DNA of 64,000 nt from Spirochaetaceae bacterium (GTDB taxonomy: Bacteria > Spirochaetota > Spirochaetia > Treponematales > Rectinemataceae): contig JANXYQ010000025.1 of NCBI GenBank assembly GCA_025355995.1, positions 1-64,000 of the forward strand, in the 5' to 3' direction. Made by a program: the position numbers and the translations under genes. Numbering within the stretch: the stretch's first letter is position 1; each line of letters starts with the position of its first letter. Below the pieces are notes generated by a model, which saw only the letters and a program-made list of their open reading frames with translations, searched no databases and was not told the origin of the DNA. Below are positions 1 through 64,000 of this stretch, piece by piece.

Positions 1-1164
1 CCGCCCAGGCCGGCCCCGGCGCCGCAAATTCCCCCGCAATATCCTCCGCAATACCAACAGCCGCTCTATCAGCCTCAACCTCAACCGCGGCCCTTCCCTC
101 AATACCAGGCGCCGATCCAGCCTCAATACCAGGCCCAACCCCAGCCGCCTCAACCGCAGTACCAGCCGCCTCAACCCCAGCCTCGGTACCAACCGCCGCC
201 TCAACAACTGCAGGAACCGCCGCAGTACGAGCCCGAGGAGCCGCCCCAGCTAGCGCCCGAAGCGCCGCTGGCCCCGTCCGAGGCCCCGCCTCAGCCGGAA
301 CGACTCGACGAGGAATCCGCGGGCGACGAGAACGGCATCGAGGAGTTCGAGCCGCTGGACCTGGTATCCGACGAGGAGCCGCCTTTCGAGCAGGACCCGA
401 CTTTCGATGAGGAACCCGAGTATATCGATGAGCCGCTCGGGGAAGAGGCGGCCCCCGGTTCCGAGGAGGGATCGGCGCCCGAGGAAGGGGCGGAGGCTCC
501 GTCCGCTGAGGAGCAGGAGTACGTCGCGGAGCCGGATCTCGGCGCGGACGAGCCCGGTGCCGCTAGTCCCGGTGCCGCGAGCCCCGGCGCCAAGGATTCG
601 GGAGCGCAGGAGGAGCCTCTGCTCGGCGAGCCGACCGCGCGCCTGCTCGAGTACTTGAAGGGGCTTGCCGACGATCTCCCTCCCGACAAGAAGAAGGAGT
701 TCGACGTAGCCGGGTTCAGGGACAAGATAGACGACCTGATCGGAAAGATTAAGCGCGAGGCCGAGCGCTCGAAGCTGCCGCCTCCGACGCTGCCCCGGGA
801 GGAAGGCGTCGGCCTGCTGTCCTCGGGCGAGGCGAAGCTCGCGGCCGATCCGAGGCGGTCGCCCCTGGGGCGGCGCGCGGGGACCGAGCGCCGCGAGTCG
901 GAGGAGCGGAGGTCGGCGAGGGAGAGGCGCGAGAGGGACGATAGGCGTGCGGCGGACGAGCGGCGCGCGAGCTCGAATCGCCGCGACAGCGAGAGGCGCG
1001 GGCCGATTCCCTCCATCGACCTCAGTGAGCCCATTACCAGGGAGACGGCGCCCGTGACGGTAGCCGCGGACGGCACTCCGACCGAGATCGCGGGAATGGC
1101 CATCTCGCCTCGAATGGCGAAGCTTATCCAGATGATGAGGCGGGAGAAAAACGATGGCAGATAG
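1..1164 (+). CDS. Pro/Gln-rich, acidic, Arg-repeat protein (5' end outside window)
   Basis: The reading frame is open from base 1, so the gene begins upstream of the window; 387 residues are visible. No catalytic family is recognised. Three low-complexity parts follow one another: a Pro/Gln/Tyr-rich stretch (about residues 1-75, repeats such as PQPQYQPPQ), a Glu/Asp/Pro-rich acidic part (to about 215), and a charged part with an arginine-pair block (about 287-337, units such as GTERRESEERR and DDRRAADERR). A short helical segment follows. The gene overlaps the HDOD gene downstream by 11 bp, which implies co-translation. It could be a scaffold or surface-associated protein; composition alone does not say. 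High confidence that it is coding, none on function. Confidence 0.75.
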   Translation, partial: PPRPAPAPQIPPQYPPQYQQPLYQPQPQPRPFPQYQAPIQPQYQAQPQPPQPQYQPPQPQPRYQPPPQQLQEPPQYEPEEPPQLAPEAPLAPSEAPPQPERLDEESAGDENGIEEFEPLDLVSDEEPPFEQDPTFDEEPEYIDEPLGEEAAPGSEEGSAPEEGAEAPSAEEQEYVAEPDLGADEPGAASPGAASPGAKDSGAQEEPLLGEPTARLLEYLKGLADDLPPDKKKEFDVAGFRDKIDDLIGKIKREAERSKLPPPTLPREEGVGLLSSGEAKLAADPRRSPLGRRAGTERRESEERRSARERRERDDRRAADERRASSNRRDSERRGPIPSIDLSEPITRETAPVTVAADGTPTEIAGMAISPRMAKLIQMMRREKNDGR

Positions 1165-2023
1165 CGACGGCGCGAGGCGCGTGCGCGAATACGTGGGCGG
1201 GATGCCGAGCCTTCCCACCACGGTGTCCAAGGTACTCGAGGTGTGCAACAACCCGAAGACGAGCCCGGTGGACCTGGACCGCGTGATCCAGCTCGACCCC
1301 GTGCTCATGGGGCGCGTGCTCAAGCTCATTAACTCGGCCTATTACAGCATGGGGACCCAGGTAACCAGCATAGTGCGCGCGATAATAATGCTCGGCGTGA
1401 ACACGGTTAAGAACCTCGCGCTCTCCAGTGCCGTCCTCGACCGGGTCTCGAGCAAGAAGGATTTCCGTGCCCTCAACATGGACGGGTTCTGGCGGCACTC
1501 CCTCTGCGTCGGGGTCACGGCCAAGCTCATCGCGAAGCGGCGGGGCATAGACCCCAAGGGCGTGGAGGAGTACTTCGCCTCCGGCCTGCTGCACGACATT
1601 GGCAAGATTCCGCTCAACACCGCCCTCGCGGACGAGTACGTCCGCACCATGTCCTTGGCGGACCGGGAACGGATCTCGCTCGTCGCCTCCGAGCGGCGGG
1701 AGCTCGGCATAGATCACTGCGAGGCGGGGGGAGTCGTCGCCGAGAATTGGAAGCTGACCGGTGCGATAGCCGATACCGTCCGATGGCACCACAACCTCGA
1801 GGAGTACTCTGGCGAGTACGGCGACGTGCTCAGGACTGTCGCCGTCGCCGACTTCTTCGCGAATCGCGAGGGCATTGGCTTTTCCGGAAACCGCTATCCC
1901 GACAAGGTCTCCCCCGAGACCTTCAGCCTGCTCGGCATCGAGAAGTCCGTGCTCGAGGAGCTCGAGGAGCCCGTCATCGCCGAGATCGAGAAGGCCAAGG
2001 TCTTCCTGAAGCTCGGAGGCTAG
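1154..2023 (+). CDS. HDOD-domain signalling protein
   Basis: 289 residues. The HDOD domain covers nearly the whole protein: the N-terminal MPSLPTTVSKVLE motif, the repeated helical region with VLKLINSAYY, and an HD-like motif LLHDIGKI with H147 and D148. HDOD proteins are HD-superfamily relatives in bacterial signalling whose members mostly lack full metal-dependent phosphohydrolase sites. Here the His-Asp pair is kept but the rest of the metal site is not obvious. The start ATG lies inside the end of the preceding gene (11 bp overlap), and the metallo-beta-lactamase gene starts 2 bp after its stop, so the three genes form one unit. The family call is firm; the cellular role is unknown. Confidence 0.88.
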   Translation: MADSDGARRVREYVGGMPSLPTTVSKVLEVCNNPKTSPVDLDRVIQLDPVLMGRVLKLINSAYYSMGTQVTSIVRAIIMLGVNTVKNLALSSAVLDRVSSKKDFRALNMDGFWRHSLCVGVTAKLIAKRRGIDPKGVEEYFASGLLHDIGKIPLNTALADEYVRTMSLADRERISLVASERRELGIDHCEAGGVVAENWKLTGAIADTVRWHHNLEEYSGEYGDVLRTVAVADFFANREGIGFSGNRYPDKVSPETFSLLGIEKSVLEELEEPVIAEIEKAKVFLKLGG

Positions 2024-2025
2024 GT

Positions 2026-2943
2026 ATGTTCACCGTCACCATCTGGGGCGACCGCGGCTCGATGCCGACTCCCGGCCCCGATACGGCCCTCTTCGGGGGC
2101 AATACTGCCTGCATAGAGGTACGCTGCGGGAATCGCCTCATCATCATCGACGCCGGCTCGGGCATCAGGCCCCTCGGCGAGAAGCTCATGCGGGAGGATA
2201 TCAAGAAGGGGCCGATCTCGGCCGACCTCTTCATAACGCACACGCACTGGGACCACATCATGGGCTTCCCCATGTTCACGCCCATCTACGTCCCGGGTAC
2301 CAAGCTCCACCTGCGAGGCCCCATAAGCTATGAGGACGACAGCCTCGAGAAGGTCATCGGCACCCAGCTCTCCTACCGCTATTGGCCCGTGAGGCAGGAC
2401 GAGCTCGCCGCCAAGATCGAGTACGAGCAGATCAAGGAGACGACGATCGACCTCGGCGACGGCATCTACGTGACGACGAAGTACTTAAACCATCCCATAC
2501 TCTGCCTGGGCTACCGGATCGAGTACGAGGGCAAGTCCTTCGTCACGGCCTACGACAACGAGCCCTTCCGCAACGTCTTCCCCACCGACCCCGGCGACCC
2601 TAGCTACGACGAGTACGCCTCCGTCGAAGGCGAGAAGGCGGCCGCCGAGGAGAACGAGAAGGTCCTTCGATTCAGCGCCCTGGCCGACCTCCTCGTTCAC
2701 GACACGCAGTACACAGCCAAGGAATACTTCAAGGGCAAGATAGGCTTCGGCCACACGTCCTACGAATACGCCATCAACGCCTGCCACAAGGCCCGCGTGA
2801 AGCGCCTCGTGATGTTCCACCACGACCCCAACCGGACCGACGCCGAGCTTCAGGAGCTCGAGCTTTTCTACCAGGGGAAGCTCGAGGGCAGGACGACGCT
2901 CAAGATCGAGATGGCCAGGGAAGGTCGAAGCTTCATCCTTTAG
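2026..2943 (+). CDS. Metallo-beta-lactamase-fold hydrolase
   Basis: 305 residues, starting at the ATG two bases after the HDOD stop; a longer in-frame opening upstream overlaps the HDOD gene and is not used. The metal-binding signature HTHWDH is at residues 72-77. Further conserved elements are the early GDRGSMPTPG segment, LIIIDAGSG, the late aspartate in VHDTQY and a C-terminal VMFHHDP. This arrangement matches cytosolic MBL-fold hydrolases such as phosphodiesterase- or RNase Z-like proteins that use two zinc or iron ions. There is no signal peptide. Its place directly behind an HDOD gene suggests a signalling role, possibly hydrolysis of a cyclic nucleotide, but the substrate is not shown. 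Confidence 0.85.
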   Translation: MFTVTIWGDRGSMPTPGPDTALFGGNTACIEVRCGNRLIIIDAGSGIRPLGEKLMREDIKKGPISADLFITHTHWDHIMGFPMFTPIYVPGTKLHLRGPISYEDDSLEKVIGTQLSYRYWPVRQDELAAKIEYEQIKETTIDLGDGIYVTTKYLNHPILCLGYRIEYEGKSFVTAYDNEPFRNVFPTDPGDPSYDEYASVEGEKAAAEENEKVLRFSALADLLVHDTQYTAKEYFKGKIGFGHTSYEYAINACHKARVKRLVMFHHDPNRTDAELQELELFYQGKLEGRTTLKIEMAREGRSFIL

Positions 2944-2964
2944 TCTCGCGAAGAGGACTGACGA

Positions 2965-4842
2965 ATGAAGAAAAATCGGAAAGGCGGACCCCCGAAGAAG
3001 GCGAGCTGCTATGCGGGAGCCGTCCGCTCCCTGCCCATCCTGGGACTCTCCTGGGTCGGATCGCTCCTTCTCGCTGCCCCGGCCTCGCTCTGCCCGAGCT
3101 TCACCGCTTACTACGCCGCCTATCTCGCGGCGACCCTCGGCCTCGCTGCCGGCGCCTTGGCCTTCTTGTACGCGATATACAGGAAGGGCCGGATCGCCCT
3201 CCATCCCGCCTTCAAGAAATTCCTCGGCTACGGCCTCGTCCTGCATTACGCCGCGGCCTCGCTCCCGCGCGTCGACTGGGCCGAGTCGGGGCTGATAAGC
3301 GCGGGACGCGTCGCCTACCTCTTCGTCCTCTCGATGATCTGCCTCGCCGCGGGCCTCGCCTGCTTCGTCGCCTCCGGGCGGCCCGCCGCCTACGCCGGCC
3401 TCGGCTTGATCGAAGACCGCGAGGTCCGCGACGCGGCCCTGCGGAAGAAGCGCCGCGCCGAGCGCAAGGCGAAGGGCTTGATCCGCGGGACGCTCGACTG
3501 GATCGACGCCCTCGGCTTCGCGGCGATACTTGTCATCCTCCTCCAGACCTTTATTTTCCAGCTCTACGAGATTCCTTCCGAATCGATGGTTCCCGCCTTC
3601 CTCAAGAAGGACAGGCCCTTCATGTCGAAGCTCGATGCTGGCCCCGTCCTGCCACTCACCGATTGGCGCCTACCCATCCTCCGGCTGCCGAAACGGGGCG
3701 ATGTCGTCACACTGTCCAATCCCCGTTATCCCGAGAACCAGGGCGTCAACCTCAGGAAGTACCTCTCGCGCTTCGTGTCCATGCTCACTTTCACGATCGT
3801 GAACATAGACAAGTACCTGCCCGACGGTTCGATCAAAAACGATCCCCTCGTCAAGCGGATAGTCGGGCTTCCCGGCGAGAAGCTGATGATGGTTGACGAT
3901 GTTCTTTACTCCAAGCGAAGGGGCGACGTTGACTTTATGCCGGTGGCAGAGGATATCGCCTGGGCCAGCATCGATCTCTGGAAGCTCGATCCCGAGAAGA
4001 AATCTCATATCGATGTCCTGCCCATCGACGAGAAGCACCGAGCTATCTTGAGGGCTTGGGACGAAAGAAAAAGGTCAGCTGATCCGGCGGCACTTTCCGC
4101 TTCCATCGCCGCCTCGGCTAGGCTCATCGCGTCCAAGGCTTCAGCCGCAAAGGCGGATGCCTTCATCAAGGAACTCGAGAGGATGCGTCCCGATGCCTAC
4201 CGCGGGATCGCCGATAGCCGTCTCTCCTTCGAGAAGGGCGATGGGGTCGGAGGGAATCCCTTGGCCGCCGCGGGAACCCGCGCCAACGATCTCGCGATCG
4301 CGCTGGCAGTCGGACCTTCGCCTAAGGTACGCGTGGCCCTTGCGGAATATGCCGCGGTAGGGGGAGCCTTGGTTCCCGCTGCCGACGCCTACACTCGGGG
4401 CGGCCGCATGCTAAACCTGCTTATCAAGGACAACTTCCTCGCGCGCGTCGCCCGCGAGGAAGGGCTAATCGCGAATGGAGTTTCGATCGACGAGCTTTCC
4501 AAGGATGCGGATCTAGGCGCGCTGAATTCCGAAGGCAGCGAGCTCGATTACTACGTCAATGGCCCTTACGCAGGTTATGACGCGCGAAATTTCCCCGAAT
4601 TTCCCGCGGGCGACTCCTATCTCGGACCTGAGCAATATTTCGCGATGGGCGATAACAGGTATAACTCCATGGACTTCCGATATCGAAGCTCCGAGGTCAA
4701 GAACAAACCCCTGGATCCGGCCGACCCCGCCTCCGTAATGTACGGCTCTTTCGTCGATCCCTTCGCGCTGGACCTGCGCTTCATCGAAGGCTACGCCCTG
4801 TTCAGGGTTTGGCCTCCCTCGCGGATTGGCGCCATACGCTAG
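2965..4842 (+). CDS. lepB: Signal peptidase I, large form (paralogue 1)
   Basis: 625 residues, about twice the size of Escherichia coli LepB. Residues 20-150 hold several hydrophobic segments, and another membrane segment lies at about 182-200 directly before the catalytic domain. The Ser-Lys dyad can be read: S207 in SESMVP and K297 in DPLVKRIVGLPGE. The later GDN box (G562-D563-N564, FAMGDNRYNSMDFR) completes the S26 family set. Between the lysine region and the GDN box lie about 260 residues, far more than in ordinary LepB; this Ala/Lys-rich insertion is shared with the tandem paralogue. It should cleave signal peptides of exported proteins at the inner membrane. It follows the MBL gene by 21 bp. 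Confidence 0.93.
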   Translation: MKKNRKGGPPKKASCYAGAVRSLPILGLSWVGSLLLAAPASLCPSFTAYYAAYLAATLGLAAGALAFLYAIYRKGRIALHPAFKKFLGYGLVLHYAAASLPRVDWAESGLISAGRVAYLFVLSMICLAAGLACFVASGRPAAYAGLGLIEDREVRDAALRKKRRAERKAKGLIRGTLDWIDALGFAAILVILLQTFIFQLYEIPSESMVPAFLKKDRPFMSKLDAGPVLPLTDWRLPILRLPKRGDVVTLSNPRYPENQGVNLRKYLSRFVSMLTFTIVNIDKYLPDGSIKNDPLVKRIVGLPGEKLMMVDDVLYSKRRGDVDFMPVAEDIAWASIDLWKLDPEKKSHIDVLPIDEKHRAILRAWDERKRSADPAALSASIAASARLIASKASAAKADAFIKELERMRPDAYRGIADSRLSFEKGDGVGGNPLAAAGTRANDLAIALAVGPSPKVRVALAEYAAVGGALVPAADAYTRGGRMLNLLIKDNFLARVAREEGLIANGVSIDELSKDADLGALNSEGSELDYYVNGPYAGYDARNFPEFPAGDSYLGPEQYFAMGDNRYNSMDFRYRSSEVKNKPLDPADPASVMYGSFVDPFALDLRFIEGYALFRVWPPSRIGAIR

Positions 4843-4892
4843 CCTCGCCGGCGGCTTGACCGCCATAGCCCCCCATGAGGATACTTGAGCAA

Positions 4893-6767
4893 ATGAGCAC
4901 TACGAAAAAAAACAGCGCCCCGACCAGCGCTCACGCCGGCTTCGCCCGCGTCCTGCCCTTCCTCGCGTTCGCTTGGATCGGGCTGCTGATCGCCACCGCG
5001 ATCGCCACGCTCTGCCCCAGGTTCTCGGCCTTCTATGCCGTCTATCTCGCCGTCACCCTCGGCCTGGCCGGAGGCGCCCTCGCCTTCCTGGACGCGATCT
5101 ACCGCAGGGGCAGGGCGAGCCTCCATCCGGCCTTCAAGAAATTCCTCGGCTACGGCCTCGTGCTGCACTACGCCGCCGCCGCCCTGCCCCGCGTGGATTG
5201 GGCGGGAGACGGGACGATCGGCCAGGGTCGAGTGACGTACCTGTTCGTACTGGCCATCATCTGCCTCGTGGCGGGACTCGCCCTCTTCGTCGCCTCTGGC
5301 CGGCCCGCCGCCTACGCGGGCCTCGGCCTCATCACGGACGAGGAAGCGAGGGACAAGGCGCTGCGCAAGAAGCGCTTCGCCGAGGATCGAAAGAAGGGCC
5401 TCCTCCACGGTACCCTCGAATGGGTCGACGCCCTCGGCTTCGCCGCGATACTCGTCATCGTCATCAATACTTTCGTCTTCCAGCTCTACGAGATACCCTC
5501 CGAATCGATGGTGCCCGCCTTCCTCATGAAGGACAGGCCCTTCACCGGCAAGCTGCAGGCGGGTCCTCGCGTACCGCTGACGGATTGGCGCCTGCCCTTC
5601 CTGAGGCAGCCCAAGCGCGGCGACATCATCACGCTGGCCAACCCCCGCTATCCCGAGAACCAGAGCGTCAATCTCAAGAAGTACCTCTCCCAGCTCGTAT
5701 CCATGGTCACCTTCACGGCCGTCAATATCGACAAGTACCTGCCGGACGGCTCCATCAAAGCCGATCCCCTCGTCAAGCGGATCGTCGGGGAGCCCGGCGA
5801 GAGGCTCATGATGATAGACGACGTCCTGTACGCCAAGCGCGCCGGCGAGCAGGCCTTCGCGCCGGTCGAGGCGGACAAGGCCTGGGCGAACGTCGACCTT
5901 TGGAAGCTCGACCCGGTCAAGCGGTCGCACGTCGAGCTGCTCCCCATCGACGAGAAGCAGCGGTCGACCCTGAGCGCCTGGGACGCGAGGAGGAAGTCGG
6001 CCGATACCGCCTTCCTCGCCGCGTCGATTTCGGCCTCGGCACGCGCCCTCCTCGCCAAGGCTTCCGCCCCCAAGGCCGAGGCTTTCATGAAAGACCTCGA
6101 GAAAAAAAGGCCCAATGTCTACCAGGTCATCGCGGCCGATCGCGCCGGCTTCGAGAAAGACGACGCCTCCGGCGTCAACCCGATCGCCGCCGCGGGCACC
6201 AGGGCCGACGATTTCGCCATAGCCCTCGAGGCGGCGTCCTCGCCTAAATTCCGCGCCGCGATCGCCGCCTACGCGGCGGCCTCAGCGGCCTCGGTCCCCG
6301 CGGCGGACGCCTACTCGAGGGGCGGCCGGGCGCTCAACCTGCTGATAAAGGACAATCTCCTGATGCGCGCGGCGCGCGAGGCCCAGCTGATCGCCGACGG
6401 CCTCGTCTTCGACGCTCTGCGCAACGACCCCGAGCTCTCCTCCCTCAACAAGGAAGGCGGCGAGCTCGATTATTACGTCAACGGGCAGTACGCCGGGCTC
6501 TACGACGAGCGCAACTTCCCTCCCTTCCCGACCGGCGACGAATACCTGGGCCCGCATCAGTACTTCGCGATGGGAGACAACCGCTATAATTCCCTGGATT
6601 TCCGGTACAGGACGGGCAATTTCGCGGTCAAGCCCCTCGATCCCGCCGACCCCGCCTCCGTCATGTATTATTCGAACATCGATCCCTTCGCCCTCGACCA
6701 GCGCTTCATCGAGGGCTATGCCCTATTCAGGATCTGGCCCCTCTCCCGCCTGGGGGCGATCCGTTAG
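4893..6767 (+). CDS. lepB: Signal peptidase I, large form (paralogue 2)
   Basis: 624 residues from ATG 4893, preceded by GAGG; an in-frame ATG at 4875 lacks a Shine-Dalgarno sequence. It is collinear with and closely similar to the upstream paralogue along its whole length, including the membrane-rich N-terminus, SESMVP serine box, DPLVKRIVGEPGE lysine box, the same long insertion, and FAMGDNRYNSLDFRYR. This is a tandem duplication in which both copies keep the catalytic dyad, so both are probably active, perhaps with different substrates. A run of eight A bases near the N-terminal codons (4904-4911) is notable in this GC-rich sequence. The next gene begins inside its last 50 bp. Confidence 0.92.
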   Translation: MSTTKKNSAPTSAHAGFARVLPFLAFAWIGLLIATAIATLCPRFSAFYAVYLAVTLGLAGGALAFLDAIYRRGRASLHPAFKKFLGYGLVLHYAAAALPRVDWAGDGTIGQGRVTYLFVLAIICLVAGLALFVASGRPAAYAGLGLITDEEARDKALRKKRFAEDRKKGLLHGTLEWVDALGFAAILVIVINTFVFQLYEIPSESMVPAFLMKDRPFTGKLQAGPRVPLTDWRLPFLRQPKRGDIITLANPRYPENQSVNLKKYLSQLVSMVTFTAVNIDKYLPDGSIKADPLVKRIVGEPGERLMMIDDVLYAKRAGEQAFAPVEADKAWANVDLWKLDPVKRSHVELLPIDEKQRSTLSAWDARRKSADTAFLAASISASARALLAKASAPKAEAFMKDLEKKRPNVYQVIAADRAGFEKDDASGVNPIAAAGTRADDFAIALEAASSPKFRAAIAAYAAASAASVPAADAYSRGGRALNLLIKDNLLMRAAREAQLIADGLVFDALRNDPELSSLNKEGGELDYYVNGQYAGLYDERNFPPFPTGDEYLGPHQYFAMGDNRYNSLDFRYRTGNFAVKPLDPADPASVMYYSNIDPFALDQRFIEGYALFRIWPLSRLGAIR

Positions 6768-7908
6768 CGTAGAGGTCTCGCCGGTCAGGGGAAGGCGCGA
6801 CAGGCGCGCCTTCCTCGCCTTCCCCTATCGGCTCTACGCGGGCGATGCGATCTGGTCTCCGCCCCTGTACCCCGAGCGCCGCGACGCGGTCGATCCGCGC
6901 ATGGGCGAATTCTTCCGCCATGGCGAGGCCGAGCTCTTCGTGGCCAGGTCCGGAGGCAGGATCGTTGGCACGATCTGCGCTGCGGAGGACTTCGCAGCGA
7001 ACGAGGCCTGCTCGCGCAAGGATTGCCTCTTCGGATTCCTGGAGTACGTCGAGGACTTCGAGGTCGCCCGCGCCCTCATCGGGGCCGCCTCCGCATGGGG
7101 AAGGGAGCGGGGCCTCGAGACCCTATTCGGCCCCAACAACCTGGATTACGAGAACTCCTACGGCGTCCTCGTCGCGGGCCGGGACCGGCCGCCGACCCTC
7201 CTCTGCGGCCATAGCCCGCCCTACTACCTCCCCTTCATGGAGGCCATGGGCTTCGAGGCCTCGCGGGACGACAATGTCGCCCTGGAGATACGCCTGGACG
7301 AGCCGCTCCGCGACCGCGAGCGGCTCGCCCGCGTCGCGCGCGTGGCCGCCGCGCGCAGCGGCATCGCCATCCGCGGCGCGGACTTCGCCCGCATCGAGGA
7401 CGAGATAGACCGAGTGCACGACCTCATGAACCGCTCCCTCGCCCGGCTCCAGGGCTTCCTGCCCGTGCCGCGCTCGGCCGTCGAGGCCCTCGTGAGGCCC
7501 TTCGTCGACATCGCCGATCCCGAGCTCGTGCTTTTTGCGGAACGGGGCGGGGAGACGGTGGGCTTCATGCCCGCAATACCGGACGCCAACGAGGCCTTCG
7601 CCAGGCTTGGGGGCCTGCGATATCCCTGGCAGTACCTTGGCCTGCCCTTCGCGCTCGGGATGAAGACCTCCTGCGTATCGGTAAAAAGCGTGCTCGTGCC
7701 TCCCGAGCATTGGCGCACCGGGGTCGGAGTCGTACTGATGGCCGAGCTATACCGCCGCCTCGAGGGGAGGGGCTACTCGTGGCTGGACCTTTCCCTCACC
7801 TCGGCCGAGAATCCGAATACCATCCCGCTGGCCCGGCGCTTCGGCGCGAGGGAGTACAAGCGCTACCGCGTATTCCGCAGGCCGATCGAGATGAGAGAAA
7901 TGCCTTGA
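6718..7908 (+). CDS. GNAT-like acyltransferase-family protein
   Basis: 396 residues. The only plausible start is ATG 6718 inside the end of the second lepB gene; it has GAGGG just upstream and overlaps lepB by 50 bp. The N-terminal half contains SGGRIVGTICA and FGFLEYVEDFEVARALIGAA, followed by GLETLFGPNN, a pattern of the large YghO-like branch of GNAT-fold proteins. The C-terminal half has VKSVLVPPEHWRTGVGVVLMAELYR, resembling the acetyl-CoA pyrophosphate loop, then ENPNTIPLARRFGAREYKRYRVF, a typical GNAT C-terminal motif. It likely transfers an acyl group from acyl-CoA to an unknown acceptor. No membrane segment is seen. Confidence 0.7.
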   Translation: MPYSGSGPSPAWGRSVSVEVSPVRGRRDRRAFLAFPYRLYAGDAIWSPPLYPERRDAVDPRMGEFFRHGEAELFVARSGGRIVGTICAAEDFAANEACSRKDCLFGFLEYVEDFEVARALIGAASAWGRERGLETLFGPNNLDYENSYGVLVAGRDRPPTLLCGHSPPYYLPFMEAMGFEASRDDNVALEIRLDEPLRDRERLARVARVAAARSGIAIRGADFARIEDEIDRVHDLMNRSLARLQGFLPVPRSAVEALVRPFVDIADPELVLFAERGGETVGFMPAIPDANEAFARLGGLRYPWQYLGLPFALGMKTSCVSVKSVLVPPEHWRTGVGVVLMAELYRRLEGRGYSWLDLSLTSAENPNTIPLARRFGAREYKRYRVFRRPIEMREMP

Positions 7909-7935
7909 TTATCCCGGCTTTTCGTTCACAATACT
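7905..7935 (+). promoter_or_regulatory. Putative sigma-70 promoter of the hybrid kinase
   Basis: TTGATT at 7905-7910 lies 19 bases before AATACT at 7930-7935. The kinase ATG is only 4 bases further on and has no Shine-Dalgarno sequence, so transcription would start at or next to the ATG. The -10 match is modest. Confidence 0.3.
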
Positions 7936-7939
7936 TGTC

Positions 7940-10606
7940 ATGAATAATGGCGACGTCGGTACTGTACTGATCGACCTTCCCGCAGGCGACTACGCCGAGG
8001 CGGCATCGGCGCTGGCGGCCGCGGGCATAACGGCCTCGCCCCTCGATCCGTCGGCGCCCTGGGGAGGCGCCGGTTTCCTCCTTGTCGGCACCGCCGCCTG
8101 GGAGCGCGTCCGCGCCGCCCTGCCCGGCCCGCAGCGCGCCTATACGGTCATCCTGATCGTGCCGCCGGAGGAAAAGGGGGCCGCCCCGGCCTACCTCGAG
8201 CAAGGGGCCTTCGACTTCCTCGTCGGCGGGCCCCCCGGCTGGGCCGAGCGCGCTGCCTCGTATTTCCGCGCCCTCATGGCCCTGGATCGCCGGTTCTCGG
8301 GCGGCATCTCCGCCCTCGAGCGCCGCTACGAGGACCTCGTCCACTCGCTGCCGGACATAGTCTACGAGCTGGATTCGGACGGGCGCTTCACCTTCGTCAA
8401 CAACTCGATCGGCATCCTCGGCTACGAGCCCGCCGACCTCGTCGGGAAGCATTTCTCCATGCTCCTCTACGAGGAGGACGCAGAGGCGGTGGACAGGACC
8501 TCGGTGCTCGAGTCCTTCCACGGCGTCGCGACCGGCCCCGCCCTCAGCCCGAAGCTCTTCAACGAGAGGCGGAGCATCGAGCGCAGGACCGAGAACCTCG
8601 AGGTGCGGCTGCGGCGAAAGCCGGGTGGCCGCCTAGGCGCCGGCGACATGATCGTGACCGTCATCTCCTACGGCGAGGTGACCGCCGCCGGGGAGTACGC
8701 GATGCGCAGCCCGAGCCGGGACTTCATGGGCTCCGTCGGGGTCATCCGCGACATCACCCTCAGGCGCAAGTCCGAGGAGATGCTGCGCAAGCTCTATCAG
8801 GCGGTCGACCAGCTCTCGACCGGCGTGCTCGTCGCGGACAGGTCCTTCCTCATCGAGTACGTCAATCCCGGCTTCTTCAGGATAGCCGGCCTCAGGCCCC
8901 CGGACGTGATCGGCGCCGAGCTCTTCTCGTTCTTCGATTTCGCGCCGGGCAAGGCCGAGGAGATACGCTCCCTCGTCCTCGAGGGCTTCGACGCGAACGT
9001 CGAGGTGCGGCTCGCCCCCTCGCCGGACCAGGGCCCGTGGGTAGCCCTCCACGCCTCGCCCGTGCGCTCGCCCTCGGGCTCGATAACCCACGCCATCCTC
9101 ATCTGCGAGGATATCAGCCAACGCAAGGCGATGGAGGAGCTCGTCGGCCTCGCCAAGGAAGAGGCCGAGCGCGCGAATAGCGCGAAGAGCGACTTCCTCG
9201 CCTCCATGAGCCACGAGCTCAAGTCCCCCGTCGCCTCCGTGCTGGCGGCGGCGAGGCTCATCGAGATGGGGGGACCCGAGCCCGAGCGGAGGGCCGCCTC
9301 GATCATCGCCAGCGCGCAGGGGCTGCTCGACATGCTCGGCGACATACTGGACTTCGTCCGCTTCGAGACGGGGACCGGCGTCCTACGCAGGTACGCCTTC
9401 CCCTTGAGCGGCTTCGTGGCCCGGATCTGCGACCCGGCGCGCAAGGCGGCCGAGGCCAAGGGCCTGGCCTTCGAGGTCGGGCCGGTCCCCAGCGAGAACC
9501 TGAGGTCCGACCCCGACAGGCTCGGCCGCGCCTTCGCCGCCATCCTGGACAACGCGGTTTCCTTCACCGAGCGCGGCAAGGTCCGCGTGGAGGCGTCGAT
9601 AGAGCGCCGCGAGGGCAACGCTCCCTATCTCCTGCTCTCCGTCGCGGACACGGGGCCCGGCATAATGATCGAGGATCAGGGGAGGATATTCTCGCCCTTC
9701 GTGCAGCTCTCCTCGCCGTATACCAAGCGCGGGGGCGCCGGGATCGGGCTGTCCCTGGCGCGCAATATAATCCGCGCCCTCGGGGGAGAGGTTCGCCTCC
9801 AGAGCGAGGTGAACAAGGGCTCGGTCTTCACCCTCCTGGTGCCCGCGGGAGACCCCGAGCCTCGGCCGTCGGCCGAGCGCAGCCCCTCCGCCCGCCGCTC
9901 GTACCGCCTCCTCGTCGTCGACGACAACGAGGTGAACCTGGAGTACATGGCCGCCATCCTCGCCAACGCGGGGCACCGCTCGCTTACGGCCTCGAGCGGC
10001 GCCGAGGCCCTGCGCCTGCTCGAGCGCACTCCGCCCGACGCGGCGATCCTCGACATCCAGATGCCGGGCATGAGCGGCATAGAGCTCGGCCGGAAAATCC
10101 GGGGGAACCCCGGCGGGCGCTACGACCCGAGCTTGCCCCTCGTAGCCCTGACGGCCTTCGACCCGGAGGAGGTGGGGCGCTCGGGAGTCGACTTCGACGG
10201 CGTCTTCGACAAGCCCGTGGACGTGCCCAAGCTCCTGTCCTTCCTCGATACCGCAATCGATCGGCGCGAAGCGCCTTCCGCGGCGGCCCTCGCCGAATTC
10301 TGGGCGGGCAGGGGAGCCGAGGGCGAGCGGGCCCTGATGGCGGCGCTCGCCGAGATACCGACCCTCGCCGAGCGCATCCGTTCGGCCTTCGCCTCCGGCG
10401 ACATCGATGCGCTTAGGCCCGCGGCGCGATCCCTCGGCGTCCACCTGAGCCGCTTAGGGGACGAGCGGGACGCCACCGCTCTCAGGCGTCTCGCCTTGGC
10501 CTTTCCCGACGAGGACAGCGCCGTCCTCGCCTGCCGCGCGGAGCGTCTCGCCGCCAACTGGGAGGCCGCGCTGGCCATGCTCAAGGCGCTGTTCGGCTCG
10601 GCCTAG
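7940..10606 (+). CDS. Hybrid sensor histidine kinase (PAS-PAS-HK-REC-degenerate HPt)
   Basis: 888 residues, no membrane segments, so probably cytosolic. Order: a divergent N-terminal receiver-like region (1-120), PAS 1 (about 130-285, with VYELDSDGRFTFVNNS), PAS 2 (about 290-400), HisKA with H425 in MSHELKSP, an HATPase domain with N, G1 (DTGPGI) and G2 (GIGLSLARNI) boxes, then a receiver domain with D705 in LDIQMPGMSG. The last 90 residues look like an HPt helix bundle, but where an active HPt has the phosphorylated His the sequence reads AARSLGVHLSRLG, so that His appears replaced by Arg. No cognate regulator is adjacent; the gene is convergent with the P-type ATPase (4 bp overlap). The ligand is unknown. 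Confidence 0.9.
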   Translation: MNNGDVGTVLIDLPAGDYAEAASALAAAGITASPLDPSAPWGGAGFLLVGTAAWERVRAALPGPQRAYTVILIVPPEEKGAAPAYLEQGAFDFLVGGPPGWAERAASYFRALMALDRRFSGGISALERRYEDLVHSLPDIVYELDSDGRFTFVNNSIGILGYEPADLVGKHFSMLLYEEDAEAVDRTSVLESFHGVATGPALSPKLFNERRSIERRTENLEVRLRRKPGGRLGAGDMIVTVISYGEVTAAGEYAMRSPSRDFMGSVGVIRDITLRRKSEEMLRKLYQAVDQLSTGVLVADRSFLIEYVNPGFFRIAGLRPPDVIGAELFSFFDFAPGKAEEIRSLVLEGFDANVEVRLAPSPDQGPWVALHASPVRSPSGSITHAILICEDISQRKAMEELVGLAKEEAERANSAKSDFLASMSHELKSPVASVLAAARLIEMGGPEPERRAASIIASAQGLLDMLGDILDFVRFETGTGVLRRYAFPLSGFVARICDPARKAAEAKGLAFEVGPVPSENLRSDPDRLGRAFAAILDNAVSFTERGKVRVEASIERREGNAPYLLLSVADTGPGIMIEDQGRIFSPFVQLSSPYTKRGGAGIGLSLARNIIRALGGEVRLQSEVNKGSVFTLLVPAGDPEPRPSAERSPSARRSYRLLVVDDNEVNLEYMAAILANAGHRSLTASSGAEALRLLERTPPDAAILDIQMPGMSGIELGRKIRGNPGGRYDPSLPLVALTAFDPEEVGRSGVDFDGVFDKPVDVPKLLSFLDTAIDRREAPSAAALAEFWAGRGAEGERALMAALAEIPTLAERIRSAFASGDIDALRPAARSLGVHLSRLGDERDATALRRLALAFPDEDSAVLACRAERLAANWEAALAMLKALFGSA

Positions 10607-12573
10607 CGCCGCGCCCGCAGGGCGTTCGCTATGGCCAGGAGGGCCACGCCGACGTCGGCGACGACCGCCTCCCACATCTCCGCCCGGCCCGCCGCGCCGA
10701 GGAGGAGGAAGGCCGCCTTCACCGACAATACGAGCGCGATTCCCTGGATCACCACGCGCCTCGTTCGGCGCGCCCTCGCGACCGCCTCCCCCAGGCGAGA
10801 GGGCTCGTCCGTCATGAGGACCAGGTCCGCCTGCTCCACGGCCGCGTCCGAGCCCGCGCCCATCGCCGCCCCCACGTCCGCCCTCGCGAGGGCGGGGGCG
10901 TCGTTTATGCCGTCTCCGACGAACATCGTGGTGCCGCCCAACGCGGCCGTTTCCCTGACGACCGCGTCGAGGTAATCCAGCTTGCCCTGGGGCAGGAGGT
11001 TCGCGGCCAGCTCTTCGATGCCGAGCGCCGCGGCGACGGCCAGCGCAGGGCCTTCGGCGTCGCCCGTGAGCATGACCGCCCGCGAGGCGCCGAGCGCCGC
11101 CAGGCGGCTTACCGCCCGGGCCGCGTCGGCCCTGAGGCAGTCCCCAACGAGGATCCTGCCCGCCAAGGCGCCGTCGACTGCCAGGTTCACCGTAGTCCCG
11201 GCGGCGCCGCGATCCGCGCACGAATGGAGCACGCCCTCGAGATGGAGGAGCCTGTCGTTGCCCGCCGCCACGCGCCTGCCGCCGACGAGCGCGACGACGC
11301 CCGCTCCCGGCCTGTCGACGATGCCCGAGGCCTCGTCCTCCGTGCCGACCGACAGGCCCCGCGACGCCGCGGCCTTGCGTATGGAGGCGGCGATCGGGTG
11401 GCGCGAACGCGACTCCGCGGCGGCCGCGAGCGAGAGCAGCTCGTCCTCCCCGAAGCCTGGTTCCGGAAGGATGGCCAAGACCCCGAATTCGCCGGTCGTG
11501 AGGGAACCTGTCTTGTCGAAGACCACGGTGCGGACCTTGGTCAGGGCGTCGAGCGTCTCCGCGCCCTTGACGAGGATGCCTCGCTTGGCCATGCCGCCCA
11601 TGCCGCAGATATAGCCGAGGGGCACGCTGACGACGAGGGCGCAGGGGCAGGATATCACTAGGAGGACGAGGGCCCGATATCCCCAGTCCGCGAGAGACTG
11701 GCCCGGGAAGAGGAGGGGAGGGAGGAAGGCGAGGGCGGCCGCCGAGGCCACTACGATAGGCGTATAGACCGCTGCGAAGCGAGTGACCATGCGCGCCGCC
11801 CTCGCCTTGGAGCGCGAGGCGGCCTCGACGAGCCCGGCGATCCTCGCCGCGGCCGATTCGCTCGCGGGCTTCAGCGCCACCGCAGTGAAAGACCCGTCGA
11901 GGGCCACCGATCCGGCGAGCACCTCGGAGCCTGGCCCGAGGGACCTCGGCAGGGACTCGCCCGTCAGGGCGGACGCGTCGACGAAGCACTCTCCCTCTAT
12001 CACTTCGCCGTCCAGGGCGACGCGCTCTCCGGGCATGACCATGAACTCGTCGCCGGCCGAGGCGCGGTCAGGGTCGGCGATGACCCAGGCGCCCCCCCGG
12101 CGCAGGCGGACCGTCGCGGGCCGCAGGGCCAGGAGGGCGCGGATCGAGGCGCGGCTCCTCGCGCTCGCCGATTCCTGGAGGACCTCCCCGATCTTGTAGA
12201 AGACCATCACCTCGACGGCCTCCTCGTAGCGGCCTATGGCCAGCGCCCCTAGGGTAGCGACCGACATCAGGAAGAGCTCGTCGAAGGCGCGGCCGCGGAT
12301 TATGCTGCGCGCGGCGCCCAGGAGTACGTCGCGCCCGGCGAGGAAGTAGGCGGAGAGGAATAGCAGCGGCGAAAGGGCCGGGAAGAGCCGGACGTAGAGG
12401 AGCCTCCCGTCTGCGGACAGGAGACCTAGGGTGAATATCCCCGCCGACAGGCCGAGGAAAAGGAGCTCGCGCTTCCAGGCAAAGCCCCCGGCCTGGGCGG
12501 GGATGGCCTGCGCGGAGACGCCCTCGGCCGCGCAGGAGGCGCAGGAGCAGGCATCGACCTGGCTATTTTCCAT
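10603..12573 (-). CDS. Heavy-metal translocating P1B-type ATPase
   Basis: 656 residues. Visible P-type motifs are the CPC metal-transit motif (C309-P310-C311, followed by ALVVSVP), the phosphorylation site DKTG with D353, and GDGINDAPALARADVG near the C-terminus, with hydrophobic helices on both sides. There is no N-terminal HMA domain; instead the N-terminus carries a short CSCASC cluster (Cys 9, 11 and 14) that could bind metal. It should export a soft divalent metal such as Zn, Cd or Pb using ATP. It overlaps the upstream ArsR repressor by 11 bp, so the two are one metal-induced operon. The substrate is inferred from the CadC-like repressor, not proven. Confidence 0.93.
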   Translation of the reverse strand: MENSQVDACSCASCAAEGVSAQAIPAQAGGFAWKRELLFLGLSAGIFTLGLLSADGRLLYVRLFPALSPLLFLSAYFLAGRDVLLGAARSIIRGRAFDELFLMSVATLGALAIGRYEEAVEVMVFYKIGEVLQESASARSRASIRALLALRPATVRLRRGGAWVIADPDRASAGDEFMVMPGERVALDGEVIEGECFVDASALTGESLPRSLGPGSEVLAGSVALDGSFTAVALKPASESAAARIAGLVEAASRSKARAARMVTRFAAVYTPIVVASAAALAFLPPLLFPGQSLADWGYRALVLLVISCPCALVVSVPLGYICGMGGMAKRGILVKGAETLDALTKVRTVVFDKTGSLTTGEFGVLAILPEPGFGEDELLSLAAAAESRSRHPIAASIRKAAASRGLSVGTEDEASGIVDRPGAGVVALVGGRRVAAGNDRLLHLEGVLHSCADRGAAGTTVNLAVDGALAGRILVGDCLRADAARAVSRLAALGASRAVMLTGDAEGPALAVAAALGIEELAANLLPQGKLDYLDAVVRETAALGGTTMFVGDGINDAPALARADVGAAMGAGSDAAVEQADLVLMTDEPSRLGEAVARARRTRRVVIQGIALVLSVKAAFLLLGAAGRAEMWEAVVADVGVALLAIANALRARR

Positions 12574-12982
12574 CGGGAACCCGAACCGCGCGCTCGGCCG
12601 CGTGGCCCAAGCCTACCTCGAGGAGCATTCCGACGTGGTCGTCGGCCAGGCGGTAGTAGACTGTCTTGCCGTCCCGCCTGAAGGCGACGAGGCGGGCGGC
12701 TCGCAGCACGGCGAGTTGGTGGCTGACGGCGGACTGGCTAGCGCCCAGCACCTCCCCTATGTCGCAGACGCAGAGCTCTCCGCCCGCGAGGGCGCCGAGG
12801 ATCCGCAGCCTGGTAGGGTCGGAGAACATTTTAAACAGCTCACCGAGCTCGACGAGCAGTCCTGGATCGACGGCCGAGGCGCGCGCAGCCTCTATTCGAT
12901 CTGGGTGGACCTGGCAATTCGAGCATGCGGCCGGGTCTGGGGATTCGCGTAGAGCGTCCCGATTAGGCATATCTACTTCCAT
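12563..12982 (-). CDS. ArsR/SmtB-family metal-sensing repressor (CadC-like)
   Basis: 139 residues from ATG 12982, chosen because AGAGGA lies just upstream; a longer frame to 13024 would run through the promoter. The winged-helix region includes FSDPTRLRILGAL and the recognition helix SQSAVSHQLAVLRAA. Both classical metal sites can be read: an alpha3N site (C20, C23, then C71 and C73 in ELCVCD) and an alpha5 site (D114-x-H116 and H127-x-x-E130). Having both resembles CadC of Staphylococcus, which senses Cd/Pb/Zn. It should repress its own operon with the downstream ATPase gene, which overlaps it by 11 bp. Confidence 0.93.
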   Translation of the reverse strand: MEVDMPNRDALRESPDPAACSNCQVHPDRIEAARASAVDPGLLVELGELFKMFSDPTRLRILGALAGGELCVCDIGEVLGASQSAVSHQLAVLRAARLVAFRRDGKTVYYRLADDHVGMLLEVGLGHAAERAVRVPDGK

Positions 12983-12995
12983 AGTTCCTCTTATG

Positions 12996-13050
12996 TATAA
13001 ATGAACATATGAACAAATAAACATATAATAGATTCAACCCCATCTGTCAA
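12996..13050 (-). promoter_or_regulatory. Promoter and candidate ArsR operator
   Basis: On the minus strand TTGACA (13050-13045) is followed after 17 bases by TATATG (13027-13022), a good sigma-70 promoter for the repressor-ATPase operon. From the -10 box to about 12996 the sequence is AT-rich with repeated TGTTCAT units and a 5-bp ATATG/CATAT inverted repeat. This suits an ArsR-family operator that would block transcription until metal binds. The promoter is clear; the operator boundaries are a guess. Confidence 0.6.
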
Positions 13051-13112
13051 GTCATGGAATTGGAGCATATACGCGAAATAGGCTATGGTTTACCCTGGTT
13101 CCAGGAGGGCTC

Positions 13113-14582
13113 ATGAATATCATCGAAAAGAGGACAAAGATAGTCGCTACCCTCGGTCCGGCCTCGAATACGCCGGAGATAGTCGAGTCCCTCCTCGCCG
13201 CGGGCGTCAACGTCTTCAGGCTCAATTTCTCGCACAGCAATCCCGCCGCGGCCAAAGGCATGGTCGACATGATCCGCGCGGCGCGGGAGAAGATGCGGCT
13301 GCCCGTCGCCGTCATGGCCGACATCAAGGGACCCGCCGTCAGGATGTACGGCTACGCCAAGGACCTGCCCATCGAGGCAGGCTCCGTCCTGACGATCCAA
13401 TCGAGCGCTCCCGAGGGAATCGAGTCCCTCGTCTCCCCCGAGCCTCTCCTCGTCTACACCAATCTGCCTGAAATCGACGCGTTGTGCGCCATCGGCCAGA
13501 AGATCCTCCTCATGGACGGCTACTTCGCGGGCGAAGTAGTCTCGAAGTCCTCCGGCAGGGTGTCCGTGCGGATAGGCAACCCGGGCGAGCTCCGTCCCAA
13601 GGCCCACCTCACCATCCCCCATGTCGACTATCCGCTGCCCTTCCTCTCCGAGAAGGACATCGAGGACATCGGATTCGCGGTCGAGACCGAGGTGGAGTAC
13701 ATCGCCCTCTCCTTCGTGCGGAACGCGACGGACATCGAGGAGGTGCGCCGCCTCGTCCAGCGCATGAAGACGGCCTCGGGGCGAAAGTCCTCGGTCAAGC
13801 TGATCGCCAAGATCGAGAGCGCCAAGGGCCTGGCGGCCGCGGACGAGATCGTGGCCGCCGCGGACGGCATCATGGTCGCGCGAGGCGACATGGGCGTGGA
13901 GATCGCAATCGAGACGGTCCCCATCGCGCAGAAGCGGCTCATACGCACCGGCTTCCTCGGGGCGAAGCCGGTCATAACCGCGACCCAAATGCTCGAGTCC
14001 ATGATAGACAGCCCCATGCCTACCCGCGCCGAGGCCAGCGACGTGGCGAACGCCTGCTTCGACTCGACGAGCGCCGTCATGCTATCCGGCGAGACCGCCA
14101 TAGGCCGCTTCCCGGTCAAGGTCGTGGAGACCATGACCGCCATCATCCGAGCCGTCGAGGCCGAGTTCGACTACGTGGAATTCCATAAGCGCATGCCTCT
14201 GCACGCCCGCACCGGCGAGCTGCCGGCGGTGGTTTCGTACAACGCGCTCTCCGTCGCCTACGAGATCGACGCCGCCGGCATCGTCTGCCTAACCGAGACC
14301 GGGCACGCGGCCCAGCTCATTTCCCGACTGCGGCCGCGCATGCCCATTTTCGCCTTCACCAAGCAGGTCGCGGTCTACAATCAGCTCGCCATGAACTGGG
14401 GCGTCTACCCCTTCATGCTGGCCGGCCCCGAGGAGAGCATCGACGCCCTCGTCGCGGAGACGATAGAGAGCTGCAAATACGCGGGCGTCCTCAACAAGGG
14501 GGACGCCGTCGTGTTCGTCGCCGGGCTTCCGCTATCCCAGCGGGGCACGACCAACATGATCCGCGTGGAGATGGTGGGATAG
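13113..14582 (+). CDS. pyk: Pyruvate kinase
   Basis: 489 residues, full length for the family, with AGGAGGG before the ATG. Conserved elements: N-terminal RTKIVATLGPAS, NVFRLNFSHS, MADIKGPAVRM in the barrel, KIESAKGLAAADEIV containing the catalytic lysine, MVARGDMGVEI binding the metal, and PVITATQMLESMI. The C-terminal domain ends with KGDAVVFVAGLP and GTTNMIRVEMVG. It converts phosphoenolpyruvate and ADP to pyruvate and ATP in glycolysis. It is divergent from the ArsR-ATPase operon and is followed 11 bp later by the SCP2-like gene, with which it may be cotranscribed. Confidence 0.97.
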   Translation: MNIIEKRTKIVATLGPASNTPEIVESLLAAGVNVFRLNFSHSNPAAAKGMVDMIRAAREKMRLPVAVMADIKGPAVRMYGYAKDLPIEAGSVLTIQSSAPEGIESLVSPEPLLVYTNLPEIDALCAIGQKILLMDGYFAGEVVSKSSGRVSVRIGNPGELRPKAHLTIPHVDYPLPFLSEKDIEDIGFAVETEVEYIALSFVRNATDIEEVRRLVQRMKTASGRKSSVKLIAKIESAKGLAAADEIVAAADGIMVARGDMGVEIAIETVPIAQKRLIRTGFLGAKPVITATQMLESMIDSPMPTRAEASDVANACFDSTSAVMLSGETAIGRFPVKVVETMTAIIRAVEAEFDYVEFHKRMPLHARTGELPAVVSYNALSVAYEIDAAGIVCLTETGHAAQLISRLRPRMPIFAFTKQVAVYNQLAMNWGVYPFMLAGPEESIDALVAETIESCKYAGVLNKGDAVVFVAGLPLSQRGTTNMIRVEMVG

Positions 14583-14593
14583 GCGGAGGGCGA

Positions 14594-15406
14594 ATGGAGA
14601 AGCACGTCGATCGCCTGTCGAAGGGCGAGGCCGCTACGCTGGCCGGGATCAGGCTCGCGACGACGGCCCATCTCGTCGCCATCGCAGCCGAGGCCGATCC
14701 CGCCCTTCGGGCCATGGCACCGAAGCGGCCTTTCGCCCTCGTCCTATCCGCGCCTGGCCTGCCCTCGGTCGGCGTTTCGGCGAGGGGAGGGCGCTTTCGA
14801 GCCTGGTCCCGCTCGTCGGCGGATCGAGGGGGAAGGGGCTGGCCTTCCATTATCCTTCGGTTTACGAGCCGTGGCTCGGCGGCCCGCGCCCTCGGCGGCG
14901 GGAAGGGGATGCCCCTGCCGCTGCCCCTCGGGCTCGGCGCGCCCGCGGCCCTCGCCTTCTTCCGCGCGGCCGCATCCCGAGTTCCCGCCATCCTCAAGGA
15001 TGGCGCCGCCGATCCCCCGCTCAAGGCGCGCCTCCTCACCGAGGCCGCGCTGCGGGGCTTGGCCGAAGTGGCCGCGCTCGACGAGGGCCTCGAGGAGAGG
15101 CTCGCGCACGTCCCCGACGGCTCGGTCGCCGTCGAAGCCGGCGAAGCCTTCTCCATCGGACTCAGGAAAACCGGGAGGCGGATCGAGGTCCTCGATGCTG
15201 CTCCCACCTCTCCCAACGCGCGGCTGAAGTTCCGCGACGCGGACGCGGCGGTCGCCGTCTTCTCGGGCGCGAGGCCGGCCGTCCTGGCGCTGGGCTCCGG
15301 GGAGGTCGCGATAAGCGGTCTCCTGCCCCTGATCCAGGGGCTTTTCGCCGTGCTCGACAGGCTGGGGGAATACATGGCGGTGCGCGCAGGGGAGAGGCTC
15401 GAATGA
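14594..15406 (+). CDS. Hypothetical protein, possible SCP2-like lipid-binding fold
   Basis: 270 residues, Ala/Arg/Gly-rich, with GGAGGG before the ATG. No enzyme motif is visible. The C-terminal part (RLKFRDADAAVAVFSGARPAV, then SGLLPLIQGLFAVLDRL) and the middle (SIILRFTSRGSA, then AFFRAAASRVPAIL) resemble sterol-carrier-protein-2-like domains, which bind lipids in a hydrophobic tunnel. The gene overlaps the following aminotransferase by 4 bp (ATGA), so the two products are probably made together. The SCP2 reading is tentative. Confidence 0.6.
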   Translation: MEKHVDRLSKGEAATLAGIRLATTAHLVAIAAEADPALRAMAPKRPFALVLSAPGLPSVGVSARGGRFRAWSRSSADRGGRGWPSIILRFTSRGSAARALGGGKGMPLPLPLGLGAPAALAFFRAAASRVPAILKDGAADPPLKARLLTEAALRGLAEVAALDEGLEERLAHVPDGSVAVEAGEAFSIGLRKTGRRIEVLDAAPTSPNARLKFRDADAAVAVFSGARPAVLALGSGEVAISGLLPLIQGLFAVLDRLGEYMAVRAGERLE

Positions 15407-16641
15407 ACGGCGTCGAAAGGTACGAGAGGTCGCGCTCGCTCTTCGAGCGGGCGGCCAAGGTGATACCCGGCGGCATCTACGGATCGAAGGCGCCGGGCTT
15501 CCTGGTGCCGGGTGCCTATCCCTATTACATCGAGAGCACGAAAGGCTGCCGGATGCGCGACGCGGACGGCAACGAGTACATCGACTATTTATGCGGCTAC
15601 GGTTCGCAGATAGTCGGGTACGGCAACGAACGGGTCGACGGCCCCGCCCTAGAGCGCGCCTCGCGCGGAGACCTGCTGGACCAGCCCGCTCCCGTCATGG
15701 TCGACCTGGCCGAGCGCCTTGTCGCGTCGGTGGAAGGCTCGTCCTGGGCCGTGTTCATGAAGAACGGGACCGACTCCACGACCCTCGCCTACTCGCTCGC
15801 CCGCGTGCGCACCGAGAAGCCCATGGCGATCATGGCCGCGGGAGCCTACCACGGGGCGGCCAACTGGTGCGGGGCCAATCCCTTCGCCGCCTTGGCCTCG
15901 GACCGCGAGGGCGTCCTCTCGTTCAGGTACAACGACCTGGGCGGCCTCGAGCGGCTCTTTGCCGAGAACCGGGGCAGGATAGCCTGCCTTTTCCTCACGC
16001 CGTACCATCACCCTACGTTCAAGCCGCAGGAGCTGCCCGATCCCGCGTTGTACGAAACAGCGAGGCGGCTTTGCGACGCGGAAGGCGCCCTTCTCGTGAT
16101 GGACGACATCAGGGGCAATTTCAGGCTCCATTCTCGCGGGTCCCACGTCCGCTTCGGCGCTAAGCCCGATCTCTGGTGCATGGGGAAGGCCCTCGCCAAC
16201 GGCTACCCGATCTCGGCCCTGCTCGGCGCCGAGGGGACCCGCGCGACCGCGAACTCCTTCTTCATCACCGGGACGTATTGGATGTCCGCGGTTCCGATGG
16301 TAGCCGCCATGGCGACCATGGACGAGATGGAGCGCCTGGGCGGCGTCCCCCGGCTCGAGAGCCTCGGCCTCCTCCTCAAGGAGGGCCTCGAGTCCGCCGG
16401 CAGGGAGAGCGGCTTCGGCGCCAGGATCTCGGGCCCGCCGGCGATCCCCTTCCTGACCTTCGACGAGGACCCCGACCTCTACCTGAACCAGCGCTTCGGG
16501 GCCGCGATGGCCCGCCGGGGAGTATTCCTGCACCCGCATCACAACTGGTTCATCAGCCTGGCCCACGGCGAGGACGATATCGCCGAGACGGTGAGCCGAG
16601 CCCGCGAGGCTTTCGCCGCCATGCGCGCCGGTAGGGAATAG
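15403..16641 (+). CDS. Class III PLP aminotransferase, glutamate-1-semialdehyde aminomutase-like
   Basis: 412 residues. The early part resembles HemL (RSLFERAAKVIPGGIYGSK, DADGNEYIDYLCGYG). Conserved positions include the MKNGTDSTTLAYSLAR cofactor region, LVMDDIRGNF with the pyridine-binding Asp, and the Schiff-base lysine K262 in MGKALANGYP. True HemL is usually close to 430 residues; the partner gene and divergent substrate positions suggest a different amino donor, so no symbol is given. It starts in the ATGA overlap with the SCP2-like gene and converges on the SDR gene 7 bp away. Confidence 0.85.
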   Translation: MNGVERYERSRSLFERAAKVIPGGIYGSKAPGFLVPGAYPYYIESTKGCRMRDADGNEYIDYLCGYGSQIVGYGNERVDGPALERASRGDLLDQPAPVMVDLAERLVASVEGSSWAVFMKNGTDSTTLAYSLARVRTEKPMAIMAAGAYHGAANWCGANPFAALASDREGVLSFRYNDLGGLERLFAENRGRIACLFLTPYHHPTFKPQELPDPALYETARRLCDAEGALLVMDDIRGNFRLHSRGSHVRFGAKPDLWCMGKALANGYPISALLGAEGTRATANSFFITGTYWMSAVPMVAAMATMDEMERLGGVPRLESLGLLLKEGLESAGRESGFGARISGPPAIPFLTFDEDPDLYLNQRFGAAMARRGVFLHPHHNWFISLAHGEDDIAETVSRAREAFAAMRAGRE

Positions 16642-16648
16642 CGCGCCG

Positions 16649-17461
16649 CTACTTGAGCCCGACGTGGGCCTGCGAGAGGCGGGCATAGGCCGAGGGCGCG
16701 TATCGAGACAGAAGCACGGCGAGGCGGGAATTCAAGTCCAGGGCGACCATGATTTCCACCCTGCCTCCCAGCACGGCGCGCAGGATTCGGCGGGCCACGG
16801 GCGCCGGGTCGGCCCCTCCCTCGATGTGGGGATCGTCTACCGCCATGGGCTTGCCGTCGCCCGAGAGGGCGTTGCGCCCCACGCCGGTGCGCACGTAGCC
16901 CGGATAGACGGTCACGATGCGCACCCCCGTCCCGAGGAGCTCGGCCCGCAGGCTCTGGAAGAAGCCGGCGAGGGCGTGCTTGGCCGCGGAATAGGCGCTT
17001 CGGACGGGCACGCCGGCGAGGCCTGCGATGCTCGAGATCGCGACCAGGCAGCCCGAGCCGCGCGCCGACATCGCGGGAAGGCAGCGCCGCGCGATGTCGA
17101 CCTGCGCGGCGAAGTCCAGGTCCATGATCCGGTCGAAGGTCTCGGGGCTCGTTCCCAGGAAGGTCGAGCGCTGCGACATGCCCGCGTTGAGCACGACGGC
17201 GTCGAGGGCGCCCAGGAGGGCGGGCGCGGCCTCGCAGGCCTCGGCCCGAGCGGCGGCGTTCTCGAGGTCGAAGGCGAGGACGGCAGCGGCTTCGCCTCCG
17301 CGTTCCTTGCATTCCCGCGCCACGTCGTCCAGGGCGGCCTGGCGCCGTCCCGACAGGACGACTCGCGCGCCGAAGGCCGCCGCCTCGAGGGCGATCGCCC
17401 GTCCTATTCCCGACGAGGCGCCCGTGACCCATATTACCTTGCCGGCGAGATTCTTCGACAT
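16649..17461 (-). CDS. Short-chain dehydrogenase/reductase
   Basis: 270 residues from ATG 17461, which has GGGAGGAAAG upstream; the frame is open further but without a start signal. The Rossmann signature TGASSGIGRA is at residues 13-22, NAG appears in VVLNAGMSQ, and the active site is read as Ser in AISSIAG with Y-x-x-x-K in SAYSAAKHA. After the catalytic lysine it has PGYVRTGVG. It is a classical NAD(P)-dependent oxidoreductase; the substrate is not evident. It follows ygiQ on the minus strand with an 17-bp gap and is probably cotranscribed with it. Confidence 0.92.
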   Translation of the reverse strand: MSKNLAGKVIWVTGASSGIGRAIALEAAAFGARVVLSGRRQAALDDVARECKERGGEAAAVLAFDLENAAARAEACEAAPALLGALDAVVLNAGMSQRSTFLGTSPETFDRIMDLDFAAQVDIARRCLPAMSARGSGCLVAISSIAGLAGVPVRSAYSAAKHALAGFFQSLRAELLGTGVRIVTVYPGYVRTGVGRNALSGDGKPMAVDDPHIEGGADPAPVARRILRAVLGGRVEIMVALDLNSRLAVLLSRYAPSAYARLSQAHVGLK

Positions 17462-17478
17462 TCTTTCCTCCCCCTTCC

Positions 17479-19362
17479 TCAGCGTACCAGGCACATCGGC
17501 CCGTTCCCTATCAAGTCTGACCTGCCCGCGAGGTTGAGCGCCTCGCGGACGAGCTCGCGGTTCTCGGGCTTCTTGTACTGCAATAGCGCCTTCTGCATGG
17601 CCCTTTCCCGCTCGCCGCGGGCGACGTACACCGCTTCCCCCGTGGCGGGATCCATCCCGGTCCAGTACATCGCGGTCGACAGTGTTCCGGGCGTCGGGTA
17701 GAAGTCCTGGGCCTGGTCGGGCGCGAAACCGGTCTCGCGCAGGTATTCCGCGAGCTCGATCGCTTCGGCCAGGCCGGCGCCCGGATGCCCTGAGATGAAA
17801 TAGGGGACGAGGTACTGCCTCAGCCCCGCCTCCATATTGAGTTCCGCATAACGTTTCGAAAAGGCCGCGTACACGGCATTGCCAGGCTTCCCCATCAAGC
17901 GCAGCACCGCGTCCGAAACGTGCTCCGGCGCGACCTTGAGCTGCCCCGAGACGTGGCGTTCCACGAGCTCCTTGAAGAAGGACTCGTCGCCGTCGGCCAT
18001 CAGATAATCGAAGCGTATGCCCGATCGTATGAAAACCTTCTTGATCCCTGGGAGGACTCGGATGGCCCGCAGGATGCCGAGGTACTCGAGGTGGTCCACC
18101 TCGAGCATGGGGCAGGGCTCCGGAGAGAGGCAGAGCTTGTCGGGGCAGGCGCCCCTCAAGTCGGTCTTGGCGCAGGCCGAGGCGCGGAAGTCGGCGGTGG
18201 GGCCGCCCAGATCGTGAATGTAGCCCTTGAAGTCGGGCAGGCGCGAGAGGATGGCGGCCTCCCTCAGGAGGGACTCGCGGCTGCGCGAGGCGATGGCTTT
18301 CCCCTGGTGCAGCGTTATGGAGCAGAAGGAGCAGCCCCCGAAGCAGCCTCGGCTGGAGGCGAGGGAGAATTTGACCTCGGAGAAGGCGGGGACGCCGCCG
18401 AATGGCGCGTACATCGGATGCCAGGCCCGCTCGTAGGGCAACTCGTGGACGCGGTCTAGCTCGTCCCGGGAGAGCGGCCGCGACGGCGGCTCCTGGATCA
18501 CGTAGCGGGCGTCGCTCCGCTCGACGAGGGCCTTCGCGTAGTGGGGGTCGGCGTTCGCGTAGCGCGCCTGGGTCGCCTCGAGGAAGGCGGCCTTCGCGGC
18601 CGGGTCGGAGCCGGAAACCTCCTCGTAGGCCGGCAGGTCGACGAAGGATCCCGGGGCGAGATCGGGCCGCTTCGAGGATCGCCAGGCCGTGCCGGGAATG
18701 CCGCGAAGGTCCGCCCCCCGGAGGTCGCCGCCGCGCGGATCCCGCCCCGGGGCGGCCAATCGCCGCATTATTTCGCATAACGCGAGCTCGCCCATGCCGT
18801 GCACCAGGATGTCGGCCTTCGAGTCCAGGAGGATGGACCGACGCACCTTGTCCGACCAGTAGTCGTAGTGCGCGAGGGAGCGCAGCGAGGCCTCGACTCC
18901 GCCTATCACGACCGGCACGCCCTTGTAGGCTTCGCGGCACTTGGCCGCGTAGGCGATGACCGCGCGGTCCGGCCTCGCCTGGGCCCTGCCCGCGGCTCCC
19001 GCGCCTATCGTGCCGTCGCCGCGCAGGCAGGAGCCGGCCAGGCCTCCGGGCGCGTAGTCGTCCTCGGAGCGAGGCTTCCGGTTGGCAGTATACGACGAGA
19101 CCATCGAGTCGAGGGCTCCCGCCGAGACGAGGAAGGCGAGGCGCGGCCTGCCGAGGAGGCGGAAGGCCGCGACGTCGTCCGGGTCCGGCCGGGCGAGGAT
19201 CCCGACGCGGTAGCCCTCAGCCTCGAGCAGGCGCGCCAGGAGGGCGATGCCGAAGGACGCGTGGTCCACGTACGAGTCGCCCGAGACGAAGATCGCGTCG
19301 AGGTCGCCGGGCTCCAGGCCGAGCGCGGCGAGATCGGAGGGCAGGGCGGGGATGAAAGCCAT
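17479..19362 (-). CDS. ygiQ: YgiQ-family radical SAM protein
   Basis: 627 residues, usual length for the family. The N-terminus MAFIPALPSDL and the segment AIFVSGDSYVDHASFG match the B12-binding-like start of YgiQ proteins. The radical SAM cluster motif CxxxCxxC is in SSRGCFGGCSFCSITLHQGK, and the C-terminal part contains VAPEHVSDAVLRLMGKPG and GLRQYLVPYFISGHPG, typical of the family. Members carry a 4Fe-4S cluster and are predicted to act through a 5'-deoxyadenosyl radical; the reaction is not established. It lies 42 bp downstream of leuA on the same strand. Confidence 0.93.
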   Translation of the reverse strand: MAFIPALPSDLAALGLEPGDLDAIFVSGDSYVDHASFGIALLARLLEAEGYRVGILARPDPDDVAAFRLLGRPRLAFLVSAGALDSMVSSYTANRKPRSEDDYAPGGLAGSCLRGDGTIGAGAAGRAQARPDRAVIAYAAKCREAYKGVPVVIGGVEASLRSLAHYDYWSDKVRRSILLDSKADILVHGMGELALCEIMRRLAAPGRDPRGGDLRGADLRGIPGTAWRSSKRPDLAPGSFVDLPAYEEVSGSDPAAKAAFLEATQARYANADPHYAKALVERSDARYVIQEPPSRPLSRDELDRVHELPYERAWHPMYAPFGGVPAFSEVKFSLASSRGCFGGCSFCSITLHQGKAIASRSRESLLREAAILSRLPDFKGYIHDLGGPTADFRASACAKTDLRGACPDKLCLSPEPCPMLEVDHLEYLGILRAIRVLPGIKKVFIRSGIRFDYLMADGDESFFKELVERHVSGQLKVAPEHVSDAVLRLMGKPGNAVYAAFSKRYAELNMEAGLRQYLVPYFISGHPGAGLAEAIELAEYLRETGFAPDQAQDFYPTPGTLSTAMYWTGMDPATGEAVYVARGERERAMQKALLQYKKPENRELVREALNLAGRSDLIGNGPMCLVR

Positions 19363-19403
19363 CGACCGCCATTATAGGGCCAAGGGCCCCGGCTTGGCGA
19401 GGA

Positions 19404-21068
19404 TCATCCCTTGGACAGGCCCCTGTTGACCGCCGAGAGCACGGCGCGGACGCCCGCGGCGGCGATGCTCGGGTCCGTCCCGACTCCCCACCTCTTGCCT
19501 TCCCCGGGGCCGCGCGCCTGGATATAGGCTACGGCGAGCGCGTCCGATCCCGCGGACAGGGCGTCCTCGTGGAAGGACTCGACGCTCACTCCCTGTATGC
19601 CGAGGAAGGCGAGGCTCTTCACGAAGGCGTCGATCGGGCCCTTCCCCTTGCCGACGATCTCGCGCTCCTCCCCGCGGAACCGGACCCGGGAGCGCCAGGT
19701 CGTCTCGCCGTTCGCGTGGTCGGGTATCTCGTTGAAGGAGAGCAGCGCGAGCGGCTCCGCCACGTTGAGGAACTCGGCCTCGTAGAGCGCCAGGATGTCG
19801 TCGACGGATATCTCCGTGCCCTTGTCGTCCGCGACGCGGTTGATGAACATCCCCACCTCGGGATGCATCGCCTTGGGCAGGTCGTAGCCGGCGTGCTCCT
19901 TCAGGATGTAGGCGACGCCGCCCTTGCCGGATTGGCTGTTGATGCGGATGATCGCCTCGTAGCTGCGTCCCAGGTCCTTCGGGTCTATGGGGAGGTAGGG
20001 CACCTCCCAAGGCGCCTCGGGATCGTCGAGCTTGGCGCGCCGCTCGATGCCCTTCTTGATCGCGTCCTGGTGCGAGCCGGAGAAGGCCGTGTACACGAGC
20101 TCGCCCGCGTAGGGGTGGCGGGGCGGAACTTCCATGCCGGTGAAGCCCGAGTACTCCGAGACGATGCGCGGCAGGTCGTAGAGCTCCAGGCCCGGATCCA
20201 CTCCCTGGCTGTACATGTTGAGCGCCATCGTGACTATGTCGAGGTTCCCCGTGCGCTCCCCGTTGCCGAAAAGCGTGCCCTCGACGCGGTCCGCCCCCGC
20301 GAGGAGGCCGAGCTCGCTGGCGGCGACGCCGGTGCCGCGGTCGTTGTGCGTGTGCAGGCTCACTATCGCCGAGTCGCGGCGGGTCAACCGGGTGACGAAC
20401 CACTCGATCATGTCGGCGTAGAGATTGGGGGTCGAGGACTCGACCGTGGAGGGCAGGTTGAGGATGATGGGCCGCTCCGGGGTCGGGCCCCACTCGTCCA
20501 TCACCGCCTCACAGACCTCGAGGGCGTACTCGACCTCGGTGTTGGAGAAGCTCTCGGGCGAGTACTCGAGGATCACTTCGGTTCCCGGCAAGGAGCCCAG
20601 GCCCGCCTTCACGAGCCGCGTGCCCTCGATCGCTATGGCCTTGATCTCGGCCTTGGACAGGCCGAAGGTGACCTTGCGCTGCACCGGCGAGGTCGAGTTG
20701 TAGATGTGGAATATCGCTTTCCTCGATCCGACGAGGCTCTCGAAGGTGCGCTGCACGAGGTGCTCCCTGCACTGGCAGAGCACCTGGATCGCGACGCCCT
20801 CGGGGATGCGCCCCTGGTCGATGAGCTCGCGCGCGAAGTCGAACTCGATCTGGCTCGCGGAGGGGAAGCCGATCTCGATCTCCTTGAAGCCTATCCCGAG
20901 GAGGAGGTCGAAGTACTCGAGCTTCTCGTCGACTCCCATCGGCTCGACGAGGGCCTGGTTGCCGTCCCGTAGGTCCACCGAGCACCAGCGGGGAGCGCGC
21001 ATTATGCGCCGCCCGGGCCAGGCGCGGTCGAGGGCGGGGGGCGTCGGGAAGGGACTGTACTTGGCCAT
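19404..21068 (-). CDS. leuA: 2-isopropylmalate synthase
   Basis: 554 residues from ATG 21068, which has AGGAGG upstream; the further upstream frame crosses the attenuator and is not used. The HMGL-like barrel is shown by CSVDLRDGNQAL and by SLHTHNDRGTG with metal-binding His residues, plus LFGNGERTGN. A C-terminal LeuA dimer regulatory domain follows, with VSVESFHEDALSAG. Length and sequence fit the yeast/actinobacterial-type enzyme. It condenses acetyl-CoA with 2-oxoisovalerate as the first committed step of leucine synthesis in the cytosol. Expression is likely governed by the leader peptide and terminator immediately upstream. Confidence 0.96.
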   Translation of the reverse strand: MAKYSPFPTPPALDRAWPGRRIMRAPRWCSVDLRDGNQALVEPMGVDEKLEYFDLLLGIGFKEIEIGFPSASQIEFDFARELIDQGRIPEGVAIQVLCQCREHLVQRTFESLVGSRKAIFHIYNSTSPVQRKVTFGLSKAEIKAIAIEGTRLVKAGLGSLPGTEVILEYSPESFSNTEVEYALEVCEAVMDEWGPTPERPIILNLPSTVESSTPNLYADMIEWFVTRLTRRDSAIVSLHTHNDRGTGVAASELGLLAGADRVEGTLFGNGERTGNLDIVTMALNMYSQGVDPGLELYDLPRIVSEYSGFTGMEVPPRHPYAGELVYTAFSGSHQDAIKKGIERRAKLDDPEAPWEVPYLPIDPKDLGRSYEAIIRINSQSGKGGVAYILKEHAGYDLPKAMHPEVGMFINRVADDKGTEISVDDILALYEAEFLNVAEPLALLSFNEIPDHANGETTWRSRVRFRGEEREIVGKGKGPIDAFVKSLAFLGIQGVSVESFHEDALSAGSDALAVAYIQARGPGEGKRWGVGTDPSIAAAGVRAVLSAVNRGLSKG

Positions 21069-21105
21069 CTTCTTCCTCCTGTAATCATTCCGCTCCGGCG
21101 CGGGT

Positions 21106-21141
21106 AAAAAAAAGGCCCGCGTGCCGTGAGCGGCAGCGGGC
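21106..21141 (-). terminator. Intrinsic terminator of the leuA attenuator
   Basis: Read on the minus strand, GCCCGC-TGCCG, a CTCA loop, then CGGCA-C-GCGGGC form an 11-bp stem with one bulged C, followed by CTTTTTTTT. It lies between the leader peptide stop and the leuA start codon, 37 bases before the ATG, so it would stop transcription before leuA unless an alternative structure forms. Confidence 0.9.
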
Positions 21142-21194
21142 ATTTATGAGGGGGTTTGCCCCCTATCCGGCTTGTACCGCCGAACCCGCGCCGC
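21130..21194 (-). promoter_or_regulatory. Antiterminator pairing of the leuA attenuator
   Basis: The segment GCGGCGCGGG (21194-21185, minus strand, leader codons 27-30) can pair with CCCGCTGCCGC, the 5' arm of the terminator (21140-21130), with one bulged T. A ribosome stalled on the leucine codons just upstream would leave this segment free and let leuA be transcribed. Upstream of it, GCTCCT-CCTT-AGGAGC forms a perfect pause hairpin within the leucine codons. Confidence 0.75.
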
Positions 21195-21273
21195 CCATGC
21201 TCCTAAGGAGGAGCCCGCTAAGGAGGAGGCCGTTGAGGGTTGCGCGCAGTCCGAGGGCCGAAATGTGTTTCAT
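21163..21273 (-). CDS. leuL: Leucine operon leader peptide
   Basis: 36 residues, beginning MKHISALGLRATL, then NGLLLSGLLLRS, ending AVQAG. It contains nine leucines, with two LLL runs at residues 16-18 and 21-23. It sits just after a sigma-70 promoter and before the antiterminator/terminator pair and leuA. The design matches leucine leader peptides whose translation senses charged tRNA-Leu: shortage stalls the ribosome in the leucine runs. Four of the run codons are CTC and two are CTT. A weak TAGG lies 8 bases upstream of the ATG. The peptide itself probably has no other function. Confidence 0.88.
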   Translation of the reverse strand: MKHISALGLRATLNGLLLSGLLLRSMGGAGSAVQAG

Positions 21274-21290
21274 CTGTTGAACCTAGGCCA

Positions 21291-21320
21291 ATCGTACAAG
21301 AGGGGCCGTTTCAAAGTCAA
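21291..21320 (-). promoter_or_regulatory. Sigma-70 promoter of the leu leader
   Basis: On the minus strand TTGACT (21320-21315) is followed by 18 bases and TACGAT (21296-21291). Transcription would begin near 21284, about a dozen bases before the leader peptide ATG. Confidence 0.7.
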
Positions 21321-21334
21321 GGCCCTTGTACGAT
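21291..21334. repeat. Inverted repeat flanking the leu promoter
   Basis: ATCGTACAAG at 21291-21300 and its exact complement CTTGTACGAT at 21325-21334 flank a 24-base spacer; the arms extend inward by GGCC/GGCC after a 3-base offset. The left arm covers the leu -10 box and the right arm lies 4 bases upstream of the -35 box, on the side of the divergent endonuclease-like gene. It could be a paired operator about three helical turns apart. Confidence 0.55.
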
Positions 21335-21382
21335 CTCCTCCCGTGGCGATTCTTGCCCGCATCGTATAGACTCGGGCCAGAT

Positions 21383-21835
21383 ATGAGCGGATCCCAAGCC
21401 TTTGCCCAAGCCCAATGGGTCTATCTTTTAGTCGTCGCCACGCTTTTCGCAGCCGCCCTCCTCGCCCTCGGGCTCTATCTTGGCCTCCGTCTCGGCAGGC
21501 GGGCGGGGAGGCTCGAGGCCGAGGCCGGCCTTCCCGCCCGCCTTGCCGCCGAGCGGGGAGACGCCGTGAAGCGTTCGCGCGCCGTTTTGGGCGGCCTAGC
21601 CGCTGAGCAGCTAGCCCCCTACCTGCCCGGCTTCCCCTTCGATCCGACGGAGCTGCGCTTCATCGGCAAGCCCGTGGACTTCCTCGCCTTCGTTGGCTCA
21701 TCGAAAGGCAGGGTCGAGGAGGTAGCCTTCGTCGAGGTGAAGTCGGGAGGCTCGTCCTTGAACGCCGTGGAGCGAAGCCTGCGGGATGCGGTCAATGAAG
21801 GGCGCGTTCGCTGGGTGGAGTACAGGGCGCCCTGA
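21383..21835 (+). CDS. Membrane-anchored Holliday junction resolvase-like endonuclease protein
   Basis: 150 residues from ATG 21383; an in-frame TTG at 21326 would overlap the leu promoter. An N-terminal membrane helix (VYLLVVATLFAAALLALGLYL) is followed by an Arg-rich stretch and a small domain ending with FIGKPVDFLAFVG, VAFVEVKSGG and VRWVEY. This matches the family described as related to archaeal Holliday junction resolvase, with a restriction-nuclease-like D...ExK core (D in PVDF, E and K in VEVKSG). A TATAGA box at 21365-21370 is 12 bases before the ATG and no clear ribosome site is seen. Its role in DNA processing is inferred from fold only. Confidence 0.78.
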   Translation: MSGSQAFAQAQWVYLLVVATLFAAALLALGLYLGLRLGRRAGRLEAEAGLPARLAAERGDAVKRSRAVLGGLAAEQLAPYLPGFPFDPTELRFIGKPVDFLAFVGSSKGRVEEVAFVEVKSGGSSLNAVERSLRDAVNEGRVRWVEYRAP

Positions 21836-21898
21836 GATACGGCAGGCTTTCGCCGGCGTGGATTTATGCTGTACAATAACTCTCCTTGAGGAGCTTCC

Positions 21899-22126
21899 AT
21901 GGAAATCATCCCGATCATCTCGATCCTGAGCATATTCGTCGCCGCACCCGCGATCGTCTTCAGCTTCATCTACCTCAGCAGGAAGAACAAGCTCAGGGTC
22001 GAGGAGCTCCGCTACAAGAGGGACATGATGGCCCTCGAGCTCGAGAAGGATAGGATTCATGCGCAGCTGATCGAGGCCGAGAACGCGAAATACGACCGCA
22101 TCATAGAGGACGCGGGCAGGAAGTAA
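21899..22126 (+). CDS. Small membrane protein with cytoplasmic coiled coil
   Basis: 75 residues. One N-terminal membrane helix (IIPIISILSIFVAAPAIVFSFIYL) is followed by a charged amphipathic helix (LRVEELRYKRDMMALELEK) of coiled-coil type. TTGAGGAG sits 5 bases before the ATG and TACAAT at 21873-21878 could be its -10 box. No family function is known to me; the layout resembles small envelope or stress proteins. It stands alone between the endonuclease-like gene and a convergent kinase gene. Confidence 0.75.
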   Translation: MEIIPIISILSIFVAAPAIVFSFIYLSRKNKLRVEELRYKRDMMALELEKDRIHAQLIEAENAKYDRIIEDAGRK

Positions 22127-22141
22127 GCCGGGTCTCGCGCT

Positions 22142-23599
22142 TCATGCCTTGAACACGATCGTGAACCTGGTTCCCGCGCCGCGCTCGATGCCGATGGCTC
22201 CCTTGACCTGCTGGACGAGCATCCCGACGAGCTGCAGCCCGAAGCCCGTCGAGCTCTCGACGGAGACCGATTCCGGAAGGCCGACGCCGTCGTCCTCGAA
22301 GGTTATCGTGACCGTATCCCCTGTTTTTGCGGCCTTGAGGGCGATGCGCCCGCTCTTGCGGCCGCGGAAGGCGTGCTTCAAGGAATTGGTCAGGAGCTCG
22401 TTGACGATGATCCCTAAGGGGGAGAGCAGGCTCGCGCCTATGGCGATGTCCTCGATGGATACGGCCGCGCCGATCCGCGCGCCGTGGGCGTACAGGCCGA
22501 CGACTTCCTCGACCAGCGGCGAGAGGAATTTCGACAAGCCCAGCTCGCCGTGGTTGTCCGATCGGTACAGCTTGTCGTAGAGGATCTCCATGCTCCGCAC
22601 TCTCCGGGCGGCGTCGTTGAGGATGGACTTGGTCCTCTCGTCTTCCTGCGCCTCGGCCTCCAGGCTGAGGAGGGCGTTGACCGAGCCCAGGTTGTTCTTG
22701 ACTCGGTGGTGCGTCTCCTTGAGCAGGAGCTCCTTTTCCCGCAGGAGGGCATTGATCCTCTCCGCGGCCAGTTTGCGCTCGGTGACGTCGAACTGGATTC
22801 CCTGGGAGCCGATGACCTCGCCGGTCGAGGAGAAGACGGGGGACTTCACGACCTGGAGGTACTCGGCGGTCCCTTCCCTGGTCGTATAGACTTCCTCCAC
22901 CTCGATGGTCTTGCCGCTGCGCATGATCGCCTCATGGTTGCTCTGTCCTTGGATCGCCAACGTTCGCTGCTTCAGCCTCGTCTCGGAGGGCCGTTCGGCC
23001 TCCACGGCCGCCTCGTATTCGGAGAGCTCGCTCGGCGTCTTGCCGAGGATCTCATCCTCGCGCAGGCCCTTGAGCCGGCAGAATATCGAATTGACGAAAA
23101 TATAGCGGCCCTCGGAGTCCTTGCGGAACACGCCGGCCGGGAGGTGCTCGACGAACGAATGATAGAGCGCCTGCGACTCCCGGAGGCCCTCCTCGATCTC
23201 CTTCTCCTTCATCTTCGCATCGAAGAGGCGGAAAGCCATCTTGATCGAGGCTATGAGGACGGTGTCGCCCGTATTCTTGACGATATAGCCGTAGGAGGTG
23301 ATCCCTTCCGTCCTCTCCACGATCTCGCGCTCCGTGTGCGACGACAGGAATATCAGCGGGAGGTCGCGGCCGGCCAGGATGAGCTGCGCCGCCTCGGTGC
23401 CGCTCATCCCTTTCCCGAGGTTGATGTCCATCAGCACGAGGTCGATGCGAGGGGATCCTTCCAGGGCCCGCAAGGCCGCCTCGCCGGAATTCGCCGTCAC
23501 GACGGCATAGCCGTAATTCCGTAGGGCGGCTGTTTCCGCCATCGCGATGATACCCTCGTCCTCGACGAGGAGGATCGTCTTCTGCCCTTCGCCTACCAT
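22142..23599 (-). CDS. Response regulator-PAS-histidine kinase (HisKA_2 type)
   Basis: 485 residues from ATG 23599, chosen because GAGGGAAAGC precedes it; the ATG five codons upstream is poorly placed. The N-terminal receiver has VEDEG, the phospho-acceptor Asp in LMDINLGKGMSG and Lys in YIVKNTG. A PAS domain follows (about 145-270, HLPAGVFRKDSEGRYIFVNS). The kinase part starts with KETHHRVKNNLGSVNALLSLEA, the HisKA_2 phospho-acceptor helix, and ends with an HATPase domain (INELLTNSLKHAF, EDDGVGLPE, TGFGLQLV). There are no membrane segments. A REC-first kinase of this kind usually receives a phosphate and passes it on; the partner is not in this window. Confidence 0.92.
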   Translation of the reverse strand: MVGEGQKTILLVEDEGIIAMAETAALRNYGYAVVTANSGEAALRALEGSPRIDLVLMDINLGKGMSGTEAAQLILAGRDLPLIFLSSHTEREIVERTEGITSYGYIVKNTGDTVLIASIKMAFRLFDAKMKEKEIEEGLRESQALYHSFVEHLPAGVFRKDSEGRYIFVNSIFCRLKGLREDEILGKTPSELSEYEAAVEAERPSETRLKQRTLAIQGQSNHEAIMRSGKTIEVEEVYTTREGTAEYLQVVKSPVFSSTGEVIGSQGIQFDVTERKLAAERINALLREKELLLKETHHRVKNNLGSVNALLSLEAEAQEDERTKSILNDAARRVRSMEILYDKLYRSDNHGELGLSKFLSPLVEEVVGLYAHGARIGAAVSIEDIAIGASLLSPLGIIVNELLTNSLKHAFRGRKSGRIALKAAKTGDTVTITFEDDGVGLPESVSVESSTGFGLQLVGMLVQQVKGAIGIERGAGTRFTIVFKA

Positions 23600-23670
23600 G
23601 CTTTCCCTCGGCATTCCCTAATTTAGCATGGGCCGGGTCGGCAGGCTACGGCGGCAAGGGGCCTGAGCCG

Positions 23671-24549
23671 CTATCCTTCAGACGCGAGCCGCAGGGCGGC
23701 GATGTCGAGCTTGCCCATCCCGAGCATGGCCGCCATCGCGCGTCCCGCCCTACCCGGGTCGGGATCGCCCAGCAGCTCGCCCAGGGCCGTCGGGACTATC
23801 TGCCAAGATACTCCATACCGGTCCTCGAGCCAGCCGCAGCGGCCCTCTTTCCCGCCTTCCGAGAGTTTTCCCCAGAGCTCGTCTATCTGGCCCTGGGTCT
23901 CGCAGTCGACGAAGAAGGAGACCGCCGGCGTGAAGGCGAAGTCGTGGGGGGCGCTCGAGTCCATGGCCGTGAACTCGACGCCGCCCAGCGAGAAGCGCGC
24001 ATGCTTGACGGAGCCTGGCTTGTCCCCTTCGCCCGCGGCGTAGCGTTCGATACTCACGACCTTCGAGCCGGCGAAGATCGAGGCGTAACGATTAATCGCC
24101 TCCTCCGCCTTCCCCGCCTGCGCGCCGACGAACATCAGCTTGGGAACTATGGCCTTACGCCCTCGCGAGAGATTGAGCTGCCAGGAGAGGCCGAACCTGT
24201 CCTGGACCCAGCCGAATTTCTCGCTGAAGGGGTATTTGCCAAGTTCCATCAAGGCGGTCCCCGAGGCGGAGAGTCCGGCCCACAGGGCATCTAGCTCCGC
24301 CTCGTCCGCGCAGTCGACGAAGAACGAGATCGCCGGGGTGAATTTGTATACCGGACCTCCGTTGAGGGCAGCGAATTCCGTCCCTTCGAGACTGAAGCCG
24401 AGGGTCATCACACTGCCCTTGGGGCCGGGCCCCGCGTCGCCGTAGCGAGCGACCCGTCCGATCGTTGAATCGCCGAAAAGACGGGTATAGAGGGTAGCCG
24501 CCTCTTCGGCCTGACTATCGAACCAGAGGAAGGGACTGATCTTGTGCAT
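23671..24549 (-). CDS. Tandem VOC/PhnB-like (3-demethylubiquinone-9 3-methyltransferase-type) protein
   Basis: 292 residues made of two similar halves. Each has the pattern of the PhnB/glyoxalase fold: ISPFLWFDSQAEEAATLYTRLF and PKLMFVGAQAGKAEEAINRYASIF, then FxALNGG or FTAMDSS, a FFVDC segment, and GWVQDRFGLSWQL or GWLEDRYGVSWQIVP. Such duplicated VOC proteins are common in bacteria but their substrates are mostly unknown; the methyltransferase label is historical. It follows the RibD-like gene by 12 bp on the same strand and has GGAGAG before its ATG. Confidence 0.88.
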   Translation of the reverse strand: MHKISPFLWFDSQAEEAATLYTRLFGDSTIGRVARYGDAGPGPKGSVMTLGFSLEGTEFAALNGGPVYKFTPAISFFVDCADEAELDALWAGLSASGTALMELGKYPFSEKFGWVQDRFGLSWQLNLSRGRKAIVPKLMFVGAQAGKAEEAINRYASIFAGSKVVSIERYAAGEGDKPGSVKHARFSLGGVEFTAMDSSAPHDFAFTPAVSFFVDCETQGQIDELWGKLSEGGKEGRCGWLEDRYGVSWQIVPTALGELLGDPDPGRAGRAMAAMLGMGKLDIAALRLASEG

Positions 24550-24561
24550 GCTTTCTCTCCT

Positions 24562-25128
24562 TTATACCGAGGGCCGATAGCGCAAGAAGACATTGCCGTT
24601 GGCGAAGCTCCGGGTCTCGATCAACTTCAAGCCGAGTTTCTCGCCGATGCCCTCGAACAGGGTCCTCCCTGCGCCGAGGGCCACGGGTATCACGACGATC
24701 TGGAATTCATCGATAAGGCCCACCTCCGCCAATTGTCGGACGAGGCTGCCGCTTCCCATGATCGCGATGTTCTCGCCGCCTATTCCCTTGAGCCTGCGCA
24801 CTTCGGCGAGCATATCGCTCCTCACCAATCTCGTGTTGCTCCACGAGACCGCGTTCAGGGTTTTCGAGAATACGATTTTCGGTAGGCCGTTCATCCGCTC
24901 GGCGACGATCGGATCGCCCTCGATCGCGTAGGGGCTGGGCCAGTAGCCCGCCATCATCTCGTAGGTGATCCTGCCGAAGACGAGTATGCCTCCGCCCTTG
25001 GCGTTGCCCTGGACGAAGGCTTGCCACTCTTCGTCCGCTCTTTCCGCGTGGGCCCAGCTCATGTCGCCCTTCGCGTCGACGAAGTAGCCGTCGAGCGATA
25101 CCATTTCGAAGACGATCAGTTTGCCCAT
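24562..25128 (-). CDS. Dihydrofolate reductase-family protein (RibD C-terminal-like)
   Basis: 188 residues, the normal size for this family. The fold is recognised from MGKLIVFEMVSLDGYF, ILVFGRITYEMMAGYWPS, ENIAIMGSGSLVRQLAEVGLIDEFQIVVIPVALG and GRTLFEGI. These proteins resemble the reductase half of RibD and bind NADPH; many are stand-alone proteins of unknown substrate. TAGGAG precedes the ATG. It shares a transcript with the VOC gene and may depend on the small palindrome just upstream. Confidence 0.9.
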   Translation of the reverse strand: MGKLIVFEMVSLDGYFVDAKGDMSWAHAERADEEWQAFVQGNAKGGGILVFGRITYEMMAGYWPSPYAIEGDPIVAERMNGLPKIVFSKTLNAVSWSNTRLVRSDMLAEVRRLKGIGGENIAIMGSGSLVRQLAEVGLIDEFQIVVIPVALGAGRTLFEGIGEKLGLKLIETRSFANGNVFLRYRPSV

Positions 25129-25139
25129 ATAGAAACTCC

Positions 25140-25154
25140 TATATTAGGAATATA
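25140..25154. repeat. Small palindrome upstream of the RibD-like gene
   Basis: TATATT-AGG-AATATA is a perfect 6-bp inverted repeat with a 3-base spacer, just upstream of the Shine-Dalgarno sequence of the minus-strand gene. It may be an operator or simply an AT-rich promoter element. Confidence 0.3.
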
Positions 25155-25200
25155 TGGTTATCATTTTCGCTTTTGAAGGCAAATCGGAAGACGGCGAAGC

Positions 25201-25521
25201 CTACCGGGGCCCGCGGTTCTTTATGGCGATCAGCCGCAAGGCTCCCGAGCCTATGTTCTTAATGCCGTGGGAGATGCCTTGCGGGCTCTCGATTAGGTTT
25301 CCCGGCCCAGCCTCGGCGCTCTCCTCCCCTACCGTGAAGAGTCCGCGGCCCTCGAGCACGTAGAACTCCATGTCGACGCCGGCGGCGTGGGGCTCGACGG
25401 CGCGGCCGGGCTCGACGCTCATGTGGATGACGACCGCGTCGTCCGAGGCATAGAGCCTGCGGCCGGTCATGTTCTCGTCGCTCATGATTACGTAGCCCTC
25501 GTCGACGCTCGTCATTTTCAT
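25201..25521 (-). CDS. Cupin-domain protein
   Basis: 106 residues forming a single small cupin barrel. The first cupin motif is seen in [18 protein letters not shown] and the second in [18 protein letters not shown], keeping His and Glu residues that can bind one metal ion. GAGGGG lies upstream of the ATG. Small stand-alone cupins cover many functions, from isomerases to sensors, so no reaction can be given. It is divergent from the DnaJ-domain gene and is followed by a 72-bp gap before the RibD-like gene. Confidence 0.85.
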
Positions 25522-25632
25522 GGCGCGTACCCCTCGTCGAACGTACTACCCCGAGGCCCGAACCGTAAACTATGTAATTTCCGCGCCGAGGCGTATTCTC
25601 TCGCGCCTGGTCCTCAGTACTATCGTCCTCGT

Positions 25633-26268
25633 ATGGGCGACTACTACAAGGTCCTCGAGCTCGATCGAGGCGCGACGGGCGACTCGATCAAGGCGAATTA
25701 CCGCCGCCTCGCGATGAAATGGCACCCCGACCTGAACGCGGGCTCGAAGAACGCCGAGGAGAATTTCAAGCTGATATCCGAGGCCTACTCGGTCCTTTCC
25801 GACGAGGCCTCGCGCCGCGCCTACGACGCCAGCCTGGATTCGCCCTCGCAGGGGCGGGCCGATTTCGGCTACGGCCGCGGCTTCGCGGGATTCACGCCGG
25901 AGCAGGCCGCCTACATGTTCATGAACGAGATGCACAATCTCGCGAGCGAGCTGACCATGCAAAACGTGGGCTGGCAGGATATCGCGCAGGAACTGGTCCG
26001 CAGGGGCTGTCCGGCTGGAACGGCGGCCGAGATCGCGCGCAGGATAGAGCTCCGCCGGAAATCGCTGATTCGCGGGAACGCCCGGCCCTACTTCCTTCGA
26101 TCGGCGGTCTCTGGCTTCTTCGGACTCGTGCTCGTCGGCCTGTTCGGCGGCCTGGGTTTCGGGATCCTCGGCTTCATCGGCCTGATGATGTTCCTGAGCG
26201 GCGCCTTCAACCTGATACGCGCCGTCTACTTCATGACGACGGGCAACGCGCCCCGATCGCTCATCTAG
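25633..26268 (+). CDS. DnaJ-domain membrane protein
   Basis: 211 residues from ATG 25633. Residues 1-70 are a J domain with the Hsp70-stimulating HPD motif at 31-33 ([10 protein letters not shown]). A linker rich in Gly and Phe follows, then a helical part ([28 protein letters not shown]), and two membrane helices at about 165-205. It is a type III J protein that would recruit DnaK to the membrane. No Shine-Dalgarno sequence is present; TACTAT at 25618-25623 ends 9 bases before the ATG, which suggests a leaderless or very short leader mRNA. Confidence 0.88.
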
Positions 26269-26282
26269 CCCGCCTCAAGCGA

Positions 26283-27962
26283 TCAATTCTCGATCTCCCC
26301 GAACCTCTTCTCCGCGAAGCGCGGGTAGGCCGCGAGGGCGGCGATAGTCAGGCCGGAGAAGGCCGCGAAGTAGGCGGCGAAAAGCGCGAGCTTGCCCCAG
26401 GGCAGGAAGGCGGACAGGGCGCCGAGGGCGCCGAGCAGGGCCATGGCCCCGAGTATGAGGATGGAGGAATTGGGATTCTGCTTCAGGGCGGCGGTGGGGT
26501 TGTCCCAGGCGAGCCGGGGATTGGCGGTGTCCAGCCACAGGCCGGCGATGCAGGTGAAGGCGGAGAAGGCCAGGGCGAGGAGGAAGGCGGCGGCCGAATC
26601 GACGGGCGGCAGGCCGAGGATGGCCCCGACTCCCAGGCCGCCGACGAGGGAACCGAAGAGCGCGAAGGCGAAGCCGTGGAGGAATTTGGCGAAGCCGAGG
26701 TCGCGGTAGCGGATCGGCAGCGCCTTGAGGTAGGGCAGGGCCTTGGCGTCGCGCGAGACCGCCGTGCAGCAGATGCTGGTCGCGGAGCCGAGGAAGGCGC
26801 CGAAGGCCGCGGCCGCGAGCATGGCCCCCGGTCCGCTCTTGAAGCCGCCCGCCTGCGCCAGCAATCGGCCGAGCTGGCCCTTCTGGGAGATCGCGGCGAT
26901 CGCGAGGAATACGGGCATGAGCAGGATCACGAAGGGGCCGTTCAGGAAATAGATGGGCTCGCGGTTCATGAGCCTGATCTCCCTCGATACGAGAGAGCCT
27001 AGCGGGTTGCGCCTGCGGAAGCTGCGCGCGATGAAGGCCTTCGTGGCCGCCACGCGCTTGACGAGGAGCTCGTCGAAGCCCAGGAGGCTTCTCGCGTACG
27101 CGCCCCCTAGGGCGAAGTCGACCAGCGTCGCGGCAGCCAAGCCGAGGACGAGGCTCGCGAGGCCGTACCCGAGCCCCGCGGCGCCGCCCGCCGTCATGGA
27201 CTTCCACGCGAGGAAGGCCGGCGGGTAAGCCAGCCCGAGGCGCGCCATCAGGGCCTGGGGCCCGGCGAAGTTCGCGAGGACCCACGCGCTGTCGTTCATC
27301 CTCGAGGCCGCGCCCTGCACGTAGAGGTTGAAGACTATCGCGAAGGCCATGCCGACGGCGCCGCCGATTATCATGGTGGCGTTCTTGCTGCGAAGGGGCC
27401 TCAATCCGACGATGAGCGGGACGACGATGAGGTAGATCGCGGCGAGGGGAGCGAGGGGCACGGCGAGCGCCGTCAAGAGGGCGCCGACGTAGAAGGAGGC
27501 GGGCGGCGTCTCCTTGATCGCGAATATGGCGGCGGCCACGAGGACGAGGAAGAAGGCGAAGGCGAACTCCGAGAGATAGACCATGATCATCTTGGCCCCG
27601 AGGAGGCTTCGCCCTCGGAGGGGCAGGGCGAGGAGGCCCGAGTCGGCCGCGGACATGCAGTAGGTGGAAATGGCGGTGAGGAAGCCGAGGATGAACACCA
27701 GCGCTGAGGCGGTGGTCGCGGCGTTGAGGAGGAGGAGCCCCTGGAGCCCGGCGGGCTTGAGGGCCTCGTACATCGTCAGGTTCATCATGACGAAGATCGA
27801 CCCGACGTCACCGGCAAGGAGGAGGCCGAGGAGGACTATGCCGACGGTCTTCGCGATCCTCTTGGCCGAGGGCTTGGCCCCCGCGGCGCCGGTCGCGCGC
27901 CTCGCGGGCGCGTAGAGCGAGAGGACGAGGAATCGCACGAGGCTGGGGAAGGGTGCGGTCAT
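26283..27962 (-). CDS. ABC transporter permease (ABC-2-like, about 12-14 membrane helices)
   Basis: 559 residues, strongly hydrophobic with many membrane helices separated by charged loops (for example RSFRRRNPLGSLVSREIRLMNREP, the typical cytoplasmic loop preceding the second permease half). No periplasmic binding partner is nearby. It starts in a 4-bp overlap with the stop of the ATP-binding gene, so the two make one exporter. The large, apparently duplicated permease resembles putative ABC exporters of Firmicutes and spirochaetes. The substrate is unknown; the preceding ompA gene suggests an envelope role. Confidence 0.85.
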   Translation of the reverse strand: MTAPFPSLVRFLVLSLYAPARRATGAAGAKPSAKRIAKTVGIVLLGLLLAGDVGSIFVMMNLTMYEALKPAGLQGLLLLNAATTASALVFILGFLTAISTYCMSAADSGLLALPLRGRSLLGAKMIMVYLSEFAFAFFLVLVAAAIFAIKETPPASFYVGALLTALAVPLAPLAAIYLIVVPLIVGLRPLRSKNATMIIGGAVGMAFAIVFNLYVQGAASRMNDSAWVLANFAGPQALMARLGLAYPPAFLAWKSMTAGGAAGLGYGLASLVLGLAAATLVDFALGGAYARSLLGFDELLVKRVAATKAFIARSFRRRNPLGSLVSREIRLMNREPIYFLNGPFVILLMPVFLAIAAISQKGQLGRLLAQAGGFKSGPGAMLAAAAFGAFLGSATSICCTAVSRDAKALPYLKALPIRYRDLGFAKFLHGFAFALFGSLVGGLGVGAILGLPPVDSAAAFLLALAFSAFTCIAGLWLDTANPRLAWDNPTAALKQNPNSSILILGAMALLGALGALSAFLPWGKLALFAAYFAAFSGLTIAALAAYPRFAEKRFGEIEN

Positions 27963-28708
27963 CGAAGCGCGGCCTCGTCGGAGTCCTCGACGAGCTCGAG
28001 GAAGAGGCTCTCGAGGGAGTCGCCAATCTCTCCCTCGCGGGCGCGGAGCTCCGGTATCGTACCGATGAACAAGATCCTGCCCTTGTTGATGATGGCGATG
28101 CGGTCGCAGATCCTCTCGGCGACCTCCATCACGTGGGTGCTGAAGAGCACGAGCTTCCCCGAGGCGGCGCGCTCGCGCATGAGCTCCTTGAGGTCGAAGG
28201 CGGCCTGCGGGTCGAGCCCGACCATCGGCTCGTCGAGTATCCAGGCGGCGGGATCGTGCAGGAGGCTGGCGACGACGCAGAGCTTCTGCTTCATGCCGCG
28301 GGAAAAGCTCCCGATGGAGGAGGAGAGGACGTCCTCGATCTTGAAGCGGGAGGCGAGGGAGGAAACGCGCTCGCGGCGAAGACCGTCCGGCACGAGGTAA
28401 ACGTCGGCGACGAAGTTGAGGTACTCGCGCGCGCGGAGCTTGTTGAAGAGCTCGGGGTTGTCTCCGACGAGGCCGAAGCCCGACTTGGCCGCGAGGGGAT
28501 CGCTGCCCATGTCGACGCCCCCGATCTCGATCCTGCCCTCGTCGGGCTTGAGGACGCCGGTGAGCATCTTGATCGTGGTGGTCTTGCCCGCGCCGTTGGG
28601 GCCCAGGAAGCCGAAGATCTCGCCGTCGCGGATCTCGAGGGAGAGCCCGTCGACCGCCTTGGTGCCGCTCTTCGCGTAGGTTTTCGAGAGGTTCTCGAGT
28701 TTTATCAA
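27959..28708 (-). CDS. ABC transporter ATP-binding protein (exporter)
   Basis: 249 residues. Walker A is GPNGAGKTT, the signature region reads SFSRGMKQKLCVVASLLHDP and Walker B is AWILDEPMVGLDPQ, followed by the switch His in FSTHVMEVAE. The start codon is TTG at 28708, one base from the stop of ompA (TGA-A-TTG), so translation is coupled. Followed by the permease in an ATGA overlap. It energises export by the downstream permease; the cargo is not indicated. Confidence 0.93.
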   Translation of the reverse strand: MIKLENLSKTYAKSGTKAVDGLSLEIRDGEIFGFLGPNGAGKTTTIKMLTGVLKPDEGRIEIGGVDMGSDPLAAKSGFGLVGDNPELFNKLRAREYLNFVADVYLVPDGLRRERVSSLASRFKIEDVLSSSIGSFSRGMKQKLCVVASLLHDPAAWILDEPMVGLDPQAAFDLKELMRERAASGKLVLFSTHVMEVAERICDRIAIINKGRILFIGTIPELRAREGEIGDSLESLFLELVEDSDEAALR

Positions 28709-28709
28709 T

Positions 28710-29924
28710 TCAGTTCTCCAATATGGTGATCTCGACCCGGCGGTTGCGGGCGCGGCCAGCCTCCGTCGCGTTGTCCGCGATCGGCCGCTCGTCGCCGTAG
28801 CCGGTCGCGCGGACGCGCTCCGGGGCTCGGGCGCCCAACGCGACCAAGCTCGCGGCCACCGCCGCCGCTCGATCCTCGGAGAGCTTCTTGCGCCCGGCCG
28901 CGTAGCCGGCGGCCGCCGAATGCCCCGTCACGAGTATGTCGCGGTCGGGATAGCGCTTCAATAGCTCCGCGATGCGCGCGACCTTCGCGAGCTCGGGCGC
29001 CTTGAGCCGCGCGGAGTCCGCCTCGAATTGTATGTCCTGGATGCTTATGGTTACGCCCTCGTCCGTCTTGGCGACGCTGACGTTGGGCATCCCCTCGACC
29101 GCCTTCTCGACCTCGGCCCGGAGCGAATCGCGGTCCATGAGGATGGACTCGATCACGTCGGACTTCGCCGTCCCGCGGTACTCGATCGTGGAGCCGTCGG
29201 ACCAGTCGAACACGAAATCGAATTTCTCCTCGTAGGCGGAGGGCTGGCCGAGGGCGGGGTCCCAGTAGATCCTCTGGTCCGAGAAGCCCGCGATCTGCAC
29301 GGGAAAGATCTCCGCGTAGGCCCTGGGCTCCTTGGGCCGCTCGAATATCGTATACGAGGCCGAGACCAGGAGGAGGTCTTTCCCGTTCCTCGCGACGGGG
29401 CCGACGTACTTGTAGCGGACGTCGATGGGGATCTCGTAGGGATCGGGAATCCCGAAGACTCGGCGGAAGTCGTGGCGCTCCTCGCCGGGAGCTGTCCAGG
29501 AGTCGCCGGGGGAGACCGCCTTGTCGGGGAAGGTCGGGACGTCCCTTACGACTGGCATGTAGTACTTGGGGTCGATCGTATAGCGTCCGAAGCGGTCGCG
29601 GGTGAACTCCGAATCGTAGGTCTCGCTGATGACGTATGCCGAGTCGTCCTTCGGGCGCTCGGAGGTCTCGAAGGTCCCGCGCAGGAGGCCCCAAGAGCCG
29701 TCGGCCGCCGCGTCGGCGACCTCGTAGGCTATCCGGTTGAGGATCTGCGATGAATTGGCCCGGCGCTTGTTGACGTAGACGTCCTCGTCGACGGTCGACA
29801 GGGCGCGGAACTTGTCGCCCTTCGCGTGGGCGAAGGCGAAGCGGAACGGAGCCTCCTGGGAGTAGGCGAGGGAGAGGGCGGCCGAGAAGGCCGCGAGGAA
29901 TACGAGTGTGGTTTTCCTGCTCAT
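28710..29924 (-). CDS. OmpA-family outer membrane/periplasmic protein
   Basis: 404 residues from ATG 29924, which has AAGGGG upstream and a proper signal peptide (MSRKTTLVFLAAFSAALSLAYSQ, cut after about 23). The middle, about residues 25-285, is rich in beta-strand patterns with conserved aromatic residues and is not a known enzyme. The C-terminal 120 residues are an OmpA peptidoglycan-binding domain: IQFEADSARLKAPEL, LVTGHSAAAG, LSEDRAAAVAASLVALG, ATGYGDERPIADNATEAGRARNRRVEI. It would anchor the envelope to peptidoglycan. It leads an operon with an ABC exporter, to which it is translationally coupled. Confidence 0.9.
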   Translation of the reverse strand: MSRKTTLVFLAAFSAALSLAYSQEAPFRFAFAHAKGDKFRALSTVDEDVYVNKRRANSSQILNRIAYEVADAAADGSWGLLRGTFETSERPKDDSAYVISETYDSEFTRDRFGRYTIDPKYYMPVVRDVPTFPDKAVSPGDSWTAPGEERHDFRRVFGIPDPYEIPIDVRYKYVGPVARNGKDLLLVSASYTIFERPKEPRAYAEIFPVQIAGFSDQRIYWDPALGQPSAYEEKFDFVFDWSDGSTIEYRGTAKSDVIESILMDRDSLRAEVEKAVEGMPNVSVAKTDEGVTISIQDIQFEADSARLKAPELAKVARIAELLKRYPDRDILVTGHSAAAGYAAGRKKLSEDRAAAVAASLVALGARAPERVRATGYGDERPIADNATEAGRARNRRVEITILEN

Positions 29925-30073
29925 TCGAAGGCCCCTTTCCTCCATTATCGGCCGGAATGCCGCTGCGTTCTCCATTATGACAGGCGGCGGCCATCCTGGA
30001 AACGAGGATCCCGGGCGACTTTCTCGGCGACCTTGCTCGGCGACCTTGCCGAGGGCCGGGGCGAAGGGGGATA

Positions 30074-30997
30074 ATGGACGGGATGGCCCCGTTACCGATA
30101 AGCCCCGAGACCGGGCCCCAAGTGGTGCTCGAGATCCTCTACCGCCTCAAGGTGCGCGACGCCATGAGCTCGCCGGTGATCACCTCCTCGCCCGGGGACA
30201 GCATGCGCGAGGTGCAATACCGGATGAGGGACAACAGCATAACGGGGGTACCGATAGTCGAGAACGGGCGGCTGATCGGCCTAGTCTCCATGGGCCTCGT
30301 CATCGAGGCCCTCGACTCCGGGCGGATCGGCCAGAAGGCGGGCGAGCTCATGACCCGGACCGTCATCTCCCTCGAGGACGACATGCCCCTCGCCTTCGCC
30401 ACGACCTATTTCAACCGCTACAAATTCGGGCGCTTCCCCGTCCTCGACCGGGACGGCCGGCTCGTGGGCATCGTCTGCGCCTCCGACATAATACGCGCCC
30501 TCCTCGTCGCGATGAACAAGGAAGTGGAGCGGCTCGAGGAAAGGCTCGCCGCCTCCGCCGCCTCCGATCGCCCCCCGGACGGCCTGGCGCGGCTCTCCTT
30601 CCAAGTGACCCGCTTCGATTTCGAGAATGCCGGCAAGGCGAGCGCCGAGTTCAAGAAGGCGCTCAAGGGGCTCGGGATCGACGCCGCCATCGTGCGCCGC
30701 GCGGCCGTGGCCTCGTACGAGCTCGAGCTCAACGAGGTAATCCATTCCGACGGGGGCTCGATCTCCTGCCTGGCCGGCGCCGGCCGCATCGAGGTCGTCG
30801 CGGAGGACAGGGGACCGGGGATACCCGACGTGGCGGCCGCCATGACCGAGGGCTTCTCGACGGCCAACGAATGGATACGGAGCCTGGGCTTCGGCGCCGG
30901 AATGGGCCTGCCCAACGCCAAGCGCGTCTCAGACGAGTTCGCCATCGATTCGGGAAAGGGCCGCGGGACGCTCGTCAGGGTAGTAATCAACTATTGA
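30074..30997 (+). CDS. CBS-pair protein with anti-sigma-type ATPase domain
   Basis: 307 residues. Two CBS motifs (about 27-80, VRDAMSSPVITSSPGDS, and 90-145, GELMTRTVISLEDDMP) form an adenosyl-nucleotide-binding pair. From about 170 a GHKL ATPase domain of the RsbW/anti-sigma kind follows, with the N box (ELELNEVIHSDGGSI), G1 (EDRGPGIPD) and G2 (GAGMGLPNAKRVSDEF). It lacks a His phospho-acceptor, so it may act as a serine kinase or as an ATP sensor. GGGGGATA precedes the ATG. It heads a five-gene operon with DRTGG, PHP, kinase and NtrC-type genes; the same opening trio occurs near iron-only hydrogenases in other anaerobes. Confidence 0.9.
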   Translation: MDGMAPLPISPETGPQVVLEILYRLKVRDAMSSPVITSSPGDSMREVQYRMRDNSITGVPIVENGRLIGLVSMGLVIEALDSGRIGQKAGELMTRTVISLEDDMPLAFATTYFNRYKFGRFPVLDRDGRLVGIVCASDIIRALLVAMNKEVERLEERLAASAASDRPPDGLARLSFQVTRFDFENAGKASAEFKKALKGLGIDAAIVRRAAVASYELELNEVIHSDGGSISCLAGAGRIEVVAEDRGPGIPDVAAAMTEGFSTANEWIRSLGFGAGMGLPNAKRVSDEFAIDSGKGRGTLVRVVINY

Positions 30998-31013
30998 GAT
31001 AGGAGTTACCATC

Positions 31014-31355
31014 ATGCTCATCAGCGAGCTCGAGTCCTCACTTGGCATAGGAATGGAGGTCGCCCAGGGCGATTATTCGGACCGCGAGCTGTCGACGGGC
31101 TATGCCTCGGACCTCCTCTCCGACGTCATGGCCAACGCCAAGGCGGACGGCGTCCTCGTGACCGTGCAGGCCCACAAAAACGCGGTAGCGGTCGCGAGCC
31201 TCGTCGGCCTCGCCGCCATCGTCGTGTGCAATTCGCGGCCCCTGCCCGACGACATGATCTCGTCGGCCCGCGCGGAGGGCGTGGCCGTGTTCCGGACGCC
31301 CGCGACCGCGTTCGAGGTCTCTGGACGGCTCTGGGCGGGCCTGCGTCGTCCGTGA
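31014..31355 (+). CDS. DRTGG-domain protein
   Basis: 113 residues forming one DRTGG-type domain: YSDRELSTGYASDLLSDVMANAKADGVLVTVQ, VASLVGLAAIVVCNSRPLP and VAVFRTPATAFEVSGRLW. Such domains occur in phosphotransacetylases and as small stand-alone proteins and are thought to bind a ligand; their function is not settled. AGGAG lies upstream of the ATG, 16 bases after the CBS/ATPase gene, and its stop overlaps the GTG of the PHP gene (GTGA). It most likely partners with the CBS/ATPase protein in sensing a metabolite. Confidence 0.88.
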   Translation: MLISELESSLGIGMEVAQGDYSDRELSTGYASDLLSDVMANAKADGVLVTVQAHKNAVAVASLVGLAAIVVCNSRPLPDDMISSARAEGVAVFRTPATAFEVSGRLWAGLRRP

Positions 31356-32095
31356 GGGCCCTCGCGGACCTGCACAACCACTCGTGCCTCTCTCCCTGCG
31401 CCTCCCTCGAGGAGTCGCCGTCCCTGCTCGCGCGCCTCGCCCGCGAGCGGGGCCTGGGCTTCGTCGCCCTGACCGACCATAACTCCGCGCTGAACTGCCC
31501 AGCCTTCGACGAGGCCTGCCGGCGCGAGGGCCTCGCGCCCCTGTTCGGCATCGAGGCCTGCAGCGTCGAGGAGGTCCACGTCCTCTGCATCTTCGGCCGG
31601 GTCGAGCCGGCGCTGGACTTCGGCCTCCGCCTGCGCTCCGCCTTGATTCCGCTCCCCTACGACCCGGAGAAACTCGGTGACCAGGTCGTCGTCGACGCGG
31701 ACGAGGAGGTGCTCGAGCTCGTCGACTTCTACCTCGGCGCCGCCCTCATCCTGGGCTTCGACGAGATCTGCGCGGAGGCGGCCGAGCGGGGGGCCCTGGT
31801 CATTCCCGCCCACGTGGACCGGCCCATGTTCTCGGTCTCGAGCCAGCTCGGCTTCCTTCCGCCCGGCCCCTACGATGCGGTCGAGTCGATGCGCGAGCCG
31901 GCGCCCGAGCTTAGGGGCGGCCATACGGCGATCTCGGGCTCGGACGCGCATTATCCCGAGCACGTGGCCCGTAGGCCCTTCGCCGTCGAGCTGCCCGACG
32001 GGGCATCGGAGCTGCGCGGCGACTCCCTGCTCGAGGCCCTACGAGCTTCGCTCCGCGCCGGCCTCGTGCGACCCTCCTGGGGCGGGCAAGCATGA
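31352..32095 (+). CDS. PHP-domain metal-dependent phosphoesterase
   Basis: 247 residues from GTG 31352, overlapping the preceding stop by 4 bp; the longer open frame upstream overlaps the DRTGG gene and is not used. The N-terminus ADLHNHSCLSPC supplies the first metal-binding His pair, LTDHNSA the next, and later GSDAHYPEHV and VIPAHVDRP complete the trinuclear PHP site. It likely hydrolyses a phosphoester such as a nucleotide or sugar phosphate, unlike the polymerase-linked PHP. Followed by the sensor kinase gene in another 4-bp ATGA overlap. Confidence 0.9.
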   Translation: MRALADLHNHSCLSPCASLEESPSLLARLARERGLGFVALTDHNSALNCPAFDEACRREGLAPLFGIEACSVEEVHVLCIFGRVEPALDFGLRLRSALIPLPYDPEKLGDQVVVDADEEVLELVDFYLGAALILGFDEICAEAAERGALVIPAHVDRPMFSVSSQLGFLPPGPYDAVESMREPAPELRGGHTAISGSDAHYPEHVARRPFAVELPDGASELRGDSLLEALRASLRAGLVRPSWGGQA

Positions 32096-35000
32096 GGACG
32101 CTCCCTTCGCTCGCGATCCCCGCCGCCCTGGCCTGCCTCCTCTTCGCGCTGCCCGTCCCCGCCCTGGGCGTCGACGAACCGCGAACGAGCTCCCGGGAGA
32201 TACTGGAGCTTCGCGACGGCACGACCAGGATCGGCCTCCTGCCCTACGCCCTAGCCGCCTTCGAGAACGGTCCCATGGACGAGCCCCGGCGCTTGAGCTT
32301 CCAGCCGGATCCCGCCCGATTCAAGATCCCTCGGCCGAGGGCCCTGCGCGGTTTCATAGGAGCCCGGGCGGTCTGGCTGAGCTTCACGATCCGCAGCGCG
32401 GCCTCCTCGCGCTCCTGGCTGATCGCCGCGGGGCCGAACGTCGTAGACAGCGTGAGCGTCTACATCGTCGATCCGGACGGGAGCGTCGAGAGCCTCGTCG
32501 CCGACTCGGGGAGCCGCTCGAGTGAGGGCCCTCGCTCCCTCGCCGAGTTCGCCTTCCGCCTGACGATAGGGCCGGGCCAGGTCAAGACGGTCTACATGCG
32601 CTACGCTTCGGAAAGCCTCCTCAGCGTGGACGCGACCCTTTGGGACTCCTTCTATTACCTCCAGGCCGACGAGCTGAATTCGACCTTTCTCGGCATCCTA
32701 TTCGGAGTCGTCATCGCGGTTTTCCTGTATACGTTCCTCATCGCGATCTCCCTGCGAGAGCGCTTCTACGCGTATTACCTCGTCTACCTCCTCGGCCTTC
32801 TCTTCCTCGTGATGGCTTGGAGCGGGGGTATCAACCCGCTCTGGCGATTCAGCGGCGCCTGGGCGGCGAAGCGGGCTATACCCTTCTTCTCCTGCGTCAT
32901 GGGCCTCGGGATCGCCGCCTTCGCGAGGCGCTTCCTCGACCTGAGGCAGAGCTCTCGCCCGCTCTCCGGAGCGCTTCTGGGCGTCGTTTGGTTCGCCCCC
33001 GTCTTCGCTGCGGGCCTCGCCTTCCTGGACCTAAGGCTGGCGACGGCGGCCGGCATCTTCTTCGACATGGCCGCCCGCCTCGTCATCCTCGCGGCCGGCG
33101 CCTTTGCCGTGGCGAGGACGGGCGGGCGGAGGGAGCGCTATTTCCTCGCCTCGTGGGCCTGCGCGAGCCTCGGGGCCGTCGTCTCGCGCCTGGGAGCCGC
33201 GGGCGTCCTCGACCCGGGCTTGGCGCCGTTCTGGGGGAACAGCGAGCAAGTCGGTGCGCTCCTGCAAGTCCTCCTCCTGTCCTACGGGATAACGGACGCG
33301 ATCAACGCCATGCGCGCCGAGAAGGAGGAAGGTCAGCGCCTGTCGATCGAGCTGCTCGAGCGGGCGAACAGGGTGAAGGAGGATTTCGTCATCGGGACGA
33401 GCCTGGAGATCCGATCCCCGCTCTTCGGAATCGTGGGGCTCTCCGACGCCATCGACGACCTGGCCTCCTCGCGCGGGGAGGAGGCGTCGGAGGAGCGCAG
33501 GCTCGCCGGCCTCGTCAAGGCCGAGGCGCTGCGCCTGCTCGGAAGCGTGGCGAGCATAGCCGCGTACGTGCGCCTTCGCAACGGCGACCTGGCCCTCGTC
33601 GCCGAGCGGGTTTCCCTGCGCGAGGTCTGCGAGGGCGCGGCCGGGACGGCGTCGCACATCGCGTCCGGCAAGGATATCGCCGTCGAGAACGCCGTCGAGG
33701 ACTCCGAGATCGGGACGGACGGCCACGTCCTGGAACAGATCGCCTACAACCTCCTCGCGGAGGCCTTCAAGCGCAGCCCCGCCGGCATCGTGCGCATCGA
33801 GGGCCGGGCCGAGGGCGAGCGCGTCGCCTTGGCCGTCGTCGACTGCGCGCCCGCCCTGAGCGACGAGGTGCTGGCCCGATTCCGCTCCAGGGGCAGCCCG
33901 AGCGGGCCGGAAGCGGTCGGCCCGGGCCTCGAGCTCCTGGTCGCCAGGCTCCTGGCCGAGCGCCTCGGGGGCTCGCTCCGCTATTCCTGGTCCGAGGGCC
34001 GCGGCCGCTTCGACCTCGACTTGCCGAGGGAATGCACCTGGCGGCAGGCGGGGAGGGCCGCCGGCCGCGGGAGTTTTTTTTCCATCCTAGGCAGGATCGC
34101 CGCGAGGGGCGCCCGCCCGATCCGCGCCGACCTGTCGGAGACGCCGCTGGGCAAGGGCACGCGCGGCTCCGTCCTCGCGTACGACGAGGATCCCGTATTC
34201 CTCGAGGCGCTCAAGCGCTTCCTCGAGGGAAGGGGCTATTCCGTCGCTCCGGCGCTGTCCGCCGACGCGGCCGTCGCCTTCGCGCTGTCCCGGCGCTTCG
34301 ACCTCGCCCTCCTCGACGCCACCGGCCAAGGGAAGGCCGGGCTCGCGGCCTGCGCGCGGATCCGCGCGGCCCGCGGCATGGACGAGCTGCCCATCGTGGT
34401 GATGACCGACAGGGAGAGCGTCGAGGCCGTGGAGGCCGCGTTCCGCGCGGGCGCGAGCGACTACCTGCCCAAGCTCTCGCCCAACGAGCTCCTCTTCGCG
34501 CGCGTCGACAACCTCGTCTCGCTGAGGCGCGCCATGGAGGACGCCCTCGAGACGCGCAAGCGCATCGCCGAGCTCGAGAAGCTCAAGACCCTCGGCGTCC
34601 TGGCCGCAGGGGTCGCCCACGAGGTGAACACGCCGAACAACGCGGTGATCCGCAATCTTCCCGTCATTTCCGAGGTTTGGCGCGAGCTCTCGCCGAGCCT
34701 GCGGAGGCTCATGGAGGAGGCCGAGGGCTTCAGCGTGCGCGGCTGGTCTTCCGAGGAGCTCATGCGGGAGCTCCCGGAGCTCCTCGCCGACACGTACAAC
34801 GCGGGCCTCCAGATCAAGAAGATAGTCGAGGACCTCAAGGACTATGCGAGGGATTCCTCCGGCTCGCCCCCCGAGCCCGTGGACATCTCGGCGGTCGCCG
34901 CCTACGCGTCGCGCCTGCTCCAGCCGCTGGTGGGCCGATCCACCCGGCGCTTCGCGCTCGACGCGCCGGCGGGGTTGCCGCCTGCGGAGGCCAATTTCCA

Positions 35001-35361
35001 GAAGATCACCCAAGTGGCTGTCAGCATCCTCGAAAACGCGCTCCAGTCGCTCACCGGGCCCGAGGCGGGGGTCACCCTGCGCACCCGCTTCGACCCGGGC
35101 AGGGGCTGCGTCCTCCTCGAGTGCGAGGACGAGGGCAGGGGCATCGACCCCGACCAGTTGAAGAGCGTTTTCGAGCCCTTCTTCACCACCAAGCGCGACG
35201 AAGGCGGCACGGGGCTCGGCTTGTCGGTGGCCCTCGGCATAGTACGCGACGCCGGGGGCGAGATCGAGATAGAATCGAAACGGGGCAGGGGCACTACCGT
35301 GCGGGTAGTCCTTCCCGCCATTACCGAGGAGAAGAGGGGCAGCGATGAGCGAAGAGAGTAA
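32092..35361 (+). CDS. 7TM-DISM sensor with degenerate and active kinase cores and receiver
   Basis: 1089 residues. A signal peptide (about 1-26) precedes a periplasmic 7TMR-DISM extracellular domain (about 40-200) and seven membrane helices (about 200-410). A first kinase core follows, but the phospho-acceptor position in GTSLEIRSPLFGI is Leu (L438) instead of His, and its ATPase boxes are weak. Next come a receiver with D742 in LLDATGQ, a second HisKA with H843 in GVAHEVNTPNNAV, and a complete HATPase domain (ILENALQSL, EDEGRGIDP, GTGLGLSVALGI). Overlaps PHP (4 bp) and the NtrC-type gene (17 bp), its likely partner. A T8 run lies between the first core and the receiver. Confidence 0.92.
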   Translation: MRTLPSLAIPAALACLLFALPVPALGVDEPRTSSREILELRDGTTRIGLLPYALAAFENGPMDEPRRLSFQPDPARFKIPRPRALRGFIGARAVWLSFTIRSAASSRSWLIAAGPNVVDSVSVYIVDPDGSVESLVADSGSRSSEGPRSLAEFAFRLTIGPGQVKTVYMRYASESLLSVDATLWDSFYYLQADELNSTFLGILFGVVIAVFLYTFLIAISLRERFYAYYLVYLLGLLFLVMAWSGGINPLWRFSGAWAAKRAIPFFSCVMGLGIAAFARRFLDLRQSSRPLSGALLGVVWFAPVFAAGLAFLDLRLATAAGIFFDMAARLVILAAGAFAVARTGGRRERYFLASWACASLGAVVSRLGAAGVLDPGLAPFWGNSEQVGALLQVLLLSYGITDAINAMRAEKEEGQRLSIELLERANRVKEDFVIGTSLEIRSPLFGIVGLSDAIDDLASSRGEEASEERRLAGLVKAEALRLLGSVASIAAYVRLRNGDLALVAERVSLREVCEGAAGTASHIASGKDIAVENAVEDSEIGTDGHVLEQIAYNLLAEAFKRSPAGIVRIEGRAEGERVALAVVDCAPALSDEVLARFRSRGSPSGPEAVGPGLELLVARLLAERLGGSLRYSWSEGRGRFDLDLPRECTWRQAGRAAGRGSFFSILGRIAARGARPIRADLSETPLGKGTRGSVLAYDEDPVFLEALKRFLEGRGYSVAPALSADAAVAFALSRRFDLALLDATGQGKAGLAACARIRAARGMDELPIVVMTDRESVEAVEAAFRAGASDYLPKLSPNELLFARVDNLVSLRRAMEDALETRKRIAELEKLKTLGVLAAGVAHEVNTPNNAVIRNLPVISEVWRELSPSLRRLMEEAEGFSVRGWSSEELMRELPELLADTYNAGLQIKKIVEDLKDYARDSSGSPPEPVDISAVAAYASRLLQPLVGRSTRRFALDAPAGLPPAEANFQKITQVAVSILENALQSLTGPEAGVTLRTRFDPGRGCVLLECEDEGRGIDPDQLKSVFEPFFTTKRDEGGTGLGLSVALGIVRDAGGEIEIESKRGRGTTVRVVLPAITEEKRGSDERRE
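34074..34081 (+). other. T8 homopolymer within the sensor kinase gene
   Basis: Eight T in a row inside an otherwise GC-rich gene, in the codons for Ser-Phe-Phe-Ser (661-664). Loss of one T would bring a TAG into frame within three codons (34088-34090) and end the protein after the first, degenerate kinase core. A GC hairpin (GGCC-GCC-GGCC) lies a few bases upstream. Confidence 0.6.
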
Positions 35362-36781
35362 ATCCAGCATCCTCGTCGTCGACGACGATCCCGACGTCCT
35401 CAGGCGCATGGACCGCTTCCTCAGGTTCGAGGGCTTCCGCGACATCGTATGCTGCTCCGACCCGCGCGATGTGGCCGCCCTCGTCGACCGCAGCGAATTC
35501 TCCGTGATGGTCCTCGACCTGCTCATGCCTGGCATGCCGGGACAGAAGGTGCTCGAGGAAACGCGGGAGCGCCATCCCGAGGTCCCGGTGATCGTCGCGA
35601 CGGCGGTAAACGACCTCGACAGCGCGATCGACTGCATGCGGCACGGCGCCTTCGACTACGTCCCCAAGACCGCCGAGACGGGGCGCCTGGCCTCCAGCAT
35701 CCGCCACGCCCTCTCGATACGGGAGCTCCAGCGCGATTATTCGGCCCTGAAGGATACCCTGCTGGCGGCCAAGCGTCCCGAGTCGCCCGCCTTCGCCGAC
35801 TTGGTCACCTCCGACGAGCGAATGTTGAGCGTCCTGCGCTACGTCGAGACGATCGCCGCCTCGCCCAAGCCCATCCTCATAATGGGCGAGTCCGGCACGG
35901 GCAAGGAACTCATGGCCCAGGCGGTCCATCGCCTCTCGGGCAGGAAGGGACCCCTCGTCAGCCTGAATATAGCCGGACTCGACGATACGATGTTCGCCGA
36001 TAGCCTCTTCGGACATAGGCGCGGCGCCTTCACGGGGGCGGACACGGATCGCGGCGGCCTCATTGAGCGAGCCGAGGGAGGGACGCTGTTCCTCGACGAG
36101 ATCGGCGAGCTTTCCCAGGTCTCCCAGGTCAAGCTTCTGCGCCTTATCGAGGACAAGCGCTACTACCCCCTCGGCGCGGACCTCCCCAAGGCGTCGAGCG
36201 CGACGGTCGTCACGGCGACTAACCGCGACCTGAGGGCGGCTTCCGTCGCCGGCGCGTTCCGCCTCGACCTCTTCTATCGCCTCCAGACCCACCTCGTCCA
36301 GCTGCCCCCCCTTCGCGACAGGCTGGGCGACCTGCCCCTCCTCCTCTCGCATTTCGTGCGGCAATCCGCCGAGCGCCTGGGGCGGGGCGTGCCGTCCATA
36401 CCCGAGGAGCTCGTGCTGCTCCTGGAGTCCTACGACTTCCCCGGCAACGTCCGAGAACTGGAATCCATGGTCTTCGACGCCATGAGCGGCCTCAAGGGCG
36501 GAGTGCTCGGCCTCGAAAGCTTCCGACGCAAGATATCCCGCGGGACCAATCCGAAGAGCGCGCCGGGAAAGGCCGTCACCGGCAACGACGCGACCCGCTT
36601 CTCCTCGTGGGAAAGGCTTCCGAGCCTAAAGCAAACCTCGGAGGAGCTCATCCGAGAGGCCTTGCGACGGACCAAAGGCAACCAGGGCATCGCCGCAGAT
36701 CTCCTGGGAATCTCGCGTACGGCATTGAATAAAAGACTAAAAAGCACTCGGGAAGTAGAAAACGACCAAGAAGATGAGTAA
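35345..36781 (+). CDS. Sigma-54-dependent response regulator (NtrC type)
   Basis: 478 residues. Receiver domain (1-120) with VVDDDPD, the phospho-acceptor Asp in MVLDLLMPGMPG and Lys in YVPKTAE. AAA+ domain (about 150-380) with Walker A GESGTGKE, the sigma-54 contact loop GAFTGA, Walker B GGTLFLDEIGEL and the arginine-finger region. A Fis-type helix-turn-helix ends the protein (REALRRTKGNQGIAADLLGISRTALNKRL). It starts 17 bp inside the end of the sensor kinase gene, so the two are a cognate pair. It should bind upstream elements and activate sigma-54 promoters; a good candidate lies 243 bp downstream of its stop. Confidence 0.95.
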   Translation: MSEESKSSILVVDDDPDVLRRMDRFLRFEGFRDIVCCSDPRDVAALVDRSEFSVMVLDLLMPGMPGQKVLEETRERHPEVPVIVATAVNDLDSAIDCMRHGAFDYVPKTAETGRLASSIRHALSIRELQRDYSALKDTLLAAKRPESPAFADLVTSDERMLSVLRYVETIAASPKPILIMGESGTGKELMAQAVHRLSGRKGPLVSLNIAGLDDTMFADSLFGHRRGAFTGADTDRGGLIERAEGGTLFLDEIGELSQVSQVKLLRLIEDKRYYPLGADLPKASSATVVTATNRDLRAASVAGAFRLDLFYRLQTHLVQLPPLRDRLGDLPLLLSHFVRQSAERLGRGVPSIPEELVLLLESYDFPGNVRELESMVFDAMSGLKGGVLGLESFRRKISRGTNPKSAPGKAVTGNDATRFSSWERLPSLKQTSEELIREALRRTKGNQGIAADLLGISRTALNKRLKSTREVENDQEDE

Positions 36782-36788
36782 TTAGCTC

Positions 36789-36804
36789 TGTGAATATTTT
36801 CACA
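36789..36804. promoter_or_regulatory. CRP-like palindrome
   Basis: TGTGA-ATATTT-TCACA is a perfect match to the CRP half-sites, and the palindrome extends inward one base (TGTGAA/TTCACA). It lies 8 bases after the stop of the NtrC-type gene, at the left edge of an AT-rich non-coding stretch. A class III cyclase and a cyclic-nucleotide-binding protein are encoded elsewhere in the window, but no CRP with a DNA-binding domain is seen here. Confidence 0.5.
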
Positions 36805-36896
36805 ACCTATATGCTTCGGCACATGTTGAATAAATATATATATAATATAGGAATAACGATAAAAAACAGCATGCTGATAAATATATAATTGAAAAA

Positions 36897-36912
36897 TGGC
36901 ACAGGGCTAGTA
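36897..36912 (+). promoter_or_regulatory. Weak sigma-54-like promoter
   Basis: TGGCAC-AGGGC-TAGTA keeps the -24 element exactly and the GG-to-G spacing, but the -12 GC is GT. A transcript from it would start near 36922 and hit the hairpin terminator at 36931 after only about 45 bases. Confidence 0.3.
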
Positions 36913-36930
36913 CCCGACCCCGGCCTTTTC

Positions 36931-36967
36931 AGCCTTGTAGACGCTCGTCTACAAGGCTTCTTTTTAT
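36931..36967 (+). terminator. Strong intrinsic terminator
   Basis: AGCCTTGTAGAC, a GCTC loop and GTCTACAAGGCT form a perfect 12-bp stem, followed by TCTTTTTAT. It can end the five-gene signalling operon, whose last stop is 150 bp upstream, or a short RNA starting near 36922. Confidence 0.9.
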
Positions 36968-37023
36968 AACCGGAATTTCCTTGTTTCTAGGAATAAGTAC
37001 ATATAGTGCGCCTTCTTTGTTTG

Positions 37024-37040
37024 TTGGCACAGAAGATGCT
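37024..37040 (+). promoter_or_regulatory. Sigma-54 promoter
   Basis: TTGGCACAGAAGATGCT matches the sigma-54 consensus with the exact GG-N10-GC spacing; only the first base of the -12 element differs. It faces away from the NtrC-type gene and lies 57 bp after a strong terminator, so it starts a new transcript near 37051. No protein gene follows on this strand. Confidence 0.75.
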
Positions 37041-37050
37041 CTATAGGTAG

Positions 37051-37255
37051 CAGGTAATAAAGTGGATTTAAAAGTTCAGATGTAAAACGATCCTAGGTAA
37101 AAAGGTCCGAATTTAACAAAGTGTAGGTAAAAATAGAGCGACCGTTTTTACCCGGGAACGGCGGTAGCTCAAAATTATCTGTTTCCTGCCGCTCGTATCT
37201 ATAAATACAACGGGTGGGGGCCGCGAGGGTTAATTCCCCGCGGCCCTATTTTTTT
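37051..37255 (+). ncRNA. Probable sigma-54-dependent structured small RNA
   Basis: The stretch from the predicted start to the terminator is about 205 bases, has no credible open frame on this strand, and is far richer in A and T than its surroundings. It can form several hairpins: GGTAAAAA (37126-37133) with TTTTTACC (37145-37152), GCGGTAG (37161-37167) with CTGCCGC (37186-37192), and the terminator. A TAGGTA unit occurs three times in the 5' half (37044, 37094, 37124), two of them followed by AAAA, which may be single-stranded target-binding sites. Its neighbour, the NtrC-type regulator, is the natural activator. An alternative is an untranslated leader of an unseen gene, but none follows in sense. 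Confidence 0.55.
37218..37255 (+). terminator. Intrinsic terminator on the plus strand
   Basis: GGGCCGCG and CGCGGCCC enclose a GGG/CCC inner stem and a short loop, followed by TATTTTTTT. The T tract is the complement of the last Lys codons of the minus-strand lipoprotein gene, so the two transcripts meet here. Confidence 0.8.
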
Positions 37256-38037
37256 GCCTCTTTCCAGCGAAGCCAGACCTCGATCGGCTTTTCCAGGGTC
37301 AGGGCTTGTATGATCGGGATCCTCGCCGTCAGGGTGGAGCCCTCGAGGCTGCCTCCGCCGGAGCCAATGACCGCTCCCGGGGCCGAGAGGGACAGGATGA
37401 TCGCCGCGGCTTCCATCGCCGGCATCGCCTTGTCCCCCAGTATGCTCCTGAGCATCGTCTTGTACTCAGCCATGGTGACCGGGTCCTCCTCGAGGGCGGG
37501 GGGCGAGAGGGCATCCAACAGGTAGGGATCGATCCCCGGGAAGAGGGCCGAGAGGGCGCGGACGCTCCCGCGATCCAGGCGGAACCGGCATTCGGCCCAG
37601 CCCGCTCCCCGCGAAACCGCGATGAGCCCGGAGCCCTTGAGGTCGGGCGAGGCAGCCAATTCCTCGAGGCTCCGCGCGGAGACGGTTACTCGGATCGAAT
37701 CCGGGCTGGGCTGGGCGAGTTCCTCCAATGACAGGGCGGGGCGGGCTGCGACGGAGGCCCGGATGGCCGCGGCGTCGAAGAAGGTTCCCGTCGAGCCGCT
37801 GGCGAGCTTGCGGAATTTCGCCGCCAAGGGCGACGGAACCTCCGCTTGGACCGAGAGGCCCGCGCCGCCGTCCGCCCGGATGGCGGCGGAGACCGAGCCC
37901 GAGCAGGAGGCGAGGAGCAGTGCCGCCGCCAGGAAGGCGGCGCCAAGGCATAGGGATCCCGCGATTACCAGGAAGAGAGCCCGCTTGCCCTGCCATCGCG
38001 GATCGCGCATGCTTACCATATCGGAGCTAACATCCAT
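37246..38037 (-). CDS. Lipoprotein of unknown function
   Basis: 263 residues from ATG 38037, with AGGG five bases upstream; ATG at codon 10 is also possible. A hydrophobic segment ends in the lipobox LASC with Cys45, so the mature protein would be lipid-anchored. The rest (about 218 residues) is Ala/Ser/Leu-rich with no recognised domain; patterns such as RVTVSARSLEELAASPDLKGSGLIAVSRGAG suggest an alpha/beta fold. It stands alone between the small RNA region and the divergent acyl-CoA synthetase gene. Confidence 0.8.
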   Translation of the reverse strand: MDVSSDMVSMRDPRWQGKRALFLVIAGSLCLGAAFLAAALLLASCSGSVSAAIRADGGAGLSVQAEVPSPLAAKFRKLASGSTGTFFDAAAIRASVAARPALSLEELAQPSPDSIRVTVSARSLEELAASPDLKGSGLIAVSRGAGWAECRFRLDRGSVRALSALFPGIDPYLLDALSPPALEEDPVTMAEYKTMLRSILGDKAMPAMEAAAIILSLSAPGAVIGSGGGSLEGSTLTARIPIIQALTLEKPIEVWLRWKEAKK

Positions 38038-38153
38038 ATTGACCCTAAGTTACCGCAACTTTCCCGTTTCCGGCTTGTCAAAGCGATATTGCCCCCATGT
38101 GCTATTGCGGCGACCCGGGCGATGTAGCTAGCATATGGAGTGCGGAGGACCGG

Positions 38154-39893
38154 ATGAAGACACAGCGCGACGAGCCTTGGAAATTCCTGGACGATTACCG
38201 CGGGACCGCTTTCGGAGGCGAATGGCCGACCCTTCCCGAGCTATTCGCCCTCAGCGCGAAGCGCTATCCCGACCGCGCCTGCTTCACGGTCTACGAGCCC
38301 GAGCGCCGCAGCCTGAGCTATCGCGAGTCGCTCGCCAAGATCGAAGGAGCGGCGCGCAAGCTCCGCTCCCTGGGCATAGGGAGAGGCGACAAGGTAGCGG
38401 TCTCCGGCAAGAATAGCCCCGAATGGGCCGTCGCCTATTTCGCCGCGCTCACCGCCGGCGCCGTCGTCGTTCCCCTCGACTACCAGCTCGCGGTCCCGGA
38501 ACTGGCCAACCTCGTGAAGGCCGGGGACGTGGTCGCCCTCTTCGTGGACGAGGAGAAGGAGACCGAGCTCTCGGCTGCCTGCCCCTCGCTCAAGGCGGTA
38601 TTCTCCCTCGCCGCGGGCAGGGCCGGCAACGTGCTCGACCTGGATTCCCCCGCCTCCGGCGGGTCCGGCGCCCCGGCCTTCGAGGAAGCGGCGGAGGGCG
38701 ATCTAGCGGCGATACTTTTCACGAGCGGCACGATGGGCAGCCCCAAAGGCGTGATGTTGACTCACCGCAACCTCGTCGCGGACGCCTACCTATCCCAATC
38801 CAACCTGCCTATCTACCACACCGACGTCTTCTACGCCCTGTTGCCCATCCATCACGCCTACACGATGCTCGCGGTCTTCATCGAGGGCGTGGCCGTGGGC
38901 GCCGAAATAGTGTTCGGCAAGCGGATGGTGATCAAGCAGGTCTTCAAGGACCTCAAGGAAGCCAAGGTCACGATGTTCCTCGGCGTGCCCCTGCTTTTCA
39001 ACAAGGTGCTCGCCGGCATCATGAAGGGCGTGAAGGAGAAAGGGCCGATCGTCCACGGCCTGATCCTCGCCCTCATGGGCGTATCCTTCGTCGTGAAGAG
39101 GCTTACCGGCAAGAATCCGGGGAAGTTGATATTCCATTCGCTCCTCGACAAGGCCAGCCTCGCGAGCGTCCGCATATGCATCTCGGGGGGCGGCCCGCTC
39201 TCGCCCAAGGTGTTCCGCCGCTACAACGAGCTCGGCATCGATTTCGTCCAGGGGTACGGCCTCACCGAGACCTCGCCGATACTCACCCTCAACCCCACCG
39301 AGGCCTTCATCGTGACGAGCGTCGGAAAGCTAGTCTCCGGCGTGGAGATGAAGATCCTCGAGCCGGACGCCGAGGGCATCGGTGAGATCGCGGTCCGCGG
39401 CCCCATGGTCATGTCGGGCTACTACAAGATGCCTGCCGAGACGGCCGAGGTCTTGAGCCCTGACGGCTGGCTCAAGACCGGGGACATCGGCTACAAGGAC
39501 GATGACGACTACGTTTATCTTGAGGGTAGAGCCAAGAACCTGATCGTCACCGAGGGCGGCAAGAACGTCTACCCCGAGGAGATCGAGAACCGCTTCCAGC
39601 TTTTCGACGAGGTCGAGCAGGTCCTCGTCTGCGGCTACATGGAGGACGCCGAGACCGAGAGCGAGGGGATCGAGGCCCGGCTCTTCCCGAACGCGGAACA
39701 CTTCAAGCCGGCGGGCGAGGGTGCGCAGGCCATGGATTGGGACGCCGCGGAGTCGAGGCTTCGAGAGGTCGTCGAGACCGTCAACCAAAAGCTCCTGCCC
39801 TACCAGAAAATCTCCAAGGTGACCGTGCTTCGCGAGCGGCTGGCGGAGACGACGAAGAAGACGGTAAAGCGCTTCGCGGTCGCGAAGGGATAA
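38154..39893 (+). CDS. Long-chain fatty acid-CoA ligase (AMP-binding)
   Basis: 579 residues from ATG 38154, chosen for GGAGGACC just upstream. Family motifs: the phosphate-binding loop LFTSGTMGSPKGVMLTHRN, the A5 motif QGYGLTETSP, GWLKTGDIGYKDDDDYVYLEGRAKNLIVTEGGKNVYPEEIE, and a C-terminal lysine region LPYQKISKVTVL with late KTVKRF. It activates fatty acids to acyl-AMP and then acyl-CoA, probably for membrane lipid use or uptake. A membrane-associated segment lies at about residues 290-330. No neighbouring fatty acid genes are seen. Confidence 0.92.
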   Translation: MKTQRDEPWKFLDDYRGTAFGGEWPTLPELFALSAKRYPDRACFTVYEPERRSLSYRESLAKIEGAARKLRSLGIGRGDKVAVSGKNSPEWAVAYFAALTAGAVVVPLDYQLAVPELANLVKAGDVVALFVDEEKETELSAACPSLKAVFSLAAGRAGNVLDLDSPASGGSGAPAFEEAAEGDLAAILFTSGTMGSPKGVMLTHRNLVADAYLSQSNLPIYHTDVFYALLPIHHAYTMLAVFIEGVAVGAEIVFGKRMVIKQVFKDLKEAKVTMFLGVPLLFNKVLAGIMKGVKEKGPIVHGLILALMGVSFVVKRLTGKNPGKLIFHSLLDKASLASVRICISGGGPLSPKVFRRYNELGIDFVQGYGLTETSPILTLNPTEAFIVTSVGKLVSGVEMKILEPDAEGIGEIAVRGPMVMSGYYKMPAETAEVLSPDGWLKTGDIGYKDDDDYVYLEGRAKNLIVTEGGKNVYPEEIENRFQLFDEVEQVLVCGYMEDAETESEGIEARLFPNAEHFKPAGEGAQAMDWDAAESRLREVVETVNQKLLPYQKISKVTVLRERLAETTKKTVKRFAVAKG

Positions 39894-40162
39894 ACCAAGA
39901 GCAGTCTATCGGACTACCGTTGGGGGGTCCTGCAACAAGAATTCGCGTACCTCGCTCCGCGTGGATGCTCTGCGGTCACCCGATCGAGGCTGCGTCTTCA
40001 AGCCTTCGCAGCCCCCGCGATAATGCGACATGGAGAGCCGTAGAGCGATCTATCGATTGATCAAATTAGTTTGTAATCGGTGATTATGCTCAATCGACAA
40101 GGCGCTCGGGTCTCCTCATTCAGCTGGCATTTGGTTGCCGAGGTGAAGCGGCAGTTCTGAGG
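39894..40162. other. Intergenic stretch between convergent genes
   Basis: 269 bases without a gene. A perfect 7-bp inverted repeat (GGCTGCG at 39988, CGCAGCC at 40007) has a 12-base loop but no T tract, so it is a poor terminator. No tRNA, ORF or promoter stood out. Confidence 0.5.
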
Positions 40163-41422
40163 CTATTTCGTCCCGTAAACGGGCACTGGCTGCGTGCTGT
40201 TGCGCAGTAGCACCTCGCCGATTCGGACCAGGCGGGCCTGGCTCTCGAGCTCGAGCTGCCTGAACACTGACTGCGAGAGCAGGAGGTCCTGCTTGAACTC
40301 CCTGCACAGTGAGTCGAGCCGGGCGGCCGTGGAGACGGCCTCGCCGAAGACGCCCAGCCTCCGCGATCCCTGGACGCCGAGGTCCCCCGCGACGATCGTG
40401 CCCGAGTGCATGCCTATGCTGACGTCCGAAGGCGCGGGCAGGGAGGCGGACTGCAAGTCGTCGCGCAGGCCCGGAAGCTCCGCGATGAAATCACGGGCGC
40501 AGGCGAGCGCGCGCTCGGCGGCGTCCTTCTCGCCCAATAGCCCGAACACGACGAGGACCGAGTCGCCCGTAGTGCCGGCGATGCGGCCGCCGTGGCGATC
40601 GGCGGCGACGGCCCAGACCGAGTAGTAGCGGTTTAATAGCGCCACCGCGCGCTCGGGGCTGAGGCGGTCGGCGAGGCCGGTGAAGTCCCTGATGTCCGAG
40701 GAGACGACCGTGACGGTCGAGGCCTCCCCGGCGGCGGCGGCGGGATCGCCGATCCGCTCGTCGACGCGGGCCGTCCCGAAGAGGCCCGCTATGCGCGACC
40801 GGAGGCTGAGGGCCTTGACCTTGCTCGCCAAGAGCATGATGCCGAAGGTCGCGACGCCGAAGACCAGGAAATCGTTCTGGGGGGTTTCCAGGAACTTGAG
40901 GAAGGAGGAGCCGAAGGTCGCGAGCCCGAGGGCCTTAGCGTACTGCGCCTGGCTGATTTCGCCAGAGGCCAGGCGCTTCGAGAGTCCGAGGCGCAGGTCG
41001 AGGTAGAAATAGAAGAAGATGAATACGAGCACGACGCCCGTAGCCAGGAAGGCCTCGGCCGCGCGCTTGAACCAGGCGCCCCTGCCGGAGAGGGCGACCG
41101 CTTGGAAGAGGCCCACGTACAGCGCGGCGCCCCAGATGAAGGCGTTGGCCATGTCGAGGGGGACGAAGGTGCCAGTGAGCATTCGTACGAGGGTATAGGC
41201 TGAGGGCGTGATGAACGAGAAAAGAATCCTGAGGATCGGCTTGTGCCCCTGCCCGACGAGCAGGAGTATCTGCACGACGAGGAACAGGGTCACTATGATG
41301 ATGGAAGTGGGGCCGAGCGCATCCCCGGAGTGGGTGATGAGCAGCATTAGGATGAAGAACACGAAGAACTGGCTGGAGTAGAGGAAGAATTCGTCGAAGA
41401 AGCGCTTAAAATCCATCCGCAT
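40163..41422 (-). CDS. Membrane-bound class III adenylate/guanylate cyclase
   Basis: 419 residues from ATG 41422; the frame is open further, but the promoter lies there. About six membrane helices occupy residues 10-240. The C-terminal cyclase domain begins with VTVVSSDIRDFTGLADRLSPE (first metal Asp in SSDIRDFT), followed by HGGRIAGTTGDSVLVVFG (second metal Asp), and SIGMHSGTIVAGDLGV and RRLGVFGEAVSTAARLDSL. It makes cAMP or cGMP. TATTAT at 41434-41429 ends 6 bases before the ATG and no Shine-Dalgarno sequence is present, so the mRNA may be leaderless. Confidence 0.9.
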   Translation of the reverse strand: MRMDFKRFFDEFFLYSSQFFVFFILMLLITHSGDALGPTSIIIVTLFLVVQILLLVGQGHKPILRILFSFITPSAYTLVRMLTGTFVPLDMANAFIWGAALYVGLFQAVALSGRGAWFKRAAEAFLATGVVLVFIFFYFYLDLRLGLSKRLASGEISQAQYAKALGLATFGSSFLKFLETPQNDFLVFGVATFGIMLLASKVKALSLRSRIAGLFGTARVDERIGDPAAAAGEASTVTVVSSDIRDFTGLADRLSPERAVALLNRYYSVWAVAADRHGGRIAGTTGDSVLVVFGLLGEKDAAERALACARDFIAELPGLRDDLQSASLPAPSDVSIGMHSGTIVAGDLGVQGSRRLGVFGEAVSTAARLDSLCREFKQDLLLSQSVFRQLELESQARLVRIGEVLLRNSTQPVPVYGTK

Positions 41423-41428
41423 CCGTTC

Positions 41429-41456
41429 ATAATACCCGCAGTCGGAGTCCCTGCAA
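41429..41456 (-). promoter_or_regulatory. Sigma-70 promoter of the cyclase gene
   Basis: On the minus strand TTGCAG (41456-41451) is followed after 16 bases by TATTAT (41434-41429). The start would fall on or beside the cyclase ATG. Confidence 0.6.
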
Positions 41457-41490
41457 AGCCCGATCGAGCCGCGTGGGGCATTGAAGTAGC

Positions 41491-41518
41491 TTGACTCTAC
41501 GCGCGGGGAATGTACAAT
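41491..41518 (+). promoter_or_regulatory. Sigma-70 promoter of the DUF3798 transporter operon
   Basis: TTGACT (41491-41496) is followed after 16 bases by TACAAT (41513-41518), 35 bases before the ATG of the binding protein. Confidence 0.75.
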
Positions 41519-41553
41519 ATCAACCAGCATTTTTTTAGAAATATGGAGGTTCT

Positions 41554-42753
41554 ATGAAGAGAATCGCTATGATCTTCGTGGCGCTCGCCATCGTCGCGGC
41601 GAGCTCATCGTTCGCCCAGGCGAAGTACCACATCGGCATCGTGACCGGGACCGTCTCCCAGTCCGAGGACGATCTCCGCGGCGCCGAGGCCCTTATCAAG
41701 GCCTACGGCGACGTCAAGTCCGGCGGCATGATCCAGCACATCACCTATCCCGACGACTTCATGTCCCAGCAGGAGACCTTCATTTCCTCGGTCGTGTCCC
41801 TCGCGGACGACAAGCTCATGAAGGCGATCGTGATCAACCAGGCCATCCCCGGCTCCACCGAGGCCTTCAAGCGGGTTAAGGCCAAGAGGCCCGACATCCT
41901 CCTCCTCGCCGGCGAGCCCCACGAGGATCCCCTCGTCATCCAGAGCTCGGGCGCGGACATGATCCTCTCGAACGACTTCGTGTCGCGCGGCTACACCATA
42001 ATCTGGGCGGCCAAGCAGCTCGGCGCCAAGAAATTCGTCCACATCTCCTTCCCCAGGCACATGTCCTACGAGACCCTGAGCCGCCGCAACGAGATCTTCA
42101 AGGTCGCCTGCGCGGACCTCGGCCTCGAGTACGCCTTCGAGACCGCGCCTGATCCTACCTCCGACGTCGGTATGCCCGGCGCCCAGCAGTTCATCATGGA
42201 AAAGACCCCTCAGTGGATCGAGAAGTACGGTAAGAACACCGCCTTCTTCTGCACCAACGACGGCGAGACCGAGCCCCTGCTCCGCCAGTTGCTCGCGTAC
42301 GGCGGCATCTTCATCGAGGCCGACCTCCCCTCGCCGCTCATGGGCTACCCGGGGGCGCTCGGGATCGACCTCAAGGCCGAGATGGGCAACTTCCCCGCCA
42401 TCCTCAAGAAGGTCGAGGCCGCGGTGATCGCCAAGGGCGGCGCCGGGCGCTTCGGCACCTGGGCTTTCTCTTACGGCTTCACGGTTTCCGCCGGCCTCGG
42501 CGAGTTCGCCAAGAACGTCCTCGACGGCAAGGCCAAGAAGGATTCCCTCAAGGATCTCTTCACCGCCCTCGGGAAGTACACTCCTGGTGCCAAGTGGAAC
42601 GGCGCCTACTACACCGATGCCAACACCGGAGTCCGCGCCAAGAACCAGGTGCTCGTCTACATGGACACCTATATCATGGGCAAGCCCGGCAAGTTCCTCC
42701 CCACGACCACGCTCAAGATCCCGGACAAGTACTTCCTCATCAAGAACAAGTAA
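41554..42753 (+). CDS. DUF3798-family periplasmic binding protein
   Basis: 399 residues with a signal peptide (MKRIAMIFVALAIVAASSSFAQA, cut after about 23). The mature protein has the two-lobed type I periplasmic binding fold suggested by YHIGIVTGTVSQSEDD, KAIVINQAIPGSTEAFKRVKA, FFCTNDGETEPLLRQLLAYGG and FAYSYGF-like segments. It matches the DUF3798 family, known mainly in spirochaetes and some Firmicutes. GGAGG precedes the ATG and a terminator lies between it and the transporter genes, so it is probably made in excess. It presents an unknown ligand to the ABC importer encoded next; the transporter type suggests a sugar or nucleoside. Confidence 0.85.
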   Translation: MKRIAMIFVALAIVAASSSFAQAKYHIGIVTGTVSQSEDDLRGAEALIKAYGDVKSGGMIQHITYPDDFMSQQETFISSVVSLADDKLMKAIVINQAIPGSTEAFKRVKAKRPDILLLAGEPHEDPLVIQSSGADMILSNDFVSRGYTIIWAAKQLGAKKFVHISFPRHMSYETLSRRNEIFKVACADLGLEYAFETAPDPTSDVGMPGAQQFIMEKTPQWIEKYGKNTAFFCTNDGETEPLLRQLLAYGGIFIEADLPSPLMGYPGALGIDLKAEMGNFPAILKKVEAAVIAKGGAGRFGTWAFSYGFTVSAGLGEFAKNVLDGKAKKDSLKDLFTALGKYTPGAKWNGAYYTDANTGVRAKNQVLVYMDTYIMGKPGKFLPTTTLKIPDKYFLIKNK

Positions 42754-42771
42754 AAATTCCTATCGTCATGA

Positions 42772-42799
42772 CGAGGGGCCTCGCGGCCCCTCGTTTTTT
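42772..42799 (+). terminator. Intercistronic terminator
   Basis: CGAGGGGCC, a TCGC loop and GGCCCCTCG make a perfect 9-bp stem, followed by TTTTTT. It lies 18 bases after the binding-protein stop and 40 bases before the ATPase start, so it would reduce expression of the transporter relative to the binding protein. Confidence 0.88.
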
Positions 42800-42838
42800 C
42801 CTCGGCTTTCCGCCGCGATCCGCTTTCAAGGGGAAATT

Positions 42839-44452
42839 ATGGGGCAGCAGGGTCCGATTCTCTCCGTCGAGCACGTCTCGAAGGAATTCTACGGCAACGT
42901 CGTCCTCAACGACGTTTGCTTCGAGCTGAAGGCGGGGGAGATCCTCGGCCTCGTCGGCGAAAACGGCGCCGGCAAGACGACCTTGATGCGCATCCTCTTC
43001 GGGATGCCGGTCATAGCCGAGACCGGTGGCTACAAGGGCCGCATCTGCCTCGACGGCCAGGAAGTCCGTTTCTCCAGCCCCTTCGACGCGCTCGACTCGG
43101 GGATCGGCATGGTCCATCAGGAATTCAGCCTCATACCCGGCTTCACGACGACCGAGAACATCGTGCTCAATCGGGAGTCGATGAGGCCGAGCATCCTCAA
43201 CGACGTCTTCGGGGACCGCATGAGCGTACTCGATAGGCCGGACATGAGGAAGCGCGCCGAGGCCGCCATCGCCAAGCTCGGCGTCAAGCTCGACCCGGAC
43301 CTGCTCATCTCCGAGATGCCGGTCGGGCACAAGCAGTTCACCGAAATCGCTCGCGAGATCACCCGGACCAAGACCCGGATCCTCGTGCTCGACGAGCCGA
43401 CCGCCGTCCTCACCGAGTCCGAGGCCGAGGTGCTGCTGGCCGCCCTTCGGAACATCGCCAAGCTCGGCATCGCGATCATCTTCATATCCCACCGCTTGCG
43501 CGAGGTGGTCGACGTCGCCGACCGAGTCGTAGTGCTTCGCGACGGCCTCGCCATCAAGGACCTCCCCGTAGCGGGCGTCTCCGTCCGGGACATCGCGTCC
43601 TGGATGGTCGGCAGGACCGTCGCCGCCGACGCGGTCGCGGGCGGCGAGGGCCGGGAGTTCGGGGACGAGCTGCTCAAGGTCGAGGGCCTCTGGGTGGACA
43701 TGCCCGGCGAGACCGTCCGCGACGTCAGCTTCTCGGTCCGGAAGGGAGAGATCCTCGGTTTCGGGGGCTTGGCCGGACAGGGCAAGCTAGGAATCCCGAA
43801 CGGCATCATGGGCCTCTACCCGGCCGGGGGAAGCGTCGGCCTGCGCGGGAAGGGCGTCCCGCTGGACTCTCCCCGGGCGGCGCTCGAGGCGGGGATGGCC
43901 TTCGTATCGGAGGACCGCCGCGGGGTCGGCCTCCTCCTCGACGAGAGCCTCGACTGGAACATCGCCTTCACGGCCATGCAGGTCCAAGGCGCCTACCTCC
44001 GGCCCATCCTCGGCGGCCTCTTCAAGATCCGCGACGAGGCCGGGATGAGGAAGCTCACGGAGGAGTACGTCGGCGCCCTCGACATCAAGTGCACCAGCCC
44101 GAAGCAGAAGGCCAAGGAGCTCTCGGGCGGCAACCAGCAGAAAATCTGCCTCGCGAAGGCCTTCGCCGTGAAGCCCGACCTCCTCTTCGTCTCGGAGCCG
44201 ACTCGCGGGATAGACGTTGGGGCGAAGAAGCTGGTCCTAGACACGCTGCACAGGTACAACAGGGAATACGGCACGACGATCGTCATGGTGTCGAGCGAGC
44301 TCGAGGAGCTGCGCGCCATCTGCGACCGAATCGCGATCGTGGACGAGGGAAGGATCGCGGGAATACTGCCGCCGACCGCGGAGCTGCCCGAGTTCGGCCT
44401 GCTGATGTCGGGCCTGGCGGCGAGAAACGCGCGGGAGGCCGTCAATGCCTAA
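42839..44452 (+). CDS. ABC importer ATP-binding protein with two ATPase domains
   Basis: 537 residues from ATG 42839, with AAGGGG upstream; a longer frame runs through the terminator and is not used. Two ABC domains are present, as in ribose/galactose-type importers. Domain 1: Walker A GENGAGKTT, Walker B LVLDEPTAVLTESE. Its signature reads MPVGHKQFTEIAREI rather than the usual LSVGQ form. Domain 2: a degenerate Walker A (GLAGQGKLG), signature LSGGNQQKICLAKA, Walker B LLFVSEPTRGIDVG. Such asymmetry is typical of the family. It energises uptake by the two permeases that follow, the first of which starts 8 bp inside this gene. Confidence 0.93.
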   Translation: MGQQGPILSVEHVSKEFYGNVVLNDVCFELKAGEILGLVGENGAGKTTLMRILFGMPVIAETGGYKGRICLDGQEVRFSSPFDALDSGIGMVHQEFSLIPGFTTTENIVLNRESMRPSILNDVFGDRMSVLDRPDMRKRAEAAIAKLGVKLDPDLLISEMPVGHKQFTEIAREITRTKTRILVLDEPTAVLTESEAEVLLAALRNIAKLGIAIIFISHRLREVVDVADRVVVLRDGLAIKDLPVAGVSVRDIASWMVGRTVAADAVAGGEGREFGDELLKVEGLWVDMPGETVRDVSFSVRKGEILGFGGLAGQGKLGIPNGIMGLYPAGGSVGLRGKGVPLDSPRAALEAGMAFVSEDRRGVGLLLDESLDWNIAFTAMQVQGAYLRPILGGLFKIRDEAGMRKLTEEYVGALDIKCTSPKQKAKELSGGNQQKICLAKAFAVKPDLLFVSEPTRGIDVGAKKLVLDTLHRYNREYGTTIVMVSSELEELRAICDRIAIVDEGRIAGILPPTAELPEFGLLMSGLAARNAREAVNA

Positions 44453-45500
44453 GTCGACGCCCAATATCAAGCAATTCGTGACCGACTTCGGTTGGCCCAG
44501 GATCATAATATTCTTCTTCCTCGCCCTGCTCTTCGCCGCCGCTCCCTTCGTCGGCGTCAGGATGGACGCGTCCATCTCGGACGTGTTCAACCGCTTCGGC
44601 CAGAACGGCCTGTTCGTCCTCGCCCTGGTACCGATGATCCAATCTGGCTGCGGCCTCAACTTCGGGCTGTCGATCGGCATCATCGCCGGCCTGATAGGCT
44701 CCACGCTCTCCGTGCAGCTCGGCCTGATCGGGTTCGGGGGCTTCTTCGGGGCCGTGGCCCTGGCCCTGCCCTTCGCTGTGCTCTTCGGATGGGTCTACGG
44801 CAAGCTCCTGAACAAGGTCAAGGGCGAGGAGATGACTATCGCCATGTACGTCGGCTTCGCCGGCGTCATGTTCATGTGCATCATGTGGCTCGTGCTTCCG
44901 TACACGTCCCCGACGATGGTCTGGGGCTACGCCGGCAAGGGCCTGCGTACGACGATAACCGTGGAGGGCTTCTATCGCCAGGTGCTCAACGAGTTCCTCG
45001 CGATAAGGATCGGGCCGAACTTCGTGTTCCCCACGGGAATGCTCCTCTTCGACGGCCTCTGCGCCTACCTGCTCTGGCTCTTCATGCGGACCAAGACTGG
45101 GACGGCGATGACGGCCGTGGGATCGAACCCCGACTACGCCCGCGCCTCCGGGATCAGCGTCGACCGGATGAGGACCACCTCGGTCATCATCTCGACCGTG
45201 CTCGGCGCCGTCGGAATCGTCGTCTTCCAGCAGAGCTACGGCTTCATCCAGCTATATACGGCCCCTCTCGCGATGCCCTTCGCGGCCGTTGCCGCGATCC
45301 TCATCGGAGGGGCCTCGGTCAACAAGGCCAGCATGGTCAACGTCCTCGTCGGAGCCTTCCTCTTCCAAGGCCTCCTCACGATGACGCCGTCGGTCATTAA
45401 CTCGGCGCTCCACACCGACATCAGCGAGGTCGTTCGGCTCATCGTGTCGAACGGAATCATCATCTACGCCCTCACGAGAAAGACGAAGGTAGCCAAATGA
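44445..45500 (+). CDS. ABC importer permease 1 (BPD_transp_2 type)
   Basis: 351 residues with about nine or ten membrane helices. A typical segment is CGLNFGLSIGIIAGLIGSTLSVQLGL, and the cytoplasmic coupling region reads MTAVGSNPDYARASGISVDRMRTTSVI, a sign of the ribose/branched-chain-type permease family. It overlaps the ATPase gene by 8 bp and the second permease by 4 bp. It pairs with the next gene as a heterodimeric channel for the ligand bound by the DUF3798 protein. Confidence 0.92.
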   Translation: MPKSTPNIKQFVTDFGWPRIIIFFFLALLFAAAPFVGVRMDASISDVFNRFGQNGLFVLALVPMIQSGCGLNFGLSIGIIAGLIGSTLSVQLGLIGFGGFFGAVALALPFAVLFGWVYGKLLNKVKGEEMTIAMYVGFAGVMFMCIMWLVLPYTSPTMVWGYAGKGLRTTITVEGFYRQVLNEFLAIRIGPNFVFPTGMLLFDGLCAYLLWLFMRTKTGTAMTAVGSNPDYARASGISVDRMRTTSVIISTVLGAVGIVVFQQSYGFIQLYTAPLAMPFAAVAAILIGGASVNKASMVNVLVGAFLFQGLLTMTPSVINSALHTDISEVVRLIVSNGIIIYALTRKTKVAK

Positions 45501-46618
45501 GCGGCAAGAAAAGCCTCGGTCGCTTCCTAACTGAGAATGCGGTCGTCATCCTGTTCCTCCTCATCACGATCGCCGCGATCCCCTCGTCCGGCCTATCCAT
45601 TCAGTACATCCTCCAGGAGATGATCACCCGGCTAGGGCGAAACACCTTCCTGGTCCTCGCGCTCATCCTGCCCATCTACGCCGGGATGGGCCTAAATTTC
45701 GGCATGACCCTCGGGGCGATGTCGGGCCAGCTTGGCCTCATCCTCGCGATCAACTTCAATGTGGGAGGAGTCGAGGGCCTGGCCTTCGCCGCCCTCCTGG
45801 GCACGCCCGTGTCGGTCCTGATGGGTTATATCTGCGGCTCGGTGCTCAATAAGGCCAAGGGCCGCGAGATGGTCACCGGATACATGCTCGCCTTCTTCAT
45901 AAACGGCATCTACCAGCTGGTCATCCTATACATGATGGGCGCCATCTTCCCGATCCGCTCGCCGGCGATCCTTCTGTCGCGGGGCTACGGGATCAGGAAC
46001 ACGCTCAACCTCGAGGGCGTGCGCCAATCCCTCGATAACCTGCTGATGCTCAGGCTGGGGGGCTACGCCCTCCCGCTCGCGACCTTCATCGTGATCGCCG
46101 TCCTCTGCGCGTTCGTCATCTGGTTCAAGAAGACGAAGCTCGGCCAGGACATGAGGGCGGTCGGACACGACATGACGGTCGCCGAGTCGGCCGGCGTTCC
46201 GGTCGACAGGACGCGCATCATCGCCATCATCATCTCGACGGTCCTCGCCTGTTACGGGCAGATCATCTTCTTGCAGAACATGGGCAACATGGCCACCTAC
46301 AACGCCCACGACCAGACGAGCTTCTTCGCGGTCGCCGCGATCCTCGTCGGCGGGGCGTCGGTGAAGAAGGCCTCGATACCGAACGTCTTCATCGGGGTCA
46401 TCCTGCTCCACGTGCTCTTCGTCGTGACCCCGAGGGCGGGGCAGAACCTCTTCGGCTCCGCCATGATCGGCGAGTACTTCAGGCAGTTCATCGGCTACGG
46501 GGTCATCGCCCTGTCCCTCGTGCTCTACGCCTGGAGGGCCCGCAAGGACGCGTTGCGCGCCCGAGAAGGCCTGCGCAGGGCTTCGATCGCCGCCGCGCCC
46601 GAAGGAGCCGCCAAATGA
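45497..46618 (+). CDS. ABC importer permease 2 (BPD_transp_2 type)
   Basis: 373 residues, about ten membrane helices, related to the first permease. The parallel region reads GMGLNFGMTLGAMSGQLGLILAI and the coupling loop MRAVGHDMTVAESAGVPVDRTRIIAI. It starts in the ATGA overlap with permease 1 and ends in an overlap with the next small gene, so the importer subunits are made together. The C-terminus is Arg/Ala-rich and cytoplasmic. Confidence 0.92.
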   Translation: MSGKKSLGRFLTENAVVILFLLITIAAIPSSGLSIQYILQEMITRLGRNTFLVLALILPIYAGMGLNFGMTLGAMSGQLGLILAINFNVGGVEGLAFAALLGTPVSVLMGYICGSVLNKAKGREMVTGYMLAFFINGIYQLVILYMMGAIFPIRSPAILLSRGYGIRNTLNLEGVRQSLDNLLMLRLGGYALPLATFIVIAVLCAFVIWFKKTKLGQDMRAVGHDMTVAESAGVPVDRTRIIAIIISTVLACYGQIIFLQNMGNMATYNAHDQTSFFAVAAILVGGASVKKASIPNVFIGVILLHVLFVVTPRAGQNLFGSAMIGEYFRQFIGYGVIALSLVLYAWRARKDALRAREGLRRASIAAAPEGAAK

Positions 46619-47100
46619 GCGAGAAGAAAGTCGATCCCAAAATCGCGGCCAGGCGGCTCCTTGTGAGGGGCGGCCTGGTGGTCGCCTACGTTTTCCTGGT
46701 CGGCCTCTTCTTCGTGACGGGCAAGGGGCACACCGTCCTCGTAGACAACAAGGACGCGGCGGACGGCTCGGCCGTCGGGATCAACGGCGCGCTCGTCTCT
46801 ATCGACGGACGCGAAGCCCTCGAGCAATATCCCGGCGACCGCGACATCGTCCTGCTGAAGGGCCAGCGGCATCGCGTGCGCATCCAGCTGCCTTCCGGCG
46901 AGCCGCCGATCGAGATGAGCCTCGCCCTCCCGCTCAATACCGATATGCTCCTCCTCTCCATCCCGAAGCTCGTCGCGAAGCAGGCGGGCTATCTGGAGGA
47001 ATTCGTCCAGCGGGACCAGCCCCGCCCGGCGGACGAGAAGGTCGGCGACAACAACGCCTTCACTTCGCCGGACGCGCCGGTGACGACGCCCGCTCCGTAG
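46615..47100 (+). CDS. Single-pass membrane protein linked to the DUF3798 importer
   Basis: 161 residues. One N-terminal helix (GGLVVAYVFLVGLFFVT) is followed by an extracytoplasmic beta-rich domain (VLVDNKDAADGSAVGINGALVSIDGREALEQYPGD) and a Pro/Ala-rich tail. No catalytic motif is visible. The same small gene follows DUF3798 transporters in other spirochaetes, to my recollection as DUF6672; that label is not verified. It overlaps permease 2 by 4 bp. It may be an accessory subunit of the importer. Confidence 0.75.
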   Translation: MSEKKVDPKIAARRLLVRGGLVVAYVFLVGLFFVTGKGHTVLVDNKDAADGSAVGINGALVSIDGREALEQYPGDRDIVLLKGQRHRVRIQLPSGEPPIEMSLALPLNTDMLLLSIPKLVAKQAGYLEEFVQRDQPRPADEKVGDNNAFTSPDAPVTTPAP

Positions 47101-47107
47101 CGCGAAG

Positions 47108-48346
47108 ATGAAGCCCCGATTCGCTAAGGCCCCGCTGGCCGTGGTGGCGGCGCTGGCCCTGGCGGCGGCTCTCCCGTCCTGCGCCCGCCATGGCTCGGTG
47201 GTGGCAAGCCCGCCCCGCGTCGTGATCGTCACCCCGACCGAAGCCGCTGCGGGAGGTGCGTTCCGCGGGGCGGAGGCTTTCGTCCGCTCCAACGAGGCCA
47301 AGGGCCCCAGGGGCGGAGCTACTCACGCCGTTTTCCCGGACAAGCCGGCGTCCGGGGGAGCGGAGGCGGCATTCTCCGACTTCGTCGCCGCCGCCGCGCG
47401 GGATCCCCTAGTCAAGGCGATCGTCGTCAATCCGGCCCTACCAGGATGCGCCGAGGGATTTCGACTCGCTCGCGAGGCGCGCCTCAAGGATTCGAGGCCC
47501 GAGATCCTCTGCGTCGCCGGCGATTCGCGAGAGGACGGGCTCGTAATCGAGGCTTCCGCCGACCTGGTCGTCGACTTGGATCGCGTCTATCGCGCCTACC
47601 TGATACCCTGGGCGGCCAGGAAGATGGGCGCGAAAGCCCTCGTGGCTGCATACGCGCGCGGAGAGGATTCGGATCCGGTCGCGGCTCGCGAGCGCGCGAT
47701 CATGTCCGCCGCCTGCTCGGAGCTAGGCTTGCGCTACGCGGCCATGGTCGCGCCTCCCGGCGTCGATAGCGCCGGCTACGCGCGGGCCATGACGGGAACC
47801 TGGCTCCGCGACTTCGGCCCCGACGCGGGGCTGTATTGCTCGGCCGCCGAGCTCGCGCCGCCGTTGCTCGCGGGCGCAATCGCCGGCGGCGGCATCGCGG
47901 CGGACCTGGCGGCGGGGCCGACCCGGGCGGCCTACGCGGCCGCTCTCGGCCTGGACCTGGGCGAGGCCAAGGGCGACCCGAGAAAGGAGCGCCGCATCGT
48001 CGAGGACGCCGTCGCCCGCTTGGGCGGGCGCGGCCGCTTCGGCCTATGGGAAGCCGACTACGCCGAGGCGAGCGTCGAGGGACTGGCCGAGTTCGCGGCG
48101 CGCGCGGCTTCGGGCGCCCCTCGAAGGGACGACGCCAAGGACTTGCTGGCGGCGCTCGGCGCCCGCGCGCCGGCGGCGGCCTGGCTCGCCGCCTACGACG
48201 TCGATCCCGACACGGGGGTAAGGTCGGCGAACCGCGTCCTTCTTCGGCAGGATATCTACGCGCTCGGGACCGGTTACCTCCAGAGCGCCCTTCCTGTCGT
48301 ACCGGCCAAGTACCTCTCCCTGGTCCCGCCCGCCTCGCATTATTGA
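47108..48346 (+). CDS. Second DUF3798-family binding protein, lipoprotein form
   Basis: 412 residues with a lipobox LPSC (Cys25), so it is lipid-anchored. It is distantly but collinearly related to the first binding protein of the operon: YLIPWAARKMGAKALVAAYARG matches YTIIWAAKQLGAKKFVHISFPR, and SAACSELGLRYAAMVAPPG matches KVACADLGLEYAFETAPDP. The ends (TGVRSANRVLLRQDIYALG against TGVRAKNQVLVYMDTYIMG) also align. It probably binds a related ligand or acts as a co-receptor. It ends the six-gene operon. Confidence 0.82.
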   Translation: MKPRFAKAPLAVVAALALAAALPSCARHGSVVASPPRVVIVTPTEAAAGGAFRGAEAFVRSNEAKGPRGGATHAVFPDKPASGGAEAAFSDFVAAAARDPLVKAIVVNPALPGCAEGFRLAREARLKDSRPEILCVAGDSREDGLVIEASADLVVDLDRVYRAYLIPWAARKMGAKALVAAYARGEDSDPVAARERAIMSAACSELGLRYAAMVAPPGVDSAGYARAMTGTWLRDFGPDAGLYCSAAELAPPLLAGAIAGGGIAADLAAGPTRAAYAAALGLDLGEAKGDPRKERRIVEDAVARLGGRGRFGLWEADYAEASVEGLAEFAARAASGAPRRDDAKDLLAALGARAPAAAWLAAYDVDPDTGVRSANRVLLRQDIYALGTGYLQSALPVVPAKYLSLVPPASHY

Positions 48347-48372
48347 TTATTCGAGCTCGCCTCGACTAATAT
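48343..48372 (+). promoter_or_regulatory. Sigma-70 promoter of leuS
   Basis: TTGATT (48343-48348) and TAATAT (48367-48372) are 18 bases apart, 40 bases before the leuS start. The -35 box overlaps the stop codon of the preceding gene. Confidence 0.6.
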
Positions 48373-48412
48373 CTCCTGACCTCTACGGCGATCCATGAAA
48401 GGGAGCAGCTCG

Positions 48413-50854
48413 ATGGCAAAGTATCCGTTCGGGGAGATAGAGAAGAAATGGCAGGCGAGATGGGAGGCCGACAAGGCCTTCCGCGCCGTCGAGGACCCGG
48501 CCTTTCCCAAATCCAAGCGCCGCTATGTCCTCGACATGTTTCCCTATCCCTCGGGCGCCGGCCTCCACGCCGGGCACGTCGAGAACTACACGATCACCGA
48601 CATGTACTGCCGCTACCTCAGGATGAACGGCTTCAACGTCCTTCACCCGATGGGCTTCGACGCCTTCGGCCTGCCAGCCGAGAACTACGCGATAAAGACC
48701 GGCACCCGCCCCGCGGTGACGACGCAGGAGAACGTCGACCGTTTCCGCGAGCAGATCAAGGCCATGGGCTTCTCCTACGACTGGGACCGCGAGTTCTCGA
48801 CGACCGACGCCGACTACTACAAGTGGACCCAATGGATCTTCCTCAAGCTTTTCGAAAAGGGCCTGGCCTACGAGTCCGACATGCCGATCAACTGGTGCCC
48901 CTCCTGCAAGACCGGCCTCGCCAACGAGGAGGTCATCGACGGCGAGTGCGAGCGCTGCCACACGAAGGTCACGCGCAAGCGACTGCGCCAGTGGGTGCTC
49001 AGGATCACCGCCTACGCGGACCGCCTCCTCTCCGACCTCGCTTCCGTCGACTGGCCCGAGCCGATCAAGCAGATGCAGCGCAACTGGATCGGCAGGTCCG
49101 AGGGCGCATTGGTGCATTTCGATGTCGAGGGCCATGGCGAAAGGCTGGAGATATTCACGACCCGCGCCGACACGCTCTTCGGGGTCACCTACATGGTCCT
49201 ATCGCCCGAGCATCCCTTCGTCTCGAAGATAACCTCGAGCGCGCAACGCGCCGAAGTCGCGGCCTACGTCGAGGCGGCGGCGCGCAAGAGCGACATGGAG
49301 CGCACCGAGCTCGCCAAGGACAAGACGGGCGTCTTCACCGGCGCCTTCGCGGTCAATCCCCTGAACGGCGCTCGCGTGCCGATCTGGATCTCGGACTACG
49401 TCCTCATCTCCTACGGGACCGGCGCGATCATGGCCGTGCCCGCCCACGACGACCGCGACTGGGCCTTCGCCAAGAAATTCGGCCTGCCAATCATCCAGGT
49501 AGTCGCCTCGAAGGATCAGTACGAGTCCGGCTTCGATTTCTCGAAGGAGCCGGCCGAGTGCGACATCGAGGATGGCTACTCGGTCAATTCCGGCGAGTTC
49601 TCCGGCATGACCACCGAGGAGGCCAAGCTTAGGATAATCGAGAAGGTCGAGCGCGACGGCATCGGCAGGAAGTCGGTCAACTACAAGCTGCGCGACTGGC
49701 TCTTCTCGCGTCAGCGCTACTGGGGCGAGCCCATGCCCCTCGTGCACTGCGACAAGTGCGGGGTCGTCCCCCTTCCTGAGAAGGACCTCCCCCTCATGCT
49801 GCCGGAGGTCGAGAGCTACGAGCCTTCGGGCACGGGGGAGAGCCCCCTCGCGAAGATCGAGGACTGGGTGCGCACGACCTGCCCGAAATGCGGCGGTCCC
49901 GCGCGCCGCGAGACCAACACGATGCCCCAATGGGCCGGCTCCTGCTGGTACTACCTGCGCTTCATCGATCCCAAGGACGGGAACTCGTTCGCCTCTAAGG
50001 CGGCCCAGGACTATTGGATGCCCGTCGACCTCTACGTAGGCGGGGCCGAGCACGCGGTGCTCCACCTTCTGTATTCGCGCTTCTGGCATAAAGTCCTTTT
50101 CGACCTCGGCCTCGTGAATACCGACGAGCCCTTCGCGCGCCTCGTGAACCAGGGCCAGATCCTCGGAGCCGACGGCGTGCGCATGTCCAAGTCCCGCGGC
50201 AACACCGTCAATCCCGACGACTACATCGCCTCGAGCGGCGCGGACGCCCTTCGCGTATTCATCATGTTCATGGGGCCCATCGAGGCCGAGAAGCCCTGGT
50301 CCACCGCGGGCCTCGTAGGCGTCGAGCGCTTCCTCGAGCGCTGCTGGGCCCTCGGGGAGAAGCCGAGCTCGGAGGGGAAGGGCGACGAAGCCCTGCTCCG
50401 CCTCATGCACAAGACCATCAGGAAGGTGAGCCTCGACACCTCCACGATGAACTACAACACGGCTGTCTCCCAGATGATGGTGTATAGCGCCGAGCTCGCG
50501 AAGCTCGAGGCGCTGCCGCGATCGCTCTGGGAGCCGTTGATCCTCATGCTCGCGCCCTACGCTCCCCATCTCGCGGAGGAGCTCTGGGAGCGCGCGGGCC
50601 ATGCGAGGAGCCTGTCGAAGGAGGCTTGGCCGACCTTCGACGAGGCGCTCTGCGTCGACGAGACCAAGGAAATAGTCGTCCAGGTGAACGGAAAGCTGCG
50701 CGAGCGGTTCAACGCCGCATCAGGGACGCCGGAAGCGGCGCTTGAGGCTACCGCCCTCGCGCTTCCCAAGGTCCTGGAGTGGATCCAGGGCAAGAAGGTG
50801 GCGAAGGTAATCGTGATCAAGGACAAGCTCGTGAACATCGTCGTTTCGGGCTAG
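48413..50854 (+). CDS. leuS: Leucyl-tRNA synthetase
   Basis: 813 residues from ATG 48413, preceded by AAGGGAG; an in-frame ATG six codons upstream lacks a ribosome site. Class I motifs are clear: the HIGH-type YPSGAGLHAGHVENY near residue 45, an editing domain in the middle (FTTRADTLFGVTYMVLSPEHP), two zinc-knuckle-like CxxC pairs (WCPSCKTG with CERCH, and CDKCG with CPKCG), and KMSKS as VRMSKSRGNTVNPDDYI. It charges tRNA-Leu, which is the signal read by the leuA leader peptide elsewhere in this window. Confidence 0.97.
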   Translation: MAKYPFGEIEKKWQARWEADKAFRAVEDPAFPKSKRRYVLDMFPYPSGAGLHAGHVENYTITDMYCRYLRMNGFNVLHPMGFDAFGLPAENYAIKTGTRPAVTTQENVDRFREQIKAMGFSYDWDREFSTTDADYYKWTQWIFLKLFEKGLAYESDMPINWCPSCKTGLANEEVIDGECERCHTKVTRKRLRQWVLRITAYADRLLSDLASVDWPEPIKQMQRNWIGRSEGALVHFDVEGHGERLEIFTTRADTLFGVTYMVLSPEHPFVSKITSSAQRAEVAAYVEAAARKSDMERTELAKDKTGVFTGAFAVNPLNGARVPIWISDYVLISYGTGAIMAVPAHDDRDWAFAKKFGLPIIQVVASKDQYESGFDFSKEPAECDIEDGYSVNSGEFSGMTTEEAKLRIIEKVERDGIGRKSVNYKLRDWLFSRQRYWGEPMPLVHCDKCGVVPLPEKDLPLMLPEVESYEPSGTGESPLAKIEDWVRTTCPKCGGPARRETNTMPQWAGSCWYYLRFIDPKDGNSFASKAAQDYWMPVDLYVGGAEHAVLHLLYSRFWHKVLFDLGLVNTDEPFARLVNQGQILGADGVRMSKSRGNTVNPDDYIASSGADALRVFIMFMGPIEAEKPWSTAGLVGVERFLERCWALGEKPSSEGKGDEALLRLMHKTIRKVSLDTSTMNYNTAVSQMMVYSAELAKLEALPRSLWEPLILMLAPYAPHLAEELWERAGHARSLSKEAWPTFDEALCVDETKEIVVQVNGKLRERFNAASGTPEAALEATALALPKVLEWIQGKKVAKVIVIKDKLVNIVVSG

Positions 50855-50874
50855 GGAGAGCCTGGGCCCCTGGC

Positions 50875-51510
50875 TCAATGGCCGCCCCTGAGCAAGGAAA
50901 TCAGGAGCGGCGCGTAGGCGGCCATCGATGCGGCGGCGAGGGCGATGGAAGGGCCGGGCCCCGGCGATCTCCTCGCCTCGGGCGAGGGTTCCGCGATGGG
51001 TTCGTCCCAGACCTTTAGCATGAGGGCATCGGCGTCGGCGATCAGGGTCGCAGGCTTGATCGAGCCCTTGTATTCCACTATCCGGTCGTAATAGACGAAG
51101 GCGGACGCCACGAGCGAGCCGAAGCGCCCCGGCAGCTTCAGCCCCGGGAGGATGGTCGCCTTGGAGATATAGACGAGGCCCTCGAATACGAGGGCCTTTC
51201 CTATGCCGTCGAGGAGCGCGCCTTCCGTGATCTTGAGCGGGCCGAGGACGCCGATGACCCTGCCGACCGGTACAAGGAGGTTCGCGGCCACGATGCCCGC
51301 CGAGACGGCGAGGGTCGCCGCGAGCGACACCTTCTTGCCCGAGAACAGGGCCGCCGCCAGGAAGACGAGGAACATCGCCGCGCGCACCGCGATGGAGCGC
51401 TGGAAGAGATAGGCTGCCGATATCGCCGCTCCCGCGGCCGCGAGAGCCCAGGGCGAGAATAGGGCTTCCCAGCGCTCCCGGCGCCTCATCCTGCGCTCCC
51501 TGCTATCCAT
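50875..51510 (-). CDS. Membrane protein, possibly EcfT-like
   Basis: 211 residues with four or five membrane helices (ALAAAGAAISAAYLF, AAMFLVFLAAALFSG, LAATLAVSAGIVAANLLVPVG) and a final helix. The middle, with LDGIGKALVFEGLVYISKATILPG and IVEYKGSI, recalls the loop of EcfT-type transmembrane proteins, but the usual Ala-Arg-Gly coupling motifs are not clear. It overlaps the Gx transporter gene by 8 bp on the same strand and ends the operon. It could be a permease subunit for that transporter. Confidence 0.7.
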   Translation of the reverse strand: MDSRERRMRRRERWEALFSPWALAAAGAAISAAYLFQRSIAVRAAMFLVFLAAALFSGKKVSLAATLAVSAGIVAANLLVPVGRVIGVLGPLKITEGALLDGIGKALVFEGLVYISKATILPGLKLPGRFGSLVASAFVYYDRIVEYKGSIKPATLIADADALMLKVWDEPIAEPSPEARRSPGPGPSIALAAASMAAYAPLLISLLRGGH

Positions 51511-52045
51511 GCATCTCGCCCCGCGCGCGCGCGTACCAGCGAGATTCCCTCGCGAAGAGCTCCGCGAAGAAGCCGAGCAGGGCTCCCGTCGCCAGGCCCG
51601 TGGCCAGGAAGGGCGGCGCGATGAGCCTTACCGCGTCGCCGAAGACCAGGACGCTCGCGATGCCCATCTGGACCGCGTTGGAGGCTACGGCGCCGAGGAT
51701 CGAGACGCCCACCGCGGACACCTGGCGGCCGAAGCCCTTGCGCGCCAGCCACATCGCGAGCGCGGCCGTCAGGGTTCCCGCGAGCGAGAAGAGGGCCACG
51801 TACGAGAAGAGCGAGCCCGAGATCACGCTCATGCCGAAGACCTTGACGAGGGCCAGGGCGAGGTACCAGGGCAGGGGCAGGAGGTCGGCCGCGAGCAGGA
51901 TCGGGAGGTTGGCTATGCCCAGCCGCATGAAGGGCAGGGGCTTGGGGACCATGTACTCGATGGCCGAGAGGAAGAAGCAGAAGGCGCCGAGGAGCGCCGT
52001 GATATCGGCCGGTCCCTTAGTAGACCGAAGCGTCGACGCCGCCAT
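51503..52045 (-). CDS. Gx transporter family protein (HepPP synthase component I-like)
   Basis: 180 residues, five or six membrane helices. The family motif is visible in VPKPLPFMRLGIANLPILLAADLLP, followed by GMSVISGSLFSYVALFSLAGT and AVASNAVQMGIASVLVFG. This family was first annotated with heptaprenyl diphosphate synthase but resembles substrate-binding S components of ECF transporters. It overlaps the NusG-domain-II gene by 29 bp and the next membrane gene by 8 bp. The combination suggests uptake of a hydrophobic or quinone-related precursor. Confidence 0.85.
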   Translation of the reverse strand: MAASTLRSTKGPADITALLGAFCFFLSAIEYMVPKPLPFMRLGIANLPILLAADLLPLPWYLALALVKVFGMSVISGSLFSYVALFSLAGTLTAALAMWLARKGFGRQVSAVGVSILGAVASNAVQMGIASVLVFGDAVRLIAPPFLATGLATGALLGFFAELFARESRWYARARGEMHG

Positions 52046-52385
52046 CGGCCCTCCTTCCCTCGATGCTCACGAAAACCTGATTGGGGAGGCAGGCGAGCCA
52101 CTCGCCCGGGCTATCGATCGAGCCCGCGGCTATGCAGGTCTTGTTCGGGCAGGGCGAGTCCTCGATGAAAACCTTCTTGTCGCGAATCTCGACGACGGTA
52201 TCGCCCAAGGGGCCAGCGACGCGGAGCTCCCTGTCGGCGCCGAGGGGATAGACCCACTCTCCGCCCCTGCCCTTGAGCACGGCGCTGGCTTGGCCGCCGC
52301 CCGTTCCGTAGGCCGAGACGGCGGAAAAGGCGACCAGGCCCGCCGCCGCTATCGCAATGACGATATCGAGCGGTTTTAGGCGCAT
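52017..52385 (-). CDS. NusG domain II-containing protein
   Basis: 122 residues. One N-terminal membrane helix (LDIVIAIAAAGLVAFSAVSAYG) anchors a small extracytoplasmic NusG domain II, recognised by KVFIEDSPCPNKTCIAAGSIDSPGEWLACLPNQVFVSIEG. The two cysteines in CPNKTC and one more further on are a family hallmark. In other anaerobes such genes accompany Gx transporters or flavin-transfer and Rnf-type genes. It heads the three-gene operon. Confidence 0.85.
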   Translation of the reverse strand: MRLKPLDIVIAIAAAGLVAFSAVSAYGTGGGQASAVLKGRGGEWVYPLGADRELRVAGPLGDTVVEIRDKKVFIEDSPCPNKTCIAAGSIDSPGEWLACLPNQVFVSIEGRRADGGVDASVY

Positions 52386-52401
52386 GGCGCCTAAACCTGG
52401 G

Positions 52402-52962
52402 TCAGTCCGAGCATCCGCAGCCGCCGTGGCCGCAGCCTTCGCTCTTGCCGTCCCCGCATTCGCCGTCGCCGCAATCGCCCTCGCAGCCGCAATCGCAGCC
52501 TCCGTGTACGTGGCCGTGCTCGAGTTCCTCGGCGGTGGCTTCGCGTACGTCGACGACCTTTACCGTGAAGTGGAGCTCTTCCCCCGCCAGCGGGTGGTTC
52601 GCGTCGATAGTGACCTCGTCGCCCTCGATCCCCATCACGGTGACGATCTGTGCGCCGTCCTCTCCGTGGGCCTCGAACTGCATGCCGGTCTCGATGGAGG
52701 CGCCCTCGCCGAATTCGGATTTATTTACCTTGAACATGAGCGCCTCGTCCCGCTCCCCGTAGCCTTCCTTCGCGGGAACGATGCAGTCGATCGCGTCGCC
52801 GGCCTTTTTGCCGAGGAGATTCTTCTCGAGGCCGGCGATGATGTTGTCGTTACCATGCAAATAGATAAGGGGATCTGAGGCCTCGGATGCGTCTATGACC
52901 TCGCCCGTGGAATCCTGGAGCTTGTAGTCTATTGTGACGACCCTGTCTTTCTCGATGACCAT
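52402..52962 (-). CDS. slyD: SlyD-type FKBP peptidyl-prolyl isomerase
   Basis: 186 residues from ATG 52962, chosen for AAAGGAT upstream; the frame is open further through the promoter. The FKBP half has VVTIDYKLQDSTGEVIDASEASDPLIYLHGNDNIIAGLEKNLLG, and an IF-domain insertion follows (SIETGMQFEAHGEDGAQIVTVMGI). The last 40 residues are rich in Cys, His and Asp (GHVHGGCDCGCEGDCGDGEC), a metal-binding tail as in SlyD, which binds nickel and other metals. It is a chaperone and prolyl isomerase in the cytoplasm. Divergent from ftsK. Confidence 0.95.
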   Translation of the reverse strand: MVIEKDRVVTIDYKLQDSTGEVIDASEASDPLIYLHGNDNIIAGLEKNLLGKKAGDAIDCIVPAKEGYGERDEALMFKVNKSEFGEGASIETGMQFEAHGEDGAQIVTVMGIEGDEVTIDANHPLAGEELHFTVKVVDVREATAEELEHGHVHGGCDCGCEGDCGDGECGDGKSEGCGHGGCGCSD

Positions 52963-53029
52963 TGAATATCCTTTCGGGGGCGTGCCTTCCCCGCAACGCG
53001 AGGGAATAATGTATATATAATTTCCATAT

Positions 53030-53055
53030 ATGAAAAGAGGCATGCGCCTTTTCAT
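53030..53055. repeat. Inverted repeat between slyD and ftsK
   Basis: ATGAAAAG at 53030-53037 and CTTTTCAT at 53048-53055 are perfect complements around a 10-base spacer that itself contains GCATGC. It lies between the divergent genes, upstream of the slyD promoter region (TATATA at about 53012-53019), and may be a regulator site. Confidence 0.4.
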
Positions 53056-53120
53056 GCTTTACTGTCTCCCCGGCGCTAGCCGATATTGTCACTAGCACTC
53101 GACCAGGGAGTCCCACTTCA

Positions 53121-55478
53121 ATGTCCGACGAGTCCAGCTCTTCGCTTGCCAATATAGCTCTCGGGACGGCCTTAGCCCTCCTCTCGGTCCTTTCCCTAGC
53201 CTCCCTCGCCACCGCGGCCCTCGCTCCCGACGGCGCCCTGGCCCTCCTGGCCCAGCCCGGATCATTCCTCCTCGGGGCCTTCGCCTGGGCCGCCTTCTTC
53301 GTGCCCCTTTGGCTGGCTGGCGCCGCGGTCGTCGCCTTCCTCCCGGGATGGCGGCCGGGCGCCCTCGCCGCCCTCGCCGGCTCCGTCCTGCCCTTCCTCC
53401 CGATCGCGGCCATCGCGCGGCTTTCGGCCGAAGGCGAGCCCTTCCTGGTCGATCGTCCCTATCTGGCGGCCGTGGGCTTGCCCGCCCTGATGGTAGCCGG
53501 GCTCGCCTTCGCCCTGGCCTTGGCCGCCCTCGTCGTCTACCTGGCCAGGGCCCTGCCGCGCCTCCTCGAGCCCTCCCTGCCCACGGATATGCCCTCGGCT
53601 CGGGCCCTCGGCTTCATGCCGCCGCAAATCGCGGCGCCGACCAAGCCGCTCGCGATCTCGTACGGCGAAGTCGAGCGAAGCGAGGACGAGAGCTTCGAAT
53701 TCCGCGTCCCGGTATTGCCTCCCCTCCCCGCGCTGCGAGCCCTCGAGGAGGATCCCGCGGCCGAGGAAGTGGAGACGGCCTCCGATCCTCGCCCGAGGAC
53801 TCCGCGCGCGCCGGCGCCCGCGAAAGTAGCCGAGGCCGTCGTGGAGCTGGACGGGGAGAAGCGCATCGAGTTCACCTCGGTGCCGCCCTCCCATTCGCAG
53901 AAGGAGGAGGAGGCCGCGGCGGCCGCGCTCAAGCGGATCTTGGCGCGTCGGAAGGACAAGCCCTACGCGGTGCCTTCCGACGGCATCCTCACGGCCTACC
54001 CCGACGGCGAGTATTGGATAGTGGACGAGAAGACGAAGCGCTCGGCCGTGGTCCTGCGCGATACCTTGGCCGAATTCAAGATCGAGGCCGAGGTGACCGG
54101 AATCCGCAAGGGCCCCGTCATCACGATGTTCGAGATTCTTCCCGCTCCCGGCGTCAAGCTCTCCAAGATCACCAACCTCGCGGACAACATCGCACTCAGG
54201 CTCGCCGCCTCCAGCGTGCGCATAGTGGCGCCCATACCGGGCAAGCACGCCGTGGGCATCGAGGTGCCGAACGAGAGGCGGTCCATCGTCTCCCTGCGCG
54301 AGATCGTCGAGAACGAGGCCTTCAAGACCGCGAAGATGGAGATACCGATAATCCTCGGGAAGGACATCGCGGGCGAGGCGCAGTTCATCGACCTCACCCA
54401 GACGCCCCACCTCCTCATCGCCGGCGCGACCGGCTCGGGCAAGTCCGTCTCGGTCAACTCGATCATCCTCTCGATCCTGTACAGGCGCTCGCCCCAGGAG
54501 GTGAGGCTCCTGCTCATCGACCCGAAGATCGTGGAGCTCAAGCTCTACAACGGAATTCCCCACCTGCTCACTCCGGTTATCACCGAGCCGAAGCGGGCCT
54601 TCCAGGCCCTTCAGTACTGCATCTGCGAGATGGAGAGGCGCTACAGCCTCCTCGACCACGTCGGCGTACGGGACATCAAGAATTACAATCGCAAGGTCAA
54701 GGACAAGGGCCTCGCGGTAGAGCGCCTGCCCTATATCGTCGTGATCATCGACGAGTTCGCCGATCTCATGGCGACCACCGGCAAGGAGCTCGAGTCCACG
54801 CTCGCCCGCCTCGCCGCCATGTCGCGCGCGGTCGGCATCCACCTCGTGCTGGCGACGCAGCGCCCGAGCATCGACGTGATAACCGGCCTGATTAAGGCGA
54901 ACATCCCGAGCCGCATCGCCTTCATGGTCGCGAGCAAATTCGACAGCCGCATCATCATCGACGTGGTGGGGGCCGAGAAGCTCCTGGGCCGGGGCGACAT
55001 GCTCGTCGCCACCGCCTGGGATCCCTTCCCCATCCGCATGCAGGGAGCCTACGTCTCCGAGGACGAGGTCGAGAAGGTCGTCGAGTTCGTGAAGACCCTG
55101 GGAGAGCCCGACTACATCGACGAGGAGATCTTCATAGACGAGGAGGACGAGGACGGCGAGCCCTCCCTGTTCGGCGACGAGGACGACGACCCGCTGTTCG
55201 AGAAGGCACTGGAGATCGTGCTCCAGCAGGGCAAGGCGAGTGCCTCCTACATCCAGCGCAGGCTCAAGGTCGGCTACAACCGCGCCTCGCGCCTCGTCGA
55301 GCTGATGGAGGAGAAGGGCATCGTGGGGCCGGCGAAGGGCTCCAAGCCCCGCGACCTCATGCACAATCCGGAGGTGCTGGGCCGCTCGGCCGCCCCTCGC
55401 CAGCCGAGCCTCCTGCCCGATCTGGAGACAGTTCCCGGCCAGCGCGTCGCGGGCCGGGGGACGGACGACGATGCGTAG
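53121..55478 (+). CDS. ftsK: DNA translocase FtsK/SpoIIIE
   Basis: 785 residues. Four membrane helices lie in residues 1-150, a linker rich in Pro and acidic residues to about 260, then the alpha/beta motor domains with Walker A AGATGSGKSVSVNS and Walker B YIVVIIDEFADLM, RPSIDVITGLIKANIPSRIAF, and LLGRGDMLV. A winged-helix gamma domain ends it (EIVLQQGKASASYIQRRLKVGYNRASRLVELMEEKGIVGPA). It moves chromosomal DNA through the closing septum during division. AGGGAG is 11 bases before the ATG. It overlaps purK by 8 bp. Confidence 0.97.
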   Translation: MSDESSSSLANIALGTALALLSVLSLASLATAALAPDGALALLAQPGSFLLGAFAWAAFFVPLWLAGAAVVAFLPGWRPGALAALAGSVLPFLPIAAIARLSAEGEPFLVDRPYLAAVGLPALMVAGLAFALALAALVVYLARALPRLLEPSLPTDMPSARALGFMPPQIAAPTKPLAISYGEVERSEDESFEFRVPVLPPLPALRALEEDPAAEEVETASDPRPRTPRAPAPAKVAEAVVELDGEKRIEFTSVPPSHSQKEEEAAAAALKRILARRKDKPYAVPSDGILTAYPDGEYWIVDEKTKRSAVVLRDTLAEFKIEAEVTGIRKGPVITMFEILPAPGVKLSKITNLADNIALRLAASSVRIVAPIPGKHAVGIEVPNERRSIVSLREIVENEAFKTAKMEIPIILGKDIAGEAQFIDLTQTPHLLIAGATGSGKSVSVNSIILSILYRRSPQEVRLLLIDPKIVELKLYNGIPHLLTPVITEPKRAFQALQYCICEMERRYSLLDHVGVRDIKNYNRKVKDKGLAVERLPYIVVIIDEFADLMATTGKELESTLARLAAMSRAVGIHLVLATQRPSIDVITGLIKANIPSRIAFMVASKFDSRIIIDVVGAEKLLGRGDMLVATAWDPFPIRMQGAYVSEDEVEKVVEFVKTLGEPDYIDEEIFIDEEDEDGEPSLFGDEDDDPLFEKALEIVLQQGKASASYIQRRLKVGYNRASRLVELMEEKGIVGPAKGSKPRDLMHNPEVLGRSAAPRQPSLLPDLETVPGQRVAGRGTDDDA

Positions 55479-56658
55479 AATCGGCATCATCGGCGGCGGC
55501 CAGCTCGGTCGCATGGCCATCGAGGAGGCCCGCAGGTATCTCGCCCACATCGAGGTGCTCACGCCCGAGTATCCCTCGCCCGCCGCGGAGCTCGCGGATG
55601 CCGCCCATGTCGGCCCCCTGGACGACTACGAGTCGGTCATCGAGTTCGCGGAGGAGCTCGACGTCATATCCTATGAGATCGAGGGAGTGAGCGCGGAAGC
55701 CCTGCGCGAGCTCGAGCGTCGCGGCAAGGTCGTCCTGCCCTCGGCCGGCATATTGGCGGCGATACGCGACAAATACGTCCAGAAGGAGATTCTCATCGCG
55801 GCGGGCATACCGACCGCGCGTTGCGCCCTCGTGCGGCATGACGATGAAGGCAGGCCCGACCTGGCCGGGGCCGCCGCGGGCCTCGGCGGCTTCCCCATCG
55901 TGCAGAAGGCGAGGAGGGGAGGCTACGACGGCCGCGGGGTCGCGGTGCTCTCCCATTCGGAGGACGAGCGCTCCCTCCCCGGCCCCTCCTTCGCCGAGGA
56001 GTTCGTCGATTTCGAGAGGGAGCTGGCGGTCGTCGTCGCGCGCTCCCCCAGCGGAGCGACGGCCTGCTACCCCTGCGTCGAGATGGTCTTCGACCCGCGC
56101 GCCAACATGTGCGACTCGGTCCTCGCTCCGGCTCGGATAAGCGTCGCGCAACGCGCCGAGGCCGAGAGGGTCGCCCTCGCCTGCGTGGAGGCCCTCTGCG
56201 CCGAGTCCCTTCGGTCCGGCTCCCCGGCGGGCGGCTGCGCCGGCGTCTTCGGCGTGGAGCTCTTCCTGACGCGCTCGGGCGACGTCGTAGTGAACGAGGT
56301 CGCCCCTCGGCCGCACAATTCCGGGCACTTCAGCATCGAGGCCTGCGCCTCGAGCCAGTTCGACCAATACCTGAGGATCCTCCTCGGCCTGCCGCTCGGC
56401 TCCCCGGAGCTCCTGGCCCCCGCGATGATGGTCAACCTCTTCGGGGAGCCGGGCTGCTCGGGCGAGGCGGAATACCTCGGCCTGGGCGAGGCCCTCGCGA
56501 TCCCGGGAGTGGCGCTGCACCTCTATGGCAAGCGCGAGCTGCGCCCTTTCCGGAAGATGGGACACCTGACCGCGATCGGGGCTACGGTCGGGGAGGCGAT
56601 CTCCCGCGCCGAGGCCGCACGGAATCGCGTCAAGATCGTGGCCCGCGAAGGCTCATAG
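55471..56658 (+). CDS. purK: 5-(carboxyamino)imidazole ribonucleotide synthase
   Basis: 395 residues with ATP-grasp fold. Motifs: IGIIGGGQLGRM at the N-terminus, ITYEIEGV-type segment DVISYEIEGVSAEAL, IRDKYVQKEILIAAGIPT, KARRGGYDGRGVAVL in the ATP-binding part, FGVELFLTRSGDVVVNEVAPRPHNSGHFSIEACASSQFDQ, and KMGHLTAIGATVGEAI near the end. It carboxylates aminoimidazole ribonucleotide with ATP and bicarbonate in purine synthesis. It overlaps ftsK by 8 bp; purE is not in the window. Confidence 0.96.
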   Translation: MRRIGIIGGGQLGRMAIEEARRYLAHIEVLTPEYPSPAAELADAAHVGPLDDYESVIEFAEELDVISYEIEGVSAEALRELERRGKVVLPSAGILAAIRDKYVQKEILIAAGIPTARCALVRHDDEGRPDLAGAAAGLGGFPIVQKARRGGYDGRGVAVLSHSEDERSLPGPSFAEEFVDFERELAVVVARSPSGATACYPCVEMVFDPRANMCDSVLAPARISVAQRAEAERVALACVEALCAESLRSGSPAGGCAGVFGVELFLTRSGDVVVNEVAPRPHNSGHFSIEACASSQFDQYLRILLGLPLGSPELLAPAMMVNLFGEPGCSGEAEYLGLGEALAIPGVALHLYGKRELRPFRKMGHLTAIGATVGEAISRAEAARNRVKIVAREGS

Positions 56659-56669
56659 GGGAGGGGCGC

Positions 56670-56938
56670 ATGGATTTCGCGGAGTTGATCGCCGCGAGGC
56701 GGCGCGCCTGGCTCCCTCGGCGAGCAACGGCCAACCCTGGCGATTCATCGTGGTCGACGATCCGGCCCTCAAGGATTCGGTCGCCCGAGCCTGCTTCGGC
56801 CCCGGCTCGACCTTCAACCGCTTCGCCGCGCAGGCCCCGATCCTCGTCATTTCCCTCGGCTACCCCGACGAGGCCATGGCCGCGCGACCCAAGGTCCGCA
56901 AGGAGCTCGGGTCCGTCCTAGGCCGAAACGCCTATTGA
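56670..56938 (+). pseudogene. Nitroreductase remnant with internal deletion
   Basis: Frame 1 begins MDFAELIAARR, the usual start of small nitroreductases. From 56696 a second frame reads EAARLAPSASNGQPWRFIVVDDP, the next conserved block of the family, and continues RACFGPGSTFNRFAAQAPILVISLG to a stop at 56938. The roughly 20 residues that normally separate the two blocks are missing and the frames are shifted, as if a deletion had joined two copies of GAGGCGG. The rest of the family (about 100 C-terminal residues with the flavin site) is also absent. It is a degraded gene between purK and the B3/B4 gene. Confidence 0.8.
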
Positions 56939-56989
56939 ACCTTCGGCGCGCATTCCCTCGGGGGCGGATTGCGGATACTATCCTTCGAT

Positions 56990-57676
56990 ATGACCGCTCC
57001 GACGATCGCGTTCGATCCCGCCCTCGGCTCGGGCAAGCTCCGCCTCGCCCTCGTCTGGGCTACCGGGCTTCCCGGCTGCCCGAAGACCGAGGCGGCGCCC
57101 CCCTACTTGAAAGCGCTGCTCGCGCGCGTCCGATCCGACGGTGACTCCTTCCTGCCGCACGATCGCAAGGCGGCGGTGCGCGACATGCTCCGGCACGGCA
57201 AGTACAAGCCCGCCGGCCGCGCCAAGCCCTCGAGCGAGTATCTCCTCGCGGCCGCGTTGGAAGGCGACTTCCCCCTCGTCAACGGACCCGTGGACGCGAA
57301 CAACGCGGTGAGCCTCGAGTGGGGCTATCCCGCGAGCGTCTTCGACGCCGCGAAGGCGGGGCGGGCCCTCCTGCTCCGGCGGGGGGCCGCGGGAGAGTCC
57401 TACGCATTCAACGCCTCGGGCCAGGAGATCGATCTCGAGGATCTTCTCGTCGCCTGCAGGCTGGTGGACGGGGCCTGGCTGCCCTGCGGCAATCCGGTCA
57501 AGGACGCCATGTCCACCAAGGTCTTCGAGGACGCTCGGGACGTGGTCGCCGTGGTCTACGCGCCCGCATCGGAGGGCGCCGAGCGCATCGAGGACTGTGC
57601 GACGCGCTTCTCGGCGCTGCTTTCGTCTGAGTGCGGCGCGGCTATATCGGGATATTCGATATCGGAGGTCTCATGA
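56990..57676 (+). CDS. B3/B4 tRNA-binding domain protein
   Basis: 228 residues from ATG 56990 (TTG 56969 seven codons upstream is an alternative with GGGGGCGGA before it). The sequence RAKPSSEYLLAAALEGDFPLVNGPVDANNAVSLEWGYPASVFD with DLLVACRLVDGAWLPCGNPVKDAMSTKVFEDARDVVAVVYAP matches the B3/B4 domain of phenylalanyl-tRNA synthetase beta chain, found alone in many bacteria. Such proteins are suspected of tRNA or amino acid quality control; no reaction is known. TACTAT at 56976-56981 is 8 bases before the ATG, another possible leaderless start. It overlaps the epimerase gene by 4 bp. Confidence 0.88.
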   Translation: MTAPTIAFDPALGSGKLRLALVWATGLPGCPKTEAAPPYLKALLARVRSDGDSFLPHDRKAAVRDMLRHGKYKPAGRAKPSSEYLLAAALEGDFPLVNGPVDANNAVSLEWGYPASVFDAAKAGRALLLRRGAAGESYAFNASGQEIDLEDLLVACRLVDGAWLPCGNPVKDAMSTKVFEDARDVVAVVYAPASEGAERIEDCATRFSALLSSECGAAISGYSISEVS

Positions 57677-58668
57677 AAGTGCTGTTCGTGGGCGGAACCG
57701 GGAATCTCTCCGGGGACTGCACGCTGCGCGCCCTCGCCAAAGGCATGGAAGTCTGGCACCTGAACCGAGGCAGCAAGGCCGATGGCGTCCCGTCCGGAGT
57801 GGTTACCCTGAGCGCCGACGTCCGCGACGAGATGGCGGCCTCCCGCGCCCTCGGGGCCGAGCGCTTCGACGCGGTCGTCGATTTCGTCGCCTTCACCCGC
57901 GAGCACGTCGAGGAGGATATCCGCCTCTTCCGGGACCGGACGCGGCAGTTCGTATTCATCAGCTCCGCCTCGGCCTACCGCAAGCCGCCGGTCCACCACG
58001 TGATCTCGGAGTCCACTCCCCTGGCGAATCCGTACTGGAAATACTCCAGGGACAAGATCGAGTGCGAGCGGCGCCTCGAGGAGGAGGCGCGCTCGAATGG
58101 CTTTCCCTTCACCATCGTCAGGCCCTCCCATACCTATTGCTCGCGCTGGATGCCCACCGCCTTCGGCTCGACCGATTTCACGGTGCCCAAGCGGATGCTC
58201 GACGGGCGGCGCGTCATTGTCCACGGCGACGGGCAGTCGCTATGGACCATCACCCATGCGCGCGACTTCGCGGTTGGCGTGGTCGGCCTCCTGGGAAATC
58301 CCGCGGCCATAGGCGAGGCCGTGCAGATCATGGGCGACGAGGCCCTTACCTGGGACTCCATCCACGTGACCATCGCCACCGCCCTCGGCGCCGAGCCGAG
58401 GATCGTGCATATCCCATCGGATTTCATCGCCGCCGTGGATCCGGAGCTCGGCTCGCACTTCCTCGGCGATAAGGCTTACAGCGCCCTCTTCGATTGCTCG
58501 AAGCTCAAACGCCTCGTCCCGGAATTCCGGACGACCGTGACCTTCCAGGAGGGCATGCGAGAGTCCGCCGCCTGGTTCATGGCCGAGGGCGCGAGGCGGA
58601 ACGCCGATCCCGTCCTCGATGCCGCGATGGACAGGATTCTGTCGGCCTGGGACGGGAAGGCTGTTTAG
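57673..58668 (+). CDS. NAD-dependent epimerase/dehydratase
   Basis: 331 residues from ATG 57673, with GGAGG upstream. Extended SDR features: FVGGTGNLSGDCTLRAL as the NAD-binding loop, VVDFVAFTREHVEED, SSASAYRKPPV, and YWKYSRDKIECER with the catalytic Tyr-x-x-x-Lys region. Such proteins act on nucleotide sugars; the substrate is not shown, and the short chain with a GLTTNYRDG-free active site suggests an atypical member. It overlaps the B3/B4 gene by 4 bp and converges on the cyclic-nucleotide-binding gene. Confidence 0.9.
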   Translation: MKVLFVGGTGNLSGDCTLRALAKGMEVWHLNRGSKADGVPSGVVTLSADVRDEMAASRALGAERFDAVVDFVAFTREHVEEDIRLFRDRTRQFVFISSASAYRKPPVHHVISESTPLANPYWKYSRDKIECERRLEEEARSNGFPFTIVRPSHTYCSRWMPTAFGSTDFTVPKRMLDGRRVIVHGDGQSLWTITHARDFAVGVVGLLGNPAAIGEAVQIMGDEALTWDSIHVTIATALGAEPRIVHIPSDFIAAVDPELGSHFLGDKAYSALFDCSKLKRLVPEFRTTVTFQEGMRESAAWFMAEGARRNADPVLDAAMDRILSAWDGKAV

Positions 58669-59192
58669 CCTTTTTCACCGAAGAGGTTGGCGACCATCGC
58701 GTCCACGTCCTCTTGCGCCAGGTCGGACTTCCGCTCGTAGGCGAGCTCCTGGTCGGCGAGCTTGAGCTTGCGCAACAGGCCGTAGATGAAGACGAGGAGC
58801 ATCTTGTTGCCGGACTCGGGATGCCGCTTCAGGAAGCCGGCGAGCTCGGTGCGATGCACCTTGACTATGATCGCCCGCTCCTGCGCCGTAACGGTGGCGG
58901 TACGCGGCACGCTCATGAAGATACCCGCCTCTCCGAAGATGTCACCAGCCCCGAGGGAGTTGACGTAGGCCTTCTTGTCTCCCTCCCCGACGCTCACTGC
59001 CACGGTGCCCTCGGCGATCCCGAAAAAATATGGGCTGATCTCGCCCTGCTCTACGATAGGCTCGCCCTCCTCGTATTCGAGGGCCTCGGAGTGGTCGAGG
59101 AGGTCGACGATCTCCGGGTCCGGGAGGATGCGGAAGGTGACGATTCCACGGACCGCCGCGAGGATGCTCTCCCAATCCTTGATTGTCTTCAT
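58665..59192 (-). CDS. Cyclic nucleotide-binding domain protein without DNA-binding domain
   Basis: 175 residues from ATG 59192, with GGGGGAAC before it; the longer open frame upstream is antisense noise. The beta-roll and phosphate-binding cassette are clear: FEYEEGEPIVEQGEISPYFFGIAEGTVAVSV, and FGEAGIFMSVPRTATVTAQE with the Glu and Arg that bind the cyclic nucleotide phosphate. No helix-turn-helix follows; the C-terminus is a helical tail (NKMLLVFIYGLLRKLKLAD). It likely binds cAMP or cGMP and acts on a protein partner. Convergent with the epimerase gene. Confidence 0.9.
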   Translation of the reverse strand: MKTIKDWESILAAVRGIVTFRILPDPEIVDLLDHSEALEYEEGEPIVEQGEISPYFFGIAEGTVAVSVGEGDKKAYVNSLGAGDIFGEAGIFMSVPRTATVTAQERAIIVKVHRTELAGFLKRHPESGNKMLLVFIYGLLRKLKLADQELAYERKSDLAQEDVDAMVANLFGEKG

Positions 59193-59248
59193 TGTTCCCC
59201 CTTGCCTTTTAGTATAAGGCGGGGGGCCGGCCGGCGCACGCTCCGTTC

Positions 59249-59857
59249 CTAGGCCTTGGCCTCTCCGCCCTCGCCGTAATAATGGCTCGCGATCCGGTGC
59301 TTGCGGCCGAGGCCGCGATAATCCACTTCGAGGATCTCGGCGTTTCGGGCCAGGGCCGTCGGATAGGCGGGTAGGCTGTCCTCCAGCAGGGCGACTATCA
59401 GCCTGAGGGCGACCGCGTGCGTGACCACGAGGATCCGCTTCTCCCCCCTCCCGTCCATGCGCGCGAAGAAGGGGCGCAGGCGCAGGGCGATGGCGCGATA
59501 GGATTCCCCGCCCGGCGGCGCCCAATCCCATCGAAGGGCCTTGTCCTTCTCGTATGAGGGGTCAGCCTCGGCCTCCGCGTAGGTCTTGCCCGCGAATATC
59601 CCCATGTCCTGCTCCACGAGGGCCTCGTCGGCCTCGACGGGGAGGCGGGTCAGGCGCGCGAAGGGCTCGGCGGTCTGCCTCGCCCGGAGGAGAGGGGAGG
59701 CGACGATGGCATCGACCGGGTGGGCAGGGGAGAAGGCGAGGGCGACGGCCTCGGCGTCGGCCTCGCCGCGCGCGCTCAGGGGATAGTCGATGCGGCCGGC
59801 TAGGACGTCGCGGGTGTTGGCCTCGCTCTCGGCGTGTCGCATGAAGTAGAGGATCAT
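59249..59857 (-). CDS. Histidine phosphatase-superfamily protein (phosphoglycerate mutase-like)
   Basis: 202 residues. The N-terminal RHG-type motif reads YFMRHAESEANTRD, followed by LSARGEADAEAVA and SPLLRARQTAEPFARL with the second catalytic Arg. The late His is in VVTHAVALRLIVALL. These proteins remove phosphate groups from sugars, nucleotides or metabolites; this one is short like RibX/alpha-ribazole phosphatase or fructose-2,6-bisphosphatase-type members, but no exact role can be set. It follows the DeoR-type regulator by 11 bp on the same strand. Confidence 0.85.
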   Translation of the reverse strand: MILYFMRHAESEANTRDVLAGRIDYPLSARGEADAEAVALAFSPAHPVDAIVASPLLRARQTAEPFARLTRLPVEADEALVEQDMGIFAGKTYAEAEADPSYEKDKALRWDWAPPGGESYRAIALRLRPFFARMDGRGEKRILVVTHAVALRLIVALLEDSLPAYPTALARNAEILEVDYRGLGRKHRIASHYYGEGGEAKA

Positions 59858-59868
59858 CCGGGACCCGC

Positions 59869-60630
59869 CTACATCTCGGCCAGCACGACCTCGAGCCCCG
59901 CGGCCTCTAGGCGCGAGCGGAGGCCGGGGTCGATGCCGGGGTCGGTCACCAGGCAATGCACCTTCGAGATGGGCGCGATGAGGGCGGGCGCCACCTTGCC
60001 GGCCTTGCTGTGGTCGGCGACGACCCAGACCCTCTCGGCCTGGCTCATATAGTGCGCCGCCGCGTGGGCCTCCGCGATCGTGTAGGTCGACAGGCCCCGC
60101 TCGATATCGATGCCGTCGACGCCCAGGAGCGCTATATCGAGGTGGAATTCTCCCAGCGTGCGGTCGGCGATATGGCCGACGAGCTCGTAGGACCGCGCGC
60201 GGAGGGTCCCTCCCGTCACTATCACCTGGGCGGATTCCCAGGGAGCCAGCTCCATGGCGACGTTGATCGCGTTCGTCACCACCGTGATGGGCTTGCCCTT
60301 CAAGGCCTTGACGACGGACATCACGGTGGTGCCGCCAGTGCACCCGATGACCGCGCCCGATGGCATCCTCTCCGCGGCCGCGTTGCCGATCGCGCGCTTC
60401 TCGCGCGAATACGCGGCGAGCTTCGAATGGAAGGGCAGCTCGTCCTCCGAGTCCGCCGCCGTGGCTCCGCCGTGGGTGCGCTTCAGCAGTCCCTGCTCCT
60501 CGAGCGAGTCGAGGTCCCTGCGGATCGTCGCTCGGGACACGTCGAGGAGGGCCGCGAGCTCGTCCCCGTCGACTATTCCTTTTTTCGCCAACTCGCCCCG
60601 AATTAGTTCGAAACGCTCTTCTTTGATCAT
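59869..60630 (-). CDS. DeoR-family transcriptional regulator (AgaR-like)
   Basis: 253 residues from ATG 60630, with GAGGGG upstream; the frame is open further through the intergenic operator region. The N-terminal helix-turn-helix is in DGDELAALLDVSRATIRRDLDSLEEQGLLKRTHGGA, typical of the family. The effector domain has the sugar-phosphate-binding pattern GCTGGTTVMSVVKALKGKPITVVTNAINVA and VIVTGGTLRARSYELVG. It probably represses the divergent amino-sugar or hexitol genes and is released by a phosphorylated sugar. The divergent intergenic region carries a 10-bp direct repeat. Confidence 0.93.
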   Translation of the reverse strand: MIKEERFELIRGELAKKGIVDGDELAALLDVSRATIRRDLDSLEEQGLLKRTHGGATAADSEDELPFHSKLAAYSREKRAIGNAAAERMPSGAVIGCTGGTTVMSVVKALKGKPITVVTNAINVAMELAPWESAQVIVTGGTLRARSYELVGHIADRTLGEFHLDIALLGVDGIDIERGLSTYTIAEAHAAAHYMSQAERVWVVADHSKAGKVAPALIAPISKVHCLVTDPGIDPGLRSRLEAAGLEVVLAEM

Positions 60631-60710
60631 CCGTTCCCCTCGGGCCAAGGTATGGGCATAAAGGTAATCGAGATCGAGTAATGACTCAATCCCTGTTCGT
60701 ATTAAATTGT

Positions 60711-60730
60711 AAACGTGCAAAAACGAGCAT
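60711..60730. repeat. Tandem 10-bp repeat, candidate AgaR operator
   Basis: AAACGTGCAA at 60711-60720 is followed directly by AAACGAGCAT at 60721-60730. Eight of ten bases agree. It lies 17 bases before the -35 box of the agaS promoter and 80 bases from the regulator gene on the other strand, which fits a DeoR-family binding site controlling both. Confidence 0.5.
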
Positions 60731-60747
60731 AAAAATCTTATTGGATG

Positions 60748-60775
60748 TTGACATTTGATCGTTGCAAGGTATGAT
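60748..60775 (+). promoter_or_regulatory. Sigma-70 promoter of the agaS operon
   Basis: TTGACA (60748-60753) is followed after 16 bases by TATGAT (60770-60775), a near-consensus promoter 30 bases before the SIS-domain gene start. Confidence 0.85.
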
Positions 60776-60805
60776 AGGCGTGAAATCTTGATTAGTGAGG
60801 TCAGC

Positions 60806-62005
60806 ATGATCGCTCCAAAAAATGCCCTAGCCGAGCTCCTATTCCGGAAGGAATCCGAGCGGGAGGCCGCCGGCTACATTCATACCGCCGCCGAGATCGC
60901 GTCCCAACCCAGGCTCTGGCTCGCGACCTCGAAGGTGCTCGAGTCCGAATTCCCCGCGATATCCGAATTCCTCGGCCCGGCCCCGAGGCTCCTGCTGTCG
61001 GGCGCGGGAAGCTCCCATTTCGTGGGCCTGTCCGTCGTTCCAGCCCTGCGCCGCGCCTTCCCCTGCGTCGAGGCGATCCCTTCCACCGAGATCGCGATGG
61101 ATCCGGAGTCCTGCTTCCCGCGCGAGGGTTTCATCCTCGTGTCCTTCGCTCGCTCGGGGGACAGTCCCGAGGGCGTCGCCGCGGTCGCTCTCGCGGAAAG
61201 GCTGCGCCCCTCCCTGGTCAGGCATCTCGCGATCACCTGCAATCCCGAGGGCGAGCTCGCCCGGGTAGTGGGCGCGCTGGGCTCGCGCGGTAGGGTCGTG
61301 GTCCTGCCCGAGGAGACCAACGACCGAAGCCTCGCCATGACTTCATCCTTTACCTCGATGGCGTTGGCCGGGCTTTCCCTCGGCTATGCCGCCCGAGGCG
61401 CGACCGAGGCTTTCGCGCGGCTCGCGGCCTCCCTCGCGTCCGTCGGCGAGTCCTATATCTCCCGATTCTCCGATCTCGCGGCCTCGCTCGTCGACGAGGG
61501 CTTCGCCCGAGTCTTCTTCATCGCGTCCAGACCCTTCTTCGGGGGGGCGCTCGAGGCGCAGCTCAAGGTGCAAGAATTGTCGGGCGGCGCGATCGTCGCC
61601 AGGGCCGAGGATACCCTCGGCCTGCGCCACGGCTTCATGGCCTCCATCGACGCCGATACCCTCGTGCTCCTCTACCTCTCCTCCGACCCCTACCGCAGGC
61701 TCTATGAGCTCGACCTGGCCCGCGAGATAAAGGCCAAGGGGATATGCAAGAAGCTGGTCGCGATAGCCGACGCGCCGGAGGGCCTATCGGGCCTCGCGGA
61801 CGCGATCTTCGAGACGGGCACGGGCCCTGGGCTGGGCGACGAGTCCCGTGCGATCCTGACCGTGCTCTCCGGCCAGCTCTACGGCCTCTTCGCCTCCCTC
61901 TCCCTCGAGCTCAAGCCCGATTCGCCCTCTCCCTCGGGCGTGATCAGCCGCGTGGTTCGGGGCGTGACTATCCATCCCTACGAGCCGGGAGCGAGGGCGA
62001 AGTGA
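60806..62005 (+). CDS. agaS: SIS-domain sugar-phosphate isomerase/deaminase (AgaS-like)
   Basis: 399 residues from ATG 60806, with AGTGAGG upstream. Two SIS domains are visible: the first with LLLSGAGSSHFVGLSVVPALRRA and VSFARSGDSPEGVAAVALAE, the second with LAAFSDLAASLVDEGFARVFFIASRPFFGGALEAQLKVQELSGG and EDTLGLRHGFMASI. It resembles AgaS, which converts galactosamine-6-phosphate or related ketose/aldose phosphates. It is divergent from the DeoR-type regulator and translationally coupled to GatZ/KbaZ (GTGA overlap of 4 bp). The exact substrate (galactosamine, tagatose or related) is inferred. Confidence 0.9.
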   Translation: MIAPKNALAELLFRKESEREAAGYIHTAAEIASQPRLWLATSKVLESEFPAISEFLGPAPRLLLSGAGSSHFVGLSVVPALRRAFPCVEAIPSTEIAMDPESCFPREGFILVSFARSGDSPEGVAAVALAERLRPSLVRHLAITCNPEGELARVVGALGSRGRVVVLPEETNDRSLAMTSSFTSMALAGLSLGYAARGATEAFARLAASLASVGESYISRFSDLAASLVDEGFARVFFIASRPFFGGALEAQLKVQELSGGAIVARAEDTLGLRHGFMASIDADTLVLLYLSSDPYRRLYELDLAREIKAKGICKKLVAIADAPEGLSGLADAIFETGTGPGLGDESRAILTVLSGQLYGLFASLSLELKPDSPSPSGVISRVVRGVTIHPYEPGARAK

Positions 62006-63327
62006 GCGCCGATCCGTTCAGGGAGCTCGCGGCGGCCCGCGGAGCCGGGCGCTCCAGGGGCCTATATTCGGTCTGCTCATCCCATCCCCTCGTGCTCGAG
62101 GCGGCCATTCGCAGGTCCGCGGGCAACGGCCTGCCGCTTCTCGTAGAGGCGACGGCCAACCAGGTAAACCAGGATGGCGGCTATACGGGCATGAGGCCGG
62201 CGGACTTCGCCGCGAGGCTCGGCGCCCTGCGCGGGCGCTACGGGGTCGGCGAGGCCCAGGTCCCGTTCGGCGGCGACCACCTCGGACCCCATCCCTGGAG
62301 GAAGCTGCCCGCCGAGCTCGCCATGTCCAAGGCAGAGGTCCTGGTGCGCGCCTTCGTAGCCGCGGGCGCGCGCAAGATTCACCTCGACGCGAGCATGGCC
62401 CTGGGAGGGGACGCGGGCGCCGCGCCGGCTCCCGAAGTCGTCGCGTCCCGGGCCGCCCGGCTCTGCGCCGCGGCCGAGGACGAGTACCGCTCCCTCGCCT
62501 CGAGCCGGGACTCCTTCCCCCCGCCGGTCTATGTGATCGGCACCGAGGTGCCCGTTCCCGGCGGGGTCGCCGCGGAGGGCCCAGAGGGCCCCGCGCCGAC
62601 GCTCCCTGAGGATTTCCTTTCGACCCTCGCCCTGCACCGGGAGCGATTCGCCGAGGCCGGCCTCGCCTCCGCCTGGGAGCGCGTCGCGGCCGTCGTCGTC
62701 CAGCCCGGGGTGGAGTTCGACTCCTCCGGCCTCTCTCCCTACCGGCGAGATCGGGCCTCGGGCCTGAAGGCAGCCCTGGCCTCGGCCCCCGGGCTCTGGT
62801 TCGAGGCGCACTCGACCGACTACCAGTCGGACGAGGCCCTCCGGCAGCTCGTCGAGGACGGCTTCGCCTTCCTGAAGGTCGGCCCGGCCCTCAGCTTCGC
62901 CCTGCGCGAGGCCTTGTTCGGCCTTTCCGCCATCGACGCGGAACTGCGAGGCTCCTCCGGAGCGCCCCTCGCCCACGCCCTGCGCGAGGCCATGCTGGCC
63001 GACGACGCCCATTGGAAGGACTACTACCCCCGCGGGGACGGCGTCGCCCTCCTGTATTCCCTCTCCGATCGAGCGCGCTATTACTGGGACGGACCCGGCC
63101 TCGCGGCCGAAGTCGAGAGGCTCTTCGGCTCCCTGGGCGGGACCGCGATTCCCGCGGGGCTGCTGTCGCAGTTCCTGCCCCGCCTCGGCGGACCGCACGC
63201 GGCCCTCGCCGCCCGCGGCCCGTCGGGCCTATCAGTTCAATTTGGCCCGCGCGAGCTCGCGATGGGCGCCGTGGACGCCGAGCTCGCGCGCTACGAAGCC
63301 GCCTGCTTCCCTTCGGGGGGGCGCTAG
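62002..63327 (+). CDS. gatZ: Tagatose-bisphosphate aldolase non-catalytic subunit family protein (GatZ/KbaZ)
   Basis: 441 residues from GTG 62002 in the GTGA overlap with agaS; the longer open frame upstream overlaps agaS. The family start is read in SVCSSHPLVLEAAIRRS, then LLVEATANQVNQDGGYTGMRPADFAARL, GGDHLGPHPWRKLPA and IHLDASMALGGD, followed by FEAHSTDYQSDEALRQLVEDGFAFLKVGPALSFALREALFGL. It supports the class II aldolase (GatY/KbaY) that splits tagatose-1,6-bisphosphate; no catalytic subunit is in the window. It precedes an ABC permease gene, so uptake and breakdown are linked. Confidence 0.92.
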   Translation: MSADPFRELAAARGAGRSRGLYSVCSSHPLVLEAAIRRSAGNGLPLLVEATANQVNQDGGYTGMRPADFAARLGALRGRYGVGEAQVPFGGDHLGPHPWRKLPAELAMSKAEVLVRAFVAAGARKIHLDASMALGGDAGAAPAPEVVASRAARLCAAAEDEYRSLASSRDSFPPPVYVIGTEVPVPGGVAAEGPEGPAPTLPEDFLSTLALHRERFAEAGLASAWERVAAVVVQPGVEFDSSGLSPYRRDRASGLKAALASAPGLWFEAHSTDYQSDEALRQLVEDGFAFLKVGPALSFALREALFGLSAIDAELRGSSGAPLAHALREAMLADDAHWKDYYPRGDGVALLYSLSDRARYYWDGPGLAAEVERLFGSLGGTAIPAGLLSQFLPRLGGPHAALAARGPSGLSVQFGPRELAMGAVDAELARYEAACFPSGGR

Positions 63328-63328
63328 G

Positions 63329-64000
63329 ATGCGGACTGCCGACGCTTTCGTCGCGGGCGCTCCGAGGCCGCGGAGGAGGCTGCTGGAAAGCGAGGGACTC
63401 CTCGCCTTCCTCCTCCTCGCCCCTTCTTTGGCGGTGATCTTCGGCGTCCTCGTCTTCCCCATGCTCTCATCCTTCGCCCTCAGCTTCACGAGCCTGAAGC
63501 TCACCGACCCCAAGAGCGGCGGCTTCATCGCCCTCGGCAACTACGCCGCGGCGCTCAAGGATCCCATTTTCTGGGCTTCGATGCGCAGGACCGCGATTTT
63601 CGCGGTCTCCACGGTCACGGTCGAGACGGCGCTCGGAGTCTGCGTCGCCATGCTCCTCAACCAAAAATTCCGAGGCAGGGCCTTCGTGCGCGGCCTCGTC
63701 ATCCTGCCCTGGGCCCTGCCCTACGTCGTCAACGGCATCATGTGGAAGTGGATCTTCGACGCCAACTACGGGGCCCTCAACGCCGCGCTTACCCAGCTGG
63801 GGATCATCGGCGACTACAAGATCTGGCTGGGCGACCCGTGGACGGCGATGGTGCTCGTGATCTTCGCGAACATCTGGAAGGAGACCCCGGTCGCGATCAT
63901 CCTCGCGCTCGCCGCGCTGCAGTCCATACCGTCGGAGCTCTACGAGGCGGCCGCGATAGACGGGGCGCGCCGCTTTCGCGCCTTCGGCAGCATCACGCTT
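63329..64000 (+). CDS. ABC sugar permease (3' end outside window)
   Basis: 224 residues are visible from ATG 63329 (GGGGGG a few bases before). It is a MalF/UgpA-type membrane subunit: an N-terminal cytoplasmic stretch, then helices (LAFLLLAPSLAVIFGVLVFPMLSSFALSFTSL), and later RGLVILPWALPYVVNGIMWKWIFDANYG. The EAA loop starts at YEAAAIDGARRFRAFGSITL, where the window ends. It follows gatZ by 1 bp. The operon layout suggests import of the sugar that AgaS and GatZ process. The reading frame is intact to the window edge. Confidence 0.93.
   Translation, partial: MRTADAFVAGAPRPRRRLLESEGLLAFLLLAPSLAVIFGVLVFPMLSSFALSFTSLKLTDPKSGGFIALGNYAAALKDPIFWASMRRTAIFAVSTVTVETALGVCVAMLLNQKFRGRAFVRGLVILPWALPYVVNGIMWKWIFDANYGALNAALTQLGIIGDYKIWLGDPWTAMVLVIFANIWKETPVAIILALAALQSIPSELYEAAAIDGARRFRAFGSITL

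Follow-up and report, generated by a model that had tools for sequence, protein, structure and literature searches.

A conserved sigma-54 promoter and a predicted small RNA with a repeated word adjoin an NtrC-type regulator gene in spirochaetes

The 64,000-nucleotide stretch of spirochaete DNA analysed here (the window) carries, next to the gene for an NtrC-type response regulator, a sigma-54 promoter followed by a predicted small RNA at 37051-37255 of the forward strand, and this block recurs in 17 genomes from two families of the order. The evidence leans toward a stand-alone, sigma-54-dependent small RNA that is activated by the regulator and acts as a decoy for an unidentified RNA-binding protein recognizing a short word repeated along the transcript, with a second RNA setting the basal level. 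The circuit arrangement, as deduced from sequence, is well supported: this covers the predicted promoter, an enhancer-like palindrome, the repetition of the motif, the terminator, the apparent lack of coding potential and the conservation of the block. Transcription, activation by the regulator and the decoy step are inferences for which there is no transcript evidence.

The regulator operon and the small RNA

The operon upstream of the RNA (30074-36781, forward strand) begins with a gene for a protein with two CBS domains and an anti-sigma/serine-kinase-like HATPase domain (gene 1, 30074-30997; Pfam PF00571 and PF02518), orthologs of which occur with gene order kept in five relatives. It is followed by genes for a weak DRTGG-domain protein (gene 2, 31014-31355), identified by synteny and by a PF07085 match below the curated cut-off, and for a PHP-domain protein (gene 3, 31226-32095; PF02811 and synteny) whose true start probably lies downstream of 31226, because most relatives align from residues 42-46. 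The last two genes encode, by their Pfam domains, a 7TMR-DISM hybrid histidine kinase with a receiver and two HATPase domains (gene 4, 32092-35361), whose orthologs are 32-68% identical, and the NtrC-type regulator with its receiver, sigma-54 interaction AAA+ and Fis-type helix-turn-helix domains (gene 5, 35345-36781), which is the presumed activator of the small RNA. On the far side of the RNA, a convergent gene (37246-38037, reverse strand) ends at the RNA terminator and encodes a 263-residue protein of unknown family, without a match in Pfam or NCBIfam; nor did NCBIfam supply a specific name above cut-off for any gene of the operon. Since the RNA has only the regulator gene and this 263-residue protein as neighbours, there is no adjoining toxin gene of the kind that the criterion for a type III antitoxin calls for.

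The sequence-only reading of this region had proposed a near-consensus sigma-54 promoter with exact GG-N10-GC spacing directly downstream of an activator gene, and both parts of the proposal hold. The element TGGCACAGAAGATGCT (37025-37040, forward strand) has its -24 GG at 37026-37027 and, ten nucleotides on, its -12 GC at 37038-37039; it lies 243 nt past the regulator stop, and the 4.5-Mb genome has only 8 sites, this one included, that fit TGGCAC-N6-TGCW. Its assignment rests on sequence, on this genome-wide count and on its conserved position. An rpoN gene (PF04552), without which the proposal would have failed, was found in the window genome and in all 29 relatives searched, and the locus thus combines the features of a sigma-54-dependent unit, namely rpoN, a -24/-12 element, an upstream enhancer-like site and a gene for an AAA+ activator. 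Another sigma-54-consensus-like sequence, TGGCACGAAAATTGCT, is located elsewhere in the window genome (contig C128, 91570-91585), about 200 bp 5' of a 16S rRNA gene.

The RNA is predicted to start at about 37051 and to end at 37255, the last T of a strong intrinsic terminator (37216-37255, forward strand) composed of GGGGGCCGCGAGGG-TTAATT-CCCCGCGGCCC and seven T residues; these limits are drawn from the promoter, the fold and comparison with relatives. The roughly 205 nt without a sense gene that had been described withstood scrutiny. No open reading frame of at least 60 residues lies within the RNA on the forward strand (one begins at 37214, in the terminator), none of at least 14 codons both begins and ends inside it, and the conserved protein that would have refuted the idea of a non-coding RNA did not turn up in the stretch. 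The claim that the RNA is structured likewise found support in a minimum free energy of -64.2 kcal/mol (z = -3.0 against shuffles), a value to which the strong terminator contributes.

Of the three TAGGTA units noted previously, the first (37044-37049) precedes the predicted start and cannot belong to the transcript as delimited here; the repetition itself is real and takes the form A[G/U]GUAA(A/U)A(A). By word alignment, the copies, all on the forward strand, are the variant AGGUAAUAA at 37052-37060, AUGUAAAAC at 37080-37088, and AGGUAAAAA at both 37095-37103 and 37125-37133. Local folds place a hairpin, GAGCGACCG...CGGUAGCUC (37136-37170, forward strand), 3' of the last copy, and a counterpart with altered bases is seen in the RNA of a genome of the same genus (G001). 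The minimum-energy fold also pairs the third copy with UUUUUACC; this pairing was dropped because it is absent from the same-genus RNA, which has UUCCUACC instead and can form a hairpin of its own.

Elements upstream of the promoter

The putative enhancer is the palindrome CTGTGAATATTTTCACAA (36788-36805), which begins 7 nt past the regulator stop and has the consensus CTGTGCAWWWWTGCACAG in relatives. A counterpart, degenerate in some cases, lies 196-248 nt 5' of the sigma-54 site in 16 of 16 scanned loci, mostly near the regulator stop, and another is visible in G043, a genome in which the block was found by a separate route (see below). Within 490 kb of the window genome, a related palindrome pattern matches at 36788 only. 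A second element, CACAGGG (36897-36906, forward strand), is proposed as a further activator site on account of its recurrence in relatives: CACAG occurs 79-136 nt 5' of the promoter in about half of the genomes (nine, including the window genome and G001), and a CACAGGG-like element is absent from several others.

Between these elements and the promoter lies a terminator-like hairpin of the regulator operon (36932-36966, forward strand), the stem of which is the palindrome TGTAGACGCTCGTCTACA (36936-36953) and possibly doubles as an operator. The window genome holds one exact copy of this palindrome, just 5' of the sigma-54 promoter. In G001, the corresponding TGTAGACNNNNGTCTACA palindrome has four sites only (C146 at 2077 and 2119, C222 at 908 and C81 at 9696; the window site is 36936-36953), of which one precedes the sigma-54 RNA, two precede the second repeat RNA and one precedes a gene with a LuxR-like helix-turn-helix sequence. 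This rare palindrome is thus common to both repeat-RNA loci and to the LuxR-like gene, and the regulator that binds it is unidentified.

Conservation of the block among relatives

A BLAST search with the RNA in 59 relatives returned the self-match only. As DNA search thus gave no relative of the RNA, its counterparts were sought by synteny with orthologs of the kinase and the regulator. A search of 294 genomes yielded 17 regulator orthologs at E<1e-148, the window's own gene included, and for 16 of these (again counting its own) the sequence can be read past the 3' end of the gene. The G043 ortholog stops at a contig edge, and a search with an RNA model located the same block on another contig of that genome; the 17 genomes thus comprise 16 reached from the regulator and one reached from the RNA. 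Each has the regulator, the enhancer-like palindrome, the sigma-54 promoter, an RNA of 115-205 nt and the terminator. A sigma-54 site is present downstream of the regulator in 16 of 16 loci. In 15 of them its distance from the start of the scanned segment is 277-353 nt; the remaining genome (G096) was scanned at a different offset because of a nearby contig end. Dinucleotide shuffles put the chance expectation for a slightly relaxed sigma-54 pattern at 0.003 per intergenic region, yet 17 related regions have it at the corresponding place. An RNA-sized stretch bearing the word follows the sigma-54 site in all 16 loci, with a clear terminator in nearly all; the G001 RNA runs into an assembly gap.

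The RNAs themselves have diverged almost beyond alignment, and it is the repeated word that they have in common. An RNA model built from family f4 (R1) retrieves its own family and a few weak relatives and misses the window RNA, and strong RNA-model matches (E<=1e-4) were confined to genomes that also encode a regulator ortholog. The number of independent events is smaller than 17, given that the genomes represent two families and about 11 genera, and the genomes compared are partly metagenome assemblies. The suggestion that the operon at 30074-36781 and the RNA form one circuit gains strength: with rpoN present, no conserved protein in the stretch, and the arrangement kept in 17 genomes despite near-complete change of the RNA sequence, the two very probably constitute a single circuit, a judgement made without transcript data.

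Paralogous NtrC-type regulators (46-48% identical, four loci) are also followed by sigma-54-like sites, and the repeat word is absent there.

The same comparison bears on whether the stretch might instead encode a hidden small protein, or serve a downstream gene as its 5' leader or attenuator, alternatives that we regard as barely credible. In several genomes of family f4 (seven loci), a hemolysin-III-like gene, as judged by eye, does seem to come next on the same strand, as a leader would require; but a strong terminator closes almost every RNA and the next gene is convergent in family f1, and a small-protein gene is countered by the lack of any open reading frame conserved among the RNAs.

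The repeated word

The word A[G/U]GUAAAA(A) occurs 28 times in the 17 RNAs against 0.96 expected, with a maximum of 4 in 200 dinucleotide shuffles; for the window RNA alone, A[GT]GTAAAA occurs 3 times against 0.06. Each RNA has one to four strict copies, G004 showing a single clear copy and G066, G072 and G063 one strict copy plus variants. An alignment of 71 copies, seeded on GTAANA and pooling the RNAs of this locus with those of the second locus described below, gives position -2 as A in 89% of copies and position -1 as G or U, followed by GUAA-A-A and mostly A, with random flanks; a short word in random flanks is, on sequence grounds, what a binding site would look like. The word is also rare, with 9 occurrences on both strands of 490 kb of the window genome, 4 of which are inside the two repeat RNAs; this sample drew on 20 stretches amounting to about 9% of the genome rather than on the whole.

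These properties could also describe an array of DNA operators for a transcription factor, with the transcript incidental: the repeats are short and all face the same way, and immediately upstream is a DNA palindrome that also occurs at the promoter of the second RNA. The features of the RNAs make this highly improbable. Every copy lies 3' of the start and 5' of the terminator, always on the RNA strand; the motifs of the second-locus RNAs alternate with hairpins; and in other families the word stands downstream of unrelated promoters. In family f4, moreover, a stem of 5-7 bp surrounds all or most of the motif array in each of the 8 RNAs; the stem changes in sequence and keeps its pairing (GCCCC/GGGGC, AGUCCC/GGGACU, AUCCCUG/CGGGGAU), and stems that vary yet remain paired constitute evidence for function as RNA and not as DNA. 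The hairpins of family f1 vary between genomes. Predicted unpairedness is no higher for the word (0.69) than for other A residues (0.66), so that the case for its accessibility rests on the surrounding stems and not on a separate statistic.

If the word functions in RNA, the main rival to a protein decoy is that the copies are redundant seeds with which a sigma-54-driven small RNA pairs, in the manner of Qrr, with UUUUUAC(A/C)U in mRNAs. Pairing seeds were what the earlier reading had in mind, and near-identical, mostly single-stranded repeats could indeed serve as multiple seeds. Qrr small RNAs of Vibrio, moreover, have a sigma-54 promoter and are activated via the NtrC-type regulator LuxO. 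Yet none of the 364 leaders of genes called in the 490 kb contains the complementary word, and the sense word, found once, is not in excess there either; gene starts were crude and the scan has low power, too small to decide the matter. The seed would be A-rich and weak in pairing, exchange of G and U is tolerated at its second position, as in a protein site or a wobble, and the word is common to RNAs of different loci and families that are otherwise dissimilar. Together with the failure to find Hfq in 59 genomes of the order (see below), these points do not favour seeds over a decoy, and we consider pairing unlikely.

A second repeat RNA

A search for two words in tandem pattern led to a second locus, whose six RNAs contain 20 copies of the word against 0.26 expected. 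In G009, G017, G003, G015 and G018, the words alternate with GC-rich hairpins and are followed by a terminator. As judged by eye, the promoter is sigma-70-like and there is no sigma-54 promoter. The window genome has its second RNA on contig C100 (about 24157-24271, reverse strand; L205/L191), with two words, GCAUGUAAAAAAAGCCGCUCGUCUAGGCGGAGGUAAAAAUGCGAGGGGCUGGCC and a terminator; degenerate TGTAGAC palindromes were observed upstream. G001 has its second RNA on C146. Three f4 genomes without a regulator ortholog at the threshold used (G032, G037 and G075) keep the second RNA, with the word drifted to AUUUAAAA. Matches to the second-RNA model (R2) at E>1e-6 included many chance terminators, and candidates such as one on contig C83 of the window genome were rejected on inspection.

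Weaker relatives with GGUAAAAAAGU words occur at five loci in two other families, f5 and f3 (L145, L146, L147, L152 and L133, in G237, G250, G170, G218 and G079, respectively). They are possible further repeat RNAs, and no sigma-54 promoter was seen at any of the five.

Comparison with known systems and proposed mechanism

Rfam gave no match at the gathering score in the window and only chance-level matches for five loci at a permissive threshold, and no description of the window RNA was found in the open-access literature. The closest likeness is to CbrA/CbrB-CrcZ/CrcY, in which genes for a kinase and an NtrC-type regulator are directly followed by a sigma-54 promoter driving a small RNA with repeated A-rich motifs, and a second small RNA, CrcY, bears the same motif at another locus. 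Both crcZ and crcY are RpoN-dependent, and the two RNAs relieve Hfq-Crc repression (PMC6292655); CbrAB with its synteny has been described as unique to Pseudomonadaceae (PMC8871633). The spirochaete system differs in its word, which is A[G/U]GUAAAAA rather than AAYAAYAA, in its 7TMR-DISM kinase with CBS-ATPase, DRTGG and PHP partners, in a second RNA that lacks a sigma-54 promoter, and in the apparent lack of Hfq, for which profile PF17209 found no match in 59 genomes of the order while controls were positive. Among spirochaetes, Hfq has been reported from Leptospiraceae only (PMC11607428).

The locus also resembles CsrB/CsrC and RsmX/Y/Z in its two-component control, its many putative protein-binding words between or in hairpins and its multiple RNAs per genome. 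GacA-type activation of the Csr/Rsm RNAs is not sigma-54-dependent. An ordinary sponge for CsrA or for Hfq/Crc, that is, a CsrB/RsmZ or CrcZ homologue, might accordingly be entertained from the CbrB-CrcZ-like architecture and from the presence of CsrA in the carriers searched (it is missing from some relatives). The RNAs are poorly suited to either: GGA is not enriched (38 against 34.6 expected; ANGGA, 6 against 10.0), the AAYAAYAA CA motif is absent from all 17, and with neither Hfq nor an Rfam match this explanation is very doubtful. Compared with Qrr, the spirochaete RNA has repeats instead of one conserved pairing region, and no demonstrated seed. RgsA, NfiS/NfiR and other Pseudomonas small RNAs are RpoN-linked as well; these are single genes and are not known to act as repeat decoys linked to a neighbouring NtrC regulator. 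The likeness is best read as independent evolution of a circuit resembling CbrB-CrcZ.

With the CA motif absent, Hfq unmatched in the 59 genomes and GGA not enriched, the reading with the best support is a decoy whose target protein is unidentified. On this model, sigma-54 RNA polymerase would transcribe 37051-37255 when the adjoining hybrid kinase and NtrC-type regulator are active. The regulator would activate the promoter at 37025-37040 from the palindrome CTGTG-N8-CACAR, which it would bind just 3' of the gene encoding it, and probably from the CACAGGG element as well. In the resulting RNA, A[G/U]GUAAAA(A) would be displayed in several copies, within stems or between them, and the RNA would most likely titrate a protein that recognizes the word; the basal level would be set by the second RNA, which has the word but does not depend on sigma-54. 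Several observations count against this model: there is no transcript evidence; no candidate binding protein has been found, Hfq being unmatched and CsrA, though present, lacking its enriched GGA; no regulon was seen in the 364 crude leaders, a scan of low power; some of the RNAs have a single clear or strict copy of the word; the word is predicted to be no more unpaired than other A residues; and the minimum-energy fold of the window RNA pairs the third copy.

Implications for spirochaete gene regulation

A broader proposal, which we advance only tentatively, is that a wide group of Hfq-less spirochaetes possesses a global post-transcriptional system of its own, built on an unidentified A[G/U]GUAAAAA-binding protein and at least two decoy RNAs, one of them under a sigma-54 two-component switch. 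Such a circuit would mean that the CbrB-CrcZ layout arose separately outside Pseudomonadaceae as well. How mRNAs are globally controlled in these spirochaetes, in which Hfq was not found and some relatives lack CsrA, is largely unknown, and the conserved repeat RNA offers a concrete bait, a 9-nt word, for the missing RNA-binding protein.
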